DNA of 64,000 nucleotides from Methanosarcinaceae archaeon (GTDB lineage Archaea > Halobacteriota > Methanosarcinia > Methanosarcinales > Methanosarcinaceae), in the NCBI GenBank assembly GCA_020055655.1, contig JAIPUR010000002.1:1-64000 (forward strand), in the 5' to 3' direction. Both the position numbers and the translations under genes were made by a program. The notes below the pieces were generated by a model. It did no database searches. It saw only the letters and a program-made list of their open reading frames with translations, and was not told the DNA's origin. Shown here in pieces: positions 1 to 64,000 of the stretch (position 1 is the stretch's first letter; each line of letters begins with the position of its first letter).

Positions 1-1
1 A

Positions 2-367
2 TCAATTGTTTTACAGGGCAAGCAGGGAACCGGGAAGGGAATATTCGTCACAAACTATGGGAAGCTTTTCGAGCCCCATTTTCTGCACTTATCCAGCGTA
101 TATCAACTAACCGGGAGATTTAATTCCTTTTTGAAAGATAAAAGCTTAGAACTGAGCTTACGTTGGAATTTTGGGTCAGGACTACCATTTACACCTACTC
201 AAGGATATTATCAAGGTGAAGACTTTAGTAATGGCGTAACAACTGATTATACTACTTCAAACACCAATGACTTGAGCATTCTTCTGGGAGCACTCAACAG
301 TTCTAGACTACCAACGTATCACCGTTTCGATGTAACAATCAAAAAGAACTTTGAATTTAAATTTTAA
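2..367 (+). CDS. Chimeric partial ORF: primase/helicase-like P-loop fragment joined to the C-terminus of a TonB-dependent receptor
   Basis: The frame is open from the left edge and ends at TAA. Its first ~45 residues hold a P-loop (GKQGTGKG) followed by FVTNYGKLFEPHFLH and LTGRFNSFLKD. This resembles phage/plasmid D5-like primase-helicases of the DUF5906 type, where an acidic Walker B segment would normally follow. Instead, from about nt 140 the protein switches to LSLRWNFGSGLPFTPTQG, and later has LPTYHRFDVTIKK and a terminal aromatic residue. That is the last beta-strand region of Bacteroidetes outer-membrane TonB receptors. An archaeon has no outer membrane, and no family known to me joins these parts. 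Misassembly, contamination or a recombined relic are all possible. The reading is direct; the family calls are from pattern memory. Confidence 0.6.
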   Translation, partial: SIVLQGKQGTGKGIFVTNYGKLFEPHFLHLSSVYQLTGRFNSFLKDKSLELSLRWNFGSGLPFTPTQGYYQGEDFSNGVTTDYTTSNTNDLSILLGALNSSRLPTYHRFDVTIKKNFEFKF

Positions 368-413
368 ATTTTGACAGATAGTCTGATATTTTTTTAAAAA
401 GTGGAATTGCAAA

Positions 414-1106
414 TCACAATTCTGCGTTATTTTCATTTTCATCATTATTATGTTTTTTAAGAGCTTTTTCAACAGCTATTTTATGAACTTCTCCTGATTC
501 ATGGATACCTTTAGGAGTACCTCTTACAGCTCTGCACGGGTATTGCTGGATAAGCAGTCCTGCTTTTGCAGGTGCATCTTCAACTTTGGTTCCAACAAGA
601 CTATCTGCCATATGCCATGTGCTACCACAGGGTGCTCCTCTTACAACTTTAACTGAAGATATGATATCATCTTTAGTTTCAATTTCCAGTACCGGACTCG
701 CAAGCTTTGAACTGAATTCAGATATTTGGGGTTTTTGAGCCAGAGTGCAGCATATTTCTTCGATCTCAATATGCATATCATATTTTTCCGCTATCTGCTT
801 CAATTCAAGAACAGGTGTTTTAATTGATCCCCCTGGAACTATCATTGCTTTAACTCCCATTTGTCCTGCCTTATGTGCAATAGCTACTGTAAGATCAGGG
901 TGAAGTGCATAACTGAGAATCATATCGCAGTGAAATACATCGTTGTCAATGTTCAATCCTTTCAGAAACTCATCGGGTTCATCAATAAAATCAGGAAGTT
1001 GTTCAGGTAATGATGCGGAAACAACCTTAAGATATGTTTTTGAAAGAATGGTCTCGATAAGCCGATGCCCATATTTTCCTTTGGTGATTACGCCTACTGT
1101 GGTCAT
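414..1106 (-). CDS. DUF166 family protein
   Basis: A 230-residue archaeal protein with the pattern I associate with DUF166 (COG1810): an N-terminal GVITKGKYGHRLIETI strand-helix, LPDFIDEP, a central EEICCTL cysteine pair, and a C-terminal RGAPCGSTWHMA plus QQYPCRAVRGTPKG. The conserved cysteines suggest metal or thiol chemistry, but the function is not established. Family members have sometimes been labelled thymidylate synthase-like. That is notable because a thymidylate kinase lies divergently about 290 bp away. The start ATG follows a short AT-rich intergenic region shared with the zinc-ribbon gene. Confidence 0.75.
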   Translation of the reverse strand: MTTVGVITKGKYGHRLIETILSKTYLKVVSASLPEQLPDFIDEPDEFLKGLNIDNDVFHCDMILSYALHPDLTVAIAHKAGQMGVKAMIVPGGSIKTPVLELKQIAEKYDMHIEIEEICCTLAQKPQISEFSSKLASPVLEIETKDDIISSVKVVRGAPCGSTWHMADSLVGTKVEDAPAKAGLLIQQYPCRAVRGTPKGIHESGEVHKIAVEKALKKHNNDENENNAEL

Positions 1107-1201
1107 AGATTGATCATTCGGGACATTAGCTGCATATTACATTAATATGCTTTGGCAGAGATTTTTATATTAATAGTGTATATTATTATTGAGGTTAGAT
1201 C

Positions 1202-1330
1202 ATGGACGAATTCGACTCTTCAAAAGTGTATTTCAGATGCAATGTTTGTGAACTGTTATTTCAGGAAAACCCTGAGCTTTTCCCTGTTAAATGTCTGCAA
1301 TGCGGCTCAGAAGATGTTTACCGTACATGA
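1202..1330 (+). CDS. 42-residue zinc-ribbon protein
   Basis: A very small ORF beginning MDEFDSSKVYFRCNVCELLF. It has two CxxC knuckles (CNVC near residues 13-16 and CLQC near 31-34) separated by 14 residues, then a short acidic tail and TGA. A GAGG ribosome-binding sequence lies 8 nt before the ATG, and an AT-rich promoter-like stretch (TTTTTATATTAATAG) lies further upstream. The four-cysteine spacing is that of a rubredoxin-like or zinc-ribbon fold. It probably binds one zinc or iron and could be a small nucleic-acid or protein adaptor. It lies between the divergent DUF166 gene and tmk and reads toward tmk. Confidence 0.7.
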   Translation: MDEFDSSKVYFRCNVCELLFQENPELFPVKCLQCGSEDVYRT

Positions 1331-1398
1331 GGCCACAAAGTACAAAACGATAATTAAGTCATAACTATAAAATAAGAGCTGATCTCTTTCATAGTTGC

Positions 1399-2004
1399 AT
1401 GTCAGCTAAGGGAAAATTCATAACTCTTGAAGGGATCGATGGCTCTGGTAAGTCTACCATAGCAAAGCTTCTGGCTTCCAATCCGGATTTCAGTGATTTC
1501 GTATTCACCCGTGAACCTACGGAAACATGGATTGGCGAGGCCGTGAATCGTGCAATACATTCAGATACTGATAGTATCGCAGAACTTTTACTTTTCACAG
1601 CAGATCATGCAGAGCACATATCCAAGTTGCTAAAACCTTCTCTTGATGAAGGTAAAAACGTAATATCTGACAGATATTCAGGAAGTCGCTATGCTTATCA
1701 GGGTATGACACTGGCGGACAAGTTTGAAGATCCCATGCAGTGGATACAGGATATCCATTCCGGATGGAGCCTGGATCCTGACCTTACTATACTTTTTGAC
1801 ATTGATCCGGCAATCGCAGTTGAAAGATGTGGCAACCGCGGAGAGAAAACAAAATTCGAAAAAATTAGTTTTCTTGAAGGTGTCCGTGAGAATTACCTGC
1901 GGCTTGCAAATGAAAATCCTGCAAAGTTCAGTGTAATAAACGCGAATAGGCCAGTTGATGAAATTGAATCTGATGTGGTGGAATTGATACTTTCTATCAT
2001 ATGA
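1399..2004 (+). CDS. tmk: Thymidylate kinase
   Basis: 201 residues, the usual length for dTMP kinase, which converts dTMP to dTDP with ATP. Visible motifs are the P-loop GIDGSGKST (residues 12-20), FTREPT (the DRx/REP dTMP-binding region), ISDRYSGSRYAYQG (the DRY motif and substrate helix) and an arginine-rich LID-like region near CGNRGEKTKFE. The catalytic REP arginine is present. The gene follows the zinc-ribbon gene by about 70 bp and is followed by a 17-bp palindrome before the histidine kinase genes. Confidence 0.93.
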   Translation: MSAKGKFITLEGIDGSGKSTIAKLLASNPDFSDFVFTREPTETWIGEAVNRAIHSDTDSIAELLLFTADHAEHISKLLKPSLDEGKNVISDRYSGSRYAYQGMTLADKFEDPMQWIQDIHSGWSLDPDLTILFDIDPAIAVERCGNRGEKTKFEKISFLEGVRENYLRLANENPAKFSVINANRPVDEIESDVVELILSII

Positions 2005-2030
2005 TTTTATACAGTAAAAGGTTTTATGTG

Positions 2031-2047
2031 ATAATGTGTAACATTAT
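2031..2047. promoter_or_regulatory. 17-bp inverted repeat ahead of the PAS kinase gene
   Basis: ATAATGT-GTA-ACATTAT is a perfect 7-bp inverted repeat with a 3-nt spacer. It lies between the tmk stop and the histidine kinase start 69 bp downstream. It is AT-rich and lacks a following T-tract, so it reads better as a dimeric regulator site than as a terminator. The symmetry is seen; the role is inferred. Confidence 0.4.
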
Positions 2048-2115
2048 GTCATAGATTCAACAAAGGGTGCAATTTCCTATGGGGATGGACGATTGCTTTA
2101 GAGTGAGTTGATAAA

Positions 2116-4332
2116 ATGTTAAATTCTATAGCTTTTGAGCATGCTCCAATTGGGATATTTATCGTTGATAAAAATGATAACTTTGTTCAGTTCAATCATG
2201 CAATGGAGGCTATTTCCGGCTTAAGTTCAAATGACGTGATAGGTTCCAATCTTTTGAATGACCTGCCCAGACATACGCTTGAAGGTGAGGCGAATTTCAA
2301 GCAATTTTATCAGGATACAAAAGTATCTCTTAAAAAAAGAACTTTGAAATCCGTGCCTATTATTACGCCTGTAGGCAAGCTCAGTTACCAGACATTGACA
2401 CTAACTCCTATTGTCAGAAACGGTAATATTTTCGATGGAATGGTAGTTTATGTTGAAGAAGTAAGTGATGTTTTACAGAAAGAAAATATATTATTTGATG
2501 AGATTCAACATGCAAAGGAATTAAAACTTTTTCACGGTGAAAATGTACCGGTAGTAGCATTTCGCTGGTCTGTTGAGGAAGGGTGGCCTGTTGAAATGGT
2601 CTCAGACAATATCTCTCAATATGGATATGATATAGATGATTTTATTTCCGGACGTTTAACGTACAGTGATATAGTTCATCCAGAGGATCTTGAAAAGCTT
2701 GCAGAGCATACAGGACATCTGAAACTTGAATCTGGCAAATATCTGTTTACTGAATATCGCATATTGGATAGTTCAGGGAATTCGGTCTGGGTAAATGAGA
2801 TATCTTTTATTGAACTGGATGAAAATGGAAATCCATCGCATTACAATGGGATTATATTTAACATCACAGATAGGTTATTAGCTGAACAGTCTCTTACAAA
2901 GGAACGTGAATATCTAAACAGCATAACTTCCAATCTTGGTGTGGGACTTTGCATAATTTCTCCTGATTACCGTACTATATGGATGAACAATTATCTGAAA
3001 AGCCTATATGGTGAGATTGAAGGCAAATTGTGCTACGTATCCTACAATAATAAATCAGAAATATGTGAGGATTGTGCAGTACGAGAGCTTATGGAAACTG
3101 GAAAAACGAAGGCGATATGCGAACAGAAAGGCGTCGACATAAATGGAAAAACGATATGGTCTCATATAGTAGCCATTCCTTTGTATGATAATGATGGAAA
3201 TGTGGCATCTTATATGGAGATGGTAGTGCCTGTGACCGAAATGAAACTGGCAGAAATGCAAGTCAGGGAAGGGAAGGCACGTATTGAGAGTATTTTGAGG
3301 GCTACACCTGTGGGGATGGGTATTGTATCAAACCGAGTTTTTGAAGAGGTCAATAATCGACTTTGTGATATGCTGGGTTATTCTCAAGAGGACCTTGTCG
3401 GGAAAAGTACGCGGGTGATATATCCAAGTGATGAGGATTATGAATATGTAGGTCGTGAAAAATACGCCCAGATGTCTAAAATGGATTATGGTTCAGTTGA
3501 GACTCGTCTTCTCTGTAGTAACGGAACGGTAATTGATGTAATACTTAGCTCCAGTCCGATCTATTCGGAATATCTGTCAAAAGATATCACTTTCACTGTG
3601 CTGGATATTACTGAGCTGAAGAATACTCAGCGAGAACTCGAGAAATATGCGGCTGAGCTTGAGAAACTAAACCAGATCAAGAATCTTTTTTCCGATATCA
3701 TTCGACATGATCTCTTAGGTCCGGCAGGAGTTGTGGGGGGCTATGCTGAAGTTTTGAAAGATATGGAGTCAGATATATCAAAGCTGGAGATCTTAGATAT
3801 AATTGAAGAAAATAATGATAATATAGTAAGGCTTATTGAAACTGCGGCCAAATATGAGAAAATAAATTCTCTTGAAGAGATAGATTTTCATGACGACGAT
3901 ATCGTAGAAATATTTAAAGACGTAGTTGAAGATCTGAAACACGCAACAAAATCTAAGAACATGTTTGTAAATGTGCTTTCAGATGGGCCTTGTTGTTCTA
4001 AAGTAAATTCTATTATAAGTGAAGCATTTGTGAATCTTCTTTCTAATGCTATCAAATACAGTCCTGAAGATGAGATCATAGATATTGGCTTCAATGATGA
4101 TGGTGCGTACTGGAAAGTCACTGTTACTGATCGTGGGGATGGCATCCCTGATGATGCCAAAAAATATGTGTTTGATCGCTTCAAGCGTGTTGATAAGAAA
4201 GGAGTAAAAGGAACTGGTCTTGGGCTTGCCATTGTTAAACGTATCATGGAGTTGCATGGTGGTGATTATGGTGTGATGGATAATCAGGAAGGTAAAGGCA
4301 GTGTGTTCTGGGTAACACTGAAAAAAATCTGA
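2116..4332 (+). CDS. Multi-PAS sensor histidine kinase (soluble)
   Basis: 738 residues with no membrane segment. In order: an N-terminal PAS (residues 1-115, starting FEHAPIGIFIVD), a PAS_3-like domain (about 145-255, VPVVAFRWS...VSDNISQYGY), a cysteine-bearing PAS (about 265-385, with Cys residues around CYVSYNNKSEICEDC), a further PAS (about 390-505), a H-box with His531 in IIRHDLLGPAG, and a HATPase domain (NLLSNAIKY, DRGDGIPDD, GTGLGLAIV). The H-box is the methanogen RHDLLxPAG variant, not the bacterial SHELRTP form. The cysteine cluster could bind a metal or haem or sense redox. No response regulator is adjacent. A paralogue follows 150 bp downstream. Confidence 0.9.
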   Translation: MLNSIAFEHAPIGIFIVDKNDNFVQFNHAMEAISGLSSNDVIGSNLLNDLPRHTLEGEANFKQFYQDTKVSLKKRTLKSVPIITPVGKLSYQTLTLTPIVRNGNIFDGMVVYVEEVSDVLQKENILFDEIQHAKELKLFHGENVPVVAFRWSVEEGWPVEMVSDNISQYGYDIDDFISGRLTYSDIVHPEDLEKLAEHTGHLKLESGKYLFTEYRILDSSGNSVWVNEISFIELDENGNPSHYNGIIFNITDRLLAEQSLTKEREYLNSITSNLGVGLCIISPDYRTIWMNNYLKSLYGEIEGKLCYVSYNNKSEICEDCAVRELMETGKTKAICEQKGVDINGKTIWSHIVAIPLYDNDGNVASYMEMVVPVTEMKLAEMQVREGKARIESILRATPVGMGIVSNRVFEEVNNRLCDMLGYSQEDLVGKSTRVIYPSDEDYEYVGREKYAQMSKMDYGSVETRLLCSNGTVIDVILSSSPIYSEYLSKDITFTVLDITELKNTQRELEKYAAELEKLNQIKNLFSDIIRHDLLGPAGVVGGYAEVLKDMESDISKLEILDIIEENNDNIVRLIETAAKYEKINSLEEIDFHDDDIVEIFKDVVEDLKHATKSKNMFVNVLSDGPCCSKVNSIISEAFVNLLSNAIKYSPEDEIIDIGFNDDGAYWKVTVTDRGDGIPDDAKKYVFDRFKRVDKKGVKGTGLGLAIVKRIMELHGGDYGVMDNQEGKGSVFWVTLKKI

Positions 4333-4481
4333 ATGAAATAATTCACTCCAGTTGGGTGGATCATGAGCTGTCATTTGATGCGACCGTGTATCTATGGAAT
4401 AATTATTTATATATAGTGTATATATGTTCATCTGGTGTACATAGCAGTGGAGATATTTACTGTTACATTTAAGGGTTAGAA

Positions 4482-6329
4482 ATGATCGAGTCAATAGTTC
4501 TGGAAAACGCTCCCTATGGGGTCTTTGCTGTCGATAAAAACGACAATTTTATTTTATTCAATACTGCAATGGAATCAATTTCCGGCTTGGATGCAAGCGA
4601 TGTGATTGGGAAGAACTTACTGCTTGATATTTCAAAAGATACTATTGATGGCGAAGGGAAATTCAGTGAAAAATTCAATCATGTGAAAAGTACTCTTAAA
4701 ACTAAATGCTACGAAGAAATACCAATGATAAACCCTATGGGGAGCCTAAGTTATCAAACGATCACATTCGTTCCGATTCTTGACAAGAGTTGCGTTTACG
4801 ATGGTATGATCCTCTATGTAGATGAGGTTAGTGATGAATTTAATCGGAAAAAGTCACTCTTTGACGATCTTCATAGGGCAAAAGAATTAGGCACGTTTTA
4901 TAGTAAGAATGTGCCTGTTGTGGCATTCCGTTGGTCTGCTGAAAAAGGCAGACCTGTTGAAATGGTTTCAGATAACATATCTCAATATGGTTACAGTGTA
5001 GAAGATTTTACTTCAGAGTGTCTTTTACATGGTGATATTATTCATCCTGATGACCTTGAAGTAATAGCAAGTTGCACAAATGAACCTGAGTCTGAGTTTG
5101 GTAAATATCTGTTCAATGAGTATCGTATATTGGATAGTTCCGGTAATGCAGTCTGGGTAAATGAGATGTCTGTTCTTGAAATGAATGAAAATGGACATCC
5201 ATCCCATTATAATGGAGTTCTTATTGATGTTAATGATAGGAAAATTGCAGAAATGGAACTTCTGGAAAGCAAGGCACGAATTGAGAGTATTTTAAAAGTC
5301 GCACCAGTTGGCCTATGTATAATTACCGGACATATATTTGAAGAAGTGAATGACAGTTTTTGTGATATGCTTGGATATTCCAGAGATGAAATAATAGGAA
5401 AAAGTACACGAGTGATATATCCAAGTAATGAGATATATGAGTACATAGGTGATGTAAAATATTCGCTGATATTGGATCATGGCATAGGAAAAGTGGAAAG
5501 CCAGCTACAGCGCAAAGATGGTAGCATCATTGATGTAATATTCAATTCCAGTCCTATATATCCCGAATTCATATCAAAAGGTGTGACATGCACTGTGCTT
5601 GATATAACTGATATGAAAAATGCTCAAAGGGATCTTGAAAAATATGCATCTGAACTCGAAAAACTGAACCAGATAAAAGATCTTTTTTCTGATATTATTC
5701 GACACGATCTTCTTAGTCCTGCAGGAATTGTAAAGGGATATGCAGAATTTTTAGAAGACATGGAGGGTGATAAAACTAAACTAAATATTCTGCATATGAT
5801 CGAAGAAAGCAATGATCGGATAATAGACCTTATTGAAAGTGCCGCTAAATATGAGAATATAAATTCCCTTGAAGAGATCGATTATCAAGATGATGATATT
5901 GTAAGCATATTTCAAAGTGTTGTATCTGATCAAAAACTTGCAATAAGGTCCAGAGGAATGTTGGTAAACATTATTTCAGATGGTCCTTGTTTTTCACGAG
6001 TGAATTCTATTGTACGCGAGGTATTTGTGAATCTTCTTTCTAATGCTATAAAATATAGTCCTGATAATGAAGTTGTGGATATTCATTTCCAGGACGATGG
6101 GTCCCATTGGAAAATTACAGTTACTGACCGTGGGGAAGGTGTTTCTGACGAGTCTAAGGAATATGTATTTGAACGGTTCAAACGTGCCGATAAAAAAGGC
6201 ATAAAAGGCACAGGTCTTGGACTTGCCATTGTCCGAAGTATTGTTGAACTACATGACGGTAAATATGGTGTAGCAGATAATCCAGAAGGAAAGGGCAGTA
6301 TGTTCTGGATCACGCTAAAAAAAAGTTAA
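4482..6329 (+). CDS. PAS sensor histidine kinase, paralogue of the preceding gene
   Basis: 615 residues, soluble, strongly similar to the upstream kinase from end to end except that the cysteine-bearing third PAS domain is missing. The remaining order is N-terminal PAS, PAS_3-like (VPVVAFRWSAEKG), PAS (about 265-380), a H-box with His408 in IIRHDLLSPAG, and HATPase (NLLSNAIKY, DRGEGVSDE, GTGLGLAIV). Tandem duplication with loss or gain of exactly one PAS is the simplest explanation. Its own promoter is likely, because the 150-bp gap holds a TTTATATATAG box. Ligand and partner are unknown. Confidence 0.9.
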   Translation: MIESIVLENAPYGVFAVDKNDNFILFNTAMESISGLDASDVIGKNLLLDISKDTIDGEGKFSEKFNHVKSTLKTKCYEEIPMINPMGSLSYQTITFVPILDKSCVYDGMILYVDEVSDEFNRKKSLFDDLHRAKELGTFYSKNVPVVAFRWSAEKGRPVEMVSDNISQYGYSVEDFTSECLLHGDIIHPDDLEVIASCTNEPESEFGKYLFNEYRILDSSGNAVWVNEMSVLEMNENGHPSHYNGVLIDVNDRKIAEMELLESKARIESILKVAPVGLCIITGHIFEEVNDSFCDMLGYSRDEIIGKSTRVIYPSNEIYEYIGDVKYSLILDHGIGKVESQLQRKDGSIIDVIFNSSPIYPEFISKGVTCTVLDITDMKNAQRDLEKYASELEKLNQIKDLFSDIIRHDLLSPAGIVKGYAEFLEDMEGDKTKLNILHMIEESNDRIIDLIESAAKYENINSLEEIDYQDDDIVSIFQSVVSDQKLAIRSRGMLVNIISDGPCFSRVNSIVREVFVNLLSNAIKYSPDNEVVDIHFQDDGSHWKITVTDRGEGVSDESKEYVFERFKRADKKGIKGTGLGLAIVRSIVELHDGKYGVADNPEGKGSMFWITLKKS

Positions 6330-6351
6330 AATATGATTTTTCTGCTCAGTT

Positions 6352-6585
6352 TTAGAGTCCGTTCTTATCAGCAAATTTGACAAGAGCTTCTCCAAGTGCA
6401 CGTACATATTTAGGATTTAGGTTGAAACGTCCTTTCTTTTGTCCACTTCTTTCTTTTGCAATCTCTACATATTCTTTTTCATATCTTTCACTTGATGTAA
6501 GGGTGATAGTCAGAAACCATCCTGCTCCCATTTTAATTTCGCCGTAATTCTCTCCAACTTCCATAACTATTTCATTTTCCGCCAT
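6352..6585 (-). CDS. Small conserved-looking hypothetical protein (77 residues)
   Basis: The chosen start, MAENEIVMEVGENY, has a GGTGAT ribosome-binding sequence 3 nt upstream. A TTG 60 bp further upstream only adds a low-complexity extension and overlaps the neighbouring gene. The protein has a beta-rich first half (EIKMGAGWFLTITLTSSERY) and a basic link (KERSGQKKGRFNLNPKYVRALGEAL) to a C-terminal helix. The KGRFxLxPxxxxAL ending faintly recalls PC4-like single-strand DNA-binding coactivators, but that is only a weak resemblance. It is convergent with the kinase gene and downstream of the HisA-like gene on the same strand. Confidence 0.6.
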   Translation of the reverse strand: MAENEIVMEVGENYGEIKMGAGWFLTITLTSSERYEKEYVEIAKERSGQKKGRFNLNPKYVRALGEALVKFADKNGL

Positions 6586-6634
6586 GATATCACCAGTGAT
6601 TGCTTTAATTATTGTAATTAATGTTATTGATCTG

Positions 6635-7342
6635 TTATTGTACAAGCTCTAAAGGTATGGATGTATTGTGCAAGGCTGTTGCTACAAGAGCACCTTTGAT
6701 TCCGATCTTCTCTAACGTTTCAATGTCTTCAACATTACGAACACCACCACCAAGGAGTAGGTTGTGTTTTGAGATAGAAACGATTTTACTTAAGAATTGT
6801 GAATCCACGCCAGTTGATGCACCAACTCTGTCAAGATCCAGAATAATTATGTCTTTTAGTTCAAGCTCATTGAGCATTGTTACTATTTCAACAGGTTCTT
6901 CTGGCATTTCCGGATCTGTTGTGAGTATCTTTCCATTCTTCTTGTCGATACTGACGGTTATTCTTCCTGGGTACTTATTTGCCAACTCTTTAATGGTCTC
7001 CAATGATGCCGTTTCAGTACCAAGTATTGCGGTATGTACTATTTCCAGCACATCTTCGGCATCTTCTGGTTTCATGATTCCCGGATCTAACATAGTTTCT
7101 GCTCTGTCAGCAACTGCTGCTATTAGCTCAAAGTTTTTTTCTCGTTTGCCGATATTCTCAAGATTATTGAGGTCGGCTATGTACACTTCTCTTGGCTTAA
7201 CAGTTTTAACTATGTCCTTTGCATCGGAACTATTACAAATGCGGCTGGAAAAATGGACTGGCTTGTATTCGCTTCTGTCCCCTCCCTGTGCATGTACTAC
7301 TGTTCGATTGAAAATATCAAGAACGAAGATGATACGAAACAT
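6635..7342 (-). CDS. HisA/HisF-related TIM-barrel protein
   Basis: About 235 residues of beta/alpha-barrel related to ProFAR isomerase HisA (COG1411 type). It starts MFRIIFVLDIFNRTVVHAQGG and ends in a phosphate-binding LLLGGGVRN and a GIKGALVATALH strand-loop typical of this superfamily. Asp9 in VLDIFN and Asp172 in IILDLDRVGAS sit near the positions of the HisA acid pair. It is probably not the histidine-pathway enzyme, because other his genes are absent. It is divergent from mfnB with only 45 bp between starts, so a related C1-cofactor role is possible (inference). An in-frame ATG five codons earlier is an alternative start. Confidence 0.75.
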   Translation of the reverse strand: MFRIIFVLDIFNRTVVHAQGGDRSEYKPVHFSSRICNSSDAKDIVKTVKPREVYIADLNNLENIGKREKNFELIAAVADRAETMLDPGIMKPEDAEDVLEIVHTAILGTETASLETIKELANKYPGRITVSIDKKNGKILTTDPEMPEEPVEIVTMLNELELKDIIILDLDRVGASTGVDSQFLSKIVSISKHNLLLGGGVRNVEDIETLEKIGIKGALVATALHNTSIPLELVQ

Positions 7343-7387
7343 ATATAATTGATACATCTGTCATGCTATAAAAAAGAGGTTAGTATC

Positions 7388-8086
7388 ATGAAACTACTTA
7401 TTAGTCCAATTAATCCTGAAGAGGCTATAGCAGCATATGAAGGCGGTGCTGACATAGTCGATGTCAAAAATCCAAAGGAAGGTTCACTCGGCGCAAATTT
7501 CCCATGGGTAATAAAGTCCGTAAAAGAATCGATCAATTCTGGAAAGCCAATCAGTGCAACCATCGGTGACTTTAACTTCAAGCCGGGTACCGCATCTCTT
7601 GCGGCGCTTGGTGCAGCAGTTGCAGGCGCAGATTACATCAAGGTCGGTTTGTATGATGTGCAAACCGAAGAACAGGCCCTGGAAATGCTCACTAATATCA
7701 CAAAAGCAGTAAAGGACTTCGACCCTGAGAAAAAGGTAGTAGCATCAGGTTACTCCGATTACGAGCGTATCAATTCCATAAATCCTCAGCTACTTCCTGC
7801 AGTTGGTCTAATGGCTGGCGTTGACGTGGTTATGGTCGATACTGGAATCAAAGACGGCCGCTCAACTTTTGAATTCATGGATGAGGAAGCACTCTCTATT
7901 TTCACAGCTGCTATTCGTGATCTAGGTCTGCTCTCAGCAATTGCCGGATCACTCATTTTTGACGACATCCCGGCGCTCAAGCGCATCCAGCCTGACATCA
8001 TAGGTGTCCGTGGTATGGTGTGTGGTGGAGACCGTAATGACGGTATCAAGGCAGAACTTGTTGAGAAGTTGAAGAACGAGATGTAA
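7388..8086 (+). CDS. mfnB: (5-formylfuran-3-yl)methyl phosphate synthase MfnB
   Basis: 232 residues from the ATG that follows a GAGGT ribosome-binding sequence. MfnB condenses two glyceraldehyde-3-phosphate molecules into the furan precursor of methanofuran, the C1 carrier of methanogenesis. Recognisable parts are MKLLISPINPEEAIAAYEGG, the lysine-bearing VDVKNPKEGSLGANFPW (Lys27-type Schiff-base region), GADYIKVGLYD, VVASGYSDY, DVVMVDTGIKDGRSTFEF and a phosphate-binding GVRGMVCGG. The length matches the family (formerly DUF556). The rest of the mfn pathway is not in the window. Confidence 0.93.
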   Translation: MKLLISPINPEEAIAAYEGGADIVDVKNPKEGSLGANFPWVIKSVKESINSGKPISATIGDFNFKPGTASLAALGAAVAGADYIKVGLYDVQTEEQALEMLTNITKAVKDFDPEKKVVASGYSDYERINSINPQLLPAVGLMAGVDVVMVDTGIKDGRSTFEFMDEEALSIFTAAIRDLGLLSAIAGSLIFDDIPALKRIQPDIIGVRGMVCGGDRNDGIKAELVEKLKNEM

Positions 8087-8149
8087 CTTCAGTTACGTCT
8101 TATTTTGAATTCTGTTTTTTTATATTTTTATTTTTGACACTCTCTTTGC

Positions 8150-8270
8150 GCTTCAGCCTTGCTATTGTTGCGGTATAGGCGGCTGATAGGTTGCAACTGC
8201 ATGGACTGCGATTTATGCCTGAGGCAGAACAGGGGCATTTTACAAATGCCCGAGTAAATCCTTCCGATTA
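8150..8270 (+). ncRNA. GC-rich structured island, candidate small RNA
   Basis: Within an AT-rich 600-bp gap this ~120-nt stretch is much richer in G+C. It contains successive potential hairpins: GTTGC...GCAAC around 8166-8200, TGCC-TGA-GGCA around 8216-8226, and GGGCATTT-TAC-AAATGCCC at 8233-8251 (8 perfect pairs, 3-nt loop). A T-rich, TATA-like tract (TTTTTTTATATTTTTATTTTT) lies just upstream at about 8115-8135. It matches no RNA family I can name. An alternative is a cysteine-rich mini-ORF (CNCMDCDLC...) in the same segment, but that frame has no good start or ribosome-binding site. Confidence 0.35.
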
Positions 8271-8687
8271 GTTAATGTAATAGGAAATAATCTTCCTTCA
8301 CCGATTATACATCACGAAAAAACAGATTTTGCTTAAAAAGAAAAACAGGTTTATATGAATTATTGTTGGAATCATTTCATTTACTTGGTGAAATGGGTGA
8401 GATTGCTGAGTTACCAGAGTATTCTAAATGACTAAAAATCAACTTATGAATATATTTATTTATTCAAAGTTTCACGGTTTGTTTTTAATTCAAATACTAT
8501 AAAGCAAACTGTTCAGCATTTGTTCTAATTTGTATTTTTGATGTAACTATGTTTCTGGTGTACTTATGTACAACGTATGATTATGTGTATACATTAGTAA
8601 AATATGTACAATTATACTAAATTATATTATGTAATGTCAGCAAAATAACAGTGGTAATGTATATATTTAGTATAGTTTGGTGAAATT
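8271..8687. other. AT-rich intergenic region without a recognised gene
   Basis: No credible ORF is seen. The last ~150 bp carry several TATA-like stretches and repeated short GTAC/GTATAC motifs. They end in a GGTGAAATT ribosome-binding sequence for the next gene, so this is probably the promoter region of the protease locus. A 12-codon ATG frame near 8392 (MGEIAELPEYSK) has its GGTGA too close to the ATG to be convincing. Confidence 0.5.
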
Positions 8688-9062
8688 ATGGGAATGGCAC
8701 AAAGAAACAATATTCCAATTTTCGTATCATTTTTAGTTGTTAACACCATATTTGTAGGAATAGTAGGCGCTATGATTAATGATGATACTTCTGGTGTAGG
8801 AAACGAACAAGATGTATTAGCTAGTTTTTTGTTAAAAATTGGAGACAAAGACAAAGAACTTCTGTTTAAGTATGTTGAAGAATCTAACCTATCCGAAACG
8901 GATAAAATAGATTTGAATAATAAAATGCAGGATGCTTGGAACAGATATCCTGACAATACTGAGAAAGACTACCTTGCAGCTAATAAAGCACTAGGTATTA
9001 TGGTAAATACTGTTGAAAAAGAAAGAGAAATACAGAGGCAAAAGGGGATTAGAAAATCATGA
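8688..9062 (+). CDS. Membrane-anchored or exported hypothetical protein upstream of the protease
   Basis: 124 residues. A hydrophobic N-terminal segment (residues 8-27, NIPIFVSFLVVNTIFVGIVG) is a signal peptide or signal anchor. It is followed by a mostly helical, charged region (DKDKELLFKYVEESNL, then an EKEREIQRQKG tail). A GGTGAAATT ribosome-binding sequence supports the ATG. Its 3' end overlaps the open frame of the next ORF in a different phase, across an A-rich stretch. It may be a separate translationally coupled gene, or it may supply the missing export signal of the protease through a frameshift. I recognise no family. Confidence 0.65.
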   Translation: MGMAQRNNIPIFVSFLVVNTIFVGIVGAMINDDTSGVGNEQDVLASFLLKIGDKDKELLFKYVEESNLSETDKIDLNNKMQDAWNRYPDNTEKDYLAANKALGIMVNTVEKEREIQRQKGIRKS

Positions 9063-10245
9063 GTTCATTTTAAGTTTGCACAATGTGAGTACATCCACCT
9101 ATAGTGTAAAAGAAGATAAAGGCCTAATAGAAATAAAAGGTAAATCTCCAGTATTGTCATCTGATGAGCAAAAAAAGAATTGTTATTCTAACCTGCATAC
9201 GGTGGATAAGGCACTTCACGAAGATATGAAGCAGTATCTTTACCCCAATGGACCAGTAATAAGATATGGCTGGAATATCGAAGGTTACTATACTGTAGTT
9301 TTTTATGAAAATATGGAAATTAGTCAATCGCAAATAAATGAGATTTATGATTTAATTAGCGAAACGGCAATTAAAACATCAGCTGATGGTGTTACAGTTG
9401 CATTTCTAAAAGATGACTTTTCCAAGGAAGAGGTTTACGCTGGTTATGATAATAAAGAACGACCGGTCATAGGGGCAATAAAGATTTCTGCTTTTAAGAA
9501 TTTAAGTGTAAAATCTGCCACACTAGGTTTTCCTGTAAAAGATACCAATGACAATAAAGGGTACGTAACAGCTAAACATTTTGCTAGTATTTTGGGTTTA
9601 TATATATATCAACCAAGCATTTCAGTATTAAATAAAATCGGAGAAGTAGACTCATTAGGAGGGTCTAATGCAGATGCTTCTTTTATTGAATATAATGATG
9701 TAAGTCCCGAGATTCATGTAGGGCATGGTATAACCGTAGATCTCGAAGACTATATCGCATGTACTCCTACGAGTTCGTGGATCAATAAAGATGTCCGTAT
9801 GTCTGGGACAAACACTGGCCCGGTTACCGGATATATAGATGGTATAAATCATATCTCTACTGTCAATGGAAATACATATTATAATCAAGTGACTGCAACT
9901 TACGATAGCCAAAATGGGGATAGTGGTGCACCAGTATATTGTTTCGTAGATTCTGAACTAAGAATAATAGGAATACATAAAGGCAGTACAAGCACTCATG
10001 CAATATTTTCAGCTCTTAAGTATATTTATCAAGATTTAGATGTACTTCCAATCAAAAAAGTAGATTATCCAAAAGGAGATTCCAACAATGATGGAGTTGT
10101 AGATTTCATTGATTTTGTCGATTTTGCAGCTACTTATAATCAGAACGCTTTTGCTATTCCGTTTGACTCAACTTTTGACTTTAATGACGATGGAGTGGTT
10201 GACTTCATTGATCATGTAGAATTTGCAGGGTTGTATCAAAGTTGA
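9013..10245 (+). CDS. Chymotrypsin-like serine protease with C-terminal dockerin-like calcium repeats
   Basis: A 410-residue open frame. Residues ~45-135 are a domain shared with the next gene (MKQYLYPNG...YYTVVFYEN). Residues ~150-345 look like a small streptogrisin-type trypsin fold. The inferred triad is His189 (VTAKHF), Asp221 (NADASFI) and Ser304 (NGDSGAPV). The C-terminus has two EF-hand-like loops starting near Asp356 and Asp389 (DGVVDFIDFVDFA, DGVVDFIDHVEFA), spaced 33 residues apart like a type-I dockerin. The frame opens at TTG 9013 with no clear ribosome-binding site. Later GTG/TTG codons are possible. No signal peptide is present in this frame, which is odd for such a protein and suggests a frameshift with the upstream ORF. 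Confidence 0.75.
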   Translation: MKKKEKYRGKRGLENHEFILSLHNVSTSTYSVKEDKGLIEIKGKSPVLSSDEQKKNCYSNLHTVDKALHEDMKQYLYPNGPVIRYGWNIEGYYTVVFYENMEISQSQINEIYDLISETAIKTSADGVTVAFLKDDFSKEEVYAGYDNKERPVIGAIKISAFKNLSVKSATLGFPVKDTNDNKGYVTAKHFASILGLYIYQPSISVLNKIGEVDSLGGSNADASFIEYNDVSPEIHVGHGITVDLEDYIACTPTSSWINKDVRMSGTNTGPVTGYIDGINHISTVNGNTYYNQVTATYDSQNGDSGAPVYCFVDSELRIIGIHKGSTSTHAIFSALKYIYQDLDVLPIKKVDYPKGDSNNDGVVDFIDFVDFAATYNQNAFAIPFDSTFDFNDDGVVDFIDHVEFAGLYQS

Positions 10246-10257
10246 AAATTCAAAGAT

Positions 10258-10285
10258 TGTAGATGGCAAAGTCATCTACATTTTT
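10258..10285 (+). terminator. Stem-loop with T-tract after the protease gene
   Basis: TGTAGATG-GCAAAGT-CATCTACA forms a perfect 8-bp stem with a 7-nt loop, followed at once by TTTTTATTG. It lies 13 bp after the protease stop and before the next gene. This layout fits intrinsic-type termination or mRNA 3'-end protection. Confidence 0.6.
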
Positions 10286-10326
10286 ATTGTTTATCTTAGT
10301 AATGAGAGTAGGGGGTAATAATATAT

Positions 10327-11280
10327 ATGAAACACAGACTTAATGTTGTATTGCTGACATTGATTCTTTTAATAGTAACTACAGCCACTGTTCAAGCTTC
10401 TTCTGAGGAAACAGAATATGAGTATTACTTTGGCATGTACACTCTGAATGAGAATACGATTGAAAAATATGGACGTCTTCCATCACTTGAAACAGAAGAT
10501 CAAATGGAGGATTGGCAGACAGAGTTAGAGATGTTCAGCGATGCGGTAAAAGATGATCTCGCAGCTCAGTATATGTACCCTAACGGTGAAGTATTCACAT
10601 GTGGCAGCAATTCTGATGGATATTTTGTAGTGCTGTTCCGGAATGACAGCATTGAAAAACAGCATCTGGATGAAATATACTCATTCCTAGAAAATGCTGC
10701 TGAAGATATGAACATACAAAATATTCCTGTTGAATTTGGGTATGGTCTTTACATTCAGAATTTGAGTGGTATAACCTTAACAGAAGAATACATGAAAAGT
10801 GGAGACCACGTACGTAGAGAATATCGTTTTTATCGTCGTAACGACACTCTAGCATCTTATGGTGAAGCGCCTGAATTTGATAATTTAGAAGAATGGGGTG
10901 ATTGGTATAACGAATTGGGTGTTATTACTAACGAAGCTGGTGAAGCAATCTTCGAAGATAATGAAATATCCCAAACAAATTGGATAACTGGACTAGGTCC
11001 AGCTGTTCCAGGGGAAATTGATATTGGCATTTATAGGAATCTGACCAACGAAGAAAAAATGTTAATCATCCCTCAAATATATGATATATTTGAGATGGAA
11101 GGAAATAAGAGAAATATAACAAATATTCCAGTTATTTTTTATGATGCAGATTATGAGATAGAAGATAATGAGATAGAAGATAATGAGATAGAAGATAATC
11201 CCATTCCAGGCTTTTCAGCTTTGAATCTGCTAGCTGTTATATCACTTGTATTGACATTACTTTTGGTTAACAGACGGTAG
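10327..11280 (+). CDS. Exported surface protein with PGF-CTERM anchor, related to the protease N-terminal domain
   Basis: 317 residues with a clear signal peptide (residues ~4-24, ending VQASS). It carries two related domains: EKYGRLPSLETEDQ...AAQYMYPNGEVF...DEIYSFLENAA (about 45-140) and SYGEAPEFDNLEEW...NLTNEEKMLIIPQIYDIF (about 175-270). The first matches the N-terminal domain of the adjacent protease. Next comes an acidic linker with three EIEDN repeats, then IPGFSALNLL, a hydrophobic helix and a terminal RR. This is the pattern of PGF-CTERM proteins, which archaeosortase A is known to process and lipid-anchor. It is probably a cell-surface partner, inhibitor or propeptide-like docking protein for the protease (inference). 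Confidence 0.8.
   Translation: MKHRLNVVLLTLILLIVTTATVQASSEETEYEYYFGMYTLNENTIEKYGRLPSLETEDQMEDWQTELEMFSDAVKDDLAAQYMYPNGEVFTCGSNSDGYFVVLFRNDSIEKQHLDEIYSFLENAAEDMNIQNIPVEFGYGLYIQNLSGITLTEEYMKSGDHVRREYRFYRRNDTLASYGEAPEFDNLEEWGDWYNELGVITNEAGEAIFEDNEISQTNWITGLGPAVPGEIDIGIYRNLTNEEKMLIIPQIYDIFEMEGNKRNITNIPVIFYDADYEIEDNEIEDNEIEDNPIPGFSALNLLAVISLVLTLLLVNRR
11155..11199 (+). repeat. Three tandem 15-bp repeats coding EIEDN
   Basis: GAGATAGAAGATAAT occurs three times head to tail without mismatch. It encodes an acidic spacer just before the PGF membrane anchor. Identical DNA copies point to recent slippage, so the linker length probably varies between strains. Confidence 0.9.
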
Positions 11281-11523
11281 ATTCCTTTTATCGTCATAAT
11301 TCTCCTTTCTTTTTTGCTTCTATTGTTTTACTTCGTTTATTATGGGTTATAGATGGGGTATAAACTGCTTTTCACATTTTCGACAAATCCCTGATTATTT
11401 GATTCCTATAAATTTCGAATCTGCGACCAAAAACCCCAAAGCGTTAAATCATAGTTCGACTGAATATATTGTTAATGATGACCATAGATACCGTAATTGC
11501 AGGAAAGCCTGAGGTGACAAAAT

Positions 11524-13767
11524 TTGACTGAAGAGATTACCGTAACTGTTGGCCAGGCGTATCCTCGTGATGCGGGAAGGTGTATTGCCAGACTTGATAA
11601 GGATTTCATGGAAAAAATATGTGTCATCAGCGGTGATATTGTTGAAATAAAGGGCAAAGGCAAGGAAAAGTGCTATGCCATTGTCTGGCCGGGTTATCTT
11701 GACGATTCAGGAAAAGATGTGATAAGGATCGATGGGAACCTCAGGAACAATGCAAAAGTGAGCATTGATGATAAGGTGACTGCGAGGAAAGTATCGGTTC
11801 AGGAAGCAGAAAGAATTGTACTTGCACCAACAAGGGAAACCACTCTTGTCGGAGGCTCACGTTTCATACTTCGAATATTGGAAGGCCGTCCGGTTTCCAA
11901 GGGTCAGAATGTTCGTGTGGAAACCGTTAATAATCCCATATCTTTTGCAGTTATGTCTACCAGTCCACAGGGGCCTGTTATTGTTACGCGGAACACTCAG
12001 ATACAGCTTCGTGAAAGTGCTGTGACCCAGGATGGGGAGACCGGGCATATAACATACGAGGATATTGGTGGCCTTAAACGGGAACTGGGCCTTGTAAGGG
12101 AGATGATAGAACTCCCTCTAAAGCACCCTGAGCTCTTCCAGAAACTGGCTGTTGACCCTCCAAAAGGTGTTTTACTTTATGGCCCTCCCGGCACTGGTAA
12201 GACTATGATCGCAAGGGCGGTTGCAAGTGAAAGCGATGCTAATTTCATTTCTGTCAGCGGTCCCGAAATTGTATCCAAATATTATGGTGAAAGTGAGCAG
12301 AAGATACGGGAGATATTCGAGGAAGCAGAAAAGAATTCACCCTCTATTATTTTCATAGATGAAATTGATTCCATCGCACCAAAGCGTGATGAAGTTGTAG
12401 GTGAGATGGAACGCAGGATAGTTGCACAGATGCTATCCCTTATGGACGGTCTGGCTTCAAGGGGCAAAGTCGTTGTTATAGCTGCAACGAACCGACCCAA
12501 TTCCATTGATGAAGCTTTGCGCCGTGGCGGGCGTTTTGACAGGGAAATAGAGGTTGGGATTCCTGATTGTGAGGGCAGGCTGCAAATTCTTTACGTTCAT
12601 ACAAGGGGAATGCCTCTGGAAAAAGATCTCGATCTTCAGGAAATTGCCAACGTAACTCATGGTTTTGTTGGAGCAGATCTCTCATCCTTGTGTAAAGAAG
12701 CTGCAATGCATGCTCTGCGCAGAAGGCTTCCAGAGCTTAAGATGGATGATGTTGATGATGAAATTCCTCCGGAGTTCATGGATAAACTGGAGGTTACTCG
12801 TAAAGATTTCGATGATGCTTTAAAGAATATAGAACCTTCTGCAATGCGCGAGGTATTTGTGGAAGTTCCCCGGGTAAAATGGGATGATATAGGCGGTCTT
12901 GATTCTGCAAAACAGGAACTCATCGAAGCTGTAGAGTGGCCTTTGAAATTCCCCGAGATATTTGAGGCTGTGAATACAAAAGCTCCTCGCGGTATAATGT
13001 TATTTGGTCCACCGGGAACTGGGAAAACCATGCTTGTAAAAGCAGTTGCAACGGAAAGCGACGCCAATTTCATTAGCATAAAAGGTCCGGAACTTTTGAG
13101 CCGTTATGTGGGAGAATCCGAACGTGCTGTACGTGAGACATTTCGTAAGGCAAAACAGGCAGCTCCAACTGTTATATTCTTTGACGAGATCGATTCAATG
13201 GCATCAGAGAGAGGTTCCAGTGTAGATGCACATGCTACAGAGCGTGTTGTAAGCCAGATACTTACAGAGATCGATGGTGTTGAGGAGCTCAAGGATGTTG
13301 TAATAATTGCGGCCACTAACCGTCCTGATATTGTGGATCCGGCTCTGCTTCGACCAGGACGCTTTGACCGTCTGATCTATGTACGCTTTCCTGATAAGGA
13401 AAGTAGGGAAATGATATTCTATATCCATGCTAATGGCAAACCTCTGGCCGATGATGTGAATATTCATGAGCTTGCTGAGGTTACTGAAGGATATGTTGGT
13501 GCAGATATTGAATCTATATGTCGCGAAGCCTCAATGCTGGCGCTACGTGAGATAATAACTCCAGGAATTGACAGAAAAGAAGCCCTGGAAAAAGCATCTG
13601 CCATTAAAGTGACAATGGATCATTTCCGTAAAGCTATAAAAAGAGTAAAACCAACCACATCTCATACTGCTATGACATTTTACGAACAGTCGGCAGAGGC
13701 ATTTGCAAGATATGCAGCTAACGAGGATGGGCGTGTGTCTGATGCGGATGAGAGGGCGTATCAGTAA
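11524..13767 (+). CDS. CDC48/VCP-type double AAA+ ATPase
   Basis: 747 residues with the full VAT/Cdc48 plan. There is an N-terminal double-psi-barrel domain (residues 1-195), D1 with Walker A GPPGTGKT at 220-227 and [14 protein letters not shown], and D2 with GPPGTGKT at 495-502 and [15 protein letters not shown], each followed by arginine-finger regions (RRGGRFDR and LRPGRFDR). It unfolds proteins for the proteasome and remodels complexes in the cytoplasm. The start is TTG, chosen because GAGGTG lies 7 nt upstream and the protein then begins [15 protein letters not shown] as expected. It is apparently monocistronic. Confidence 0.95.
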
Positions 13768-13864
13768 TGCTTCATTTACCTCTTTTTTACTAATTCCAAA
13801 ACTAGCAAAAATACTTTAACTCAAAGCTTCTCATTATAGATTATACTTCTAAATGGGTAATCAC

Positions 13865-14575
13865 ATGCTAAGACAGCGTTTTGTTCTGGATACTACCGCA
13901 CTGACAGATATGCAAATGAGGGATTCACTTGAAGCTGAAAGTATATGCGATGGTATGAAAGGACTTTTGGAGCTTGTGGCTTCTGTGAGGCTCCAGCTTG
14001 GGATCAGTTGTTACGTGCCATTTCCTTCAGTATATGACGAACTTCATGAATTTGCAAATAACAACAAATGTGACAGTGAAGTTGTTGCAAAGATCGATAC
14101 CTGGCTTGTGAAGAAAGCCCCTGACAGGTACGATGTTCAAATTCCGTCAAAGGTTTTCCATGAATATGTATCTCACATGCGTGAACGCATAAACAAGGGT
14201 ATGGTGATCGCCGAGGATACCATCTGGAATGCATCGACAGAATGTTTACTCACCACAACCAAAGCTGAGCAGAAGAAGGATATCGATGCAGATATTGAGA
14301 GGCGTGTTATCGGTGGGCATATTGGCAAATTCAGGAACAAATATCGTGCTGCACTGCGTTATGGGATACTCGATAGTGCACCGGATATCGATGTCCTGAT
14401 CCTTGCAAAGGAACTGGATGCTGCAGTTGTTGCAGGTGATTTTGGAATTCAGAAATGGGCTGAAGAATTAGGTGTGAGATTTGTTCCGGCAAGCACATTC
14501 CCGATGATGCTGCAAGAATATCTGGAACATTCATCCAGAGCAAATATGGTATCTGAGAGTGATAATGATAGTTGA
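13865..14575 (+). CDS. RNA-free ribonuclease P (HARP), formerly RNA ligase partner
   Basis: A PIN-domain protein of the UPF0278/MJ0950 family. It begins [15 protein letters not shown] (acidic PIN strand), has a helical hairpin insert ([16 protein letters not shown]), and ends in [32 protein letters not shown], the second acidic cluster. Family members include Aquifex HARP, which processes tRNA 5' ends without RNA. Archaea such as this one normally also have the RNA-based enzyme, so the role here may be auxiliary. The start at 13865 uses GGGT 5 nt upstream; an ATG 12 bp earlier is the alternative. Length ~236 is normal. Confidence 0.88.
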
Positions 14576-14608
14576 GAAGTTGATAATGTATTACTGATAT
14601 CAATTAGA

Positions 14609-15481
14609 TTATGCCCCTGCAATAAACGATACCAGTGCAAACAACATTGCCAGCTTGAACATTTTTGATGATCGTGCAGGGTTATTCTTGCTGAGTATCT
14701 CATAAATCGCTACTGCAATGAGAATATCTGCAATAGCTATGATGAACATATATCTGATACTCATCAATGACTGAATATATGGCAATGGACTGGCTATCAA
14801 TGCTATTAGGCCAATTAATGATGCAATGTAAGCAGACCTTTTAGCTCCAATTATTATGGGTAAAGTGTGTGCTCCATCTTCTTTATCGCCTTGGATGTCC
14901 TCAATATCCTTCACTAGCTCACGGGCTACTGTGGCAAGAGTCGCCAGCAGGAAAAGTATGATGACAGCTTCTATTCCGCCATACTCAAAGAATACTGCTC
15001 CGCCAAAAAGAAAAGTCGAGCCTGTGAGGTATCCAACTGCAATATTTCCAAAAAGGGCAGTTCGCTTTAGTGTGCTGGCATAGTATATCAGCAAAAGTGA
15101 ATTTACAAATGCGATAGCTCCGCAGGCAAAGTTGATCGTTGCTGCCAGCAGAGTGCCTGTAGCGAAAAGTACCAATGAAAAATAAAGTGCCGTAGACAAT
15201 CCAACTTTAGCAGAGGGAATTGGTCTCTCTGGCTTGTTCACTTTATCGATGTCAACATCAAAATAGTCATTAATGGCATTTCCTGCTCCTGTTATCAGGA
15301 ACACAACAAGAAATACTTTGATGGCATCATGAATTGGGAATAATATCATGTAAGAACTGTAGGTGGGAATATTTGCTACAACTATATTATATGCTATGAA
15401 TACTCCCACAATGGCGGCAATGCCTGCCATGGCACAGTTACCGGATCGCATCAATTTAAGATATGGATTTATGGATGCCAA
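14609..15481 (-). CDS. Digeranylgeranylglyceryl phosphate synthase (UbiA family)
   Basis: 290 residues with about eight or nine hydrophobic helices and the two UbiA aspartate motifs: NAINDYFDVDIDKVNKPERP in the second loop and DIEDIQGDKEDGAHTLP in the sixth. The PERPIPSAKVG wording is typical of archaeal geranylgeranylglyceryl-phosphate geranylgeranyltransferase. That enzyme adds the second isoprenoid chain in ether-lipid synthesis at the membrane. It lies 5 bp after nadA and is probably co-transcribed with it. Another UbiA prenyltransferase activity cannot be excluded from sequence alone. Confidence 0.88.
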   Translation of the reverse strand: MASINPYLKLMRSGNCAMAGIAAIVGVFIAYNIVVANIPTYSSYMILFPIHDAIKVFLVVFLITGAGNAINDYFDVDIDKVNKPERPIPSAKVGLSTALYFSLVLFATGTLLAATINFACGAIAFVNSLLLIYYASTLKRTALFGNIAVGYLTGSTFLFGGAVFFEYGGIEAVIILFLLATLATVARELVKDIEDIQGDKEDGAHTLPIIIGAKRSAYIASLIGLIALIASPLPYIQSLMSIRYMFIIAIADILIAVAIYEILSKNNPARSSKMFKLAMLFALVSFIAGA

Positions 15482-15486
15482 GGAAA

Positions 15487-16407
15487 TTACCTATTGCGTT
15501 TGATCTTCATCATTCTGTCAAGAGAATCTTTGGATTTTGCCCTGACATTTTCAGGGACAGTAATCTGATATTGATTCAATTCAAGGGACTGAAGCAATGT
15601 ATGAAGGTTGATAGCTTTCATTTCAGGACAGACTGCAAACTCTGATGAAATGTAAAATGATTTTTCAGGATTTTCTTTTCTGAGCCTGTGCAACATTCCA
15701 TTTTCAGTAGCAATTATGAATTCCTTACTATCGGATTCCTTTGCATAGTTGAGCATTCCAGTCGTGCTTAATACCTTCTCTGAAATGTCCAGTACTTCTC
15801 TACGACATTCGGGGTGTGCAATAACTTCTGCATTTGGATGCGCTTCTTTTGCTTTGATAATATCTTCAGGAAGGATCTGGTTATGAGTTGGGCAGTATCC
15901 ATTCCATGGAATTATTTTCTTTGTGGTGAACCGGGATACATAATCAGCCAGATTTTTATCAGGTACAAATAGTATTTCGTCCTCTTCAAGTGAGTTTACA
16001 ACTTCTACTGCATTTGCAGATGTGCAGCAAATATCACTTTCAGCCTTAACTTCAGCAGTAGAATTCACATAACAGACAACGGCTGCCTTTGGATATTTTT
16101 TCTTCTCTTCACGCAGAGCATCAGCAGTTACCATGGAAGCCATAGGACAGCCTGCATGTATTTCCGGTAACAGTACTTTTTTTTCCGGGCTTAGTATGGC
16201 TGCACTCTCTGCCATGAAATGTACACCACAAAATACAATTATATCTGCTTCTTGGTCAATTGCCTGCTGGCTAAGTCCCAGGGAATCTCCGGTAAAATCT
16301 GCAATATCCTGTATTTCGCCTCTTTCATAATTGTGTGCGAGAACTACTGCATTGCGCTTTGTTTTCAGATAATTGATCTTATCGATAATGATTTGGATAT
16401 TGTCCAT
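15487..16407 (-). CDS. nadA: Quinolinate synthase NadA
   Basis: 306 residues. NadA condenses iminoaspartate with dihydroxyacetone phosphate to give quinolinate, using a [4Fe-4S] cluster. Candidate cluster cysteines are those in [22 protein letters not shown] and [10 protein letters not shown], each in its family context. [20 protein letters not shown] and [10 protein letters not shown] are also typical. The downstream partner is the UbiA gene. The upstream partner on the same strand is the aspartate dehydrogenase gene, 125 bp away, and nadC diverges from that. The whole de novo NAD route from aspartate is therefore clustered here. Confidence 0.95.
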
Positions 16408-16532
16408 AGAATCACTACTACTATTGTCCGGTACCTTATAGTTGTATGCCCTGGCACGTGAATATAGGTAAAAATCTCTTTGAATATCTCTGTAAAAAGT
16501 CAGATCAAAATAACACTCTATTTATGTGCACA

Positions 16533-17348
16533 TCATGTTCCTACCTGAAAAGGATCTGTGATCTTTTTCAAGGTGGCTATCGCTGATAGTGGTGCCAGAA
16601 AACTGCTTCTTGGATTTGTTGGCGACGGAACATTTTCAACTTTGCTGTTAAACTCCCCAAAGGCTCCCTTTACATTTATCTCATGGATATTGCGGGTAAG
16701 CTCAGGATTTGCAATAATTCTAACATTTGTCTTTTCAAAACCAATTCCTGCAATGCTTAGGGTTGCTGCAACATTTACATTTGCCGGGAATAGCTTTACG
16801 GCTTCACTTGCAGATCCTTCAAAGAGTAGAGTTTTGTTTTTTATGTTGTCAATATCGATATCATTCTGAACAATATAGGGTGCACCTGCAAGTCCTGACG
16901 GTGGTTTTTCCGTAGTAAGGGTAACTGAGTATATTTCTTCAACGGATGCAGATCTGATGCCATCGAGTCCAACAATGGCACCGGATGGGAGGTAAACCTT
17001 ACAGTCATTTTCCTTTGCTATATCTCTGATCTCGTTGTATAATTCATGATCTGCAAATGCGCCAACGCTCATTATCATAACATCACATTTAGCTCTGAGG
17101 GCTGCAGGTATTATTTCAGATACGGCTTGTTGTGATGCACATTCCACAAGCAGATCAATATGTTCGAACATTTTGGCAGGTTCCATTAATTCAGGCTGAA
17201 GGTGTTCCAATGATGTTTCCATGTTTTTGACATGTTCTTTATGCCTGTCGTATATAGCACGAACATGAGCATCTATGGTACCTTCATCTACTGCTTTGCA
17301 GATACTTACTCCAATGGTTCCACAGCCAATTATTCCAATATTCAACAT
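16533..17348 (-). CDS. nadX: L-aspartate dehydrogenase NadX
   Basis: 271 residues. An N-terminal Rossmann fold (NIGIIGCGTIGVSICKAV) is followed by the aspartate dehydrogenase core: MSVGAFADHELY, PSGAIVGLDGIRSA, KPPSGLAGAPY, and a C-terminal NPELTRNIHEINVKGAFG containing the conserved active-site His. NadX supplies iminoaspartate to NadA in organisms lacking aspartate oxidase NadB. It is the first gene of the minus-strand nad set and shares its promoter region with the divergent nadC. Confidence 0.93.
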   Translation of the reverse strand: MLNIGIIGCGTIGVSICKAVDEGTIDAHVRAIYDRHKEHVKNMETSLEHLQPELMEPAKMFEHIDLLVECASQQAVSEIIPAALRAKCDVMIMSVGAFADHELYNEIRDIAKENDCKVYLPSGAIVGLDGIRSASVEEIYSVTLTTEKPPSGLAGAPYIVQNDIDIDNIKNKTLLFEGSASEAVKLFPANVNVAATLSIAGIGFEKTNVRIIANPELTRNIHEINVKGAFGEFNSKVENVPSPTNPRSSFLAPLSAIATLKKITDPFQVGT

Positions 17349-17494
17349 TTTTTATTCCCGGAAATTGTGCAATTATTTTTATTAGGTCAATAATTCAGGT
17401 TACTGTTTATTAATTGATTAAGTAGGTTTTGCTTAATACTTTAAAAGCATATAAATCTCTTGAAATTCAATTAGTAGCACGACAAGGTGAAAGG

Positions 17495-18322
17495 ATGTTT
17501 ATAGGTGATATTGAACGGTTTTTGAAAGAAGACCTTGGTTATAATGATATTTCATGCCATTTAGTTCCTGATGAGGAATCAGATGCCATTATTTTTGCAA
17601 AAGAGGACTGTGTGCTTGCAGGCATCAGTATTGCCAGTTCAATTTTTGCTTATCTTGGTATCAATGCCAATGCAAAATTTGAGGATGGTTCTTCAATAAA
17701 AAAGGGGAATGTGATATTTGATCTAAATGGTAGTCCAGTATCTATTCTTCAGGCCGAACGTCTGGTCCTTAATTTCCTTGGTCACCTTAGCGGGATTGCA
17801 ACAGTGACTCGAAAATGTGTGAACCTTGTTGAAAAACACTCTTCTGTCACGAGGGTTGCATGCACAAGAAAGACAACACCTGGGATACGCGAACATGAAA
17901 AGATGGCTGTCATTGCAGGTGGAGGAGACTCTCACAGGTTCAATCTATCTGATTCGATCATGATAAAGGACAATCATGTGAAAATGATCGGGGTTGAAGC
18001 TGCAATTGCTTCTGCAAAGAAGAAAGCAAGCTTTACTCAGAAGATCGAAGTTGAGGTCGAGTCACTCGAAGATGCACTTTTAGCGGCAGAAAATGGGGCT
18101 GACATCATAATGCTGGATAATATGGCACCTGGCACTATTATAGGTACTGTATCTTCTTTAAGGAATGCCTCCATCTCTGAACATATATTGATAGAGGCAT
18201 CAGGTGGAATAAATGAAAATAATCTTGAAGACTATGCAAATACCGGTGTTGATGTGATATCAATGGGTTAGCTCATACACAGTTCATCATGGATAGATCT
18301 TAGTCTGGAATTTCTGATATGA
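17495..18322 (+). CDS. nadC: Quinolinate phosphoribosyltransferase NadC with an in-frame TAG (possible pyrrolysine)
   Basis: The start ATG (MFIGDIERFLKEDLG) follows AAGGTGAAAGG. The upstream part of the longer open frame is not family-like. The core is typical NadC: AERLVLNFLGHLSGIAT, TRKTTPGIREHEKMAV, GGGDSHRFNLSDSIMIKDNH, EVEVESLEDALLAA, IMLDNM and EASGGI. The frame meets TAG at 18269-18271, right after DVISMG. It then continues in phase for 16 codons, LIHSSSWIDLSLEF-like, to TGA at 18320-18322. NadC proteins normally end GVDVISxGxLTHSxxxLDxSL, so the post-TAG residues are the conserved C-terminus. TAG therefore interrupts or is read through, plausibly as pyrrolysine in this family of methanogens. 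If TAG terminates, the enzyme loses its last strand and helix. Confidence 0.88.
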
Positions 18323-18409
18323 CCATGGCTTCACATCATAAATATTTCGTTTGCTCATAATCATAAGGTTTATATTAAACTCCGCATATTGTACCAAGAA
18401 AAGCAAACC

Positions 18410-18427
18410 TACATCTTATAAGATGTA
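18410..18427. promoter_or_regulatory. 18-bp perfect palindrome in the leader of the COG1361 gene
   Basis: TACATCTTATAAGATGTA is fully self-complementary. It lies 22 bp before the ATG of the secreted protein, downstream of a TTTATATTAAA box at about 18370. The position is that of a repressor operator or a 5'-UTR hairpin. The symmetry is seen; the role is inferred. Confidence 0.45.
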
Positions 18428-18448
18428 ATCTTAAATTTTTGAGGTATC

Positions 18449-19723
18449 ATGTTCCGCAATAGAAAAATGTTAATTATCATGTCCTTTATCCTTCTTTTTT
18501 CATTACTATCTATTGGAAGTGCTTCTGGTAAGATATTGTTCAACAGTACTATTCAGCAAGGTGACGGATACCAGATAAATAATTATGTGATCGATGTCAC
18601 CGAAGTATTCACAAGCCAGGATGCAGTCACACTCAGAATATACAAGGGCGAAAGTGATAACGATGATTACGTATATGATCCGTTCTTGTCGGTGGATAGT
18701 TCTTACGAATTTGATATAGAGGATGAAGACGTTGAAATAACTTTGATAGATGTCTATTCAGGGGTAGTTCCTCAAGTGAAATTGCTCATTACTGTTAGTG
18801 ACGATGATTTCATCAACAGTAAAACAGAAGGTATTGTTGATGGTGGACACAGTGAAGCAGTTTTCTCCGGTACGCCTGTGCTTAAGATAAGCAAGAGCGT
18901 TGATAAGAACACGGTTGGTGTAGGAGATATTGTGCGTGTGACCGTGACAGTTGAGAACACCGGGGATGACGATGCGGAAGATGTTATTTTTTCAGATCCT
19001 TTCCAGCCAAAATTCATACTGATCGACGATATACTTGGCACACCTGGAAGAATGGATATAGCTTCGGATGATCCGACCAAGAAGGTCTATCTTTATGACC
19101 TGAAAGCTACAGAAGCCGGTACATTTTCACTGAGTCCGGCAACTGCATCATTTAGTAACTCTGTAGGTGAGTCCTTCCCACAGGCTTCATCCAACAGTCC
19201 TACAGTGCTAGTTGAAGCCAGTAAAGACCTGGTTACTGCAGATCTCGATGTCGATCTGGAATTTGATAGTTACACTGTAAACCGAAAAGATGAAATTGAA
19301 GCCACTGTTCGCATAAAGAACCTGGGTAGTGCTTCTGCCAATGCGGTTAATATTGGAATACTCATTCCGGAAGGCCTGGAATATGCTGGTGGAGATTCTG
19401 TAATTGAGGTAATTTCCGGTGAACCTACTATCTACTTGGATTCATTTGGTGCTCAGCAGGAAAAGGAAATAAATTTCAAGCTCAAAGTAATGGAAATCGG
19501 AACTTACACAATTAAAACGGAAAGTTCATATTTATTTGATGACGGGGTCAATACTCAAAAGCAGGAAGTAAGCTCTGATTCTGTTTCAAATGCTATCTAT
19601 GTGGCAGAAGGGGAATATGATTATCTCTTTGAACAACCAATATATGTGTACCTTATACCTTTGATCATAATCGGTGCTGTGGCAGGATGGATCATCCACA
19701 GGCATAAGCAATATAAATTCTAA
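18449..19723 (+). CDS. Secreted COG1361/DUF11-type surface protein with C-terminal membrane anchor
   Basis: 424 residues. Signal peptide (residues ~5-27, LIIMSFILLFSLLSIGSASG); two Ig-like repeat domains with the CARDB/DUF11 pattern (KSVDKNTVGVGDIVRVTVTV around 155, LEFDSYTVNRKDEIEATVRI around 272); and a single C-terminal helix (YVYLIPLIIIGAVAGWII) with a basic cytoplasmic tail (HRHKQYKF). It is an S-layer-associated or envelope protein facing outwards. Unlike the module proteins at 33-42 kb it has no ABC transporter next to it. It is followed by the tubulin-like GTPase gene with a separate promoter. Confidence 0.8.
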   Translation: MFRNRKMLIIMSFILLFSLLSIGSASGKILFNSTIQQGDGYQINNYVIDVTEVFTSQDAVTLRIYKGESDNDDYVYDPFLSVDSSYEFDIEDEDVEITLIDVYSGVVPQVKLLITVSDDDFINSKTEGIVDGGHSEAVFSGTPVLKISKSVDKNTVGVGDIVRVTVTVENTGDDDAEDVIFSDPFQPKFILIDDILGTPGRMDIASDDPTKKVYLYDLKATEAGTFSLSPATASFSNSVGESFPQASSNSPTVLVEASKDLVTADLDVDLEFDSYTVNRKDEIEATVRIKNLGSASANAVNIGILIPEGLEYAGGDSVIEVISGEPTIYLDSFGAQQEKEINFKLKVMEIGTYTIKTESSYLFDDGVNTQKQEVSSDSVSNAIYVAEGEYDYLFEQPIYVYLIPLIIIGAVAGWIIHRHKQYKF

Positions 19724-19803
19724 GTGGATACGCACTACTTTAAAGTAATATTAACGTCAATCATTATCATATTAGATTTATATTATTAATGGGAGGAAAT
19801 CTC

Positions 19804-20910
19804 TTGCTTAACATACTCATCATAGGGAACGGGCAATGCGGAAATCGCATATTGGATGCGATAAACAGGGAATCCTTTGGTAAAAAGAGCCGCTTTGCCA
19901 AGTTCTATTCACAACAAAAATACAAGAGCAATGTACAGACCATTGCTATTAATACTGCCATCAATGACCTTAAGGAAATGAGTTTCACCAAGGCAAAGGA
20001 TAGAATTCATATTCCTCATTTACATGGTGTTGGAGCCAACAGGAATGTCGGCAAAAATGTCTTTGAAGAGAACAAGTCTCACATAATGAGGCAGATACAG
20101 GAAAGAGGCGATTTCGATGTTTGCTTTGTACTGACTTCTGCATCCGGTGGTACAGGCTCTTCATTTAGTCCTATGCTCATAAAAGAACTTAAGGAAAAAG
20201 GAGATTATCCTGTTTATGCTGTCGTGGTCCTTCCGTTCAGGGAAGAAGGCACGCTGTATCTTCAAAATGCTGCATTCTGCCTCAGGGATATACGTGAGAG
20301 TGGAGTAGATGGTATTATCCTTGCTGACAATCAGTTCCTTAAACAGATGGGTGGTAATGTAGAATCTGCATACAATGGCATCAACGACATGATAGCCAGA
20401 CGTCTTCTCTTCCTGCTTGATGCATTGGATAGTGAGATGATGATGGTAACTGACCTTGGTGATTTCAAGACCGTCATGAGTGGTGGGGCTGGAATTGCTA
20501 CTATTGGTTTTTATGAAGCTGACACGGGTATGCCTGTGAAGAATGCAATACGTGAAGCTCTTTCTCCATCAGGTCTTTTGTTCTCAACTGATGTTTACAA
20601 GGAAGCAAGCAGGTCCATGGTAATTATCAGAGGCGACAGGGAATCCCTGAGCATTGATGAGATATCAGAGGAAGTTGAAAAACTTTCAAGCTCTGTAGGC
20701 CATGTTTTCAAAGGTATTGTTGTTAGAAAGGATGAACATCCTCAGGTTCTGGCAGTGCTGACTCTTGAATCTGCATCTGAGCTTGAGAATCTTTATGCAA
20801 TTGCAGTTGATGCAATTAATTATGAGCGTCAAAAGAAGGAACGTGTTGAAACCCAAAAGGACGTTGACCGTGCTTTCTCACAAATAGATGGTTTGGACCC
20901 TTCTTACTGA
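19804..20910 (+). CDS. Tubulin/FtsZ-superfamily GTPase (CetZ or FtsZ type III-like)
   Basis: About 368 residues. It starts MLNILIIGNGQCGNRILDAI (nucleotide-binding loop T1). The T4 signature reads SASGGTGSSFSP in place of the canonical GGTGTG, and VVVLPFREEG and a T7-like catalytic region follow. The T4 change and the long N-terminal insert (FYSQQKYKSN) place it outside ordinary FtsZ1/FtsZ2, in the archaeal non-canonical group. Such proteins act in cell shape or envelope organisation more than in division. TTG is chosen as start because GGAGG lies 9 nt upstream. The ATG 15 bp earlier would overlap that ribosome-binding sequence. Confidence 0.85.
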   Translation: MLNILIIGNGQCGNRILDAINRESFGKKSRFAKFYSQQKYKSNVQTIAINTAINDLKEMSFTKAKDRIHIPHLHGVGANRNVGKNVFEENKSHIMRQIQERGDFDVCFVLTSASGGTGSSFSPMLIKELKEKGDYPVYAVVVLPFREEGTLYLQNAAFCLRDIRESGVDGIILADNQFLKQMGGNVESAYNGINDMIARRLLFLLDALDSEMMMVTDLGDFKTVMSGGAGIATIGFYEADTGMPVKNAIREALSPSGLLFSTDVYKEASRSMVIIRGDRESLSIDEISEEVEKLSSSVGHVFKGIVVRKDEHPQVLAVLTLESASELENLYAIAVDAINYERQKKERVETQKDVDRAFSQIDGLDPSY

Positions 20911-21082
20911 TATATTTCTTGAATGTGCTGATTAGCAGCATGTTCTTTCTATTCTTTTTCTTGTTTCCTCTTTATTTTCTTGATCATTTTTAGTTCTAGT
21001 TTTGAAAATAGGCTTGCACAGGTGTAAAATCAAATACATTGAAATAGAGTTAGCTCAAATTTAATATGAAAAAGGGTGTGTT

Positions 21083-21769
21083 ATGGTAGGTAGTTCCAAT
21101 ATAATTGAGATAAGGAACCTTTCTAAGATATATGGTGATGGGGTGGAGGTACGCGCCCTTGATGATGTGAATGTTGATATCAGAAAAGGTGAATTTCTTT
21201 CTATAATTGGCCCATCCGGGTCCGGGAAAAGTACTTTGCTGCATATGGTCGGTATACTGGATACTCCCAGTTCGGGCACTATCACCATCGATGGCCGTGT
21301 AGTTACTGACATGTCTGAAAAAGAGCGTTCAAAGACAAGAAATGAAATGCTCGGTTTTATTTTTCAATATCATCATTTAATGCCTGACTTCTCTGCATTG
21401 GAAAATGTCATGATACCCTTGCTTATCAGTGGAATGAGTAGATCTAAAGCAAAAGCGGATGCATCTAAATTGCTGGAGGAGGTTGGTCTTGGAGATCGCA
21501 TGGATCATCGCCCAAATCAGCTTTCAGGTGGTCAGGCCCAAAGAGTTGCTATAGCCCGTGCTCTTGTGAACCATCCCAGCATTGTGATAGGTGACGAACC
21601 TACTGGCAATCTTGATTCCAAATCAAGTGATATGATATATGAACTTCTTAGAAAGCTCAATCATGATCGACAGCAGACTTTTATTCTTGTAACCCATGAC
21701 GACCAGATGGCGAAGAAAACCGACAGGATCATCCGGATTATTGATGGTAAGATCGCCAATGATGAATGA
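21083..21769 (+). CDS. ABC transporter ATP-binding protein (LolD/MacB type)
   Basis: 228 residues with Walker [12 protein letters not shown]-loop IFQYHHLMPDF, signature LSGGQAQRVAIARAL, Walker [12 protein letters not shown] and H-loop VTHDDQ. It belongs to the LolD/MacB/FtsE group that powers mechanotransmission permeases. No permease is adjacent. The two Lol/FtsX-like permeases at 26.3 and 28.9 kb lack their own ATPase and could be its partners (inference). The PPC-domain gene follows 11 bp downstream, suggesting a two-gene operon. Confidence 0.93.
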   Translation: MVGSSNIIEIRNLSKIYGDGVEVRALDDVNVDIRKGEFLSIIGPSGSGKSTLLHMVGILDTPSSGTITIDGRVVTDMSEKERSKTRNEMLGFIFQYHHLMPDFSALENVMIPLLISGMSRSKAKADASKLLEEVGLGDRMDHRPNQLSGGQAQRVAIARALVNHPSIVIGDEPTGNLDSKSSDMIYELLRKLNHDRQQTFILVTHDDQMAKKTDRIIRIIDGKIANDE

Positions 21770-21780
21770 CCGGTGAAATA

Positions 21781-22218
21781 ATGGAATATGCAAAAGGATC
21801 TATTGGCAGGGTATTTACAGTTCGTATGGAACATGGGGATGACATCCTCCATGAGTTGGAAGGATTGGCAAAAAAAGAAAACATAGATTATGCAATGTTT
21901 GTTTTGTTAGGTGCTATAAAAGAAGCTGATCTTGTTGTCGGTCCCAAGGAAAACATGGTGCCACCTGATCCTCAATGGGATAAATTAAGGGATGTCAATG
22001 AAGTAATTGGTGTTGGTAACATCTTTTTAGAGAATGGAAGTCCAAAGATCCACCTTCATTCAGCGGCAGGAAGAGGAGATGAGTCCAGAGTAGGATGTTT
22101 GCGCAATGCAAGCTCGGTCTTCATGGTGGTGGAAATATTCATTATGGAAATAGACGGGATCAATGCCAGCAGGCAATTTGATGAAAGTAAAGGTTTTGCA
22201 CCGATCACGTTTATTTAG
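21781..22218 (+). CDS. PPC (DUF296) domain protein
   Basis: 145 residues from the ATG preceded by GGTGAAATA. The PPC/DUF296 fold is recognisable from FTVRMEHGDDILHELEGLAKK, FVLLGAIKEADLVVGP, GVGNIFLENGSPKIHLHSAAGR (metal-binding His pair HLH) and VVEIFIMEI. The domain is a trimeric plant and prokaryote module, called DNA-binding in plant AT-hook proteins. In prokaryotes its function is uncertain. It ends in TAG, one of the few genes here that does so. Confidence 0.85.
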   Translation: MEYAKGSIGRVFTVRMEHGDDILHELEGLAKKENIDYAMFVLLGAIKEADLVVGPKENMVPPDPQWDKLRDVNEVIGVGNIFLENGSPKIHLHSAAGRGDESRVGCLRNASSVFMVVEIFIMEIDGINASRQFDESKGFAPITFI

Positions 22219-22246
22219 AGCCAAATATGTTGCAGGTTAATGACAC

Positions 22247-22624
22247 TTATCTGCTCAAATCTTTTAATTGTGCAAGTGCCTGGGATATTTCCTTCTCTTT
22301 TTTAAGAGCATCAGTTTCCAGAGTTTCAATGATCTTGTCAAAAGGCACAATCATTTTGTAATACTTGAGAGGTCTTCCTTTCTCGTTGTTCTTTTTTTCA
22401 TTGCGCTCTTCTATCCATTCCATCTCTTTTAGGGGGCGCATCGCTATGCTAACTTCGGGCTGGCGGAGGCCAGATGCTTGTTCTATGTTTTGTGATGTTA
22501 GTTCTTTTCCACAAACAAGGCAGGCAATACATACAGCTTCAGTTCTTGGTACATGGAGTCCTTGCAATAATTCTATGATCTCATGCCCTTTTCCTTCCAA
22601 TAAATTAGTATCAGAGACTTTCAT
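22247..22624 (-). CDS. Winged-helix transcriptional regulator (COG4738-like)
   Basis: 125 residues. A HTH core (AVCIACLVCGKELTSQNIEQASGLRQPEVSIAMRPL) has recognition helix QPEVSIAMR, followed by a basic wing (EERNEKKNNEKGRPLKYYKM) and a C-terminal coiled helix for dimerisation. The architecture matches archaeal predicted regulators with an N-terminal cysteine pair (CIACLVC), which could bind metal. It is divergent from enolase across about 150 bp and could control it or itself (inference). Confidence 0.8.
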   Translation of the reverse strand: MKVSDTNLLEGKGHEIIELLQGLHVPRTEAVCIACLVCGKELTSQNIEQASGLRQPEVSIAMRPLKEMEWIEERNEKKNNEKGRPLKYYKMIVPFDKIIETLETDALKKEKEISQALAQLKDLSR

Positions 22625-22772
22625 TTATGTACTATAATACTTTTAAGTTTATATAATTTATGTGAATATATTTTGTTTTGTTTTTAACAATATCTTCCTT
22701 TTACCAGATGCTAGACGGTAGTAATATATACGGTAGCTGCAAAGTAGATATATAATTCAACAGGTGGGTCAG

Positions 22773-24047
22773 ATGCCGTATATCAACAATGAGAGTAAAT
22801 TCAAAGTAGAAAGAATTCATGCACGTGAGATTCTTGATTCCAGGGGAAATCCTACAGTAGAGGTCGATGTATATACCGGCTCTGGATTTGGAAGAGCAAG
22901 TGTTCCGTCCGGTGCTTCGACAGGTTCACATGAAGCTATCGAATTGCGTGACAATGAAGACCGTTACCGAGGAAAAGGTGTTCTTGATGCTGTTGACAAT
23001 GTAAGCACAGTAATCGAGAGTGAGTTGCTCGGTATGGATGTAAGGAATCAGCGCGAGATCGATGGTATGATGCTCGCTCTTGATGGAACTGACAACAAGA
23101 TGGAGTTAGGTGCTAATGCTATTCTGGGTGTTTCCATGGCAGTAGCAAAGGCAGCAGCAGATTCCCTCAATGTTCCATTGTATCGTTATCTTGGAGGAGT
23201 CAATGCATACACACTTCCAGTACCTACAATGAATGTGCTCAACGGTGGACAACATGCCGGAAATGACCTTTCAATTCAGGAATTCATGATCCAGCCAAAA
23301 GGTGCTGACACATATATCGAAGCACTTCGCATGGGCTCTGAAACATATCATGCTCTTGGAAAGGTACTCGAATCCAAATATGGTGCAGGTTCAACAAATG
23401 TTGGATACGAGGGTGGCTATGCTCCTAACATTGAAATGACACATGACGCTCTTGATATGCTTGTAACAGCTATCGAGGAAGCAGGTTACTCCGAATCTGA
23501 GATCGGAATCGGTCTGGACTGTGCAGCATCCGAGTTCTTTGATGGTAAGGAATACTCCATTGACGGTAAGATGCTAAAGCCAGGAGAACTCATTGAATAT
23601 TACCTTGAGCTTATTGAGACCTATCCAATTCTTTCCATTGAAGATCCATTCCAGGAAGAATCCTATGAGGACTTCGCAACTCTTACATCCGAAGCATGGG
23701 ACTCCATAATCGTAGGTGATGACCTCTTTGTGACCAATGTGGAACGTCTTTCAAAAGGTATTGAGATGGGTGCAGCAAATTCACTCTTGCTCAAGGTAAA
23801 TCAGATAGGTTCAATATCAGAAGCCTTTGACGCAGCGAACATGGCAAGCCGTAATGGTTACAGTGTAATTGTCAGTCACCGCTCCGCAGAGACCGAAGAT
23901 ACTACAATTGCAGACATATCAGTTGCTATCGGTGCAGAATTAATAAAGACCGGAGCACCTGCAAGAAGTGAAAGAACTGCAAAATACAACCAGCTCCTCA
24001 GAATTGAAGAGGATCTTGGTGAAGCTGCACGTTACATGCAGCTTTAA
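22773..24047 (+). CDS. eno: Enolase
   Basis: About 424 residues. Enolase interconverts 2-phosphoglycerate and phosphoenolpyruvate in glycolysis and gluconeogenesis. Motifs: [17 protein letters not shown] at the N-terminus, [31 protein letters not shown], the metal ligands in [18 protein letters not shown] and VGDDLFVTN, the catalytic [10 protein letters not shown] lysine, and [10 protein letters not shown]. The ATG at 22773 is chosen because GGTGGG lies just upstream. The GTG 9 bp earlier sits inside that sequence. TATA-like boxes precede it. Confidence 0.97.
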
Positions 24048-24121
24048 ACCCTTTTTATATTTTATTTTTGAATTTATTTCGAACCTATTTTCAATTTCAT
24101 TTTTAGTCTGAAATTATTCGT

Positions 24122-25384
24122 TCAGTCTTCCTTATATGGAACTGTCAGGCTTGCCTGTGGCATTATTATCGCATAAGGTTCCTTACCTTCGTTCTTTACT
24201 CGGGTGAGTGCCATGTCAAATGCTTCCTGGATATTCTCACATGGTTCAAGTTTCGCCATTTTGACAGTTTTGTCATCAAGGTCCGAGACAGCTAACATTT
24301 CAGCATTCATGCCTATCTGTGCCATCTTGGCAGCCTTATGATATCCCAACTTGTATCCTTTATCTATCTTGCACATGACATCTTCACATGTTTTAGCGGA
24401 ACAAAGCAGGTCAAGGAAAGTATCTTCTCCGACTCCATCCCTACATTTGGATACAAGTATGATGCTTCCTCCTTCTTCCAGTGCCAGTCTTCCATTTTCA
24501 AGCGCTTTCTGTGACTGATAAAGGTCAATATCCATTGGATATGGAGCAACAGCAACAACAATATTTCCTTTTTTAGCGAATTTAGCACAGAATACTTCGT
24601 TGGCTTTTTCTACAGCAACATCAAAGGATTTGAGCAAGTCTCCTGCGGTCATGGCGTATAATCCATGGTCTGCAGTGAGTACGGTTTGTATAGAAAATAC
24701 ATTTAGCTCCTTGAGTACATGCATGGCATCATCCATGTCATCAGCAACTGGATTTCCTTTTAATGCAAGGGCTTTTGCAGTATCTGAAAGTGCATGCTTG
24801 TGATTCATCTCAATAGTTTTGTAGGATGCAACACCTGGGAGGAATGCCTTTCTTCCGCCAGTGTATCCTGCAAAGTAATGTGGCTCCACACTACCAATTA
24901 CTATGATATTTCCTATCTCATTTACCATCTTGTTGAGGTACATCTCGGTCCCATTGCTTGACACTCCCAGATATTCCATGTCTTCATCTTTGCGTGCATC
25001 ATGAACAAATATCTGGTCTTTGAACTCATCATATATCTTGCCAAAAATATACCTGAACTCATCTTCTGTCGGTCCTCGATGTGCCCCGGTGGCAACAAGG
25101 AATTTCACATCATTGTGGCTTTTTAGTAAATCATACATCTCTTCCAGAACCTTTGCAGTAGGTGTTGGTCTTGTGGCATCGTTGACAAGGACAAGTAATT
25201 TGTCGCTTTTCTTCATGAACTGATCAAGTGGTTCCATTGCAACAGGTTTGTCTAGAGCTTCTTCTATTATTTTTGATAGATCATCAACCTCTACTTCATT
25301 AGGAGTAATTATTTCGTGGGGGATGTCTATCTTCAGTTCAACGTGTTCTTTTCCATAAGGTATTGGTATTATAATTTTAATCAC
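24122..25384 (-). CDS. LarA-like nickel-dependent lactate racemase family protein (DUF2088)
   Basis: 420 residues aligning with LarA over its full length. The candidate nickel-pincer and catalytic residues are conserved with the same spacing as in the Lactiplantibacillus enzyme: His102 (ATGAHRG), His169 and Lys179 (VEPHYFAGYTGGRKAF), and His195 (MNHKHA). VNDATRPTPT is the N-terminal domain signature. LarA needs a pincer cofactor made by LarB, LarC and LarE, and none of those genes is in the window. The substrate in this methanogen is unknown; racemisation or epimerisation of a 2-hydroxy acid is the family expectation. Confidence 0.85.
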   Translation of the reverse strand: MIKIIIPIPYGKEHVELKIDIPHEIITPNEVEVDDLSKIIEEALDKPVAMEPLDQFMKKSDKLLVLVNDATRPTPTAKVLEEMYDLLKSHNDVKFLVATGAHRGPTEDEFRYIFGKIYDEFKDQIFVHDARKDEDMEYLGVSSNGTEMYLNKMVNEIGNIIVIGSVEPHYFAGYTGGRKAFLPGVASYKTIEMNHKHALSDTAKALALKGNPVADDMDDAMHVLKELNVFSIQTVLTADHGLYAMTAGDLLKSFDVAVEKANEVFCAKFAKKGNIVVAVAPYPMDIDLYQSQKALENGRLALEEGGSIILVSKCRDGVGEDTFLDLLCSAKTCEDVMCKIDKGYKLGYHKAAKMAQIGMNAEMLAVSDLDDKTVKMAKLEPCENIQEAFDMALTRVKNEGKEPYAIIMPQASLTVPYKED

Positions 25385-25541
25385 TCCTGCGATTCAGATG
25401 CTGTGAATAATCAAATTCATAGATGGAAATTTGTGCTTATAGCATTTTGCTTCCTTAATTGAATATCACAAATATCTTACCGAATCTGGCAAAATGGTAA
25501 AGACTTTATGCTAATATATTGTCCTCTGAGTTGGTGAAACA

Positions 25542-26168
25542 TTGCTCGACATCTCACAATTTTTATATTTTCTTGCAGCTTCTGTTGCTTTAACACTCTT
25601 ACCGGGACCGGACATAGTTTTTGTTCTTACTCAGAGTCTTTCAAAGGGTAAACTGGCAGGCATTGCTACAGCATCCGGTTTGTGTACCGGTCTTTTGTTT
25701 CATACAACAGCAGCAGCACTGGGAGTTTCAGCAATTATCTACAGGTCGGCACTTGCATTTACTGCTTTGAAGTATGCTGGTGCAATATATTTGCTCTATC
25801 TTGCTTATAAAGCATTAAGAGAAGATGGAGAATTAATAAGGGCGGATACAGATAAAGACACTAATGTCTCTCTTCTTTACAAAAGAGGTATTTTCATGAA
25901 CTTGTTAAATCCCAAAGTATCTTTGTTCTTCCTCGCTTTCCTTCCACAATTTGTGGATGCATCTTCGGAAAATATTTCGTTGCAGATGATTTTTCTGGGA
26001 TTTATATTTCTAATTCAGGCGTTAGTGCTTTTTACGGCAGTTTCATTTTTTGCAGGATACATTGGCTCCCGCATCATAAAAAAACCACATTTGTACAAGT
26101 ATGTTAACTGGACAAAGGCTGGTATATTTTCAATAATAGGTGTTGAATTGGCTTTATCTCAGCAATGA
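25542..26168 (+). CDS. LysE/RhtB family amino-acid exporter
   Basis: 208 residues with about six membrane helices and the family signature LPGPDIVFVLTQSLSKGKLAG near the N-terminus, then KYAGAIYLLYLAYKALRE and FLNLLNPKVSLFFLAFLPQFV-like segments. It exports amino acids or small metabolites across the cytoplasmic membrane; the substrate cannot be told from sequence. The start is TTG, supported by GGTGAAAC two to eight bases upstream. Monocistronic. Confidence 0.9.
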   Translation: MLDISQFLYFLAASVALTLLPGPDIVFVLTQSLSKGKLAGIATASGLCTGLLFHTTAAALGVSAIIYRSALAFTALKYAGAIYLLYLAYKALREDGELIRADTDKDTNVSLLYKRGIFMNLLNPKVSLFFLAFLPQFVDASSENISLQMIFLGFIFLIQALVLFTAVSFFAGYIGSRIIKKPHLYKYVNWTKAGIFSIIGVELALSQQ

Positions 26169-26265
26169 ATGCTGATATTTATTTTCCAGAGATATTTGGC
26201 AGGGTGCACATAATTATATTAACTAATTACCTCAAATAGTAATAAAACAAGTTGGGGATAAGTGA

Positions 26266-27435
26266 ATGTATGAACTTCATATAGCTCTCAGGCATATAAG
26301 CGCACGCAAGAGGCTGACGTTTTTTTCTGTTTTTGCAGTGGCACTTGCCATTGGAGTTATTGTGGTTTTCATGTCAATGATGACCGGCTTTACAGATGAA
26401 TTGGTAGAAAGTACAATTGAGAACTCTCCTCATATTGTAGTAAGTCCTCAGAATAATGATGAAGAAGTCATTCATTTTTACAGATATTACTCTGAGCAAA
26501 TAGTTGACAATGAAGGAATTATTGGTGTATCACCCATTTTTAAAGGTCAAGCGGCTTTGCAATACAAAGATAATGCCAAAGGAGTAAATCTGAATGGTAT
26601 AGATCCATTGGCCGAGGATGCTGTTATGGGCATAGAGGATGATATTGTATCAGGCAGTTTCTTTGCTCTTTCCAGAACTAATAATGGTGTAGTTATTGGT
26701 GATAAGCTGGCAGAAGAGTTGGAAGTGAAATTTGGGGATTCTGTGGACCTGGTAAACCCCGAGGCTGAATATTTTTCATATAAGGTAGTTGGTATCTTTG
26801 ATAGTGGTACACCCAATGATGAAACCGCTGCTTATGCAAGACTGGATTCGGTTCTGGATGTATTTGATGAAAATGAAGTTGCCAGCAAAATAAATATTCG
26901 TGTTCATGATCCTTATCAGGCAGATGATATAGCTGCATCTATTGAAGCAGAAACAGGTCTTGATTCTGTAAGCTGGATGGAAGCTAATGGTGAAATACTG
27001 GAGCTATTGAATACTCAGGCTGTTATTGTGTGGATCTACTATGCACTTATCTATATGATTGCAGGTTTCGGGATTGCTAACACTTTGTTCACTGTTGTGA
27101 TGGACAAAAAAAGTGAGATCGGAATGCTGATGGCCATGGGTACTTCCCGAAGTAGCATTACAAATATATTTTTGATAGAATCGGTAATATTGGGTAGCAT
27201 GGGAGTGATATTGGGATGTATTATTGGTTATTTTACAACAATATCCCTTGCATCCTATGAGATATCCATTCCAAGTGAAACGTATTTTGGTTTAACTACT
27301 CTCCCATTGAAAACAGACATTGGAAACTATATTTATGCAATAGTTTTTTCTTTTCTCATTAACATAGTTGCAGGAGTATACCCTGCAAGACGCGCTTCAA
27401 AACTGGATCCTGTGGAAGCAATTGATACTGCATGA
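26266..27435 (+). CDS. Lol/FtsX-type ABC transporter permease
   Basis: 389 residues. One N-terminal helix (residues ~18-40) follows ALRHISARKRLTFFSV, then an extracellular MacB periplasmic-core-like domain (about 45-245), then three C-terminal FtsX helices with KKSEIGMLMAMGTSRSSI and a final VAGVYPARRASKLDPVEAI. This is the mechanotransmission permease topology used by LolCE and MacB. No ATPase is adjacent; the LolD-like ATPase at 21.1 kb is a candidate. It resembles the permease at 28963-30120 more than the MacB copies further on. Confidence 0.9.
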   Translation: MYELHIALRHISARKRLTFFSVFAVALAIGVIVVFMSMMTGFTDELVESTIENSPHIVVSPQNNDEEVIHFYRYYSEQIVDNEGIIGVSPIFKGQAALQYKDNAKGVNLNGIDPLAEDAVMGIEDDIVSGSFFALSRTNNGVVIGDKLAEELEVKFGDSVDLVNPEAEYFSYKVVGIFDSGTPNDETAAYARLDSVLDVFDENEVASKINIRVHDPYQADDIAASIEAETGLDSVSWMEANGEILELLNTQAVIVWIYYALIYMIAGFGIANTLFTVVMDKKSEIGMLMAMGTSRSSITNIFLIESVILGSMGVILGCIIGYFTTISLASYEISIPSETYFGLTTLPLKTDIGNYIYAIVFSFLINIVAGVYPARRASKLDPVEAIDTA

Positions 27436-27455
27436 TCTTGCTTTTCTAAGCTTTC

Positions 27456-27537
27456 TTAGAAACCAAAGTCTGTTCGCATTCATACGAAAAGTATTTATGT
27501 GTGCATGACGTTTGTATGTTTGCGAACGGGTTTCTAA
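27456..27537. repeat. 82-bp imperfect inverted repeat / long stem-loop
   Basis: The arms are built from three matched blocks: TTAGAAACC (27456-27464) with GGTTTCTAA (27529-27537), GTTCGCA (27472-27478) with TGCGAAC (27521-27527), and CATAC (27481-27485) with GTATG (27514-27518). A further GTTCGCA copy follows near 27590. It lies in a 206-bp gap between two genes on the same strand. It could be a folded RNA, a terminator-like element or a small mobile-element remnant. No protein-coding content is seen. Confidence 0.5.
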
Positions 27538-27641
27538 CATAATACCTCTCCAACACTCCAATGTCACCATACCTGTGCATTCCCCCTCCCGTTCGCACCT
27601 TCTATGTTAACTTTTTCTATTATCTGTTCTAATTATATTGC

Positions 27642-28046
27642 ATGAATATTGTGATCGAAACTCCAAAATACAGTTTTTTCAAGTATCATAAGCTTGGGTC
27701 ACATTTTCATATAGAATTCTTCTCGCCGGTACCTGCGATTTTTAATTACGGATTTGTTGAGGATTCATTGGCTGAAGATGGTATGGAGCGTGATGTTGTT
27801 GTTATTGGACCTCGGATCACCCAGGGCACTGTCATAAAAAGAGATCAATTCGATGGTATTCTAAGGTTTGTAGATGATTCAGTTGCAGACGATAAACATA
27901 TCATTTATCTTGGTGGTTTCTTCTCCAAACCAGTTTACCTATTATATTTTCATATTTACGTTGTGTTTAAGTTTTCTTATTACTTACTTATAAAAAAGAA
28001 ATTTGCAGTCTGCAAAGTGGTGGGAATTGAGATTTTTGATAAATAA
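27642..28046 (+). CDS. Inorganic pyrophosphatase-like protein, probably altered active site
   Basis: 134 residues. The central part resembles family I pyrophosphatase: SPVPAIFNYGF, EDGMERDVVVIGP (compare DGDPxDVxVxG) and GILRFVDDSVADDKHIIYL. The second metal-binding Asp of the DGDPxD motif is replaced by Met. The protein is also shorter than the usual ~175 residues, and its C-terminal half is unusually hydrophobic and aromatic (KPVYLLYFHIYVVFKFSYYL). It may be a membrane-associated or non-catalytic derivative. The ATG has no ribosome-binding sequence, so a leaderless transcript is likely. Confidence 0.6.
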   Translation: MNIVIETPKYSFFKYHKLGSHFHIEFFSPVPAIFNYGFVEDSLAEDGMERDVVVIGPRITQGTVIKRDQFDGILRFVDDSVADDKHIIYLGGFFSKPVYLLYFHIYVVFKFSYYLLIKKKFAVCKVVGIEIFDK

Positions 28047-28132
28047 GTGGGGGTATATGTGCATTATTATCACAAAATCGCAACATTCTTATTCTATAAC
28101 TGTCCACGTTTTAGATGCCTAACCAAGAATAG

Positions 28133-28945
28133 ATGATTGGGGTTGATGGAACGAAATCACATTTAATTGACATACTTTTGATGTCTGAAAAACGAAAAAA
28201 AGTTGTATTGCTTCTTAAGGATGGTCCCAGAGGCAGTGATGAAATAAAATCCATTCTTGGATTGAGCTCCAGCTCAGTAATGCCTCAGATCAAGATCCTA
28301 ATAGTAAATCATATTGTTGTGCAAAAAGAGCACACTTATTATTTATCTCAAATTGGTCATTTGCTGGCGCATCATATGATCCCTCTATTGAATATTTCCA
28401 ATACCCTGGAAGAAAATCTTGAGTACTGGACGAACCATGATATCAGTGGACTGCCAGTACCTTTCCAGCTTAGATTATATGAAATAGGAAATTCAGTTGT
28501 AGTGGAACCAGAGCCTGAAGAGCCCTACGGGATTCCTTTGGTCGTAAAAAAAAGTATTATGGAATCCAATTATGTTCATGTCGTAGCTTCTTTTTTTCAC
28601 CCTTCTTTAATACCTATATATAAAAAAATAGATGAAGAAGGAGTGAATATGGTCAGGATATCAACAAAAGCCGCTATTCAAAAACTAGTTAAAAGTTACA
28701 GCGAATATTATGGTGAATTCCCGTTATTTGAAAGTACAAAGTTTCGTATTTTGGAGAATGAATTAAATATAGCTGCAGTCGTAATTACTGATGATTTGCT
28801 ATGCATTTATCTTAATGGTAACAAGGGTCTGTTTATGAATAACATGATAGTAAGCAGCTCAGATGGCGCTGTTAAATGGGGATTGGATTACTTCAAATAT
28901 TATCTGGAACGGTCAACGCCCCTGGATCTGAAAAAAGGCTTTTGA
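28133..28945 (+). CDS. Winged-helix regulator with C-terminal FilR1/DUF1724 domain
   Basis: 270 residues. The N-terminal HTH (residues ~10-75: LIDILLMSEKRKKVVLLLKDGPRGSDEIKSIL, then SSSSVMPQIKIL) is joined to the C-terminal FilR1 region common in methanogen regulators (GLPVPFQLRLYEIGN, VVASFFHPSLIPIY, ISTKAAIQKL, FKYYLERS). Related multi-copy proteins in Methanosarcina control methyltransferase genes; that is family knowledge and does not identify a target here. It lies convergent with the 28963-30120 permease and may act on the transporter genes nearby. Confidence 0.85.
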   Translation: MIGVDGTKSHLIDILLMSEKRKKVVLLLKDGPRGSDEIKSILGLSSSSVMPQIKILIVNHIVVQKEHTYYLSQIGHLLAHHMIPLLNISNTLEENLEYWTNHDISGLPVPFQLRLYEIGNSVVVEPEPEEPYGIPLVVKKSIMESNYVHVVASFFHPSLIPIYKKIDEEGVNMVRISTKAAIQKLVKSYSEYYGEFPLFESTKFRILENELNIAAVVITDDLLCIYLNGNKGLFMNNMIVSSSDGAVKWGLDYFKYYLERSTPLDLKKGF

Positions 28946-28962
28946 TTGATCTTTTCAATATA

Positions 28963-30120
28963 TCATCTTGTTGATATGCATGATACCGGATCAAAGCTTG
29001 CAGCTCTTTGTGCAGGGTAAATTCCTGCTACAAGATTCAATAAGAATACAAGAGTGATTATTATGAGAACATCACTTGTCCTGATTACTACAGGTATGCT
29101 GGCTATTCCATAGATCTCTTCTGGAAGTGGATAGCTTCCTATGGATAATGCCAATGCAATTCCTGAAAGTGTCCCAAGCAAAGCACCTGCAAGTCCCAGT
29201 ATTCCACTTTCCAGCATGAATATCATGCGAATTTTAGATTTTTCCGCACCCATAGCCATCATTATTCCTATTTCTCGTACTTTGCTCATAACAAGCATGT
29301 TAAGGGTACTGACCACTCCAAATGATGCGATCAGGAGAATAAATCCCAACGAAATATTGTTCGATGTCCTTTCTATGGTGATCGTTCTCAGTATCTCAGG
29401 ATTATTTTCAGTCCATCCTGTGGCATCATATCCTTCTTTCTGGAGTATGTTTGCAATCTCCTGATCTCTGCTAAAGTCATCAATTCTCAAAGATATGCCA
29501 TTAATGGCATCATTTGTATCAAAAAATCTCTGCGCAGTCTCAAGGGATGTGTATGTGAGGGTTTCATCAAGAGCAGTGCCAGTATCATATATTGCTATTA
29601 CTTTTAGTGAAAGTGGGTTTGCATTTGGAAATGACACATCGATCGTATCTCCAAGGTCCAGTTCCATTTTCTCTGCAAACGTATCACCAATTATGATCGT
29701 GTTCTCTGAGAATCCCAGTTCTTCGTAATTCCCTTTTATTATATCCTTCTTAGTGTGGGCAACAGCATCTTCCTCTGATGGAATTATTCCCTTTAATGCA
29801 GCATTTCTGTTTTTATCCTTGTATTTAAAAGAAGCTTCTCCAATAAGATAGGGAGATGACGCTGTCACCCCATCAATGCTGTTTATTTTTATAACAATAT
29901 TTTTGTATAAATGAATGTTCTCGTCACCGTCTTTTGGCGAAACCACCACATGAGGGAGATTATCCACGGTCTTATCGTACAATTCTTGGGTGAACCCTAC
30001 CATAAAGGCCTGCGATACCATGAGTATCATGACCGCTATGCCTATTGCTGCAACAGAAAGAAATGTCTCTCTTTTTCTTGCTGTAATGTGACGAAGTGCA
30101 ATAAACAGTTCAAAACGCAT
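28963..30120 (-). CDS. Lol/FtsX-type ABC transporter permease
   Basis: 385 residues from the ATG preceded by GGAGTGAACGA; an upstream in-frame ATG would run into the preceding gene. Same plan as the permease at 26.3 kb: ALRHITARKRETFLSV plus an N-terminal helix, a core domain, and three FtsX helices with KVREIGIMMAMGAEKSKI and VAGIYPAQRAASFDPVSCI. It follows the PGF-anchored surface protein gene by 16 bp, so the two form an operon and the surface protein may be its extracytoplasmic partner. It lacks an adjacent ATPase. Confidence 0.9.
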   Translation of the reverse strand: MRFELFIALRHITARKRETFLSVAAIGIAVMILMVSQAFMVGFTQELYDKTVDNLPHVVVSPKDGDENIHLYKNIVIKINSIDGVTASSPYLIGEASFKYKDKNRNAALKGIIPSEEDAVAHTKKDIIKGNYEELGFSENTIIIGDTFAEKMELDLGDTIDVSFPNANPLSLKVIAIYDTGTALDETLTYTSLETAQRFFDTNDAINGISLRIDDFSRDQEIANILQKEGYDATGWTENNPEILRTITIERTSNNISLGFILLIASFGVVSTLNMLVMSKVREIGIMMAMGAEKSKIRMIFMLESGILGLAGALLGTLSGIALALSIGSYPLPEEIYGIASIPVVIRTSDVLIIITLVFLLNLVAGIYPAQRAASFDPVSCISTR

Positions 30121-30136
30121 TCGTTCACTCCATATT

Positions 30137-31246
30137 TCATTTTCTGTTTTTTCTGAGTACAAAGATGGATGCAATGATCATTAGTCCGGAATGAGTATTT
30201 AGAAAACCAGGACTTTCTTCGGTGTTTTCTTCTTCCGTTGTGGTCTCAGGAATTGCTTTTGCAGCTTCAGCTTCAATAATAGTTTCTCTCATATCAAGTA
30301 CATCGCCACTGTTCCCGATAACATCTATATTGAGCTTGTATATACCTTCAGGAAGTTTCTCTTCCCATATTGCTTCTACAGTTTCATCATCGCCACCAAG
30401 CAGAATGGGAGACTTGCTGTTTATGGATTCAACAATCTTCTCATTACCATCATCTTCCTGGCTGACAGTAAATTTCACCAAACCTGCAAATGGGACTTGT
30501 GAAATTCCATCAATGGTAGCACTAGCTCCGATCTCATCCTTGTATGTATCACTAATGAAAACATCGTCCTTTGCTGTAAAATCTTTAACTGCAACAATAT
30601 AGTTTTCAGAAGGTGAATGCATCTTGACCTTCACTCTTCCAATGTACTGCTTTTCATCTGTAAGTATTGTGTTCCAATTCTTACTTACTTCAAGGGGCTG
30701 GGTATGAAGTGCTATCTTTTCAACAGTGTCCATAAATACAACGTCATCACCGTCCAGAAGCATGTATTCTACATCTACAAGTACCGCTTTAAGGGGTGTG
30801 ATGATTACACTAAAACCTTCAGAGTTTGCGACAAAATCATCTACGGTAATCCGGGGCAATATCTGTCTGCCGTTGACGAAAGTATAGGTATTTGTGTCCA
30901 ATGTGCATTCATCTTTGAGCAACTTACTTCTGACAGTGAATTTCCCATCATCTTTATTTTCAGTATCCCACTGGAATGCTTTTATGGAATTGGAGCTCGC
31001 TGAAACCGTGGATATAGCTAGAACTCTTCTGTCCAGTATTTTTCCTTCATGTTCCAGTTGTATCTCAAGTTTCATATCCTGAATATCTTCAGTAGACTGG
31101 ATAGTTACATCACAGTTCTCAATATCTGAATATACATTGATGATTTTTGCAGTAACTGCATTCTCTGTACATTCTGATGCAAGAGATGTTCCCGATAAAA
31201 AAGTCATTAATATGAGGCTCGATAGCACTAGGAAGGCCAGTTTCAT
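30137..31246 (-). CDS. Exported surface protein with PGF-type C-terminus
   Basis: 369 residues. Signal peptide (residues ~1-23, LAFLVLSSLILMTFLSGTSLAS); a beta-rich exterior with repeated Ig-like segments; a low-complexity Thr/Glu linker (ETTTEEENTEE); then SPGFLNTHSGLMIIASIFVL and a terminal RKNRK. The linker, PGF motif, hydrophobic helix and basic end fit the PGF-CTERM sorting signal, so it is probably processed and lipid-anchored by archaeosortase. It is the first gene of a two-gene operon with the FtsX-type permease. Confidence 0.8.
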   Translation of the reverse strand: MKLAFLVLSSLILMTFLSGTSLASECTENAVTAKIINVYSDIENCDVTIQSTEDIQDMKLEIQLEHEGKILDRRVLAISTVSASSNSIKAFQWDTENKDDGKFTVRSKLLKDECTLDTNTYTFVNGRQILPRITVDDFVANSEGFSVIITPLKAVLVDVEYMLLDGDDVVFMDTVEKIALHTQPLEVSKNWNTILTDEKQYIGRVKVKMHSPSENYIVAVKDFTAKDDVFISDTYKDEIGASATIDGISQVPFAGLVKFTVSQEDDGNEKIVESINSKSPILLGGDDETVEAIWEEKLPEGIYKLNIDVIGNSGDVLDMRETIIEAEAAKAIPETTTEEENTEESPGFLNTHSGLMIIASIFVLRKNRK

Positions 31247-31390
31247 GTTATTGCTCCTGAATATAAGTAAAATTATCCAGTGATACTATTTATAGCAATC
31301 TGTACAGCTCTTCGCGGAAATTTAGTAGTGTTTAGATTATGATCTTTTTCGAAAACATAGTTTCTATTGTTATTATATGCAATATCACAA

Positions 31391-31877
31391 ATGAAAAAAG
31401 ATATATTAACAATACTTGTCGCAGTACTGCTGCTTTCAACGGCTTCCAGTGTGGTTCTTGCAGGTCAGGATAACAGCCTGATAGGCACGCTTTTAGGGGA
31501 ATATACTTTCCACCCGGATATTAGCATGGACCCTGGATACAATGAATAGCATTATTTCGATCTGCTCGATGAAGAACAGAATTTGGCAATTGTAACCATA
31601 TTTAAGATGAATCAATCGATTGCTCAGGTTATGCTGGGTTATTATATTGGGGTAAACCTGCCAAATCCAGCAGAAGACCTAGTACTGGACGGATGTTCAA
31701 TGTTTTTGCTGATTTTTCAGATGAAAACCAGATATCAGAATAGTCAACAGCAAGGTAGATCTTACCAGGGAAGGTTTTGGGACCTATAATGTAAAAGGAA
31801 CCATAGATGGAAAGTATGTCTGTTATGAAGCAAAGGGTTTCATGGAATATGCTGCAGCTAGTCCATATGGTACTTAA
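31391..31877 (+). pseudogene. Disrupted gene for a small exported protein
   Basis: It starts MKKDILTILVAVLLLSTASS, a good signal peptide. The frame meets TAG after MDPGYNE at 31547-31549, and continues in phase HYFDLLDEEQNLAIV to about MLGYYIG. The coding sense then jumps to another frame (KPAKSSRRPSTGRMFNVFADF) to a second TAG near 31740, and to the third frame for VNSKVDLTREGFGTYNVKG through YEAKGFMEYAAASPYGT and TAA. Joined, these give about 155 sensible residues. Two frameshifts plus one or two stops indicate decay or sequencing errors. The first TAG alone could be read as pyrrolysine. I recognise no family. It lies alone between two minus-strand operons. Confidence 0.65.
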
Positions 31878-31948
31878 GCGGGCTAAAAAACGATCTTTTT
31901 CTTTTTTAAGATTGGAAAGGGTTAATATTGTGTGTTCCGAGTAAATAT

Positions 31949-33124
31949 TCATTCATGCCTTAAAGCATCAAGTGGCTTCATTTGTGAGGCTTTCCATGCA
32001 GGGTACATTCCGCCCACAAGGCTTGTAACAATTCCAAATGTAATCCCTTCAGCGATGTATAATATATTTGATAGTTTCAATAGGTAATTCGTATCTTCTA
32101 CTATTAGAGCTATCAAAAGGTAGCTTCCGCCAATGGTTAATATTCCACCCACGATGCTTGCAAGTATTCCAAGAAAAAGTGCTTCTAAAAGGAACATTTT
32201 TAAAATGTCTTCTCTTGAGGCACCGACAGCTTTCATTATTCCTATTTCTTTGGTGCGTTCCATAGTTGACATAAGCATTACATTAAGTATACTAACACCC
32301 GCTACAAGAAGGGATATTGAACCGATTCCCATGAGGAATAATGAAATTGATCTGAATATGTCGTCAAGACTCTGGATAATTGTGTTGGTGGCAAATACAT
32401 CAATAAGCACATCTTTTTTATTGATCCGGCTCTTGATATCTTCTTTAACAGATTCAATATCATTTATATTTTCCACCTTGACTATTACAGAATCATACCC
32501 TTCCTCCTCATCAGGGTATAGTTTATCGTACATTGCTGAAGATGTGAATACTCCATTATCTGTGCTTATATCAAAGCCAATTCCTCTTTCCTTAAGGATT
32601 CCCACTACTCGGAGTTTTGAGCCATCTATCTCGACCTTTCTTCCGATACTAAGCTCCATTCTGTCTGCTATAGTTGAACCTACTACACAATCTGTAGAAC
32701 CGGATTTAAATAATCTCCCTTCTTCAAGTTCAACAAGACTTCCCAGTCCATCTTTATCGATATCGTATACCGAGGCATAGATCTGGGTTTTTGTACCTCC
32801 ATCTCTGTAATCAAGTAATTCTCCGCTGGAGGATACCTTTATTATCTCATCAATACCGTCAACTTTTCTCATCTGATCCACCTGTCTGTCAGTGACAGCA
32901 TCTTCTCCAATAGCAGGTGAGATAATGAGTTTGTCACCGATATCAGTAAACGAATCTGTTACTGATAATTTCAGGCTGTTTCCCAGTATTCCCATTGATG
33001 AAATGGCAATGACACCGATGATAATTCCTATTGCTGCTAATACGGTACGTACAGACTGCCTTTTAAGATTCCGTGTGGCAAGCTGCGCATACATATTATT
33101 TTTCAGAAAATCAGGAATTTTCAT
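31949..33124 (-). CDS. MacB-type ABC transporter permease
   Basis: 391 residues: NLKRQSVRTVLAAIGIIIGVIAI helix, MacB core domain (residues ~50-255), and three C-terminal helices with MERTKEIGIMKAVGASREDIL and VGGMYPAWKASQMKPLDALRHE. Its start overlaps the upstream ATPase gene by 14 bp, a sign of translational coupling. It is the last gene of a four-gene minus-strand module (Yip1-like protein, COG1361 protein, ATPase, permease). Such pairs move peptides or lipids, or signal across the membrane by mechanotransmission; the substrate is unknown. Confidence 0.92.
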   Translation of the reverse strand: MKIPDFLKNNMYAQLATRNLKRQSVRTVLAAIGIIIGVIAISSMGILGNSLKLSVTDSFTDIGDKLIISPAIGEDAVTDRQVDQMRKVDGIDEIIKVSSSGELLDYRDGGTKTQIYASVYDIDKDGLGSLVELEEGRLFKSGSTDCVVGSTIADRMELSIGRKVEIDGSKLRVVGILKERGIGFDISTDNGVFTSSAMYDKLYPDEEEGYDSVIVKVENINDIESVKEDIKSRINKKDVLIDVFATNTIIQSLDDIFRSISLFLMGIGSISLLVAGVSILNVMLMSTMERTKEIGIMKAVGASREDILKMFLLEALFLGILASIVGGILTIGGSYLLIALIVEDTNYLLKLSNILYIAEGITFGIVTSLVGGMYPAWKASQMKPLDALRHE

Positions 33125-33797
33125 CTAACACCTCTCCATCTTGCAGTCTAACTGTAGTGTTTGAGTATTCCTCAAGTTTAGGATCATGCGTAACAACAAT
33201 AACTGTGGTGCCTGATTCCTTCAATTCCCTTAACAGCTCCATGACGCTTTTTCCTGTTTTTGTGTCTAGATTGCCAGTGGGCTCATCGGCAAGCAATATT
33301 GGGGGGTTATTTGCCAGTGCCCTGGCAATTGCAACTCTTTGTTGTTGTCCGCCTGATAGCTCATTGGGTTTATGATCTGCATATTCTGCCGGAAGTTTTG
33401 CTCTTTTCAAAAGCTGCAGTGCTTTGATCCTTCGAGCTTGTGGCTCTGTACCATTGAATATCATGGGCATTTCGACATTTTCAAGTGCTGTAAGAGTAGG
33501 TATCAGGTTGAATTGCTGAAAAATGAATCCGATGTTATTCCTTCTAATGGCAGTTAGCCCATCATCATCAAGTTTAGAGATGTTTACGCCATTTATCAGG
33601 ACTTTTCCGCTGCTGGGGACATCAAGACAGCCTATCATGTTAAGCATGGTACTCTTGCCAGAGCCGGAAGAACCCATTATGGTGACAAAATCTCCCCTTT
33701 CCATGGATACGCTGACACCATTTAAGGCATGTATCTTGTTAGTTCCAAGGGTATAGATCCTTTTTACATCCTTAAGTTCAACAATGGGCTTTGGCAT
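33111..33797 (-). CDS. MacB-type ABC transporter ATPase
   Basis: 228 residues: KRIYTLGTNKIHALNGVSV, Walker A GSSGSGKST, Q-loop IFQQFNLIPTLTALENVEMP, signature [15 protein letters not shown], Walker [13 protein letters not shown] and VTHDPKLEEYS. Complete and typical. It lies 14 bp after the COG1361 gene and overlaps the permease it presumably energises. Confidence 0.95.
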   Translation of the reverse strand: MPKPIVELKDVKRIYTLGTNKIHALNGVSVSMERGDFVTIMGSSGSGKSTMLNMIGCLDVPSSGKVLINGVNISKLDDDGLTAIRRNNIGFIFQQFNLIPTLTALENVEMPMIFNGTEPQARRIKALQLLKRAKLPAEYADHKPNELSGGQQQRVAIARALANNPPILLADEPTGNLDTKTGKSVMELLRELKESGTTVIVVTHDPKLEEYSNTTVRLQDGEVLDENS

Positions 33798-33811
33798 AGT
33801 TGCACCGCTGT

Positions 33812-35080
33812 TTATTCCTCATCTTCTTCATCTTCTGGAACTTCGTAAGGGTTCTGTGCATCATCTTTCTTTCGTTTTTTCCACGAGTAAGCGATAACTG
33901 CTACAATTGCAATTGCGATAATTCCTGCAAATATCCATGAACCTGTGGAGTTGGCGTTCTCTTCAGGATTACTGATCACAGATTCTTCAGAGATACTAAT
34001 CTCCTTTTTCATGTATGTGTAAGCATTATCAGTATCCCTGAATTCTATGATTATCGGGATGCTGCTGATCTCATCTGAAAGTATCTTTGCAGAAAGTTCA
34101 AAACTGCTGAAATCATCGGCTTCAAGTGTTCCTATGAAATAATTGGAAAATGGCTGAACAGGCGTGACATTATCCTTTTCATTTATGGATATTATCACAT
34201 TCTTTGCATCCGTAACTCCAAAATTGTTCAGGTCTCCGGATAATGTGTATGTATTTCCGATCTTTGTTGTTTCAAGGCTTGTAAAAACGAGTGGTGATTG
34301 GTCTACGATATTCACATTTTTTGAGATAGTTTCTGTACTATGAAGATTGTCACCGTTGAAGTAGGTAATTTCAAATTCAATGTCCTGATATCCTGAATCG
34401 CAGTTGATGGTGTTCAATGTAAAGGTTGCATATGATTTGTTGCCCTGGGATATGCTTCCAATAAAGAACTCAGCGGGACTGAATGCCATGTTCTTTCCAC
34501 TGGGGCTGACAATTACACTTGTGGCCTCATTTGGACGACGATTCACAACTTCCACACCAACTGTGGAGATTTCTTTCATAAGGTTTGAAGGTACGTTCGA
34601 AACTATGACCTTAAGGTTTCTATCATCTATTTTCACAGGTATTCTGTAATTAAAATCATACATATTGCTCCCTCCAACAAGTTCCAGATCAAGGAAGTGT
34701 ACGCTGTTGGATGCATTATCCCTGGCTTTTATATTGAATGTCAATTCAAGGGCATCTCCCGGACCCATGAGGCCAATGTCGGTATAACTCTTGTCTAATA
34801 TTCTGATAGCACTGTTCCCGTCAAGGCTTGCACTGGCAATGTATGCATTCATGTCAAGAGTTTCATCATCCTCTTCGACATACATCTCTCCCTTTGCCAT
34901 ATTTTGAAGTGTGACCTTTACTGTGCCTGTGTCACCTGGCATTAAAACATCTGGTTCTATGTCGTAGTTCAAGCTGACTGTTGGCTGTATCTCCGTATCT
35001 GCATGCGCAAAAGATGTTGATGTTACAAGGATCATCAAGGTCACAATTAATATTTTTAGGTTCATGTTATACAGGCTCAT
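33812..35080 (-). CDS. COG1361-type secreted surface protein of the ABC module
   Basis: 422 residues. Signal peptide (residues ~8-27, LKILIVTLMILVTSTSFAHA); Ig-like repeats (VSLNYDIEPDVLMPGDTGTVKVTL at about 33; a later NRRPNEATSVIVSP...FSPAEFFIGSISQG); a C-terminal helix (GSWIFAGIIAIAIVAVIAYSW); then a basic and acidic cytoplasmic tail (KKRKKDDAQNP, EDEEDEE). The domain plan and the FSPAEFFIG wording match the COG1361 proteins in the two other modules. It probably works outside the membrane as a ligand-gathering or adaptor partner of the MacB transporter (inference from constant linkage). Confidence 0.85.
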   Translation of the reverse strand: MSLYNMNLKILIVTLMILVTSTSFAHADTEIQPTVSLNYDIEPDVLMPGDTGTVKVTLQNMAKGEMYVEEDDETLDMNAYIASASLDGNSAIRILDKSYTDIGLMGPGDALELTFNIKARDNASNSVHFLDLELVGGSNMYDFNYRIPVKIDDRNLKVIVSNVPSNLMKEISTVGVEVVNRRPNEATSVIVSPSGKNMAFSPAEFFIGSISQGNKSYATFTLNTINCDSGYQDIEFEITYFNGDNLHSTETISKNVNIVDQSPLVFTSLETTKIGNTYTLSGDLNNFGVTDAKNVIISINEKDNVTPVQPFSNYFIGTLEADDFSSFELSAKILSDEISSIPIIIEFRDTDNAYTYMKKEISISEESVISNPEENANSTGSWIFAGIIAIAIVAVIAYSWKKRKKDDAQNPYEVPEDEEDEE

Positions 35081-35092
35081 ATTAGAATACCA

Positions 35093-35698
35093 TTAGAAAA
35101 ATTGACTTACTGTATAAAGCATGTAGAGTAAAACAGGCAATCCTACTGTAATTGCTGCATTCTTTACAGAAATATTGCGTGCATAGGATATTGCAAAAAC
35201 CCAGATGTTTGCACTCCATAGCAGGAAGATCAATCCTATTACAGTTGCAATTTTCATGGAAGGGTCTGCCGTTAAAGTTTGCTCTATCATTTCAGGGTTA
35301 TTGAAGTCTATTTTGTCAAACAGATCAATTGTGTAGTAGGTAGATAACAATCCATTTGCCATGCTTGGAATAAAACCATATGAGCTGAATTCAAGTAATC
35401 TTTTGAAGCTTCCATCTCCACCAAAGAACATGGATATTATGTAAAATGCTCCGGTATATATCACCCACATGAGGATGGTTCCTATAATTGCTCCAATTAC
35501 TCCTAAGACTATTCCAATAGATGCAAATGGTGCAGCTTCAGGAGGCAACAGTTCCATTGTTTTCTGAATAACAAGAACAGCACTTATGGCACTGATAACT
35601 GCCAGCACTGCCATAATCATAAGTGGCGTTTTCATTTCAACTTCATCGTTGATCTTTTTATGAAAGAACCCATTTGGGTTTGTTAATACTTCCAGCAT
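35093..35698 (-). CDS. Yip1 family membrane protein
   Basis: 201 residues with five predicted helices. FFHKKINDEVEMKTPLMIMAVLAVISA at the N-terminus and GAFYIISMFFGGDGSFKRLLEFSSYGFIP in the middle are the Yip1-domain pattern. The function in archaea is not established; it may be a membrane chaperone or regulator. It is the first gene of the minus-strand ABC module, 12 bp before the COG1361 gene, and shares a 226-bp divergent promoter region with the plus-strand module. Confidence 0.85.
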   Translation of the reverse strand: MLEVLTNPNGFFHKKINDEVEMKTPLMIMAVLAVISAISAVLVIQKTMELLPPEAAPFASIGIVLGVIGAIIGTILMWVIYTGAFYIISMFFGGDGSFKRLLEFSSYGFIPSMANGLLSTYYTIDLFDKIDFNNPEMIEQTLTADPSMKIATVIGLIFLLWSANIWVFAISYARNISVKNAAITVGLPVLLYMLYTVSQFF

Positions 35699-35750
35699 GT
35701 AATTAGCTCTCCATAATAATGATATATCAAACCATCAAATATTCAAACGC

Positions 35751-35786
35751 GACTATAAATCGACAGTCTTTATTGGTGGATGTTGT
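35751..35786. promoter_or_regulatory. GACTATAAATCGAC element, shared with other transporter promoters
   Basis: It reads GACTATAAATCGACAGTC then TTTATTGGTGGATGTTG. A closely matching stretch lies ahead of the ATPase gene at 40490 (GACTATTTATCGAAAG then CTTTATTAGTAAACGTTG), with one gap. It lies in the divergent region between the two ABC modules, 53 bp from one start and ~140 bp from the other. Probable regulator-binding site; inference from repetition. Confidence 0.5.
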
Positions 35787-35924
35787 ATATATACTTCTCG
35801 GAGTGGTGTAATACATTTCTCAAAGCATCAATTTATTTTGGCAGTTCCATTTTGGAAATTCATTCATATTTGAAAACACTTATAAGTACACAGATGCAAC
35901 TTATTATGGAATTGGAGTAATATA

Positions 35925-36626
35925 ATGATTGATGTTCAGAATGGGAACGACGGTGAATTCGTAATTAAATTAGTGAACCTTTGCAAAAGCTATCATGTAG
36001 GGGATATGGAGGTTCCCATTCTGAAAAATGTAGATCTATCGGTAAAAAAAGGTGAATTTGTTGCTATTATGGGTCCCTCTGGCTCTGGAAAAAGTACTCT
36101 TATGAACATGATCGGTTGTCTAGACCGCCCCACATGCGGCCAGGTCGTTATAATGGGCATGGACATAAACCAGCTTAATGGCCCTGAACTGGCAAAACTT
36201 CGTGGATTTGAGATCGGATTCGTCTTCCAGAATTTCAATCTTGTTCCAAGATTAACTGCCTTGCAAAATGTTGCATTGCCTACTTATGCTAATGTTAAAC
36301 CAGGTGTAAACGGCACAAAACGGGCAAAAGAACTATTGGAAATGGTGGGTCTGTCAGATCGGTTGAATTACAAACCTTCTGAATTGTCAGGTGGCCAGCA
36401 GCAGCGAATTGCAATTGCAAGGTCTTTGATAAATGATCCATCTCTGATCCTTGCAGATGAACCAACGGGTAACCTTGATTCAAAAACAGGTGATGAAATC
36501 ATGAATATATTTACTGATCTTCACAAGAAAGGAAGCTCTATTATTATGATAACACATGACCCTGATCTTGCAAAATATGCAGATAGGGTAGTTTACCTTA
36601 AAGATGGTGTAATTGGTGCAAAATGA
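35925..36626 (+). CDS. MacB-type ABC transporter ATPase
   Basis: 233 residues: [22 protein letters not shown], Walker [11 protein letters not shown]-loop [20 protein letters not shown], signature [15 protein letters not shown], Walker [16 protein letters not shown] and [15 protein letters not shown]. It is nearly identical in layout to the ATPase at 40490. First gene of a four-gene plus-strand module (ATPase, COG1361 protein, two permeases). The COG1361 gene follows after 9 bp with a GAGGAGA ribosome-binding sequence. Confidence 0.95.
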
Positions 36627-36635
36627 GGAGAGAAT

Positions 36636-37877
36636 ATGTACAAATTGAATTTTAAATGGAGTAGCTGCCTGGCATTGCTGTGTTTTGCATTACTCTTAGC
36701 TTTATTCTCCATTCCTGCAAGTGCTGCAGATGGAGCGGATCTAAAAATAAGTGTTTTGAAATACCAACCTGCTCCTGCAGAGATTGGAGAGTATGTGAGT
36801 GTATGGGTCAAACTTGAGAACCTTGGTTATGCAAAGGCAGAGGATGTTTCCATTCGAATGGTTCCTGAATATCCATTCTCCCTTGATTCAACTACCAATG
36901 CCATAGAGGATGTAGGCATATTGTCTCCTGACAACGCTGCAGTTAATGAATATCGACTTTTCGTTGACCGTGGTGCACAGGTGGGCATTAGTACTTTTGA
37001 AGTATGGTATCAGGAAGATGACAGTGGTGCATGGTTCAAAAAAGAATTCGAAATGAGGGTTGGCTCTGATACATTTGATAGCAGGGGAACTATTCAACTT
37101 GAAAGTAATTCCATAGAACCTGAAGTATTCATGCCTGGTGATGAGGGTACTATTACCTTTGATCTGAAGAACAGTGCCACTGAGTACTCCATAACGCTTG
37201 ATGGTGAGCAATACGATACCAATGCAAGGATACAGTCAGCATCTCTTGATGGTATCGATGGGATAAAGGTAACAACTGAAAGCTATTATGGAAATGGTGT
37301 CATCGGCCCTGGTGAGTCATTGGGCCTTACCTATACTGTACTAGTAGACGAAGACATGCCAGATGGAACATATTACCTTGACATATCCATTGTTGGAAAC
37401 TCTCATGTTTATAATAATAATTGGAGAATCCCGCTTAAGGTAGATTCTTCCTCTGTCAGGGTAATTCCTTCAAAACCGCTAATACTTGAAAATGGAAAAG
37501 GTACTCTTGAATTTGATGTGGCTAATATCCATCCTAATCTTCTTTCATCCGTTAGTGTACAACTTGAAGCTGAAGGTATTGAGTTCTCTCCCGCCGAATA
37601 CTTCATTGGCGCAATGGACTCTGATGAGCTTTTTACAATAGAATTCGATGCTGAAGCAATTGATGATGACCTGGATTATCCTGTGAACCTCACGATAGGT
37701 TCTAACTTCAGAAATGATCTGAATGAACATTCAAGTATCATTGGCACACGCCAGCTCAAAAATCATTCAGTTGATAATGAAGGTGATTCCAGGGCAATTG
37801 TTATCCTGGGAGTGCTAGTAGTAGCAGGAATTTTAGCTTACGTTCTCTACAAGCGAAAAACGAATGCAGAAGATTAA
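36636..37877 (+). CDS. COG1361-type secreted surface protein of the ABC module
   Basis: 413 residues. Signal peptide (residues ~8-30, SSCLALLCFALLLALFSIPASAAD); a first Ig-like domain (LKISVLKYQPAPAEIGEYVSV); a second (NSIEPEVFMPGDEGTITFDL); a third with FSPAEYFIGAMDSDELFTIEF; a C-terminal helix (AIVILGVLVVAGILAYVL) and basic YKRKT end. It is a close paralogue of 41229-42461, and more distantly of 33812-35080. Extracytoplasmic partner of the adjacent MacB permeases, by linkage. Confidence 0.87.
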   Translation: MYKLNFKWSSCLALLCFALLLALFSIPASAADGADLKISVLKYQPAPAEIGEYVSVWVKLENLGYAKAEDVSIRMVPEYPFSLDSTTNAIEDVGILSPDNAAVNEYRLFVDRGAQVGISTFEVWYQEDDSGAWFKKEFEMRVGSDTFDSRGTIQLESNSIEPEVFMPGDEGTITFDLKNSATEYSITLDGEQYDTNARIQSASLDGIDGIKVTTESYYGNGVIGPGESLGLTYTVLVDEDMPDGTYYLDISIVGNSHVYNNNWRIPLKVDSSSVRVIPSKPLILENGKGTLEFDVANIHPNLLSSVSVQLEAEGIEFSPAEYFIGAMDSDELFTIEFDAEAIDDDLDYPVNLTIGSNFRNDLNEHSSIIGTRQLKNHSVDNEGDSRAIVILGVLVVAGILAYVLYKRKTNAED

Positions 37878-37908
37878 GAGTGAAAAAGCTAATATCAGGT
37901 AGTATACC

Positions 37909-39123
37909 ATGCTGGACCCATTGCAAGCTGTCAAAATGGCATTTGGTAGCATTGGCAGTGCAAAACTGCGTTCTTCGCTTACAACACTTGGGATTATAAT
38001 AGGAGTAGCTGCTGTTATTGCAAATGTATCCCTTGGTGCTAGTTTCAACCAGTTCTTCAATGATGAGATAGGTGCAGTGGGTTCGAATTTCATAGTCATT
38101 TACAGCCAGAATACCAATGTTTTCTTTGACAATGAGCTTGAACTGATCGGAAATACTCCGGGGGTGGTGGGAGTTTCTCCCATTAACCAGCAGATGGCGC
38201 AAGTCACCTATCTCTCAACATCGCGTCAGATAGATATTCAGGGTGTGAATGAGGATTACTCGGAAGTTGCGAATTTTGAAATGAAAGAAGGGACTTTCCT
38301 CACTGACAAAGACCAGTTCGTCGCTGTTCTGGGTGAAGAGGTTGCACTTGATAAGTTTGACAAGAAGATATCTTCGAAAAACCCAATTGAGATCACTTTC
38401 AGACGTGAAGATGGTGGTGTTGTTACCCAGAAGTTCATAGTAAAAGGTATTGTGAAAGACCCTGAAACCACATTTGCTCAGACTGGTGTGGAGCCCGAGA
38501 TCCGAATATTCATTCCCATAGATGTAATGAATGGCATACTGGGGGTAGATTATTACGGTGGATTTTTTGTGAAAGCTGAAAGTCTTGAGACTGTGCGTTC
38601 TACTGGTGATGAGATCGATAAGCGTCTTGCGCGTAATCTGGGAGTTTCCGGCAGGGATCTCGATGATGATGATACAAAACCTTACACTATATTCGATCAG
38701 GTGGAAATACTTGAGGATACAAATCAGCTGTCTTCTGCACTTACAACTCTTCTTACATCGGTTGCTTTGATCTCTCTTATAGTTGGCTCCATTGGTATAA
38801 TGAACATCATGCTGGTGACAGTTACCGAAAGAACTCGTGAAATAGGCCTTATGAAGTCACTTGGTTTTAGCAAAAAAGACATTCTCACTCTCTTCATGAT
38901 CGAATCAGTGGTTGTTGGTCTTATAGGTGGTGTAATTGGTACTGCTCTGGGTTTAGGAGCTGCTGTTCTTGTGAATAATTTCCTTGAGCTTCCAAACATA
39001 TTCCCTGTATCACAGATTGGTATAGGATTTGTGGTGTCAATATTAGTAGGTCTTATTGCAGGGGTCTATCCTGCGAACAAAGCAGCAAATATGGATCCTG
39101 TAGATGCATTGAGGAAGGAATGA
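37909..39123 (+). CDS. MacB-type ABC transporter permease
   Basis: 404 residues: MAFGSIGSAKLRSSLTTLGIIIGVAAVIANVSLG (first helix), MacB core domain with NTPGVVGVSPINQQMAQVTY, then three helices with TERTREIGLMKSLGFSKKDIL and IAGVYPANKAANMDPVDALRKE. It is followed after 4 bp by a second full-length permease of the same type, so the transporter may be a heterodimer. Related to 39128-40342 and 42477-43691. Confidence 0.93.
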   Translation: MLDPLQAVKMAFGSIGSAKLRSSLTTLGIIIGVAAVIANVSLGASFNQFFNDEIGAVGSNFIVIYSQNTNVFFDNELELIGNTPGVVGVSPINQQMAQVTYLSTSRQIDIQGVNEDYSEVANFEMKEGTFLTDKDQFVAVLGEEVALDKFDKKISSKNPIEITFRREDGGVVTQKFIVKGIVKDPETTFAQTGVEPEIRIFIPIDVMNGILGVDYYGGFFVKAESLETVRSTGDEIDKRLARNLGVSGRDLDDDDTKPYTIFDQVEILEDTNQLSSALTTLLTSVALISLIVGSIGIMNIMLVTVTERTREIGLMKSLGFSKKDILTLFMIESVVVGLIGGVIGTALGLGAAVLVNNFLELPNIFPVSQIGIGFVVSILVGLIAGVYPANKAANMDPVDALRKE

Positions 39124-39127
39124 TTGT

Positions 39128-40342
39128 ATGATAGATATCAGGCAGGCTTTTTCACTGGCACTTGGCAGTATTGGGAGTGCTAAGATGCGCTCTGCATTGA
39201 CAATGCTTGGTATCATCATAGGTGTTGCAGCGGTTGTAGCCAATGTCTCTATTGGTGTCAGCTTTAACCAGTTCTTCACCGATGAGCTGGATACGTTGGG
39301 TTCAAATTTTATAATAATTTACAGCCAGGATGTAAACATATTTTACGACAGTGAACTAGAACTTATCAGAAATACACCTGGTGTAGAGGGTGCTTCTGCT
39401 TTCAATCAACAAATGGCAGAGGTTTCTTATCTGTCTGGAACTAAACAAATAGATGTCCAGGGTGTAAGTTCGGATGCACAGCAGATATCGAACTTGGAGG
39501 TTGAAGTTGGTAATTTCTTCACTGATAAAGACAAATACACGGCTGTTCTGGGTCAGGAGGTAGCCGATGGTAAATTCGACCAGGAGGTTGCTGTAAAGAA
39601 CTATCTTGATATTACTTTTAGAAGGCAGGATGGTACTACAGTCACCCAGAAGTTCAGGGTGAAAGGTATTCTTACAGGTGAGGACAATGCATTCGTAAGT
39701 GGTGGGCCTGACCGTGATGCTACCATTTATATTCCTGTTGCAACCATAAACGAGTTACTCAATGTCACTGATTATGGGGGATTTTCTGCCAATACCGAGG
39801 ATTCCGAATCTGTCCAGGCTGTATCAGATGAGATCGATAAACGTCTTGCACGACAGTTGGGAGTGTCGGCTCGCGACCTTGATAATGCTGATGCTAAACC
39901 CTATCGTATCTTCAATCAGGCGGAGATTATCGAGCGACTGGATCAACTGGCAGATTCGCTGACCATCCTTATTACCATAATTGCCACGGTTGCTCTACTT
40001 GTGGGTTCCATTGGAATCATGAATATCATGCTTGTTACAGTTGCCGAAAGGACCCGTGAGATCGGCCTATTGAAATCTCTTGGGTATACTAGAAAGGATA
40101 TATTGATCCTCTTTATGCTGGAATCTGTGATATTAGGTATAATCGGGGGAATTCTGGGTGCCTTGATTGGATTAGTGGGCTCCTTCATAGTAGAGACCTA
40201 CATTGATATCCCCCGTGTTTTTCCATTATCTCTTATATTTTTGGGTATAGCAATATCATTTGTAGTTGGATTGGTGGCAGGTATCTATCCTGCAAGCAGG
40301 GCTGCAAAATTGGATCCTGTCGAAGCGTTAAGACACGGATGA
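39128..40342 (+). CDS. MacB-type ABC transporter permease, tandem paralogue
   Basis: 404 residues, the same length as its upstream neighbour and colinear with it: LALGSIGSAKMRSALTMLGIIIGVAAVVANVSIG, core with NTPGVEGASAFNQQMAEVSY, AERTREIGLLKSLGYTRKDIL, and VAGIYPASRAAKLDPVEALRHG. Tandem duplication is clear. Two distinct permeases with one ATPase gene suggest a heteromeric complex or alternative use with the ATPase at 40490. No transcription stop is obvious before the 147-bp gap that starts the next module. Confidence 0.93.
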   Translation: MIDIRQAFSLALGSIGSAKMRSALTMLGIIIGVAAVVANVSIGVSFNQFFTDELDTLGSNFIIIYSQDVNIFYDSELELIRNTPGVEGASAFNQQMAEVSYLSGTKQIDVQGVSSDAQQISNLEVEVGNFFTDKDKYTAVLGQEVADGKFDQEVAVKNYLDITFRRQDGTTVTQKFRVKGILTGEDNAFVSGGPDRDATIYIPVATINELLNVTDYGGFSANTEDSESVQAVSDEIDKRLARQLGVSARDLDNADAKPYRIFNQAEIIERLDQLADSLTILITIIATVALLVGSIGIMNIMLVTVAERTREIGLLKSLGYTRKDILILFMLESVILGIIGGILGALIGLVGSFIVETYIDIPRVFPLSLIFLGIAISFVVGLVAGIYPASRAAKLDPVEALRHG

Positions 40343-40421
40343 TCTATTCTTTTTATTTTTTGGCTGTAGGTATATTTTTTATATGTGTTTTATGTAACAC
40401 AGCAAATACAAACACAAACCG

Positions 40422-40482
40422 GACTATTTATCGAAAGCTTTATTAGTAAACGTTGCGTAGTCGCACTTGTCGATTAATAGTC
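40422..40482. promoter_or_regulatory. Paired inverted copies of the ACTATwwATCGA element
   Basis: GACTATTTATCGA (40422-40434) is mirrored by GTCGATTAATAGTC (40469-40482). Read on the other strand, the second copy is GACTATTAATCGAC. The arms match at 12 of 14 positions across a 34-bp spacer that itself resembles the region at 35767-35786. The pair ends 7 bp before the first possible start of the ATPase gene. A dimeric or looping repressor site is the simplest reading (inference). Confidence 0.5.
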
Positions 40483-40489
40483 AAACTTT

Positions 40490-41218
40490 ATGATGGTGAT
40501 AAGGTTGTATGAAGGTAATTCTCAATTGAATGATGACACTGTAATGGATGTTGTTATTGATATTCAAAATATCAGGAAAAGCTATCTCTTAGGCGATATG
40601 GAAGTCCCTATTTTGCATGGAATTAATTTGCTTGTGAAAAAAGGCGAGTTTGTCGCTATCATGGGCCCATCAGGCTCCGGCAAAAGCACATTAATGAATA
40701 TGATAGGCTGTCTCGATCGTCCAACAGATGGAAATGTCATGTTAATGGGAAAAGACACAAGGTCAATTTCTGACAATGATCTTGCTGAACTTAGGGGTTT
40801 TGAAATTGGTTTCGTATTTCAGAATTTCAATCTGATTCCACGGCTTAGTGCTTATGAAAACGTTCTTCTTCCAACATATTCCAATTCAAAAGTTAATCTG
40901 GACAATGAAGAACGAGCCAGGGATTTGCTTGAGACGGTAGGTCTTGGGGATCGCCTGGATCATAAACCCACCGAACTTTCAGGTGGTCAGAGGCAGAGAG
41001 TCGCTATTGCTCGCTCTCTTATCAATGACCCATCGTTGATCCTTGCAGATGAGCCTACGGGAAACCTTGACACCAAAACAAGTACTGAGGTAATGGATAT
41101 TTTTTCATCACTGCATAAAGGCGGATGTACTATCGTAATGATCACACATGATCCTGAAATGGAGAAATATGCTGACAGGGTGGTTCACATCAGGGATGGC
41201 TATATTGAGAATAATTAG
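40490..41218 (+). CDS. MacB-type ABC transporter ATPase
   Basis: 242 residues as written: [20 protein letters not shown], Walker [30 protein letters not shown], signature [30 protein letters not shown] and ITHDPEMEKYADRVV. The start is uncertain: in-frame ATG/GTG/TTG codons crowd 40490-40505, and the ATG at 40544 (MDVVIDIQNIRKSY) would align better with paralogues. It ends in TAG. First gene of the third module; the COG1361 gene follows after 10 bp. Confidence 0.93.
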   Translation: MMVIRLYEGNSQLNDDTVMDVVIDIQNIRKSYLLGDMEVPILHGINLLVKKGEFVAIMGPSGSGKSTLMNMIGCLDRPTDGNVMLMGKDTRSISDNDLAELRGFEIGFVFQNFNLIPRLSAYENVLLPTYSNSKVNLDNEERARDLLETVGLGDRLDHKPTELSGGQRQRVAIARSLINDPSLILADEPTGNLDTKTSTEVMDIFSSLHKGGCTIVMITHDPEMEKYADRVVHIRDGYIENN

Positions 41219-41228
41219 GGTTGGTATA

Positions 41229-42461
41229 ATGACAAAAAAGAACAGTTTATTTCGCAAATTAGAAATTCTTTCAATTTCCGTATTGCTATTATGTACGATA
41301 TTTTCTTCATCTGCATTTGGAGCATCAGCTGCAACTTTAAAAGTTGATGTTATTGAATATGACCCATATCCTGCAGAGATCGGTGAATACGTGGATGTTT
41401 ACGTAAAGGTCGAGAACACAGGTTATGGCCGTGCAGATGCTGTCACGATCAGGCTAGAGCCGGAATACCCTTTTTCACTGGATTCTGAAAACAATGCAGT
41501 AGAGTACATTGGTGCCTTGTCTCCTGAGGATGCCGCTGTGCATGAGTACCGCCTATTTGTTGACGAGCAGGCCAAAGTTGGAATTGGATCTATAGATATA
41601 TTCTACCAGCCGGATGGCGGTACAGCATGGTTCAAGGAGTCTTTCGATATAAGGGTCGGCTCGAATAATTTTGATAGTAAAGGAACTGTAAAACTTGAAA
41701 GTATTGTATGTGAACCGTCTACTTTCATGCCGGGAGATGAAGGCACCATTTCATTCACCTTGAGCAATACGGCAACAAGCAACTATGTAACTATCGATGG
41801 TAATGCATATGATACTAATGCCAGAGTTCAATCTGCAACCCTAAAAAGTGATGGTAATATAATCGTTGAAAATGATGTTTATGAAGGCTCTGGTATTATA
41901 TCCTCCGGAGATTCGCTTACACTCAGCTATAATCTGAAAATATCCGAAAGTATGCAGGATGGGACCTATTATCTTGAACTCTTTACAATAGGAAATTCCC
42001 ACATGTATAATAGCAACTGGAAGATTCCTGTGAAGGTGGATTCTGCATCTGTCAAAGTAATTCCTGCAAAACCTCTTACCCTTACAAATGGGGAAGATAC
42101 TCTTGAATTTGATGTTGCTAATACCCATCCGAATGAACTGACATCTGTTAGTGTAACTCTCAGATCAGATAAGGTAAAATTCTCTCCAGAGACCTACTTT
42201 ATAGGCTCAATGAACCCTGATGAACTTTTCACAATAGAAATACAGGCTTCTACAGGACCAGAAGATTCCACTGTGCCTGTGGAAATAGAAGTGGAGTACA
42301 GGAATGGCATGAACGAACATACAACTGTTACTGCTACACGCGATGTTGGGGTCTTAGTTGATGAAGAATCTGGTATAGGCAATACTTTGCTTGCAGGATT
42401 TGGCATTATTCTTTTATTGGGTGTACCTGCTGTTGTGATGTTCAGGCGGAAAAATCAATAA
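41229..42461 (+). CDS. COG1361-type secreted surface protein of the ABC module
   Basis: 410 residues from MTKKNSLFRKLEILSI; the longer open frame upstream only overlaps the ATPase. Signal peptide (residues ~13-33, ending SSAFGAS); Ig-like domains LKVDVIEYDPYPAEIGEYVDV, SIVCEPSTFMPGDEGTISFTL and FSPETYFIGSMNPDELFTIEI; C-terminal helix (LLAGFGIILLLGVPAVVMF) and RRKNQ. Strong paralogue of 36636-37877, showing that the whole ATPase-COG1361-permease set was duplicated. Confidence 0.87.
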   Translation: MTKKNSLFRKLEILSISVLLLCTIFSSSAFGASAATLKVDVIEYDPYPAEIGEYVDVYVKVENTGYGRADAVTIRLEPEYPFSLDSENNAVEYIGALSPEDAAVHEYRLFVDEQAKVGIGSIDIFYQPDGGTAWFKESFDIRVGSNNFDSKGTVKLESIVCEPSTFMPGDEGTISFTLSNTATSNYVTIDGNAYDTNARVQSATLKSDGNIIVENDVYEGSGIISSGDSLTLSYNLKISESMQDGTYYLELFTIGNSHMYNSNWKIPVKVDSASVKVIPAKPLTLTNGEDTLEFDVANTHPNELTSVSVTLRSDKVKFSPETYFIGSMNPDELFTIEIQASTGPEDSTVPVEIEVEYRNGMNEHTTVTATRDVGVLVDEESGIGNTLLAGFGIILLLGVPAVVMFRRKNQ

Positions 42462-42476
42462 TCAGAAGTGGTCAAT

Positions 42477-43691
42477 ATGCTTGGACTTAAACATTCCATA
42501 CGTTTTGCCCTGGGGAGTATATGGAGCGCTAAAATGCGTTCTTCCCTGACAACACTTGGGATCATAATAGGTGTTGCTGCTGTCATTGCCAATGTATCAC
42601 TGGGTGCAAGTTTCAGTGAATTCTTTGAAGATGAGATCGGCTCGGTGGGTAACAATTTCATTGTCATTGAAAGTAACACTCCTCATACTTTTCATGACAA
42701 TGAACTTGAGCTGGTGAAAAACACTCCTGGAATTGTAGGTGTTTCTCCTCTGACTCAGGAAACTGGTGGTGTTAGGTATATGTCTGAGGTTCGCCAAATA
42801 CCTGTGCAGGGTGTGTCAGATGATTACGGCCAGGTTGCAAATATTCAGATGGGATCCGGTAGTTTTATAGATGACAATGATGGCTATGTGGCAGTTCTTG
42901 GCTATGATGTTGCATATGATAAGTTCGATCGTAAGATCGCTAATAAGAACAGTATAGAGATTACTTTTGTAAAATCAGATGGAAGTACTGTTACAGAGAC
43001 ATTCAGGGTAAAGGGTATTACTCAAAGTAAGGAAACCAAACTGGTTGAGAGCGGAATAGAGCCTGAAGGACGAATATTTATTCCGGTAAAAGTCATGAGT
43101 GAACTTCTTGGTGACGATTACTACTGGGGATTTTTTGCAGCTGCAGAAAGCATTGAAACTATCGATGAGGTTTCAGATGAAGTTGATAAAAGACTTGCAA
43201 GAAATCTTGGTATACCTATGAGGGATCTTGATGAAGAGGACATCAAACCATATTCTATCTTTGATCAGGGTGAGGTCCTTGAAAACATGAATCAGGTTTC
43301 CGGTGCATTAGGAACATTGCTAACCTCAGTTGCCTTTATCTCCCTTGTGGTAGGCTCTATCGGAATTATGAATATCATGCTTGTCACAGTTACGGAAAGA
43401 ACAAGTGAGATCGGTATTATGAAATCTCTTGGCTTCAAGAATTATGAGGTATTATCACTTTTCATTGTTGAATCAATGGTAGTGGGTCTTCTTGGAGGTA
43501 TACTTGGCACACTCTTTGGACTTGGGGGTGCATATCTGGTTAATAATTTAATGGGACTTCCTCACGTATTCCCGTTAGAATTGATATTCATAGGCATGTT
43601 TGTTTCATTATTTGTGGGGTTGGTTGCCGGAGTCTACCCTGCGAACAAGGCTGCAAAAATGAATCCAGTTGATGCATTGAGGCATGAATGA
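42477..43691 (+). CDS. MacB-type ABC transporter permease
   Basis: 404 residues from the ATG reading MLGLKHSIRFALGSIWSAKMRSSLTTLG; a GTG three codons earlier is the alternative. First helix GIIIGVAAVIANVSLG, core with NTPGIVGVSPLTQETGGVRY, then TERTSEIGIMKSLGFKNYEVL and VAGVYPANKAAKMNPVDALRHE. Closest to 37909-39123. This module has a single permease, so the second copy at 39128 is either unique to module two or shared. Confidence 0.93.
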   Translation: MLGLKHSIRFALGSIWSAKMRSSLTTLGIIIGVAAVIANVSLGASFSEFFEDEIGSVGNNFIVIESNTPHTFHDNELELVKNTPGIVGVSPLTQETGGVRYMSEVRQIPVQGVSDDYGQVANIQMGSGSFIDDNDGYVAVLGYDVAYDKFDRKIANKNSIEITFVKSDGSTVTETFRVKGITQSKETKLVESGIEPEGRIFIPVKVMSELLGDDYYWGFFAAAESIETIDEVSDEVDKRLARNLGIPMRDLDEEDIKPYSIFDQGEVLENMNQVSGALGTLLTSVAFISLVVGSIGIMNIMLVTVTERTSEIGIMKSLGFKNYEVLSLFIVESMVVGLLGGILGTLFGLGGAYLVNNLMGLPHVFPLELIFIGMFVSLFVGLVAGVYPANKAAKMNPVDALRHE

Positions 43692-43727
43692 GGGGTTTAT
43701 CGGGTGCTGGCTCATCATTTACAAATT

Positions 43728-43742
43728 AGTCGATTTATCGAT
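43728..43742. promoter_or_regulatory. Further copy of the ATCGA/TAGTC element ahead of the sensor gene
   Basis: AGTCGATTTATCGAT. On the opposite strand this is ATCGATAAATCGACT, matching the ATAAATCGAC core at 35755-35764. A GGACTATCC half-like copy follows at about 43755. The element lies ~110 bp before the membrane sensor gene. It is weaker evidence than the two upstream copies. Confidence 0.35.
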
Positions 43743-43849
43743 GTGCTTATCTATGGACTATCCAGATATGTCTATACATATATTTGTAGTTCATAGACAT
43801 TCAATTTTTAGTTGGCTGAATATGAAATGTTTGGTATTGATAATGGGAA

Positions 43850-44527
43850 ATGTATATGTTTGAGAAAAATGGTCTAATATATAAATTTGTAAAAGTTGCA
43901 TTTGAAAAGCAGACCTATCTCAATATGCTTTACTTATTGTTCACATTTCCTTTAGGTACTGCATATTTTGTTTTTCTGGTGACTGGTCTATCTCTTGGAT
44001 TCACACTATCCATTATCTGGCTGGGTATTCCAATTCTGATCCTTGTTTTTTTGGCATGGTGGGAGATAGCTTCCTTTGAACGACAACTTGCAATTTGCTT
44101 TTTGAATATAGAAATATCTCCAATGGCAATTGAAAGTGTGCAGGGGAAAAGTATACTTGAAAAAGGAATCTTAAGACTGAAAAATCCCGTTACATGGAAA
44201 GCTTTGCTTTTTTTATTCATTAAGTTTCCATTTGGAATATTGTCTTTAATTGTAAGCGTTGTGTTAATAAGCTTGAGCTTATCCTTGCTATTTGTCCCTC
44301 TGGCTTATCTGCTTGATGCTGGTATCGGAATCGATTCTGCAGGAGAGGCAATTATGATCTTCTTCCTTGGCGTAATAATCAGCTTCTTTTCATTGCATGC
44401 AATGAATTTACTATCTTATGTGACAGGAAAGCTTGCGGTAATGCTACTTGGTTCTTCTCTTACAAGCTCATTAGCTGGTGAAAAGTCTGATGGAGGGCTC
44501 ATTGAAGAAACATTTCGGGAAATATGA
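43850..44527 (+). CDS. Integral membrane protein with putative sensor domain (PF13796-like)
   Basis: 225 residues, mostly membrane. Paired hydrophobic hairpins (LNMLYLLFTFPLGTAYFVFLVTG-like; WKALLFLFIKFPFGILSLIV) are separated by a cytoplasmic loop with WWEIASFERQLA. The repeated FPLG/FPFG turn and the Arg/Gln-bearing loop are the pattern of the Sensor domain often fused to histidine kinases; here it stands alone. A second ATG two codons downstream could be the start. It lies just after the third ABC module and converges with a small HTH gene, so it may be the sensing partner in control of the module (inference). Confidence 0.75.
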   Translation: MYMFEKNGLIYKFVKVAFEKQTYLNMLYLLFTFPLGTAYFVFLVTGLSLGFTLSIIWLGIPILILVFLAWWEIASFERQLAICFLNIEISPMAIESVQGKSILEKGILRLKNPVTWKALLFLFIKFPFGILSLIVSVVLISLSLSLLFVPLAYLLDAGIGIDSAGEAIMIFFLGVIISFFSLHAMNLLSYVTGKLAVMLLGSSLTSSLAGEKSDGGLIEETFREI

Positions 44528-44572
44528 GTAAAAGCTGGAATAAGAATAATTAAAGTAGGATATGTTAATTTT

Positions 44573-44857
44573 TCACAAAGAAAGGAGTTTATTATAAAAA
44601 TCAAGTATGAGCTGGGTTTTTTCATTCTCCTGATTAAGCTTGAATGTACGAATTTGTTTGCCAAGAGGTTTCTCAGTTACGATCCCAGTCTCGATGAGTG
44701 GTACTATCACTCTTGCAACACTGGAATGTGAGAGGCCTGTCTCTTCTGCAATTCCTGAGAGATATGTGGACTCGTTCATGTGATTGATCAAATTTTTTAG
44801 AACGGTCATCTGAGCTGTTTTTCCAAAAATCTCTTCTAGTGCATCCATTAATATCAT
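44573..44857 (-). CDS. Small winged-helix transcriptional regulator
   Basis: 94 residues: MDALEEIFGKTAQMTVLKNLINH, then the HTH STYLSGIAEETGLSHSSVARVIVPLIETGIV, and a wing with GKQIRTFKLN, ending in a short helix. This is the MarR/ArsR-like single-domain design seen in archaeal regulators. A start three codons later (ATG at 44848) is equally possible. It converges on the sensor-domain gene and may regulate the surrounding transporter genes. Confidence 0.8.
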   Translation of the reverse strand: MILMDALEEIFGKTAQMTVLKNLINHMNESTYLSGIAEETGLSHSSVARVIVPLIETGIVTEKPLGKQIRTFKLNQENEKTQLILDFYNKLLSL

Positions 44858-44994
44858 TCACAGATATTCTGTTATGGCTTATAAGAGTTTCTTTTATTTA
44901 GCTGATTTATATTATTAATACGCAGACTTTTTGATATTTGGAAAGGTATTAATAGCATTGAAATATCTTAATATTAAAGAGCGGTAGTGTTATT

Positions 44995-45507
44995 ATGGAC
45001 AAAGAAAAAATTAGCTCCCTGATACTGGCAGAACTTGAAAAGAATCCTGATATTTCAAATAAGGAGCTTGCCAATTCATTTAGTGTGGATGTCAATCTTA
45101 TCGAAAACATTTTGAAATCTCTGTCTGATACTCGCGAGAAGATCTTACTTGTCGATGACGAAGTGGATGCTCTTGCCGCCCTGAAGGTTGCCCTTGAGGC
45201 AGATGGCTACAATGTGGTTGAAGCATTGGATGGTCTTGAGGCTCTTAGCATGGCAAGATCTGAAAATCCGGATGTGATTCTGCTGGATATTATGATGCCT
45301 GATATGGATGGTTTTGAAGTTTGTAAGCAGCTGAAATCAGATGCACAGCTAAACATGATCCCCGTAATCATGCTCACAGCAAAAGGAGAAGTCGATGACA
45401 AGGTAGAAGGCCTCGAAATGGGTGCAGATGACTATGTTACTAAACCATTCAATCTCAAAGAACTAAAAGCACGTATCAAATCCGTCATTAGAAGAAATTT
45501 GTTGTAA
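44995..45507 (+). CDS. Response regulator with N-terminal HTH-like extension
   Basis: 170 residues. Residues 1-48 form a short helical segment (ISSLILAELEKNPDISNKELANSFS) resembling a HTH. Residues 49-168 are a full receiver domain with acidic pair Asp54/Asp55, phospho-acceptor Asp98 (VILLDIMMPDMDG), Thr128 and Lys150 (VTKPF). The order is unusual, as DNA-binding parts normally follow the receiver. It lies 31 bp before a histidine kinase gene, its likely partner. Confidence 0.88.
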   Translation: MDKEKISSLILAELEKNPDISNKELANSFSVDVNLIENILKSLSDTREKILLVDDEVDALAALKVALEADGYNVVEALDGLEALSMARSENPDVILLDIMMPDMDGFEVCKQLKSDAQLNMIPVIMLTAKGEVDDKVEGLEMGADDYVTKPFNLKELKARIKSVIRRNLL

Positions 45508-45538
45508 AACCATTGGTCTTTAATTCTTTTTTCAGCCT

Positions 45539-47290
45539 ATGTGGGATAAACAGAATAAATGGAACCTGGTTATACTTGCCGTAATTGTTATTCTTATAGT
45601 GGGATCTATTTTTTTCCTCTGGATGAAGGCCAATGTTGAGGTGAGGGATATTGTTGAGGAGCAATATCTAAGTGAGCAATTGGTCCTGACTCAGTATCTC
45701 TCTTCTAGTATAGAGGATATGCTCAACGAAAATGTATTGCTACTGGAAGTCATTTCCAAAAAGGAATCTGGCGTTCCTGAGGATAATTTTATTTCTGATT
45801 TTAAGACCATATATGAAATATCAGATATTTATCATGCTCTTGAGTTTGTAGATAAGAATGGTACAGTTGTATCAGGATATCCTGCAGAAAGAGTCCCATA
45901 CGGATACAATCTTTATGAGAATAATCGCTCATATTCAATTGACTATGTAAGGGATACAGGCCAGATTTACATTTCAGAGCCAACGATGATGATGGAAGAA
46001 ATGCTGGGCTTTTTTGTTTTTGTTCCTGTATTTGAGAATGGGGTATATCAGGGTTCTGTAGTTGGAATTGTTGTTGCTGATAATGTTGTTGATCAGTTTG
46101 AAGTGTCTGATGACAGTATAAAGCTAGCTTACGTAATTGATGATGATGGCCTGATTCTTTATGATCAATCCGGATTCTACGAAAAAGGCAGTAGCTACTT
46201 TGAATACGTTGGGGATTCAGAGTCCAGTCGCCTTGAGATCATAGACAGGCAAATAAGTGGACTTGAGGGGAATGGCAAATATCCCAATACCTTATCTGAA
46301 GAACATGTTAAAAATATGTTAATATCTTATTCTTCCATTGACTGGTATAATCACCAGTGGTCAGTGGCTCTGGTCAGCCCTGAAGACGAGGTTGATAAGA
46401 TCATAGTTTCTGTTTACATCAAATTATTCACAGTTGCAGCGTTATCGGTTCTATTCATTCTCTTTGTAAGTTTTCAGGTTTATTTCATGTTAATGCATTG
46501 GAATCGTTCTCTTGAAAAAGAGGTCGAGAAGAAAACACATGAACTTCAGAATTCAAATGAGTCTCTGGTAGCTGCTAATCTGAAGCTGAAAGAGCTTGAT
46601 AGGCTAAAGACCGAATTCGTGTCAATGGTCTCTCATGAACTTAAAACACCTCTTACTGCCATGAAAACGTCCAGTGAGTTCCTGAGGGAGGACACTTGCG
46701 ATCCTGCTGTGAGGGCTCAAATGCTTGATATTATCATACGCAGTGTAGACAGGCAAACAAGAATGGTGGATGACCTTCTTGATATTTCCAGAATTGAATC
46801 CAATAAGATGAGGTACAATATGGCTGATATCAGCTTGCAGGAGACAGTAGATCATTGTCTGGAAGATATCTCTGCTCTCTTTGGGTCAAAGGGAATTGAT
46901 ATAGATCTTGATATTCCTGATGACCTCAGCTTAGTGTATGCTGACAGGGATCGTCTCATTCAGGTTTTTGTAAATCTGTTAGGCAATGCTATCAAATTTA
47001 CACAGGAAGGTGGAAATGTCTCCATATCTGCCAGTGAAAAAGGAGAGTTTGTTGAAGTGCGGATCAAAGATAATGGACCTGGTATGGATGAGGCTCAACT
47101 TGAAATGATCTTTGATAAATTTTATCAGATCGATAGTACTCTGACTCGAAAAGTGGGTGGTAGCGGGCTTGGACTTGCCATTACAAAAGGAATTATCGAA
47201 GGGCACGGGGGGAGTATAACTGTTGAAAGTACTCTGGGTGAAGGTAGCGAGTTTATATTGCTGTTGAAAAGGTCAATAACAGAAAAATGA
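45539..47290 (+). CDS. Membrane sensor histidine kinase with extracellular Cache-type domain
   Basis: 583 residues. A first membrane helix (residues ~9-29), an extracellular dCache-like sensor (about 35-295, with YGYNLYENNRSYSIDYVRDTG and QGSVVGIVVADNVV), a second helix (about 297-322), a coiled linker, a H-box with His366 (MVSHELKTPL), and HATPase (NLLGNAIKFT, DNGPGMDEA, GSGLGLAITKGI). It senses a small external ligand and presumably phosphorylates the receiver encoded immediately upstream. Confidence 0.92.
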   Translation: MWDKQNKWNLVILAVIVILIVGSIFFLWMKANVEVRDIVEEQYLSEQLVLTQYLSSSIEDMLNENVLLLEVISKKESGVPEDNFISDFKTIYEISDIYHALEFVDKNGTVVSGYPAERVPYGYNLYENNRSYSIDYVRDTGQIYISEPTMMMEEMLGFFVFVPVFENGVYQGSVVGIVVADNVVDQFEVSDDSIKLAYVIDDDGLILYDQSGFYEKGSSYFEYVGDSESSRLEIIDRQISGLEGNGKYPNTLSEEHVKNMLISYSSIDWYNHQWSVALVSPEDEVDKIIVSVYIKLFTVAALSVLFILFVSFQVYFMLMHWNRSLEKEVEKKTHELQNSNESLVAANLKLKELDRLKTEFVSMVSHELKTPLTAMKTSSEFLREDTCDPAVRAQMLDIIIRSVDRQTRMVDDLLDISRIESNKMRYNMADISLQETVDHCLEDISALFGSKGIDIDLDIPDDLSLVYADRDRLIQVFVNLLGNAIKFTQEGGNVSISASEKGEFVEVRIKDNGPGMDEAQLEMIFDKFYQIDSTLTRKVGGSGLGLAITKGIIEGHGGSITVESTLGEGSEFILLLKRSITEK

Positions 47291-47317
47291 GTGTATAATC
47301 TATTGTTGCAAATACTA

Positions 47318-48910
47318 TCAGGATTTATAAGCAACCGGAAGGATGAATGTGAAGTTACTTCCTTTATTTGATCGACTCTCAAACCATATTTTTCCATTTT
47401 GAATTTTAAGAAACTCTTTTACGATGGACAGGCCAAGTCCTGTTCCACCAAAGCGTCTTCCAAGAGATGAATCAATTTGTGAGAAGGGCTGGAATAATTT
47501 ACTCTGTTCTTCAGGAGAAATTCCTATTCCTGTGTCCTTAACAGATACTTCAAGAACATCTTCACTCCTTTTGAAAATATTGACATGTACTTCTCCTTTC
47601 TCAGGGGTGAATTTGATTGCATTGTTAATAAGATTGTAAAGAATAACTCTGAATTTATTTGGGTCGGTATAAATAAATTGAAAATCGGATTCCAGTTCAA
47701 AACGAAGGTCAATGGTCTTTTTACTTGCCATTGGTGCTGTCGATGTCTCAATTTCCCGAACAAATAAGGGAAGTGATATTTCTTCTTTTTGAACCTCTAC
47801 TTTTTCTTCTTCGAGATCTGATAAGTCAATAATGGAATTTATTAATTCCAATAACCTTTCACCACTCTTTTTAACGACATCTGCAGAGGATTTCTGCTTC
47901 TCGTTCATCGTTCCCATAGCTTCCTGCTGAAGCAGATCCGAATATCCTATAATGAGATTTAATGGGGTCCTGAGTTCATGGCTGATGTTGGAGACAAACT
48001 CTTTTTTAGTACGCTGGGCATTATCAGAGATCAATTTTGCAGTAATTAATGCTTCTTCTGCTTTTTTTCGCTCAGTAATATCTTCACCGGATGATAAAGT
48101 GCCGGTGATATTTCCGTCTTCACCCTTTAGTAAAATATTGTGCCATGCGAAAGTTCTTTTTTGTCCAGAATTCGTTTTGACCGGTGTTTCAAAATACTCT
48201 ACAGCATCAATTGTCCCATCCATTAATTTGGAATATGCTTTCTTTGCATCATTTATATATGATTCTGGAATAGCCAATTCAAACCAGTTTTTAGAGTAAA
48301 CTTCATCTTCATGATATCCAAGGACGTGACATCCTTTTTTGTTTATAAGGGTAATGTTTCCGTTCTTATCCAAAGCTAGAATAATGGCTCCGACAATATC
48401 TAGATATCGCTGAGCTTTATCTCTTTCTTCTTTCAATTTGAATTCAATGTTTTTGAGTTTTGCAATATCAACCATTAACCCATTAATTCCGACTATTTCC
48501 CCATTCTTGACAAGTGGCTTGGATGTTGTATGTACATAGCTGATATCTCCATTTTTTTTGATTATGCGGAACATGTATGGATTGTGTACTCCTGCAATAG
48601 TCAGTTCCATGTCCTTTAACAAACCCGGTAAATCATCTGGATGCACATATTCTGCAAAAGGAGTGTCCAATACTTCATCTATCCTATATCCTGTTACTTC
48701 TTCAATGGCAGAGTTCAGGTATGTAAAAATACCGTTATTGTCAACCGTGAACAAAACATCGTTGAGGGTTTCAAAACGGTCTTTGTAGAAATCTTCTGTG
48801 ATTTTCAGCTCTTTTTTGACTTCGCCTAGCTCTTCACTAAGCTGCGCTACCTTTAAACGCAATTGTTCATTTGTAAGCTCGTTTTCTTCTTTGTGATGAC
48901 TATTAACCAT
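47318..48910 (-). CDS. PAS-PAS sensor histidine kinase (soluble)
   Basis: 530 residues. An N-terminal coiled coil (residues ~10-45), PAS one (about 45-150, FTVDNNGIFTYLNSAIEEVTGY), PAS two (about 170-285), a H-box with His311 (NISHELRTPLN), and HATPase (NLINNAIKFT, DTGIGISPEE, GGTGLGLSIVKEF). The SHELRTP H-box is bacterial-like, unlike the RHDLL kinases at 2-6 kb. It converges on the Cache kinase gene, so the three signalling genes may form one hub. Confidence 0.92.
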   Translation of the reverse strand: MVNSHHKEENELTNEQLRLKVAQLSEELGEVKKELKITEDFYKDRFETLNDVLFTVDNNGIFTYLNSAIEEVTGYRIDEVLDTPFAEYVHPDDLPGLLKDMELTIAGVHNPYMFRIIKKNGDISYVHTTSKPLVKNGEIVGINGLMVDIAKLKNIEFKLKEERDKAQRYLDIVGAIILALDKNGNITLINKKGCHVLGYHEDEVYSKNWFELAIPESYINDAKKAYSKLMDGTIDAVEYFETPVKTNSGQKRTFAWHNILLKGEDGNITGTLSSGEDITERKKAEEALITAKLISDNAQRTKKEFVSNISHELRTPLNLIIGYSDLLQQEAMGTMNEKQKSSADVVKKSGERLLELINSIIDLSDLEEEKVEVQKEEISLPLFVREIETSTAPMASKKTIDLRFELESDFQFIYTDPNKFRVILYNLINNAIKFTPEKGEVHVNIFKRSEDVLEVSVKDTGIGISPEEQSKLFQPFSQIDSSLGRRFGGTGLGLSIVKEFLKIQNGKIWFESRSNKGSNFTFILPVAYKS

Positions 48911-49617
48911 AATCAGTGTGCAACATTAGGTATATTTCAATATTTATTATATTATTTTATTGTATATCCTATATCTTTATTGTTCACATATATATTTTCG
49001 CGATGTCCGTTCAATGCCTAAAGAATGTATTATTCATTTATCCATAGTAATCCGTGATAGGACGTAGGACTTTGCTTTTTCTAAATTTCATAGTTCATCG
49101 GCAAATTCAGTAGAAACTTTCCTGAAAATAATGTATTAATGTTGCAACATTCTATGAACAACATAATTACTATGGCAAAGTATTATCTTTTTTTAAATGC
49201 AGTTAAAGATCCCATTGATGCATCTAGTATTGAAAATGGCAGAATCTCATGTACTGTGCCAAATATAAAAAGTAATTCAAACAAAGCAGCATAATCTGTA
49301 GGGTAGTATATCAAAGTGATATCTATTATTTTACCATAAGGCAGTATCAGTGAATATAATAGAAATCCAAATAATGTAGAATTTAGCTTATTACCGGTAC
49401 AATGGGAGTAATTGACCAATGGCAATAATGAGTGCTATTAAAGAATCCCAAAAAACTATAGTCAAACAGAATTCTCAAATAATTCATACCATTCTCGGTA
49501 AATAATTTGTCACAGGTAGTATTTTTATTGGAAGTATGCCACTACACAATTCATAAGATCTTGAGTTGAACATGTCTAAATGGATGTCATGTCCAAAAAA
49601 CAACAAAAAAGGAAGCA
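48911..49617. other. Gene-free AT-rich region with a 14-bp palindrome
   Basis: About 700 bp with no convincing gene. The left part is the promoter region of the PAS kinase (TTATTATATTATTTTATTG). At 49138-49151 AATGTTGCAACATT is a perfect 14-bp palindrome, and its half GTTGCAAC/TGCAACATT recurs next to the kinase start (GTGTGCAACATTAGG at about 48918). The right part carries a possible weak ORF on the minus strand, discussed among rejected items. Confidence 0.4.
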
Positions 49618-49735
49618 CGCCGAGGTTGGGATTTGAACCCAAGCACTTCTTTCGAAGAAACCGGTCTCGAGCCGGTCGCGTATAGACTCCGCGGCGAATT
49701 ATTGCCGTTGGATTAGTCCGCTCTGCCACCTCGGC
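49618..49735 (-). tRNA. tRNA-Ser(CGA) with intron
   Basis: On the minus strand GCCGAGG (acceptor 5') pairs with CCTCGGC (3'), discriminator G. The anticodon arm is ACCGG-CTCGAGA-CCGGT, giving anticodon CGA (reads UCG). A long variable arm (TTCTTCGAAGAA) marks a class II tRNA, and the T arm is TTGGG-TTCAAAT-CCCAA. The D arm, GGCAGAGCGGACTAA...CGCGACC, is interrupted by 32 extra bases; without them the molecule is 86 nt, a normal serine tRNA. CCA is not encoded. Confidence 0.92.
49681..49712 (-). other. Inferred 32-nt intron in the D-loop of tRNA-Ser(CGA)
   Basis: The tRNA continues normally if bases after GGACTAA are removed up to CGCGACC. The flanks can form a bulge-helix-bulge: outer GCG/CGC, a central 4-bp helix GACT/AGTC, a 3-nt bulge AAT on one side and a TAT(A) bulge on the other, with an inner CC/GG and a CGGC...GCCG hairpin. 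That is a slightly relaxed form of the archaeal splicing motif. Exact ends may shift by one or two bases. Confidence 0.7.
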
Positions 49736-49783
49736 ACTATGCCCGTTCAAGGCTTTAATTGATTATATAACTAACGAAGATAT

Positions 49784-51001
49784 TTAAAAATCGAACAGTG
49801 AACTCTGGTTTTTTTTATTGACGCCAGAACTTGCCGCAGTTTCTTCAGGCAACTCGATCCATCCATATTCTCCTCCTCCGCCAGGATGGAGTACGACTTT
49901 ATTTTCCCTGAATGCTATGATCGCATCAATTATTCTTTTATCCACAAAGTCCATATCCTCTTCATTTGCATATAGAAGAACTTCCAGCTCAGTTCCGAAT
50001 TTATTGATGAGGGCATTCCAAGCTGTCTGTACACCTTTGGTTGTAATGCTTGCATGATCTAAAGCCATCATTATTATTTCAGAAAGAGGTGCAAGGTGAA
50101 CATATTCTGGTCGATGGTCTGGATGTTTTGGTTCAGGATGATCTGCAAGTTCGTTTATTCGATCCATCACTCCTTTTTTCACTCTGTCTCCACATTCTCT
50201 GCATTTCCAGTTATTTGAGATGCTTTCCTGTAGTGTATGGTGAGTAAAACATTTGATACAGGCAGATTCATTATATTTTCCTTCCTGGGGATAGAATCCA
50301 ATGTTCATTGTAATCTTGCAATTGTTCTTTCTAAGAATTGCATTTTTCAATGCTTCAAATGATACTTCATTTACTTCCAGCTGGTTAAATTCCCTGGCAA
50401 GCTTATTGGACCAGGGGGAGTGTGCATCAGAATTTGAAAGAAAGGTCAGATTGTGCAGTTCGTTGATCCTATCTGCACAATAACTATCTGCACTTAGTCC
50501 CAATTCGAGAAAAGAGACGTAATCTGTCATATCTCCATAGCAGCTTTTGAGTGAATCGTGGTATGCGTACATTGCAGTCCAGGGTGTAAAGGCATGACAT
50601 GGTCCTATCAATGCACCAACATCCTTGGCAATTTCTGAAATCTGGCATCCATCCAGTCTAACTGTAGGACGGCCATCAGATTTAAGATTGCCATGCTTGC
50701 CAATCAGCTCAGCAAGCTCTTCTGCTTTGGATACAGATGGTAGTATCAAAAGATGATGTACGCGGTTAAGATCTTCGATCTCTGTTGTAATCGTAAAATT
50801 CGTTTTTCCGATGACTATTGTTTCATCATCGGTAGCAGCTTCTTTTATGTCTTTAAGCCACAAAGGGTGTATGCAATCCCCAGTTGCAACAAGATCAATT
50901 CCTTTTTTGGCTGCTTCTTCCGCAATAGTCGGCAGGTCCATTTTATTGGAGCATGCCATTGAATATTTTGAATGCAGATGTAGGTCTGCATTGATCTTCA
51001 T
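49784..51001 (-). CDS. Endonuclease Q family protein (PHP domain)
   Basis: 405 residues of the TIGR00375/COG1379 family. An N-terminal PHP phosphoesterase begins MKINADLHLHSKYS (metal-binding HxH) and has GDCIHPLW, GPCHAFTPW and SNSDAHSP. A four-cysteine zinc finger follows (CIKCFTHH...CRECG), then a C-terminal helical part. EndoQ cuts DNA 5' of deaminated bases and abasic sites. The last residues QSSLFDF match a PCNA-interacting PIP box, which fits known coupling of EndoQ to the clamp. Last gene of the information-processing cluster. Confidence 0.9.
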   Translation of the reverse strand: MKINADLHLHSKYSMACSNKMDLPTIAEEAAKKGIDLVATGDCIHPLWLKDIKEAATDDETIVIGKTNFTITTEIEDLNRVHHLLILPSVSKAEELAELIGKHGNLKSDGRPTVRLDGCQISEIAKDVGALIGPCHAFTPWTAMYAYHDSLKSCYGDMTDYVSFLELGLSADSYCADRINELHNLTFLSNSDAHSPWSNKLAREFNQLEVNEVSFEALKNAILRKNNCKITMNIGFYPQEGKYNESACIKCFTHHTLQESISNNWKCRECGDRVKKGVMDRINELADHPEPKHPDHRPEYVHLAPLSEIIMMALDHASITTKGVQTAWNALINKFGTELEVLLYANEEDMDFVDKRIIDAIIAFRENKVVLHPGGGGEYGWIELPEETAASSGVNKKNQSSLFDF

Positions 51002-51010
51002 TGGATCACT

Positions 51011-51784
51011 TCAGCCAATGTACCTTAGGTCTTCTTCACTCATGCTTGGTTCAGGTATGCCTTGTTGTTGCTGTTCAACTTCTTTGAGTCTTGCAACTAT
51101 TTTTTCCATTTCCTTAGCACGCTCTTCAAGCGGTCCTTCGTCAATTTCGATATCAAATATCTTGCAAATGACTCTTAACAATGATTGCGCACTTTTAGGA
51201 TCAACAAGATATCCAGAAGTAAGTCCCATAAGGCAGGCAGCATTCATCTTTCTGAATTTGCTGACACCAAGTAATAATCCGGATGCACCAACAATTCCCC
51301 CTCCCGGCTCATTTGGTTTGAATTCCACGCCAGCCTCTTTGAGGCCTTCTATCATATCGATATTGTTTACTGCACCAAGCACTTCATCTGTATGAGTTAG
51401 CTGACCGGTAGGGAATCCGCCGAGTGTGTATATCGTTTTCACTCCGTATTCTTCGGCAATATCAAGGTAAGTATCACAGAGTTGGTAATGTCCTTCTCCT
51501 GTGGAACTTTGATGGTCACCAACAAGTATCACTAGATCGTTTTTGTCAGTGCTACAAGTGTATATCTCATTATTGACAAGGCGCACCTCGCTTTTATCGT
51601 CAACAATAGCCTGTGGTGGAAAATGTTTAGAGTAAATTTCTATAACTTTTTCTGCTTTGAGTTCTTCAACCAAGTGTTCAGCAACAAGCTTTCCAACATG
51701 TCCTACTCCGGGAAGCCCTACAACAAGTATTGGCTCTTGCAGTTCAATATCATCCTTAAGTTCAACTACATTAATATCCTGCAT
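51011..51784 (-). CDS. Proteasome assembly chaperone (PAC2) family protein
   Basis: 257 residues: EPILVVGLPGVGHVGKLVAEHLVEEL, DLVILVGDHQSSTGEGHYQL, TIYTLGGFPTGQLTHTD, GVEFKPNEPGGGIVGASGLLLG, and a C-terminal coiled helix (EERAKEMEKIVARLKEVE). This is the archaeal COG2047 group related to PbaA/PbaB and eukaryotic PAC2, which help 20S proteasome assembly. It lies 2 bp after the Nop10 gene and 9 bp before EndoQ. Confidence 0.9.
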   Translation of the reverse strand: MQDINVVELKDDIELQEPILVVGLPGVGHVGKLVAEHLVEELKAEKVIEIYSKHFPPQAIVDDKSEVRLVNNEIYTCSTDKNDLVILVGDHQSSTGEGHYQLCDTYLDIAEEYGVKTIYTLGGFPTGQLTHTDEVLGAVNNIDMIEGLKEAGVEFKPNEPGGGIVGASGLLLGVSKFRKMNAACLMGLTSGYLVDPKSAQSLLRVICKIFDIEIDEGPLEERAKEMEKIVARLKEVEQQQQGIPEPSMSEEDLRYIG

Positions 51785-51786
51785 GC

Positions 51787-51939
51787 TTAATCACTTCTTT
51801 TTGCCATTCGGCGATATTTCCCATATGGGTCAACTGGAGAAAACTTAGCCGGTTTAGGGTCTACAGCTGGAGAACCGCATTTAGGGCATAGAATTTCAAG
51901 TGTGTATCTGCCGCAATTTCCACACTTGTATATTTTCAT
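51787..51939 (-). CDS. nop10: H/ACA ribonucleoprotein protein Nop10
   Basis: 50 residues: MKIYKCGNCGRYTL, then ILCPKCGSPAVDPKPAKFSPVDPYGKYRR and a basic end. The two CxxC pairs make the zinc ribbon, and PKPAKFSPxDPYGKYRR is the Nop10 signature that contacts Cbf5 in the pseudouridylation complex. The gene sits between eIF2-alpha and PAC2, its usual archaeal position. Confidence 0.95.
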   Translation of the reverse strand: MKIYKCGNCGRYTLEILCPKCGSPAVDPKPAKFSPVDPYGKYRRMAKRSD

Positions 51940-51952
51940 GCCCAAAAAGAAA

Positions 51953-52750
51953 TCACACCTTTACGGTATCATTATGTCTGTGGAATTCGCCCTTTCCACC
52001 AAGGCTCTGGATTGTATCTACTGCTATATCTGCTGATCTTTTCAGCACAGATTCAGCAATCTTATAATCCGGTGCAATAACCTTTATTCTATATCTAGGG
52101 GATCCTGTATAACTAATATCAACCCTTGTGTCGTCTTCTTTAACCTCGTTAGCTGCTTCCAGAGCTGTTCGAATAATTTCGATTCCTTCTGGGAGATAAC
52201 ATGTGAGATCAACAAATCCTGCAATATCTACATAGGGTAATTTGATGTTATTTTGAGCTACTTGGGTAATGCTTTTTACGAGAGCTTTCTTCATTTCCAT
52301 CTCGCTGAATGCATTTTCTCCACTAATTGCTGCTTCTTCAAATACTGCATAGAGGCTGCCAAACTTGTCAGATAATTTCTGAGCAATTTTCTGCATCTCC
52401 TTTGGATCAGTTTTTGTTTCTTCAGATACGAACTGGAGCCATTTTGCTGCCTTTTGCTCATTTTTCCATTCTTGGATCTTAGCACGCTTCTGATGTTCAT
52501 TTACATCTTTAAGGGACAAGTCAATATGTCGGCGGGAGGAATCGACATTGAGTACTTTACATACTATTTTCTGACCTTCTCTCACATAATCTCTAACATA
52601 CTTGACCCATCCGGCCTTTACCTCGGATATATGGATGAACCCTTCCTTTCCTCCATATTCCTCCAGCGTTGTGTAAGCTCCAAAATCAGTGACGTCCTTT
52701 ACAGCGCAAACGACAAAATCACCGGTTTCAGGCCAATTATTGTTATCCAT
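51953..52750 (-). CDS. Translation initiation factor aIF2 subunit alpha
   Basis: 265 residues: an N-terminal S1 domain (NWPETGDFVVCAVKDVTDFGAYTTLEEYGGKEGFIHISEV, GQKIVCKVLNVD, DLSLKDVNEHQ), a helical middle, and a C-terminal alpha/beta domain (VDISYTGSPRYRIKVIAPDY) for binding the gamma subunit. It delivers initiator tRNA to the small ribosomal subunit with the beta and gamma subunits. It lies 15 bp after S27e and 13 bp before Nop10. Confidence 0.96.
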   Translation of the reverse strand: MDNNNWPETGDFVVCAVKDVTDFGAYTTLEEYGGKEGFIHISEVKAGWVKYVRDYVREGQKIVCKVLNVDSSRRHIDLSLKDVNEHQKRAKIQEWKNEQKAAKWLQFVSEETKTDPKEMQKIAQKLSDKFGSLYAVFEEAAISGENAFSEMEMKKALVKSITQVAQNNIKLPYVDIAGFVDLTCYLPEGIEIIRTALEAANEVKEDDTRVDISYTGSPRYRIKVIAPDYKIAESVLKRSADIAVDTIQSLGGKGEFHRHNDTVKV

Positions 52751-52765
52751 TCTAAATCACTTACT

Positions 52766-52942
52766 TTATTCGAGAACTTCTAGAATATGCGTTGTTATTG
52801 TTGATTTGCCACCGGTTGATTCTGCAAGTGTCCTGCCGCAGACAAGGCATGTAACCTTCTGGCTTGCACTTCCAAAAATAACCTGTTCATTCTCACAATC
52901 ATTGCATTTTACACGTAAGAATCTGCTTTTTGGTTTGTTCAT
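52766..52942 (-). CDS. rps27e: Small ribosomal subunit protein S27e
   Basis: 58 residues from [20 protein letters not shown]; upstream sequence in the same frame belongs to L44e. The zinc ribbon CNDC...CLVC and the [12 protein letters not shown] ending are diagnostic. GAGTGA lies 5 nt ahead of the ATG, overlapping the L44e stop. Standard operon position between L44e and aIF2-alpha. Confidence 0.96.
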
Positions 52943-52947
52943 TAAAA

Positions 52948-53226
52948 TCACTCCGAGAATTCGAATTTCTTTGCTCTGAAGCATGGTCTTTGATGAGACT
53001 TGTTGCACACTGTGCACTTGTATCTAAGCCATACTCTCTTTGTTGGTTTGTCTCCACCAGGCACCTTTGAGAACTTTCCACTGTTTCCAATTCCTATATG
53101 GCGCTTCTTCTGTCTCTCGATGTGTGTCAATGATGACGCTTTTCCCTTCTTCACTCTTTCAGCAACATGTTCTGAGTGTTTTTTGCATGAAGGGCAGTAT
53201 GTTCTGAATCTCTTTGGAATCTTCAT
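52948..53226 (-). CDS. rpl44e: Large ribosomal subunit protein L44e
   Basis: 92 residues: [21 protein letters not shown], the basic central [17 protein letters not shown] and [29 protein letters not shown] and CTVC form the zinc site. Full length and typical. The S27e gene follows 5 bp downstream. Confidence 0.97.
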
Positions 53227-53262
53227 TATCTACACCTTAGATAAATTTGAATTAAATTTGAA

Positions 53263-53973
53263 TTAATTATTTGGAATCATTTGTGCGACGTTACGCTTCA
53301 CAAGTCCTTTTGCATTGGGAACCGGTAATACAACAACATCTTCCGCACATAATGTGTAACTGCGATTATCCATAGCCTTGAAAGTAGGTAGGTCTTCCAG
53401 TATTCGCACAACAACGAATTCTTCATTTATATTACTTTTGCCTATCTGTCTTTGCCCGGCAGATGTCAAACCACTTCCATTCATGGCGATTGTTCCATCG
53501 GTATAGGCATTTGTATCTGACTCAGCATCGCCTTCTTTCATGTTGCCCATATTTTCAGGGCTATTTCCTGTATTTTTTGCGAGCCTGGCAGCTTTTGGAT
53601 CCATAATTGGCTCCAATAATTTCTGGCGTGCGAGTTGTATGGTTGAAAGTATAGCTTCATAAACGTTCTTTTCTTCAGGGAGTAATTTACTCATGTCCTG
53701 AATTCCTGACTTACTTGAAAATGCAGTGGTAGTTGCGCTAATAATTGCCTTTTTGAAGCGTCTCATGAATATAACTTCAATATCTGTTAAGGCATTTTGT
53801 AGTTCATCTTCCAGCATCTTAGATTCTATCGATCTGTGGTTGCCGATCTTCTGGATCTCTTCCTCAAGCTCCTTAACATAAATAGCAACATCATCAAAAA
53901 ACCCACCTGGTAGTGATTTCAGTGATGAGCTACCTTCTTCTCTAAGTATGTTCTTAAGCTCGTTTCGATCCAT
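53263..53973 (-). CDS. GINS complex subunit (Gins51/Gins15 type)
   Basis: 236 residues. A helical A domain (residues ~1-135: MDRNELKNILREEGSSSL, LPGGFFDDVAIYVKELEEE, RRFKKAIISATT) is followed by a low-complexity linker (NTGNSPENMGNMKEG) and a C-terminal beta-rich B domain (FVVVRILEDLPTFKAMDNRSYTL, LPVPNAKGLVKRN). The A-then-B order is that of archaeal Gins51. It is part of the CMG replicative helicase. The start overlaps the 3' end of priS by 20 bp, a common archaeal pairing of primase and GINS. Confidence 0.93.
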   Translation of the reverse strand: MDRNELKNILREEGSSSLKSLPGGFFDDVAIYVKELEEEIQKIGNHRSIESKMLEDELQNALTDIEVIFMRRFKKAIISATTTAFSSKSGIQDMSKLLPEEKNVYEAILSTIQLARQKLLEPIMDPKAARLAKNTGNSPENMGNMKEGDAESDTNAYTDGTIAMNGSGLTSAGQRQIGKSNINEEFVVVRILEDLPTFKAMDNRSYTLCAEDVVVLPVPNAKGLVKRNVAQMIPNN

Positions 53974-55135
53974 ATTCGGCTACACCTCTACACATAAGGT
54001 ACACGGCTGCGTACTCGGGAACTTCCTGTATTCCTTCCTCGACCACGAAGTCATTACCTTTCATTTGCACTGCAAATGGTTTGATCACTTTTAATTTTAC
54101 CGACTTGTCACTAAAAACAATAGCATCGTTAAGGGGTTCAAAGCTCTCAAGTTCATCAATACTAAGGGCAGTAACTTTCATTCCGGATTTTCCATGTAAA
54201 GAACCCGGAAGTCTGATAAGACGTTTTATGTCAGCTGTCACAGGTTCATCAACAACGGCGGCCATTTCACCAACTCCGTGTTTGATAATAGCTGTAAGTA
54301 TATCTTTTTTTATGCCGGAAAGTCCATCAATTTTTCCCTTTTTAAGGGATGATACTTTTTTTTCGTCTTTGAAGGTATCTATAATATTTGACGCGGTTTT
54401 TTCCCCTATCCCTTTAAAACCTGTCAATATGTCAAGTCCTTCTTCCTGTTCTGCAATTGATGAAAGGTATGATATAAGGTACCTGTTGATCCGTCCTCCC
54501 CAACCTCCATCGGTTTCAGAGGGAAATACCGGGACCTTTGCAGACTCGGTTCCTGCATCACCACTGATCTCCCGATTGGAAAACACTCTTTCAAGATCAA
54601 GTCCTTTTGAGCTAACGTAGTCAACTATCTCTCTTCTTTCAGGACTTTTCAGTGACAAAACCGAAGGGTCACTAATATGGAAGTGATATCCTCTTCCACC
54701 TGAAAATACTGCGTGCACGTTACTTTCATCAAAACCAAAATCATCTAACAGAAAATCAAGCAGTTTTAAGGTCTCTCTTTTTCCCTTTTCCAGCATATCG
54801 CCATAGGAGTTTATACTTCCTGGCAAGTGGTCTGAGTCAATATCAAAGATAAGGTCTGCCTTTAGCCAGTTCTTCCCATTCATTTTAGGAGCACCGGGGT
54901 ACTCGTAATAGGCCACGGAATGGTATGCATGAGCAGGTGCAATACCTCTCATATAATCGTAAACTTCCCCCTTTGAGCCAAATTCCCTATGTCTCTTCAT
55001 GAATGTATCCTGCCCACTGGTAAACTCAATGAATCCCCATTCCCTTGATGTGAACTCAGGTGGCAGTGTCAACTCTGCCTGTGAATAGTATTCCTGGAAT
55101 TTCGATACAAGATATGCCCGTGTTCTCTCATCCAT
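53954..55135 (-). CDS. priS: DNA primase small (catalytic) subunit PriS with helix-hairpin-helix insert
   Basis: 393 residues. Catalytic acids are in LIFDIDSDHLPG (DID), and SGGRGYHFHISDP is the nucleotide-binding loop. SREWGFIEFT near residue 30 and IRLPGSLHGKSGMKV near residue 300 are also typical. Between the catalytic parts, at about 220-270, DILTGFKGIGEKTASNIIDT looks like a helix-hairpin-helix, followed by a weaker repeat LSGIKKDILTAI. Together with PriL it makes primers at the replication fork. Overlaps GINS. Confidence 0.94.
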   Translation of the reverse strand: MDERTRAYLVSKFQEYYSQAELTLPPEFTSREWGFIEFTSGQDTFMKRHREFGSKGEVYDYMRGIAPAHAYHSVAYYEYPGAPKMNGKNWLKADLIFDIDSDHLPGSINSYGDMLEKGKRETLKLLDFLLDDFGFDESNVHAVFSGGRGYHFHISDPSVLSLKSPERREIVDYVSSKGLDLERVFSNREISGDAGTESAKVPVFPSETDGGWGGRINRYLISYLSSIAEQEEGLDILTGFKGIGEKTASNIIDTFKDEKKVSSLKKGKIDGLSGIKKDILTAIIKHGVGEMAAVVDEPVTADIKRLIRLPGSLHGKSGMKVTALSIDELESFEPLNDAIVFSDKSVKLKVIKPFAVQMKGNDFVVEEGIQEVPEYAAVYLMCRGVAEYGSKRA

Positions 55136-55236
55136 TGCTAGTTTTTTTCTCCAGTGGGATAATCCCTTAGTTAAATAGTCTAATTGGACTTATTTGTCAT
55201 AAACCTTATAGTTACCATCTACATTATAGTTCTCGA

Positions 55237-57228
55237 ATGAAGCAGGAAATGACAAGTGCTGATGTGTCAGCTCTGGTATTAGAATTAAGCTCAGGTGATA
55301 GCTCACTGATAGATGCTAAGATAGGCAAGATCTACCAGCCGGTACCGGGTGAGCTACGTATGAATCTTTTCATTTTCAATAAGGGGAGGGATAACCTGGT
55401 AATCGAGGCCGGGAAGCGTGCACACATGAGTGAGCATATCCGTCCAAGTCCCAAGATCCCTCATGCATTCCCTATGCTTCTCAGAAAGCATATTATGGCC
55501 GGGCGCATCACTTTTGTCAAACAGTATGATTTTGACAGGATCATAGAGATAGGAGTTGTACGTGGCGGCATTGATACTATATTAGTAGTAGAACTATTCT
55601 CTCCGGGAAATATAGTTCTCCTAGATTCTGAACGTAAGATAATTCTGCCGATGAAACCAGTTACTTTCAAGGGCAGGCGAATTCGCAGTGGTGAAGTTTA
55701 TCAATACCCAGAAGCCCAGATAAGCCCGATAGACGCCACAGAAGGCGATCTGCAGGAAGCATTCTCATCATCGCATTCTGACGTTGTCAGAACTATTGCG
55801 AGCAGGTTCAATCTCGGTGGTGTTCTGGCGGAAGAGGTTTGTGCGCGCTCTGGTATCGATAAGAAAACAGAAGCACAGTCACTTAGCTCAGATGATGTTT
55901 CATCTATTGCATCATCCCTTAAGGATGTGTTCTCACCATTACAGAAAGGTGACTTAAGTCCATGTGTATTCAAAAAAGATATCAAAGGGCGACTGGAAGT
56001 ATTTGATGCCACGCCTTTTGAGCTTGATATATACTCTAATTATGAAAAACAATCATTCCCATCTTTTAACAAGGCTCTTGATGAGTTATTCGGCAAAAGG
56101 TCAGCTGAAGAGGTAAAGGAAGTGGTCGAGTCTGTCAAAAAGGAAAAAGTGGATGTTTTTGCGCGCAGGTTGCAAAAACAAGAGGCTGCAATCAAGAACT
56201 TTGGAAAAGATGCAGATAAACAGACACAGATCGCAGAAAAGATATATGCCTATTATGTTGAGATCGATGAAATGCTTGCTGTTCTCAATGGTGCCCGGGA
56301 TAAAGGCTATTCCTGGAATGAAATAAAGTCCATTCTGAAAAAGGCAAAGGAAACAGTTCCTGCTGCAAAGATGATAGTCAGTATAGATTCATCATCAGGC
56401 AAGGTTGTTTTTGATCTTGATGGGGTATCAGCCACCATTGATATAAGACTTACAATTCCTCAAAATGCCCAGATATTTTACGATAAAGCTAAGAAACTAG
56501 CCCGGAAAAAAGAGGGGGCACTCAAGGCAATTGAGGATACTAAACTTGCCATGCAAAAGCGTGAGAAAAAGCAAGCTAAAAGACGTAAGGTCAGTACTAA
56601 AAAGCACTGGTATAGCCGTTTCAGATGGTTCATGTCATCCGATGGATTCCTTGTGGTTGGCGGAAGGGATGCGGATACCAATGAAGATATTGTGAAGAAG
56701 TATATGGAAAAGCGTGATGTAGTATTCCATACTCAGGCTCCTGGTGCACCTATTACAGTGATCAAAACAATGGGTAAGGAAGTTCCGGAAACAACTCTCA
56801 GAGAAACAGCAGAGTTTGTAGTTTCCTATTCAAGTGTCTGGAAATCCGGGCAGTTCAGTGGAGATTGCTACTGGATAAAACCGGAACAGGTATCAAAGAC
56901 CCCGGAATCTGGTGAATATCTCAGGAAAGGTTCATTTGTCATAAGAGGCGACCGTAATTATTTCCGAGATGTGAAGGTTGGAGCTGCAATAGCTCTTGAG
57001 CTTGCTTCGGAAACCAGAGTTATCGGAGGTCCTGTTTCTGCAGTTTCAAAGAATGGACAGCATATTGTTCAAATCGTTCCCGGTAAATTCAATCAGAATG
57101 ACATTGCGAAAAAGATATACAAGATGTATGTCGAGAAACTGAAAGACATCAATTTCGTGAAGCAGATAGCTTCACCTGATAAAATTGCAATGGTGCTACC
57201 TCCTGGTGAATCAGACATTAAAGTATAG
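55237..57228 (+). CDS. rqcH: RqcH/NFACT family ribosome rescue factor
   Basis: 663 residues: NFACT-N (EMTSADVSALVLELS, DAKIGKIYQPVPGELRMNLF), a HhH region (IASRFNLGGVLAEEVCARSGID), a long coiled coil (about 285-450), and NFACT-R (KHWYSRFRWFMSSDGFLVVGGRDADTNE, HTQAPGAPITVIK). The protein binds stalled large subunits and, in bacteria and some archaea, directs alanine tailing. It lies beside pelA, another rescue factor. It ends TAG immediately followed by TAA. Confidence 0.93.
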   Translation: MKQEMTSADVSALVLELSSGDSSLIDAKIGKIYQPVPGELRMNLFIFNKGRDNLVIEAGKRAHMSEHIRPSPKIPHAFPMLLRKHIMAGRITFVKQYDFDRIIEIGVVRGGIDTILVVELFSPGNIVLLDSERKIILPMKPVTFKGRRIRSGEVYQYPEAQISPIDATEGDLQEAFSSSHSDVVRTIASRFNLGGVLAEEVCARSGIDKKTEAQSLSSDDVSSIASSLKDVFSPLQKGDLSPCVFKKDIKGRLEVFDATPFELDIYSNYEKQSFPSFNKALDELFGKRSAEEVKEVVESVKKEKVDVFARRLQKQEAAIKNFGKDADKQTQIAEKIYAYYVEIDEMLAVLNGARDKGYSWNEIKSILKKAKETVPAAKMIVSIDSSSGKVVFDLDGVSATIDIRLTIPQNAQIFYDKAKKLARKKEGALKAIEDTKLAMQKREKKQAKRRKVSTKKHWYSRFRWFMSSDGFLVVGGRDADTNEDIVKKYMEKRDVVFHTQAPGAPITVIKTMGKEVPETTLRETAEFVVSYSSVWKSGQFSGDCYWIKPEQVSKTPESGEYLRKGSFVIRGDRNYFRDVKVGAAIALELASETRVIGGPVSAVSKNGQHIVQIVPGKFNQNDIAKKIYKMYVEKLKDINFVKQIASPDKIAMVLPPGESDIKV

Positions 57229-57266
57229 TAAAATTTCAAAATCAAATCGAATCTCAGGTTGTTTTC

Positions 57267-58310
57267 ATGCGAGTGACAAAAAGATTTCTAAAAGGCAGAG
57301 AAGGTGAAATATCATTAGTAGCTGAAACTCTTGATGACCTGTGGCATTTGAAATATATCATCGAGAAAGGTGATCTTGTTTTCGCTGTAACTAAGCGGAA
57401 AGCTGAAGGTGCAAGTGACAAAATAAGACCTGAAAAAGTGGAAAAAAAGACAGTTCGCCTTGGGATACGTGTTGATGACATGGAATTCCATAAATTCTCA
57501 AATCGTCTGAGAATAGGTGGTGTCATTGAACAGGGTATGGATGTAGGTCATCACCATACTTTCAATATTGAAAAGAATGGTGATATTTCTATTACAAAAA
57601 CCTGGAAAAAAGACCAGCTTGAGCGCATAGATGAAGCAGAGGCCAGTTCCAAACGTCCAAAAGTTGTTATTTTGGCAATAGAGGAGGGAGATGCAGATAT
57701 TGGTCTTGTTCGTCATTATGGGATCGAACTCTATTCACATATAAGTCAGTCATCCGGTAAGAAGGGTGAAGCTTCCCTCAGGGAGTACTTTTTCCAGGAG
57801 ATCATTGATCAGCTTATTTATGCTGCACCTGAATCTGAAGCAATAGTTATTGCAGGCCCTGGTTTTACTAAAGATGATTTTATGAAGTATTTTGGGCACA
57901 AGGAACCAGATCTTGCTTCAAGGTCAGTTGTTGAAGATATCTCTTCAATTGGGATGTCCGGATTCCAGGAAGTTCTGCGTAGGGGTGCAGTTGACCGTAT
58001 CATGGAAGAATCGAGAATTGCACGTGAGTCTCGCCTGATGGATGAACTACTAAAAGAGATATCTACAGATGGCAAAGCAGCTTATGGGCTTGAGGACGTG
58101 AAAAAAGCTCTTGACTATGGCTCAATTGAAACTCTTCTGGTAGCAGATGAAATGATACGGCTGGAGCGTGAAAAAGGAAATATTGATCCTTTCCTTCAGG
58201 CAGTAGAACACTCACAGGGGAAGATAGTTGTTTTTAGTACTATATTTGAACCCGGCCAAAAATTGCTTGCTTTAGGTGGGATAGCAGCATTGCTGCGATT
58301 TAATATATGA
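57267..58310 (+). CDS. pelA: Pelota homologue (mRNA surveillance, no-go decay)
   Basis: 347 residues: an N-terminal Sm-like domain (MRVTKRFLKGREGEISLVAETLDDLWHLKYII, TVRLGIRVDDMEFH), a central eRF1-like domain without GGQ (VVILAIEEGDADIGLVRHYGI), and a C-terminal domain (EALVIAGPGF-type, AYGLEDVKKALDYGSIETLLVAD, VVFSTIFEPGQKLLALGGIAALLRF). It rescues ribosomes stalled on damaged mRNA together with aEF1A and ABCE1. The start follows rqcH by 38 bp. Confidence 0.96.
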   Translation: MRVTKRFLKGREGEISLVAETLDDLWHLKYIIEKGDLVFAVTKRKAEGASDKIRPEKVEKKTVRLGIRVDDMEFHKFSNRLRIGGVIEQGMDVGHHHTFNIEKNGDISITKTWKKDQLERIDEAEASSKRPKVVILAIEEGDADIGLVRHYGIELYSHISQSSGKKGEASLREYFFQEIIDQLIYAAPESEAIVIAGPGFTKDDFMKYFGHKEPDLASRSVVEDISSIGMSGFQEVLRRGAVDRIMEESRIARESRLMDELLKEISTDGKAAYGLEDVKKALDYGSIETLLVADEMIRLEREKGNIDPFLQAVEHSQGKIVVFSTIFEPGQKLLALGGIAALLRFNI

Positions 58311-58365
58311 CCTGGTAAAGCGGAATCTATCAGTAAAATAGTTAAATTTAACTTAAACTTTAAAA

Positions 58366-59241
58366 TTAGTTCTGACGGTAACTGGTCTTTTCAGTAGACT
58401 CGATATTGATGAGTTCCTTACCGTCCATATATATATGAATTACTCCGCCTGTCTCTGAGACTGTTATTGCAATAGAAACGGTGTCTCTTGTAATGGCAGC
58501 AGCAGAAACGTGTCTGCCTCCAAGACCTTTGTCAAGTTCAATACCTCTTGCATCTACATCAAGATATCTGCCGGCAGATTCCATTTTCCCTTCCTCTGAA
58601 ACAACAAAAACGCCATCTAGTTGTGCAAATTCTTTGATAGATTCCCAGTTATTCTTTTCCAGTACATCTCTTTTTTCACTGGAGTGGCCGGAATATGGGT
58701 TAAGTATCATCTGGTGTGAGCGCAATAATACCTCTTCTTCATCTCCCAATATGAATGCAGTTCCAACCTGTTTACCCTCGCGACCTGTATTTGAGATATC
58801 AAATGCTATCTTCAAAATTGCTCGCATTATGTCTGGTCTGATCCTCTCTTCACATTCTCTTAGTGATTTCACAAGTTGGTTATCTGTTAGATTATGGACA
58901 ACAATAGCATGTGAGTCCTTTGTTTCAACAAGGCCCACTACAAGTCCCTCATCAAGGTTCCCTGTCATAAATTCGATGGCAGATACATTTTCTATGTGGC
59001 TTACTTTTCCGCCTGCTTGTTGTACTACTCTGTCAGAGATCTCTTTGTTCTTGTCTTCTTTTCCTTTACTGGTAGCAACAAGGTGGTCAATGAAACTTTT
59101 TGCCCTTCGGGCAGTATGGTATATGGGGATATTTGTTTGTGGACATTCTATACTGTCATCACCGGAAATAATTATAGCAATGGCCTCAAGTTTTTCAGCA
59201 AGATCAACTGCGGCATTGACAACTATCTTGATATTATCCAT
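58366..59241 (-). CDS. dacZ: Diadenylate cyclase DacZ (c-di-AMP synthase)
   Basis: 291 residues. The N-terminal ~130 residues form the archaeal alpha/beta domain (VNAAVDLAEKLEAIAIIISGDDS, GGKVSHIENVSAIEF). The C-terminal DAC domain has LDGVFVVSEEGKMESAGRYLDV (the DGA-like motif reads DGV) and GLGGRHVSAAAITRDT (RHxSA motif). DacZ makes c-di-AMP from ATP, involved in osmotic and potassium control in archaea. Convergent with pelA; thpR diverges from its start. Confidence 0.92.
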   Translation of the reverse strand: MDNIKIVVNAAVDLAEKLEAIAIIISGDDSIECPQTNIPIYHTARRAKSFIDHLVATSKGKEDKNKEISDRVVQQAGGKVSHIENVSAIEFMTGNLDEGLVVGLVETKDSHAIVVHNLTDNQLVKSLRECEERIRPDIMRAILKIAFDISNTGREGKQVGTAFILGDEEEVLLRSHQMILNPYSGHSSEKRDVLEKNNWESIKEFAQLDGVFVVSEEGKMESAGRYLDVDARGIELDKGLGGRHVSAAAITRDTVSIAITVSETGGVIHIYMDGKELINIESTEKTSYRQN

Positions 59242-59362
59242 TATGTTCCCTCATATAAATTCAGTATTCAAAGCAGTATATATTATGTTACATTATAATT
59301 AAAACTTACTTACTATCAGCAGTAATTTATGATTTCACACTAATTGATAATAAGTGGTGATC

Positions 59363-59914
59363 ATGGTACGAACTTTCATTTCGGTCGATCTTTCAAATGA
59401 GTTTCATGAGCGTATGCTGGATATTCAGACAAAGTTCAAAAACTTCAATAGCAATTTGAAATTTGTAAACCCTTCTAATGTGCATATTACTATGAAGTTC
59501 CTTGGTGATGTGCCTGATGAAAAGCTGAATGAGATTTCAAATGCACTTGATAAGGTGTCTTTTCCTTCCTTTGATGCTACTTTTAAGGGGATTGGTGCTT
59601 TTCCGAATACGAAAGATCCTAAAGTTTTGTGGGTTGGATGCGAGGGTGCTTTTGATGAACTGTATGGATCCATCAATAAATGCCTTCATTTCCTTAAGCT
59701 CAAAAAGGATAATCATGAATTCAGTGTGCATATAACGTTTGCGAGAGTAAAATTCATTGAAAAACGACAAAAACAGCATCTTTCTCAATTACTTGAAGAG
59801 CTGGAATACCTGAAATTAGGCTCAATGCATATTGACCATTTCAGCCTTAAAAAAAGTACATTGACCCCGGAAGGTCCTTATTATAAGACTCTTCATGAGG
59901 TTAATTTAAAGTAA
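59363..59914 (+). CDS. thpR: RNA 2',3'-cyclic phosphodiesterase ThpR
   Basis: 183 residues from the ATG preceded by GGTGATC. The 2H phosphoesterase motifs are VHITMKFLG (about residue 43) and VHITFARV (about 127). RTFISVDLS at the N-terminus, VLWVGCEGA in the middle and FSLKKSTLTPEGPYY at the end are family-typical. It opens 2',3'-cyclic ends of RNA to 2'-phosphates, possibly in tRNA splicing or repair, which is pertinent with an intron-bearing tRNA nearby. Confidence 0.93.
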   Translation: MVRTFISVDLSNEFHERMLDIQTKFKNFNSNLKFVNPSNVHITMKFLGDVPDEKLNEISNALDKVSFPSFDATFKGIGAFPNTKDPKVLWVGCEGAFDELYGSINKCLHFLKLKKDNHEFSVHITFARVKFIEKRQKQHLSQLLEELEYLKLGSMHIDHFSLKKSTLTPEGPYYKTLHEVNLK

Positions 59915-59953
59915 TTTATATATGTGCCACCCTTAGAGATCTTCTCTTGAGTA

Positions 59954-60973
59954 TCAGTTGGATTCGTACTGGGAGAATCCACTGCTGCGAATTATCCTTT
60001 TATCTGGTGTTATTAAAAGACATTCCACATCTTCAATAGATTCTATCATTTCCATACCTTCATCTTCACCCATTACGAAGACAGCAGTAGCAAATGCATC
60101 AGCATCCATTGCGGTTTTTGCTATTACGGTCGCACTGATCAGATTCTGGGATGTATGTCCGGTACGTGGGTCTGCAATATGTGAGACTTTTGCTGCATCA
60201 CTGAAGTAACGTTCATAATTTCCACTTGTTGCAACTGCCATATCCTTTACATGAATGACCGTGATGGCATCACTGCTTTTATTCGGATTCTGAAGTCCTA
60301 CCTTCCATGAAGCTCCTTTTGCTTTATTTCCGATATATCTTCCATCTCCGCCAGCATTAACAAATCCGTTCTCAAAACCGTCCTGGATCAAAGATTGAAT
60401 GGCATGATCCACTGCATAGCCTTTCGCGACTCCTCCAAGTGTTATCATCATACCATCCTTGAGCGATATGTTATCATCATTGATGCTTATTTCAGAATGG
60501 TTCACAAGTAGAAGTACTTCGTCTAGCTCTTCTTGTGTTGGTGGCTGGTATGTACCACCTGGGCTGAATTTACTTTTCCAAAGATCAAGCAAAGGCAGGA
60601 TCGATATGTCAAAAGCGCCCTGGCTCTTTTCGGAGTAGTAATCAGATCTTTCAATTACATATAATATGTCAGGATTTGTATTTTGCAGGTTTCCATTTTG
60701 GTTCAGAACAGATAATTCACTTTGGTTATCATAGCTGTTCATCAACTCATTAATATAGTTTACTTTTGAAAAGGCATTTTCAATAGCATCGCTTGATTCA
60801 TTTTCGCTGAACCCTATTACTGAAATTGTCACTGTTGTGTCCATTATACTTCGTGTACTGGAGTAGCTTTCCTGTGTTTCCTGGGGTGTAGTGCATGGAA
60901 ATGGCACATAATTCATCATTATTATCAATGACAATGCCGCAACGAGCACAATAGTAACAGTTTTATAGTTCAT
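59954..60973 (-). CDS. apbE: FAD:protein FMN transferase ApbE
   Basis: 339 residues. An N-terminal signal anchor (residues ~5-24) places the enzyme outside the membrane. ApbE core: RSIMDTTVTISVIG, GAFDISILPLLDLWK, LGGVAKGYAVDHAIQSL (flavin site), VNAGGDGRYIG, SHIADPRTGHTS and MDADAFATAVFVMG (metal site). ApbE attaches FMN by a phosphoester to threonines of RnfG and RnfD. Its divergent position from the mmcA-rnf genes supports that role. The Cys near residue 27 (FPCTTP) is not a clear lipobox. Confidence 0.94.
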   Translation of the reverse strand: MNYKTVTIVLVAALSLIIMMNYVPFPCTTPQETQESYSSTRSIMDTTVTISVIGFSENESSDAIENAFSKVNYINELMNSYDNQSELSVLNQNGNLQNTNPDILYVIERSDYYSEKSQGAFDISILPLLDLWKSKFSPGGTYQPPTQEELDEVLLLVNHSEISINDDNISLKDGMMITLGGVAKGYAVDHAIQSLIQDGFENGFVNAGGDGRYIGNKAKGASWKVGLQNPNKSSDAITVIHVKDMAVATSGNYERYFSDAAKVSHIADPRTGHTSQNLISATVIAKTAMDADAFATAVFVMGEDEGMEMIESIEDVECLLITPDKRIIRSSGFSQYESN

Positions 60974-61001
60974 GGCTTATGACATGTGGTAATTAATATT
61001 T

Positions 61002-61017
61002 ATGTACCTCGGTACAT
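61002..61017. promoter_or_regulatory. Palindrome between apbE and the mmcA-rnf genes
   Basis: ATGTACC-TC-GGTACAT is a perfect 7-bp inverted repeat with a 2-nt centre, in the 103-bp region between the divergent starts (29 bp from apbE, 60 bp from the plus-strand gene). It overlaps AT-rich promoter-like sequence. A shared operator for both directions is the simplest reading (inference). Confidence 0.5.
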
Positions 61018-61076
61018 TTATAGGAATCCAAATTCCGACTTGTTTATGATTGTATTTATTGGAAGGAAGTAATTAT

Positions 61077-61481
61077 ATGAGCAATCCCAGCACAGGATCC
61101 AGTACGGGAGGTAGTTCAAGCAAGGACAAATACCTTGTTGTCGCCCTTCATCAATTAATGGAAGAACACGGTTGGAGAGGTATTGAGAAGCATTTTGGCT
61201 CTACTAAGCATCATATTATATATGTCAAATCGGGTTCTCCCCTCGATAAGATAGAGCTTAAAGCAAATGTTCTCGGCAATCACATGGATGTGGATTTTTT
61301 GGGTGTGACCCCGAAAAAAGGACTTTTGGACAAGTATCTTGATTTTAATGTTCGGGTCATCCGCAAGTCATTCGAGATTAGCAAATATGTCTCCCCAGAC
61401 CAGAAGATAATCAATGAGCAGGCTTTAAGGAACAATATAATCGTTGTTGTCAAGCAGCTCGAGGAAGCGGCGGAGGAATGA
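61077..61481 (+). CDS. Conserved-looking small cytoplasmic protein upstream of mmcA
   Basis: 134 residues from MSNPSTGSSTGGSSSK, with GGAAGGA 7 nt upstream; an earlier in-frame start lacks a ribosome-binding site. A Ser/Gly-rich N-terminal tail leads to a compact alpha/beta domain (YLVVALHQLMEEHGWRGIEKHF, HHIIYVKSGSPLDKIELKANVLG, VDFLGVTPKKGLLDKYLDFNVRVI) and a C-terminal helix. No signal peptide or cofactor motif is seen. It precedes mmcA by 18 bp and is probably co-transcribed, so it may assist Rnf assembly or regulation (inference). I do not recognise a family. Confidence 0.8.
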   Translation: MSNPSTGSSTGGSSSKDKYLVVALHQLMEEHGWRGIEKHFGSTKHHIIYVKSGSPLDKIELKANVLGNHMDVDFLGVTPKKGLLDKYLDFNVRVIRKSFEISKYVSPDQKIINEQALRNNIIVVVKQLEEAAEE

Positions 61482-61499
61482 ATGGCAGGTGAGTAATTT

Positions 61500-62975
61500 A
61501 TGTCAAAATTAAATGTTACTTTAATAGGAATACTTGTCGTGATGTTCGCGGCAGCGGGTGTATACTCTTACCTGGGATATAGTGGTAATGAAGTTCTCTC
61601 CGCACACTACATGACTGATCAGGAATGGTCTGACAGTTCATGTGGTGGTTGTCACATCGGCATGTATGATCAGGTTGCTGAATCCTATCATGTGGAGCAG
61701 GATCTGAACAAATGGTCAACATTGATGGAATATGGTGTTGATGTTGATAGTATAGATGATGATACAAAGGCACGTGAGCTTGGTCAGGTACACCCTGGTG
61801 GCGGGTACATGGCTGAATATGGTGTTGATATTGACTGTATGGCTTGCCATGAACAGAATGGCAGATACGATTATGCTGCACGTGCAGAGAGTATAGAATC
61901 CGGTAACTTCGAAGAAGCTAATATGGCTGCTATCGAACATGCAAGAGAGGAAGCATACAAGGAAGGAATGTATGTTGCAAGTTATGCACTTGATGTACTC
62001 CTGCCACTTCCGCTTGTAACTGAAATTCATGATGAAGTTAATGGTGCACCAAGGAAAGAACAATGTGGTAGCAACTGCCACCTTAATGATGTTCCAATGA
62101 CAGCAGTTACATGGGCAGAAGAAGACCATGCTGATTATGATGTGCATGCAGAAGTTGATTGTGCAGAATGCCATGAAACTGAAGAGCATCAGATCGGACG
62201 CAGGGAGGTTCATAATGCTCCTGGATCAATGCATGAATTCTTTGACGGTGAGATCAAGGACTGTGACAGTTCAGGATGCCACGCAGGCATATCCCACGGT
62301 GGATTTGTTGATGGTCACCTGACTGCTGTAAGCTGTGAAGCCTGCCACATTCCTGCACTTCCAGGAGATGAAATGCTTGGTGGTTCAGCTATCAAGGAAT
62401 TCAGCTGGGCAAACGGTGTAAGAGAAGATGTAGCTCATGGTTCTGACTTTGCACCTACAATTGCATGGTCAGAGGGAATATACTACGACAAGCTCCCAGT
62501 CAAAGCAGACAGAGCAGAAGGTTCCTTGATGCAGCCTTTCAACGTCATAACAGGTATCTGGTGGGATGCTGGTGTAGATACTGACGTGGCTTCAAACCCT
62601 GATACAAGTGCTTCAATTGGTAATCCAATTCCTCCGACTGAAGTAAAAGCCGCTGATTCTGACTCCAATGGAGAAGTTACAGAAGCTGAAATGCAGGCAT
62701 ATGATGGCAATTCCGATGGAGAAGCTGATTATCCAAATGCTGTACTCAGACATGTTGAAATGTACTATCAGGTAAGTCACAATGTCGCAGGCTCAGAAGT
62801 AGGTCTTGCAGAGCCACTTGGATGCATAGACTGTCACGGTGAAAGTGCAACTGCAATTGACTGGACAGCTCTCGGCTATGAGAGTGATCCTGCAGCGGCA
62901 ACATCATCAAAGGATATTGCAGTGAAAATTCCTGGACAGAAGCCTGCTGAAGTTGAAAGGGAGCCTGCATTCTAA
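61500..62975 (+). CDS. mmcA: Multihaem cytochrome c MmcA
   Basis: 491 residues with an N-terminal signal anchor (residues ~7-27). Haem motifs in order: CGGCH (48-52), CMACH (113-117), CGSNCH (189-194, three-residue spacer), CAECH (221-225), CDSSGCH (255-261, four-residue spacer), CEACH (279-283) and CIDCH (442-446). That makes five canonical and two expanded sites, seven in all, matching the heptahaem MmcA of methanogens. It faces outwards and passes electrons between Rnf and methanophenazine or external acceptors. An acidic DSDSNGEVTEAEM segment near residue 387 looks like a calcium loop. Confidence 0.95.
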   Translation: MSKLNVTLIGILVVMFAAAGVYSYLGYSGNEVLSAHYMTDQEWSDSSCGGCHIGMYDQVAESYHVEQDLNKWSTLMEYGVDVDSIDDDTKARELGQVHPGGGYMAEYGVDIDCMACHEQNGRYDYAARAESIESGNFEEANMAAIEHAREEAYKEGMYVASYALDVLLPLPLVTEIHDEVNGAPRKEQCGSNCHLNDVPMTAVTWAEEDHADYDVHAEVDCAECHETEEHQIGRREVHNAPGSMHEFFDGEIKDCDSSGCHAGISHGGFVDGHLTAVSCEACHIPALPGDEMLGGSAIKEFSWANGVREDVAHGSDFAPTIAWSEGIYYDKLPVKADRAEGSLMQPFNVITGIWWDAGVDTDVASNPDTSASIGNPIPPTEVKAADSDSNGEVTEAEMQAYDGNSDGEADYPNAVLRHVEMYYQVSHNVAGSEVGLAEPLGCIDCHGESATAIDWTALGYESDPAAATSSKDIAVKIPGQKPAEVEREPAF

Positions 62976-62987
62976 GGAGTTGGTCAT

Positions 62988-64000
62988 GTGGAAAGTAAAA
63001 GATTAGACAAAATTCCGGAGAAGATAGTAATTCCTCTCAGGCAACACAATGGTTTTGTCTGCGAGGCACTTGTTGCAAAAGGTGATGAGGTACTTATCGG
63101 TCAAAAGATAGGTGACTCATCCGAATACAATTCATCAGCAGTTCATTCAAGTGTCTGTGGTGAAGTTCTGGCTATTGAAGAAGCAGCTCACCCGGATGGG
63201 AACAAGGTTTTGAGCATTATCATTCAGCCAAGCGACTCTGAAGAAACAGTGCCATTCACTCCGGCAAAGAATCCTTCAAAGGATGCTTTAATTGAACTGG
63301 TTAAGGAGTCTGGCATAGTTGAGCACTATGGTTCACCAACACATACTGTGTTGAAACCACGCGATAAAAAGATCGATATGGTGCTTATCAATGCAACAGC
63401 TTCTGAATGGATCGGTGGTAAGTATACTAATGCAAAAGAATATGCTTCTCAGATGATAGATGCATTAAAACTCTTGATGAAGGCTGCCGGTGCTTCAAAG
63501 GGTGCTATTATAATTGGTAAGGACGATTCTGAATCAATTGAGGCTTTCGAAGGCGTGGAAGTTGATGGTAAGAAACTGCTAGTTGCTCCACTTGTTGGAA
63601 AACGCCGTCTTGATCACTATTTCAAAGATCAGGAATCTAATATTTTAGTTGCTTCACAGAAGCGTATCTATGGTAAGAATATTCTTAATTTCTTCACATA
63701 CAATGTCACAGGACGTAAGGTTGCAATAGACCAGAATCCTACTGATGTGGGTGTAGCTATCTGTGGTGTAAAATCCGCAAAAGCACTTTACGATGCTGTG
63801 TATGAAGGTAAGCCATATTATGAGACCGTTATCACTCTCGAAGGTCCTGGCAATTGCCCTGAGTATATGCTTGTGAAATTAGGAACTCCTTTCAAAGACA
63901 TTATCGAATCCTGCAATCCTGGTGAGGTTGGCAAGATCATTGCAAACGGTGTAAGAACGGGTGTTGCTCAGTACACTGATGAAGTTCCTGTTACTAAGGG
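62988..64000 (+). CDS. rnfC: Rnf complex subunit RnfC (N-terminal part, runs off the window)
   Basis: 337 codons are visible. The start is GTG (VESKRLDKIPEKIVIPLRQH), with GGAG 8 nt upstream. The overlapping ATG two bases earlier reaches a stop after six codons. The N-terminal biotinyl-lipoyl-like barrel is clear (HNGFVCEALVAKGDEVLIGQKIG, SSAVHSSVCGEVLAIEE), then LINATASEW and the flavin/NADH-like Rossmann region. The 4Fe-4S cysteines lie beyond the edge. RnfC is the ferredoxin-side subunit of the sodium-pumping Rnf complex. It follows mmcA by 12 bp in the same operon. Confidence 0.93.
   Translation, partial: MESKRLDKIPEKIVIPLRQHNGFVCEALVAKGDEVLIGQKIGDSSEYNSSAVHSSVCGEVLAIEEAAHPDGNKVLSIIIQPSDSEETVPFTPAKNPSKDALIELVKESGIVEHYGSPTHTVLKPRDKKIDMVLINATASEWIGGKYTNAKEYASQMIDALKLLMKAAGASKGAIIIGKDDSESIEAFEGVEVDGKKLLVAPLVGKRRLDHYFKDQESNILVASQKRIYGKNILNFFTYNVTGRKVAIDQNPTDVGVAICGVKSAKALYDAVYEGKPYYETVITLEGPGNCPEYMLVKLGTPFKDIIESCNPGEVGKIIANGVRTGVAQYTDEVPVTK

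What the first reader, a model, noticed from the sequence alone, without database searches (positions are those of the whole stretch)
8688..11280. Accessory locus: dockerin-tailed serine protease with an anchored partner sharing its N-terminal domain
The protease (triad His189/Asp221/Ser304) has two calcium-loop repeats like a dockerin, a module known from cellulosomes and rare in methanogens. The next gene encodes a signal-peptide, PGF-anchored protein with two copies of a domain (YLYPNG...YYTVVFYEN type) that also forms the protease N-terminus. Together they could be a surface-held protease system: one secreted enzyme and one anchored docking protein, inhibitor or immunity-like partner. I know of no described system with this make-up.
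Basis: partly seen in the sequence, partly recalled or inferred. Interest (0 to 1): 0.8.

Follow-up and report, generated by a model that had tools for sequence, protein, structure and literature searches.

The report
Methanogen protease with anchored pro-domain partner
A methanogen gene pair encodes a secreted, digestive-type serine protease and a membrane-anchored protein built from copies of the protease's own leading (pro-) domain, probably so that the cell can hold its own protease in check at the surface; the pair recurs across methanogens and appears to be undescribed.

Summary
Window 9013-10245 encodes an alpha-lytic/streptogrisin-type S1 protease (His189/Asp221/Ser304 invariant in 11 homologues) with a dockerin-like tail. 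10327-11280 encodes a signal-peptide, PGF-type-anchored protein with two copies of the ~98-residue domain that forms the protease's N-terminus. It also missed that the shared domain sits where S1 proteases of this type carry their pro-domain.

The pair is a recurrent methanogen system. In Methanosarcinaceae, 23 of 23 assessable proteases have a same-strand partner of this domain plus anchor directly downstream. In one genome the protease lacks the domain and an anchored one is encoded just upstream. Partner genes also stand alone in many genomes.

Best explanation: the domain is a pro-domain (foldase and inhibitor), and the partner is a trans-acting, surface-held copy that restrains the protease, analogous to stand-alone propeptide inhibitors such as SUB1-ProM. 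Inhibition itself is untested. The partner has no cohesin; real cohesins, one fused to two of these domains, lie elsewhere in the genome. Neither Pfam, NCBIfam nor PDB sequences recognise the domain. New variant of a known kind.

The parts
8688..9059 (+). 5' part of the protease gene: signal-peptide/hydrophobic N-terminus and a helical region (ORF1, 124 aa)
   Evidence: Aligns to the N-terminal half of single-ORF homologue L026 (score 175; shuffled 33 +/- 5)
9035..9090 (+). region of the +1 frameshift between ORF1 and ORF2 (near CAAAAGGGGATTAGAAAA)
   Evidence: The fused reading aligns continuously with L026 (score 460 vs 175 and 304 for the two pieces). Real mutation, programmed shift or assembly error not distinguishable
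9118..9405 (+). shared ~98-aa domain at the protease N-terminus, in the pro-domain position
   Evidence: Profile E 6e-28; beta-alpha-beta-beta-alpha-beta in the AlphaFold model; 15-28 residues before the mature-domain start in 31 homologues
9451..10056 (+). S1 serine protease domain, alpha-lytic/streptogrisin-like
   Evidence: Profile hits alpha-lytic protease E 3e-10; Foldseek E 3e-14, TM 0.83 to 2SFA
9577..9579 (+). catalytic His189 codon
   Evidence: Invariant in A1
9673..9675 (+). catalytic Asp221 codon
   Evidence: Invariant in A1
9922..9924 (+). catalytic Ser304 codon (GDSG)
   Evidence: Invariant in A1
10072..10242 (+). dockerin-like tail with two calcium loops
   Evidence: 54% identical to the tail of the 1184-aa protein at C11; profile reaches Pfam-recognised dockerins
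10327..11280 (+). anchored partner gene (317 aa)
   Evidence: ORF; homologue directly downstream of nearly every related Methanosarcinaceae protease
10327..10401 (+). partner signal peptide
   Evidence: Hydrophobic N-terminus MKHRLNVVLLTLILLIVTTATVQAS
10450..10737 (+). partner shared domain, copy 1
   Evidence: Profile E 1e-29; AlphaFold pLDDT 89, pTM 0.81, same beta-alpha-beta-beta-alpha-beta order as the protease copy
10840..11139 (+). partner shared domain, copy 2
   Evidence: Profile E 4e-20
11200..11277 (+). PGF-type C-terminal anchor (PIPGFSALNLLAVISLVLTLLLVNRR)
   Evidence: Signature, hydrophobic span and basic tail by eye; weak NCBIfam CTERM match below cut-off; archaeosortase A in genome

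Best explanation
The shared domain is the pro-domain of an alpha-lytic/streptogrisin-like secreted protease: it helps the enzyme fold and inhibits it until it is removed. The downstream gene encodes a trans-acting version of the same domain, in one or two copies, fixed to the cell surface by an archaeosortase-processed or lipid anchor. It binds the mature protease at the producer's surface and keeps it inactive there (self-protection), so activity is confined to protease that has left the cell. In this species the protease also carries a dockerin that could hold it on cohesin-bearing surface proteins, one of which itself carries two of these domains. Shown: domain sharing, fold class, domain position, gene order, anchor architecture, triad. 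Inferred: pro-domain role, binding, inhibition, self-protection, docking.
For: (a) The shared domain ends a short way (15-28, mostly 15-16, residues) before the mature N-terminus, placed by alignment to residue 2 of mature alpha-lytic protease, i.e. in the pro-region position. (b) Proteases of other families (f16, f27, f26) carry the domain without any adjacent partner, so the cis role looks older. (c) Conserved pair: 23/23 assessable Methanosarcinaceae loci with a cis domain, plus 3 in this genome and 2/2 in family f8, have a same-strand partner directly downstream, sometimes 2-3 in tandem. (d) Partner and protease copies are sisters in several loci (L025 83% identical; L033; L113; window protease with L026), indicating repeated exchange. 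(e) In G006 the protease has no cis domain; an anchored domain protein lies 17 bp upstream (L165). (f) Asymmetry: 0 of 40 proteases but 47 of 55 partners/orphans have a C-terminal hydrophobic anchor; 41 have exact PGF. (g) Disrupted proteases beside intact partners about 7 times (window; C44; L033, L035, L054, L068, L142), the reverse in none unless one in-frame TAG is a true stop. (h) Precedent: SUB1-ProM, a syntenic stand-alone propeptide-like protein, inhibits its neighbour protease (PMC6993865).
Against: The domain matches no known pro-domain by sequence or fold (best Foldseek E 0.067, alpha-lytic Pro not among the top 50). About 49 of the 82 phylum genomes with the domain have no strong protease hit, so it may have other roles. 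Cognate identity is only modestly above non-cognate (0.38 vs 0.28). No complex was modelled. The window's own protease reading frame is interrupted.
Confidence: 0.6

Rival explanations
1. The shared domain is a surface-binding module (for example for the S-layer or a cell-wall polymer) that keeps both the protease and the anchored protein in the same layer; it is not a pro-domain and the partner is not an inhibitor.
For: Many genomes carry anchored domain proteins with no protease nearby, some with ~250 extra residues or a cohesin.
Against: Anchored proteins need no second surface-binding module. The domain is tightly placed before the mature protease and absent in cis when supplied by a neighbouring gene (L165). 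A partner whose sequence is a near copy of its protease's leader and domain (L025, 83%) fits an intermolecular role better.
Confidence: 0.16
2. The partner is an anchored foldase that matures the protease at the membrane rather than restraining it afterwards (activation in trans).
For: G006 proteases lack a cis domain and have a neighbouring anchored one; pro-regions of alpha-lytic-type enzymes catalyse folding (PMC2829044).
Against: Most proteases already have a cis copy, so a second foldase would be redundant; orphan partners persist without proteases.
Confidence: 0.14
3. The window copy is a decayed locus: the protease is inactivated by the frameshift and only the anchored partner still works, as a spare inhibitor.
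For: The frameshift separates the signal peptide from the catalytic part; the paralogue at C44 is also broken while its partner is intact; a third partner at C47 has no protease.
Against: The rest of the reading frame, triad and dockerin are intact; an assembly error or programmed shift at the A/G run cannot be excluded.
Confidence: 0.35
4. The partner is a docking receptor for the dockerin-tailed protease.
For: The protease has a dockerin-like tail; the partner is anchored.
Against: No cohesin in the partner; the aligned homologous proteases have no dockerin yet keep the partner.
Confidence: 0.04

Closest known systems
Alpha-lytic protease / streptogrisin-type S1 peptidases with N-terminal pro-region
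   Same: Catalytic triad, GDSG, two-barrel S1 fold, an alpha/beta domain directly before the mature N-terminus
   Different: The N-terminal domain is unrelated in sequence to Pfam pro-domain families and has no Foldseek match; archaeal; some copies have no cis domain; here a dockerin tail
SUB1-ProM (Plasmodium), a stand-alone propeptide-like inhibitor encoded beside its protease genes (PMC6993865); also crammer and CTLA-2alpha (family I29)
   Same: A separate gene made of a protease's pro-domain, in a syntenic neighbouring position
   Different: S1 rather than subtilase or papain-like protease; archaeal; membrane-anchored; one or two domain copies; many paralogues and orphans; inhibition not yet shown
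Cohesin-dockerin systems of archaea (ANME, Archaeoglobus; PMC9012536)
   Same: The protease tail is a dockerin-like module; the genome has cohesin proteins, including one with three cohesins plus a fasciclin domain
   Different: The partner in this locus has no cohesin; the dockerin is an add-on in this species; the pair normally works without it
Secreted enzyme/immunity pairs (bacteriocin-type)
   Same: Toxin-like secreted hydrolase, adjacent membrane-held cognate, orphan 'immunity' genes, enzyme decay with partner retention
   Different: No target, killing or protection shown

Membership tests
S1 peptidase (alpha-lytic/streptogrisin group) | Catalytic His-Asp-Ser with GDSG motif | tested here: met
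   Invariant in 11 homologues; aligned to alpha-lytic protease
S1 peptidase (alpha-lytic/streptogrisin group) | Chymotrypsin-like fold | tested here: met
   AlphaFold model; Foldseek E 3e-14, TM 0.83
S1 peptidase (alpha-lytic/streptogrisin group) | Recognised by curated trypsin-type family models | tested here: not met
   Window and homologues below cut-offs in Pfam and NCBIfam
Pro_Al_protease / known S1 pro-domains | Position directly upstream of the mature domain | tested here: met
   15-28 residues before the mature start
Pro_Al_protease / known S1 pro-domains | Sequence or fold homology to known pro-domains | tested here: not met
   No Pfam or PDB sequence match; Foldseek not significant
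Pro_Al_protease / known S1 pro-domains | Removed on activation; catalyses folding; inhibits | not testable with these tools
   Needs biochemistry
Stand-alone propeptide-like inhibitor | Same domain as the pro-domain of an adjacent protease | tested here: met
Stand-alone propeptide-like inhibitor | Inhibits the cognate protease | not testable with these tools
Type I dockerin | Two 12-residue Ca-binding loops, homology to dockerins | tested here: met
   Both loops intact; profile reaches Pfam-recognised dockerins
Type I dockerin | Pfam gathering score | tested here: not met
   12.6 vs 22.9 bits
Type I dockerin | Cohesin partner in the genome | tested here: met
   Six Pfam cohesins over cut-off in four proteins; binding untested
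PGF-CTERM surface protein | PGF signature, hydrophobic span, basic tail, archaeosortase A in genome | tested here: inconclusive
   Architecture present and ArtA E 3e-79, but anchor matches are below Pfam/NCBIfam cut-offs
Anti-phage defence system | Match to known defence proteins | tested here: not met
   No PADLOC match

The most novel reading that the evidence does not exclude
Methanogens use families of secreted proteases against neighbouring cells, and the anchored pro-domain proteins are immunity proteins, with orphan copies guarding against rivals' enzymes: a proteolytic toxin-immunity system in archaea in which immunity evolved from the toxin's own pro-domain.
Probability: 0.22. Interest if true: 0.85.

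Novelty: new variant of a known kind. Interest (0 to 1): 0.6.

Why it matters
It adds an unannotated domain family found in 82 of 393 sampled genomes of the phylum and gives a concrete function hypothesis for a large set of hypothetical surface proteins of methanogens. If the partner inhibits, it is a membrane-held, operon-encoded propeptide inhibitor in archaea, and it makes testable whether methanogens use secreted proteases for feeding, envelope turnover or antagonism.

Tried and rejected
Partner as a docking protein: no cohesin. Shared domain as a known family: no Pfam or NCBIfam match, no PDB sequence match, no significant Foldseek match. Mobile or viral origin: no relative in viral contigs or plasmids; no defence-system match; no Rfam element at the locus. 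A strict co-evolution signal between cognate copies was looked for and is weak. Literature searches for a methanogen secreted serine protease, streptogrisin in methanogens, or an archaeal protease-immunity pair returned nothing; the library holds open-licence papers only. Two partner genes and one further one seemed broken but have a single in-frame TAG, possibly pyrrolysine, so they were not counted as decayed.

Full report
What is in the window. Between a gene that looks like mfnB (7349-8086; my reading, not searched) and a CDC48/VAT-type ATPase gene (11524-13767), three open frames lie on the + strand. The second (9013-10245, 410 aa) is a serine protease. The third (10327-11280, 317 aa) has a signal peptide, two copies of a domain also found at the protease N-terminus, and a PGF-type anchor. 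The first (8688-9062, 124 aa) is the missing beginning of the protease. It aligns to the N-terminal half of a single-ORF homologue in another genome of the genus (L026: score 175 against 33 +/- 5 for shuffled copies), and the two window pieces joined align continuously (460). The window gene therefore carries a +1 frameshift around 9035-9090. Whether this is real decay, a programmed shift or an assembly error cannot be told here.

The enzyme. His189, Asp221 and Ser304 are invariant in 11 homologues. A profile of the family finds alpha-lytic protease (3ure, E 3e-10) and streptogrisins. The AlphaFold model (mean pLDDT 73) has an S1 body with TM 0.83 to 2SFA and 1HPG. The tail has two canonical calcium loops. 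Pfam scores it below cut-off, but it belongs to a genus-specific dockerin type ('VDFIDFVxFAxxYxS') whose profile reaches Pfam-recognised dockerins.

The shared domain. A profile of ~98 residues matches the protease once and the partner twice (6e-28, 1e-29, 4e-20). The single-sequence result is already 2.8e-10. The partner's first copy folds confidently as beta-alpha-beta-beta-alpha-beta (pLDDT 89, pTM 0.81), and the protease copy has the same order of elements. There is no Pfam or NCBIfam match, no PDB sequence match and no significant Foldseek match. Its end lies 15-28, mostly 15-16, residues before the mature protease start in 31 homologues, so it occupies the pro-region position of alpha-lytic-type enzymes.

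How widespread. The domain is in 82 of 393 genomes sampled in the phylum, 19 genera, often in many copies. By my count, 35 of the sampled genomes have a strong protease hit (E below 1e-20), and 33 of these have the domain; because the protease itself usually contains the domain this is partly by construction. About 49 genomes have the domain without such a protease. Named hosts are Methanolobus, Methanococcoides, Methanohalophilus and Methanosarcina; a Thermococcus MAG has a divergent protease.

Gene order. In 40 fetched protease loci, all 23 assessable Methanosarcinaceae copies with a cis domain have a same-strand anchored partner directly downstream, some with two or three in tandem. Two of two in family f8 and one in f16 also do; f26, f27, f9 and f19 do not, although most of those proteases have the cis domain. 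The cis role thus looks older than the partner. In G006 the arrangement is reversed: the protease has no cis domain (in L165 a signal peptide leads straight into the mature domain) and an anchored, interrupted copy lies just upstream (17 bp in L165, about 90 bp in L166). In L025 the partner is an 83% copy of its protease's domain, with the enzyme replaced by an anchor, and the tree mixes the two classes in several places. None of 40 proteases but 47 of 55 partners or orphans end in a hydrophobic anchor; 41 have exact PGF. One partner (L033) instead shows a lipobox-like N-terminus.

In this genome. Besides the window pair there is an intact pair on C11 (150 kb), a broken protease with an intact partner on C44, and a lone partner on C47. 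Archaeosortase A is present. Cohesins occur in several proteins, including a three-cohesin plus fasciclin protein and a cohesin + two shared domains + PGF protein, both near a 1184-aa dockerin protein. That neighbourhood recurs in at least two relatives (L186, L187).

Mechanism. The most economical reading is a pro-domain that folds and inhibits the enzyme in cis, plus an anchored copy that restrains it in trans at the producer's surface. SUB1-ProM is a direct functional precedent in another protease family (PMC6993865); pro-region foldase action in alpha-lytic protease is documented (PMC2829044). Disrupted proteases next to intact partners (about seven cases by eye; the reverse in none if an in-frame TAG is read through) fit a harmful enzyme and a protective partner, but the sample is small and includes MAGs. 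Binding and inhibition are not shown.

Verdict. A real, recurrent and apparently undescribed protease/anchored-pro-domain pair. The window copy is an atypical member, with a dockerin added and a frameshift in the enzyme gene.

Noticed in passing
L092 982-2082, L097 1000-2082, L132 5380-6450: Three partner genes (L092 and L097 orthologous; host genus inferred to be Methanococcoides) have one in-frame TAG and an otherwise intact frame. This may be pyrrolysine rather than decay; in L132 a homologue has Tyr at that place.
   Followed up: partly
L022 2385-10734 (own genome C11): Three-cohesin plus fasciclin protein, 1184-aa dockerin protein and a cohesin + two shared domains + PGF protein in one cluster: an archaeal scaffoldin-like surface system; part of it recurs in L186 and L187.
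   Followed up: partly
L165 3675-5997; L166 4605-6339 (G006): Proteases without a cis pro-domain, each with an anchored, interrupted copy of the domain encoded just upstream: a natural trans arrangement.
   Followed up: yes
L174, L175, L180, L189: Orphan anchored proteins with about 250 extra residues before the shared domain and no protease nearby; function of the extra part unknown.
   Followed up: no
window 2116-6329: Two adjacent, similar PAS-type sensor histidine kinase genes (738 and 615 aa), apparently a tandem duplication.
   Followed up: no
L063 5989-7101 (Thermococcus MAG): Divergent member of the protease family with an alignable N-terminal domain that the profile misses; the next gene is a different small secreted-type protein.
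   Followed up: partly
L019 5530-7458: Transposase-like genes directly upstream of the intact protease pair on C11.
   Followed up: no
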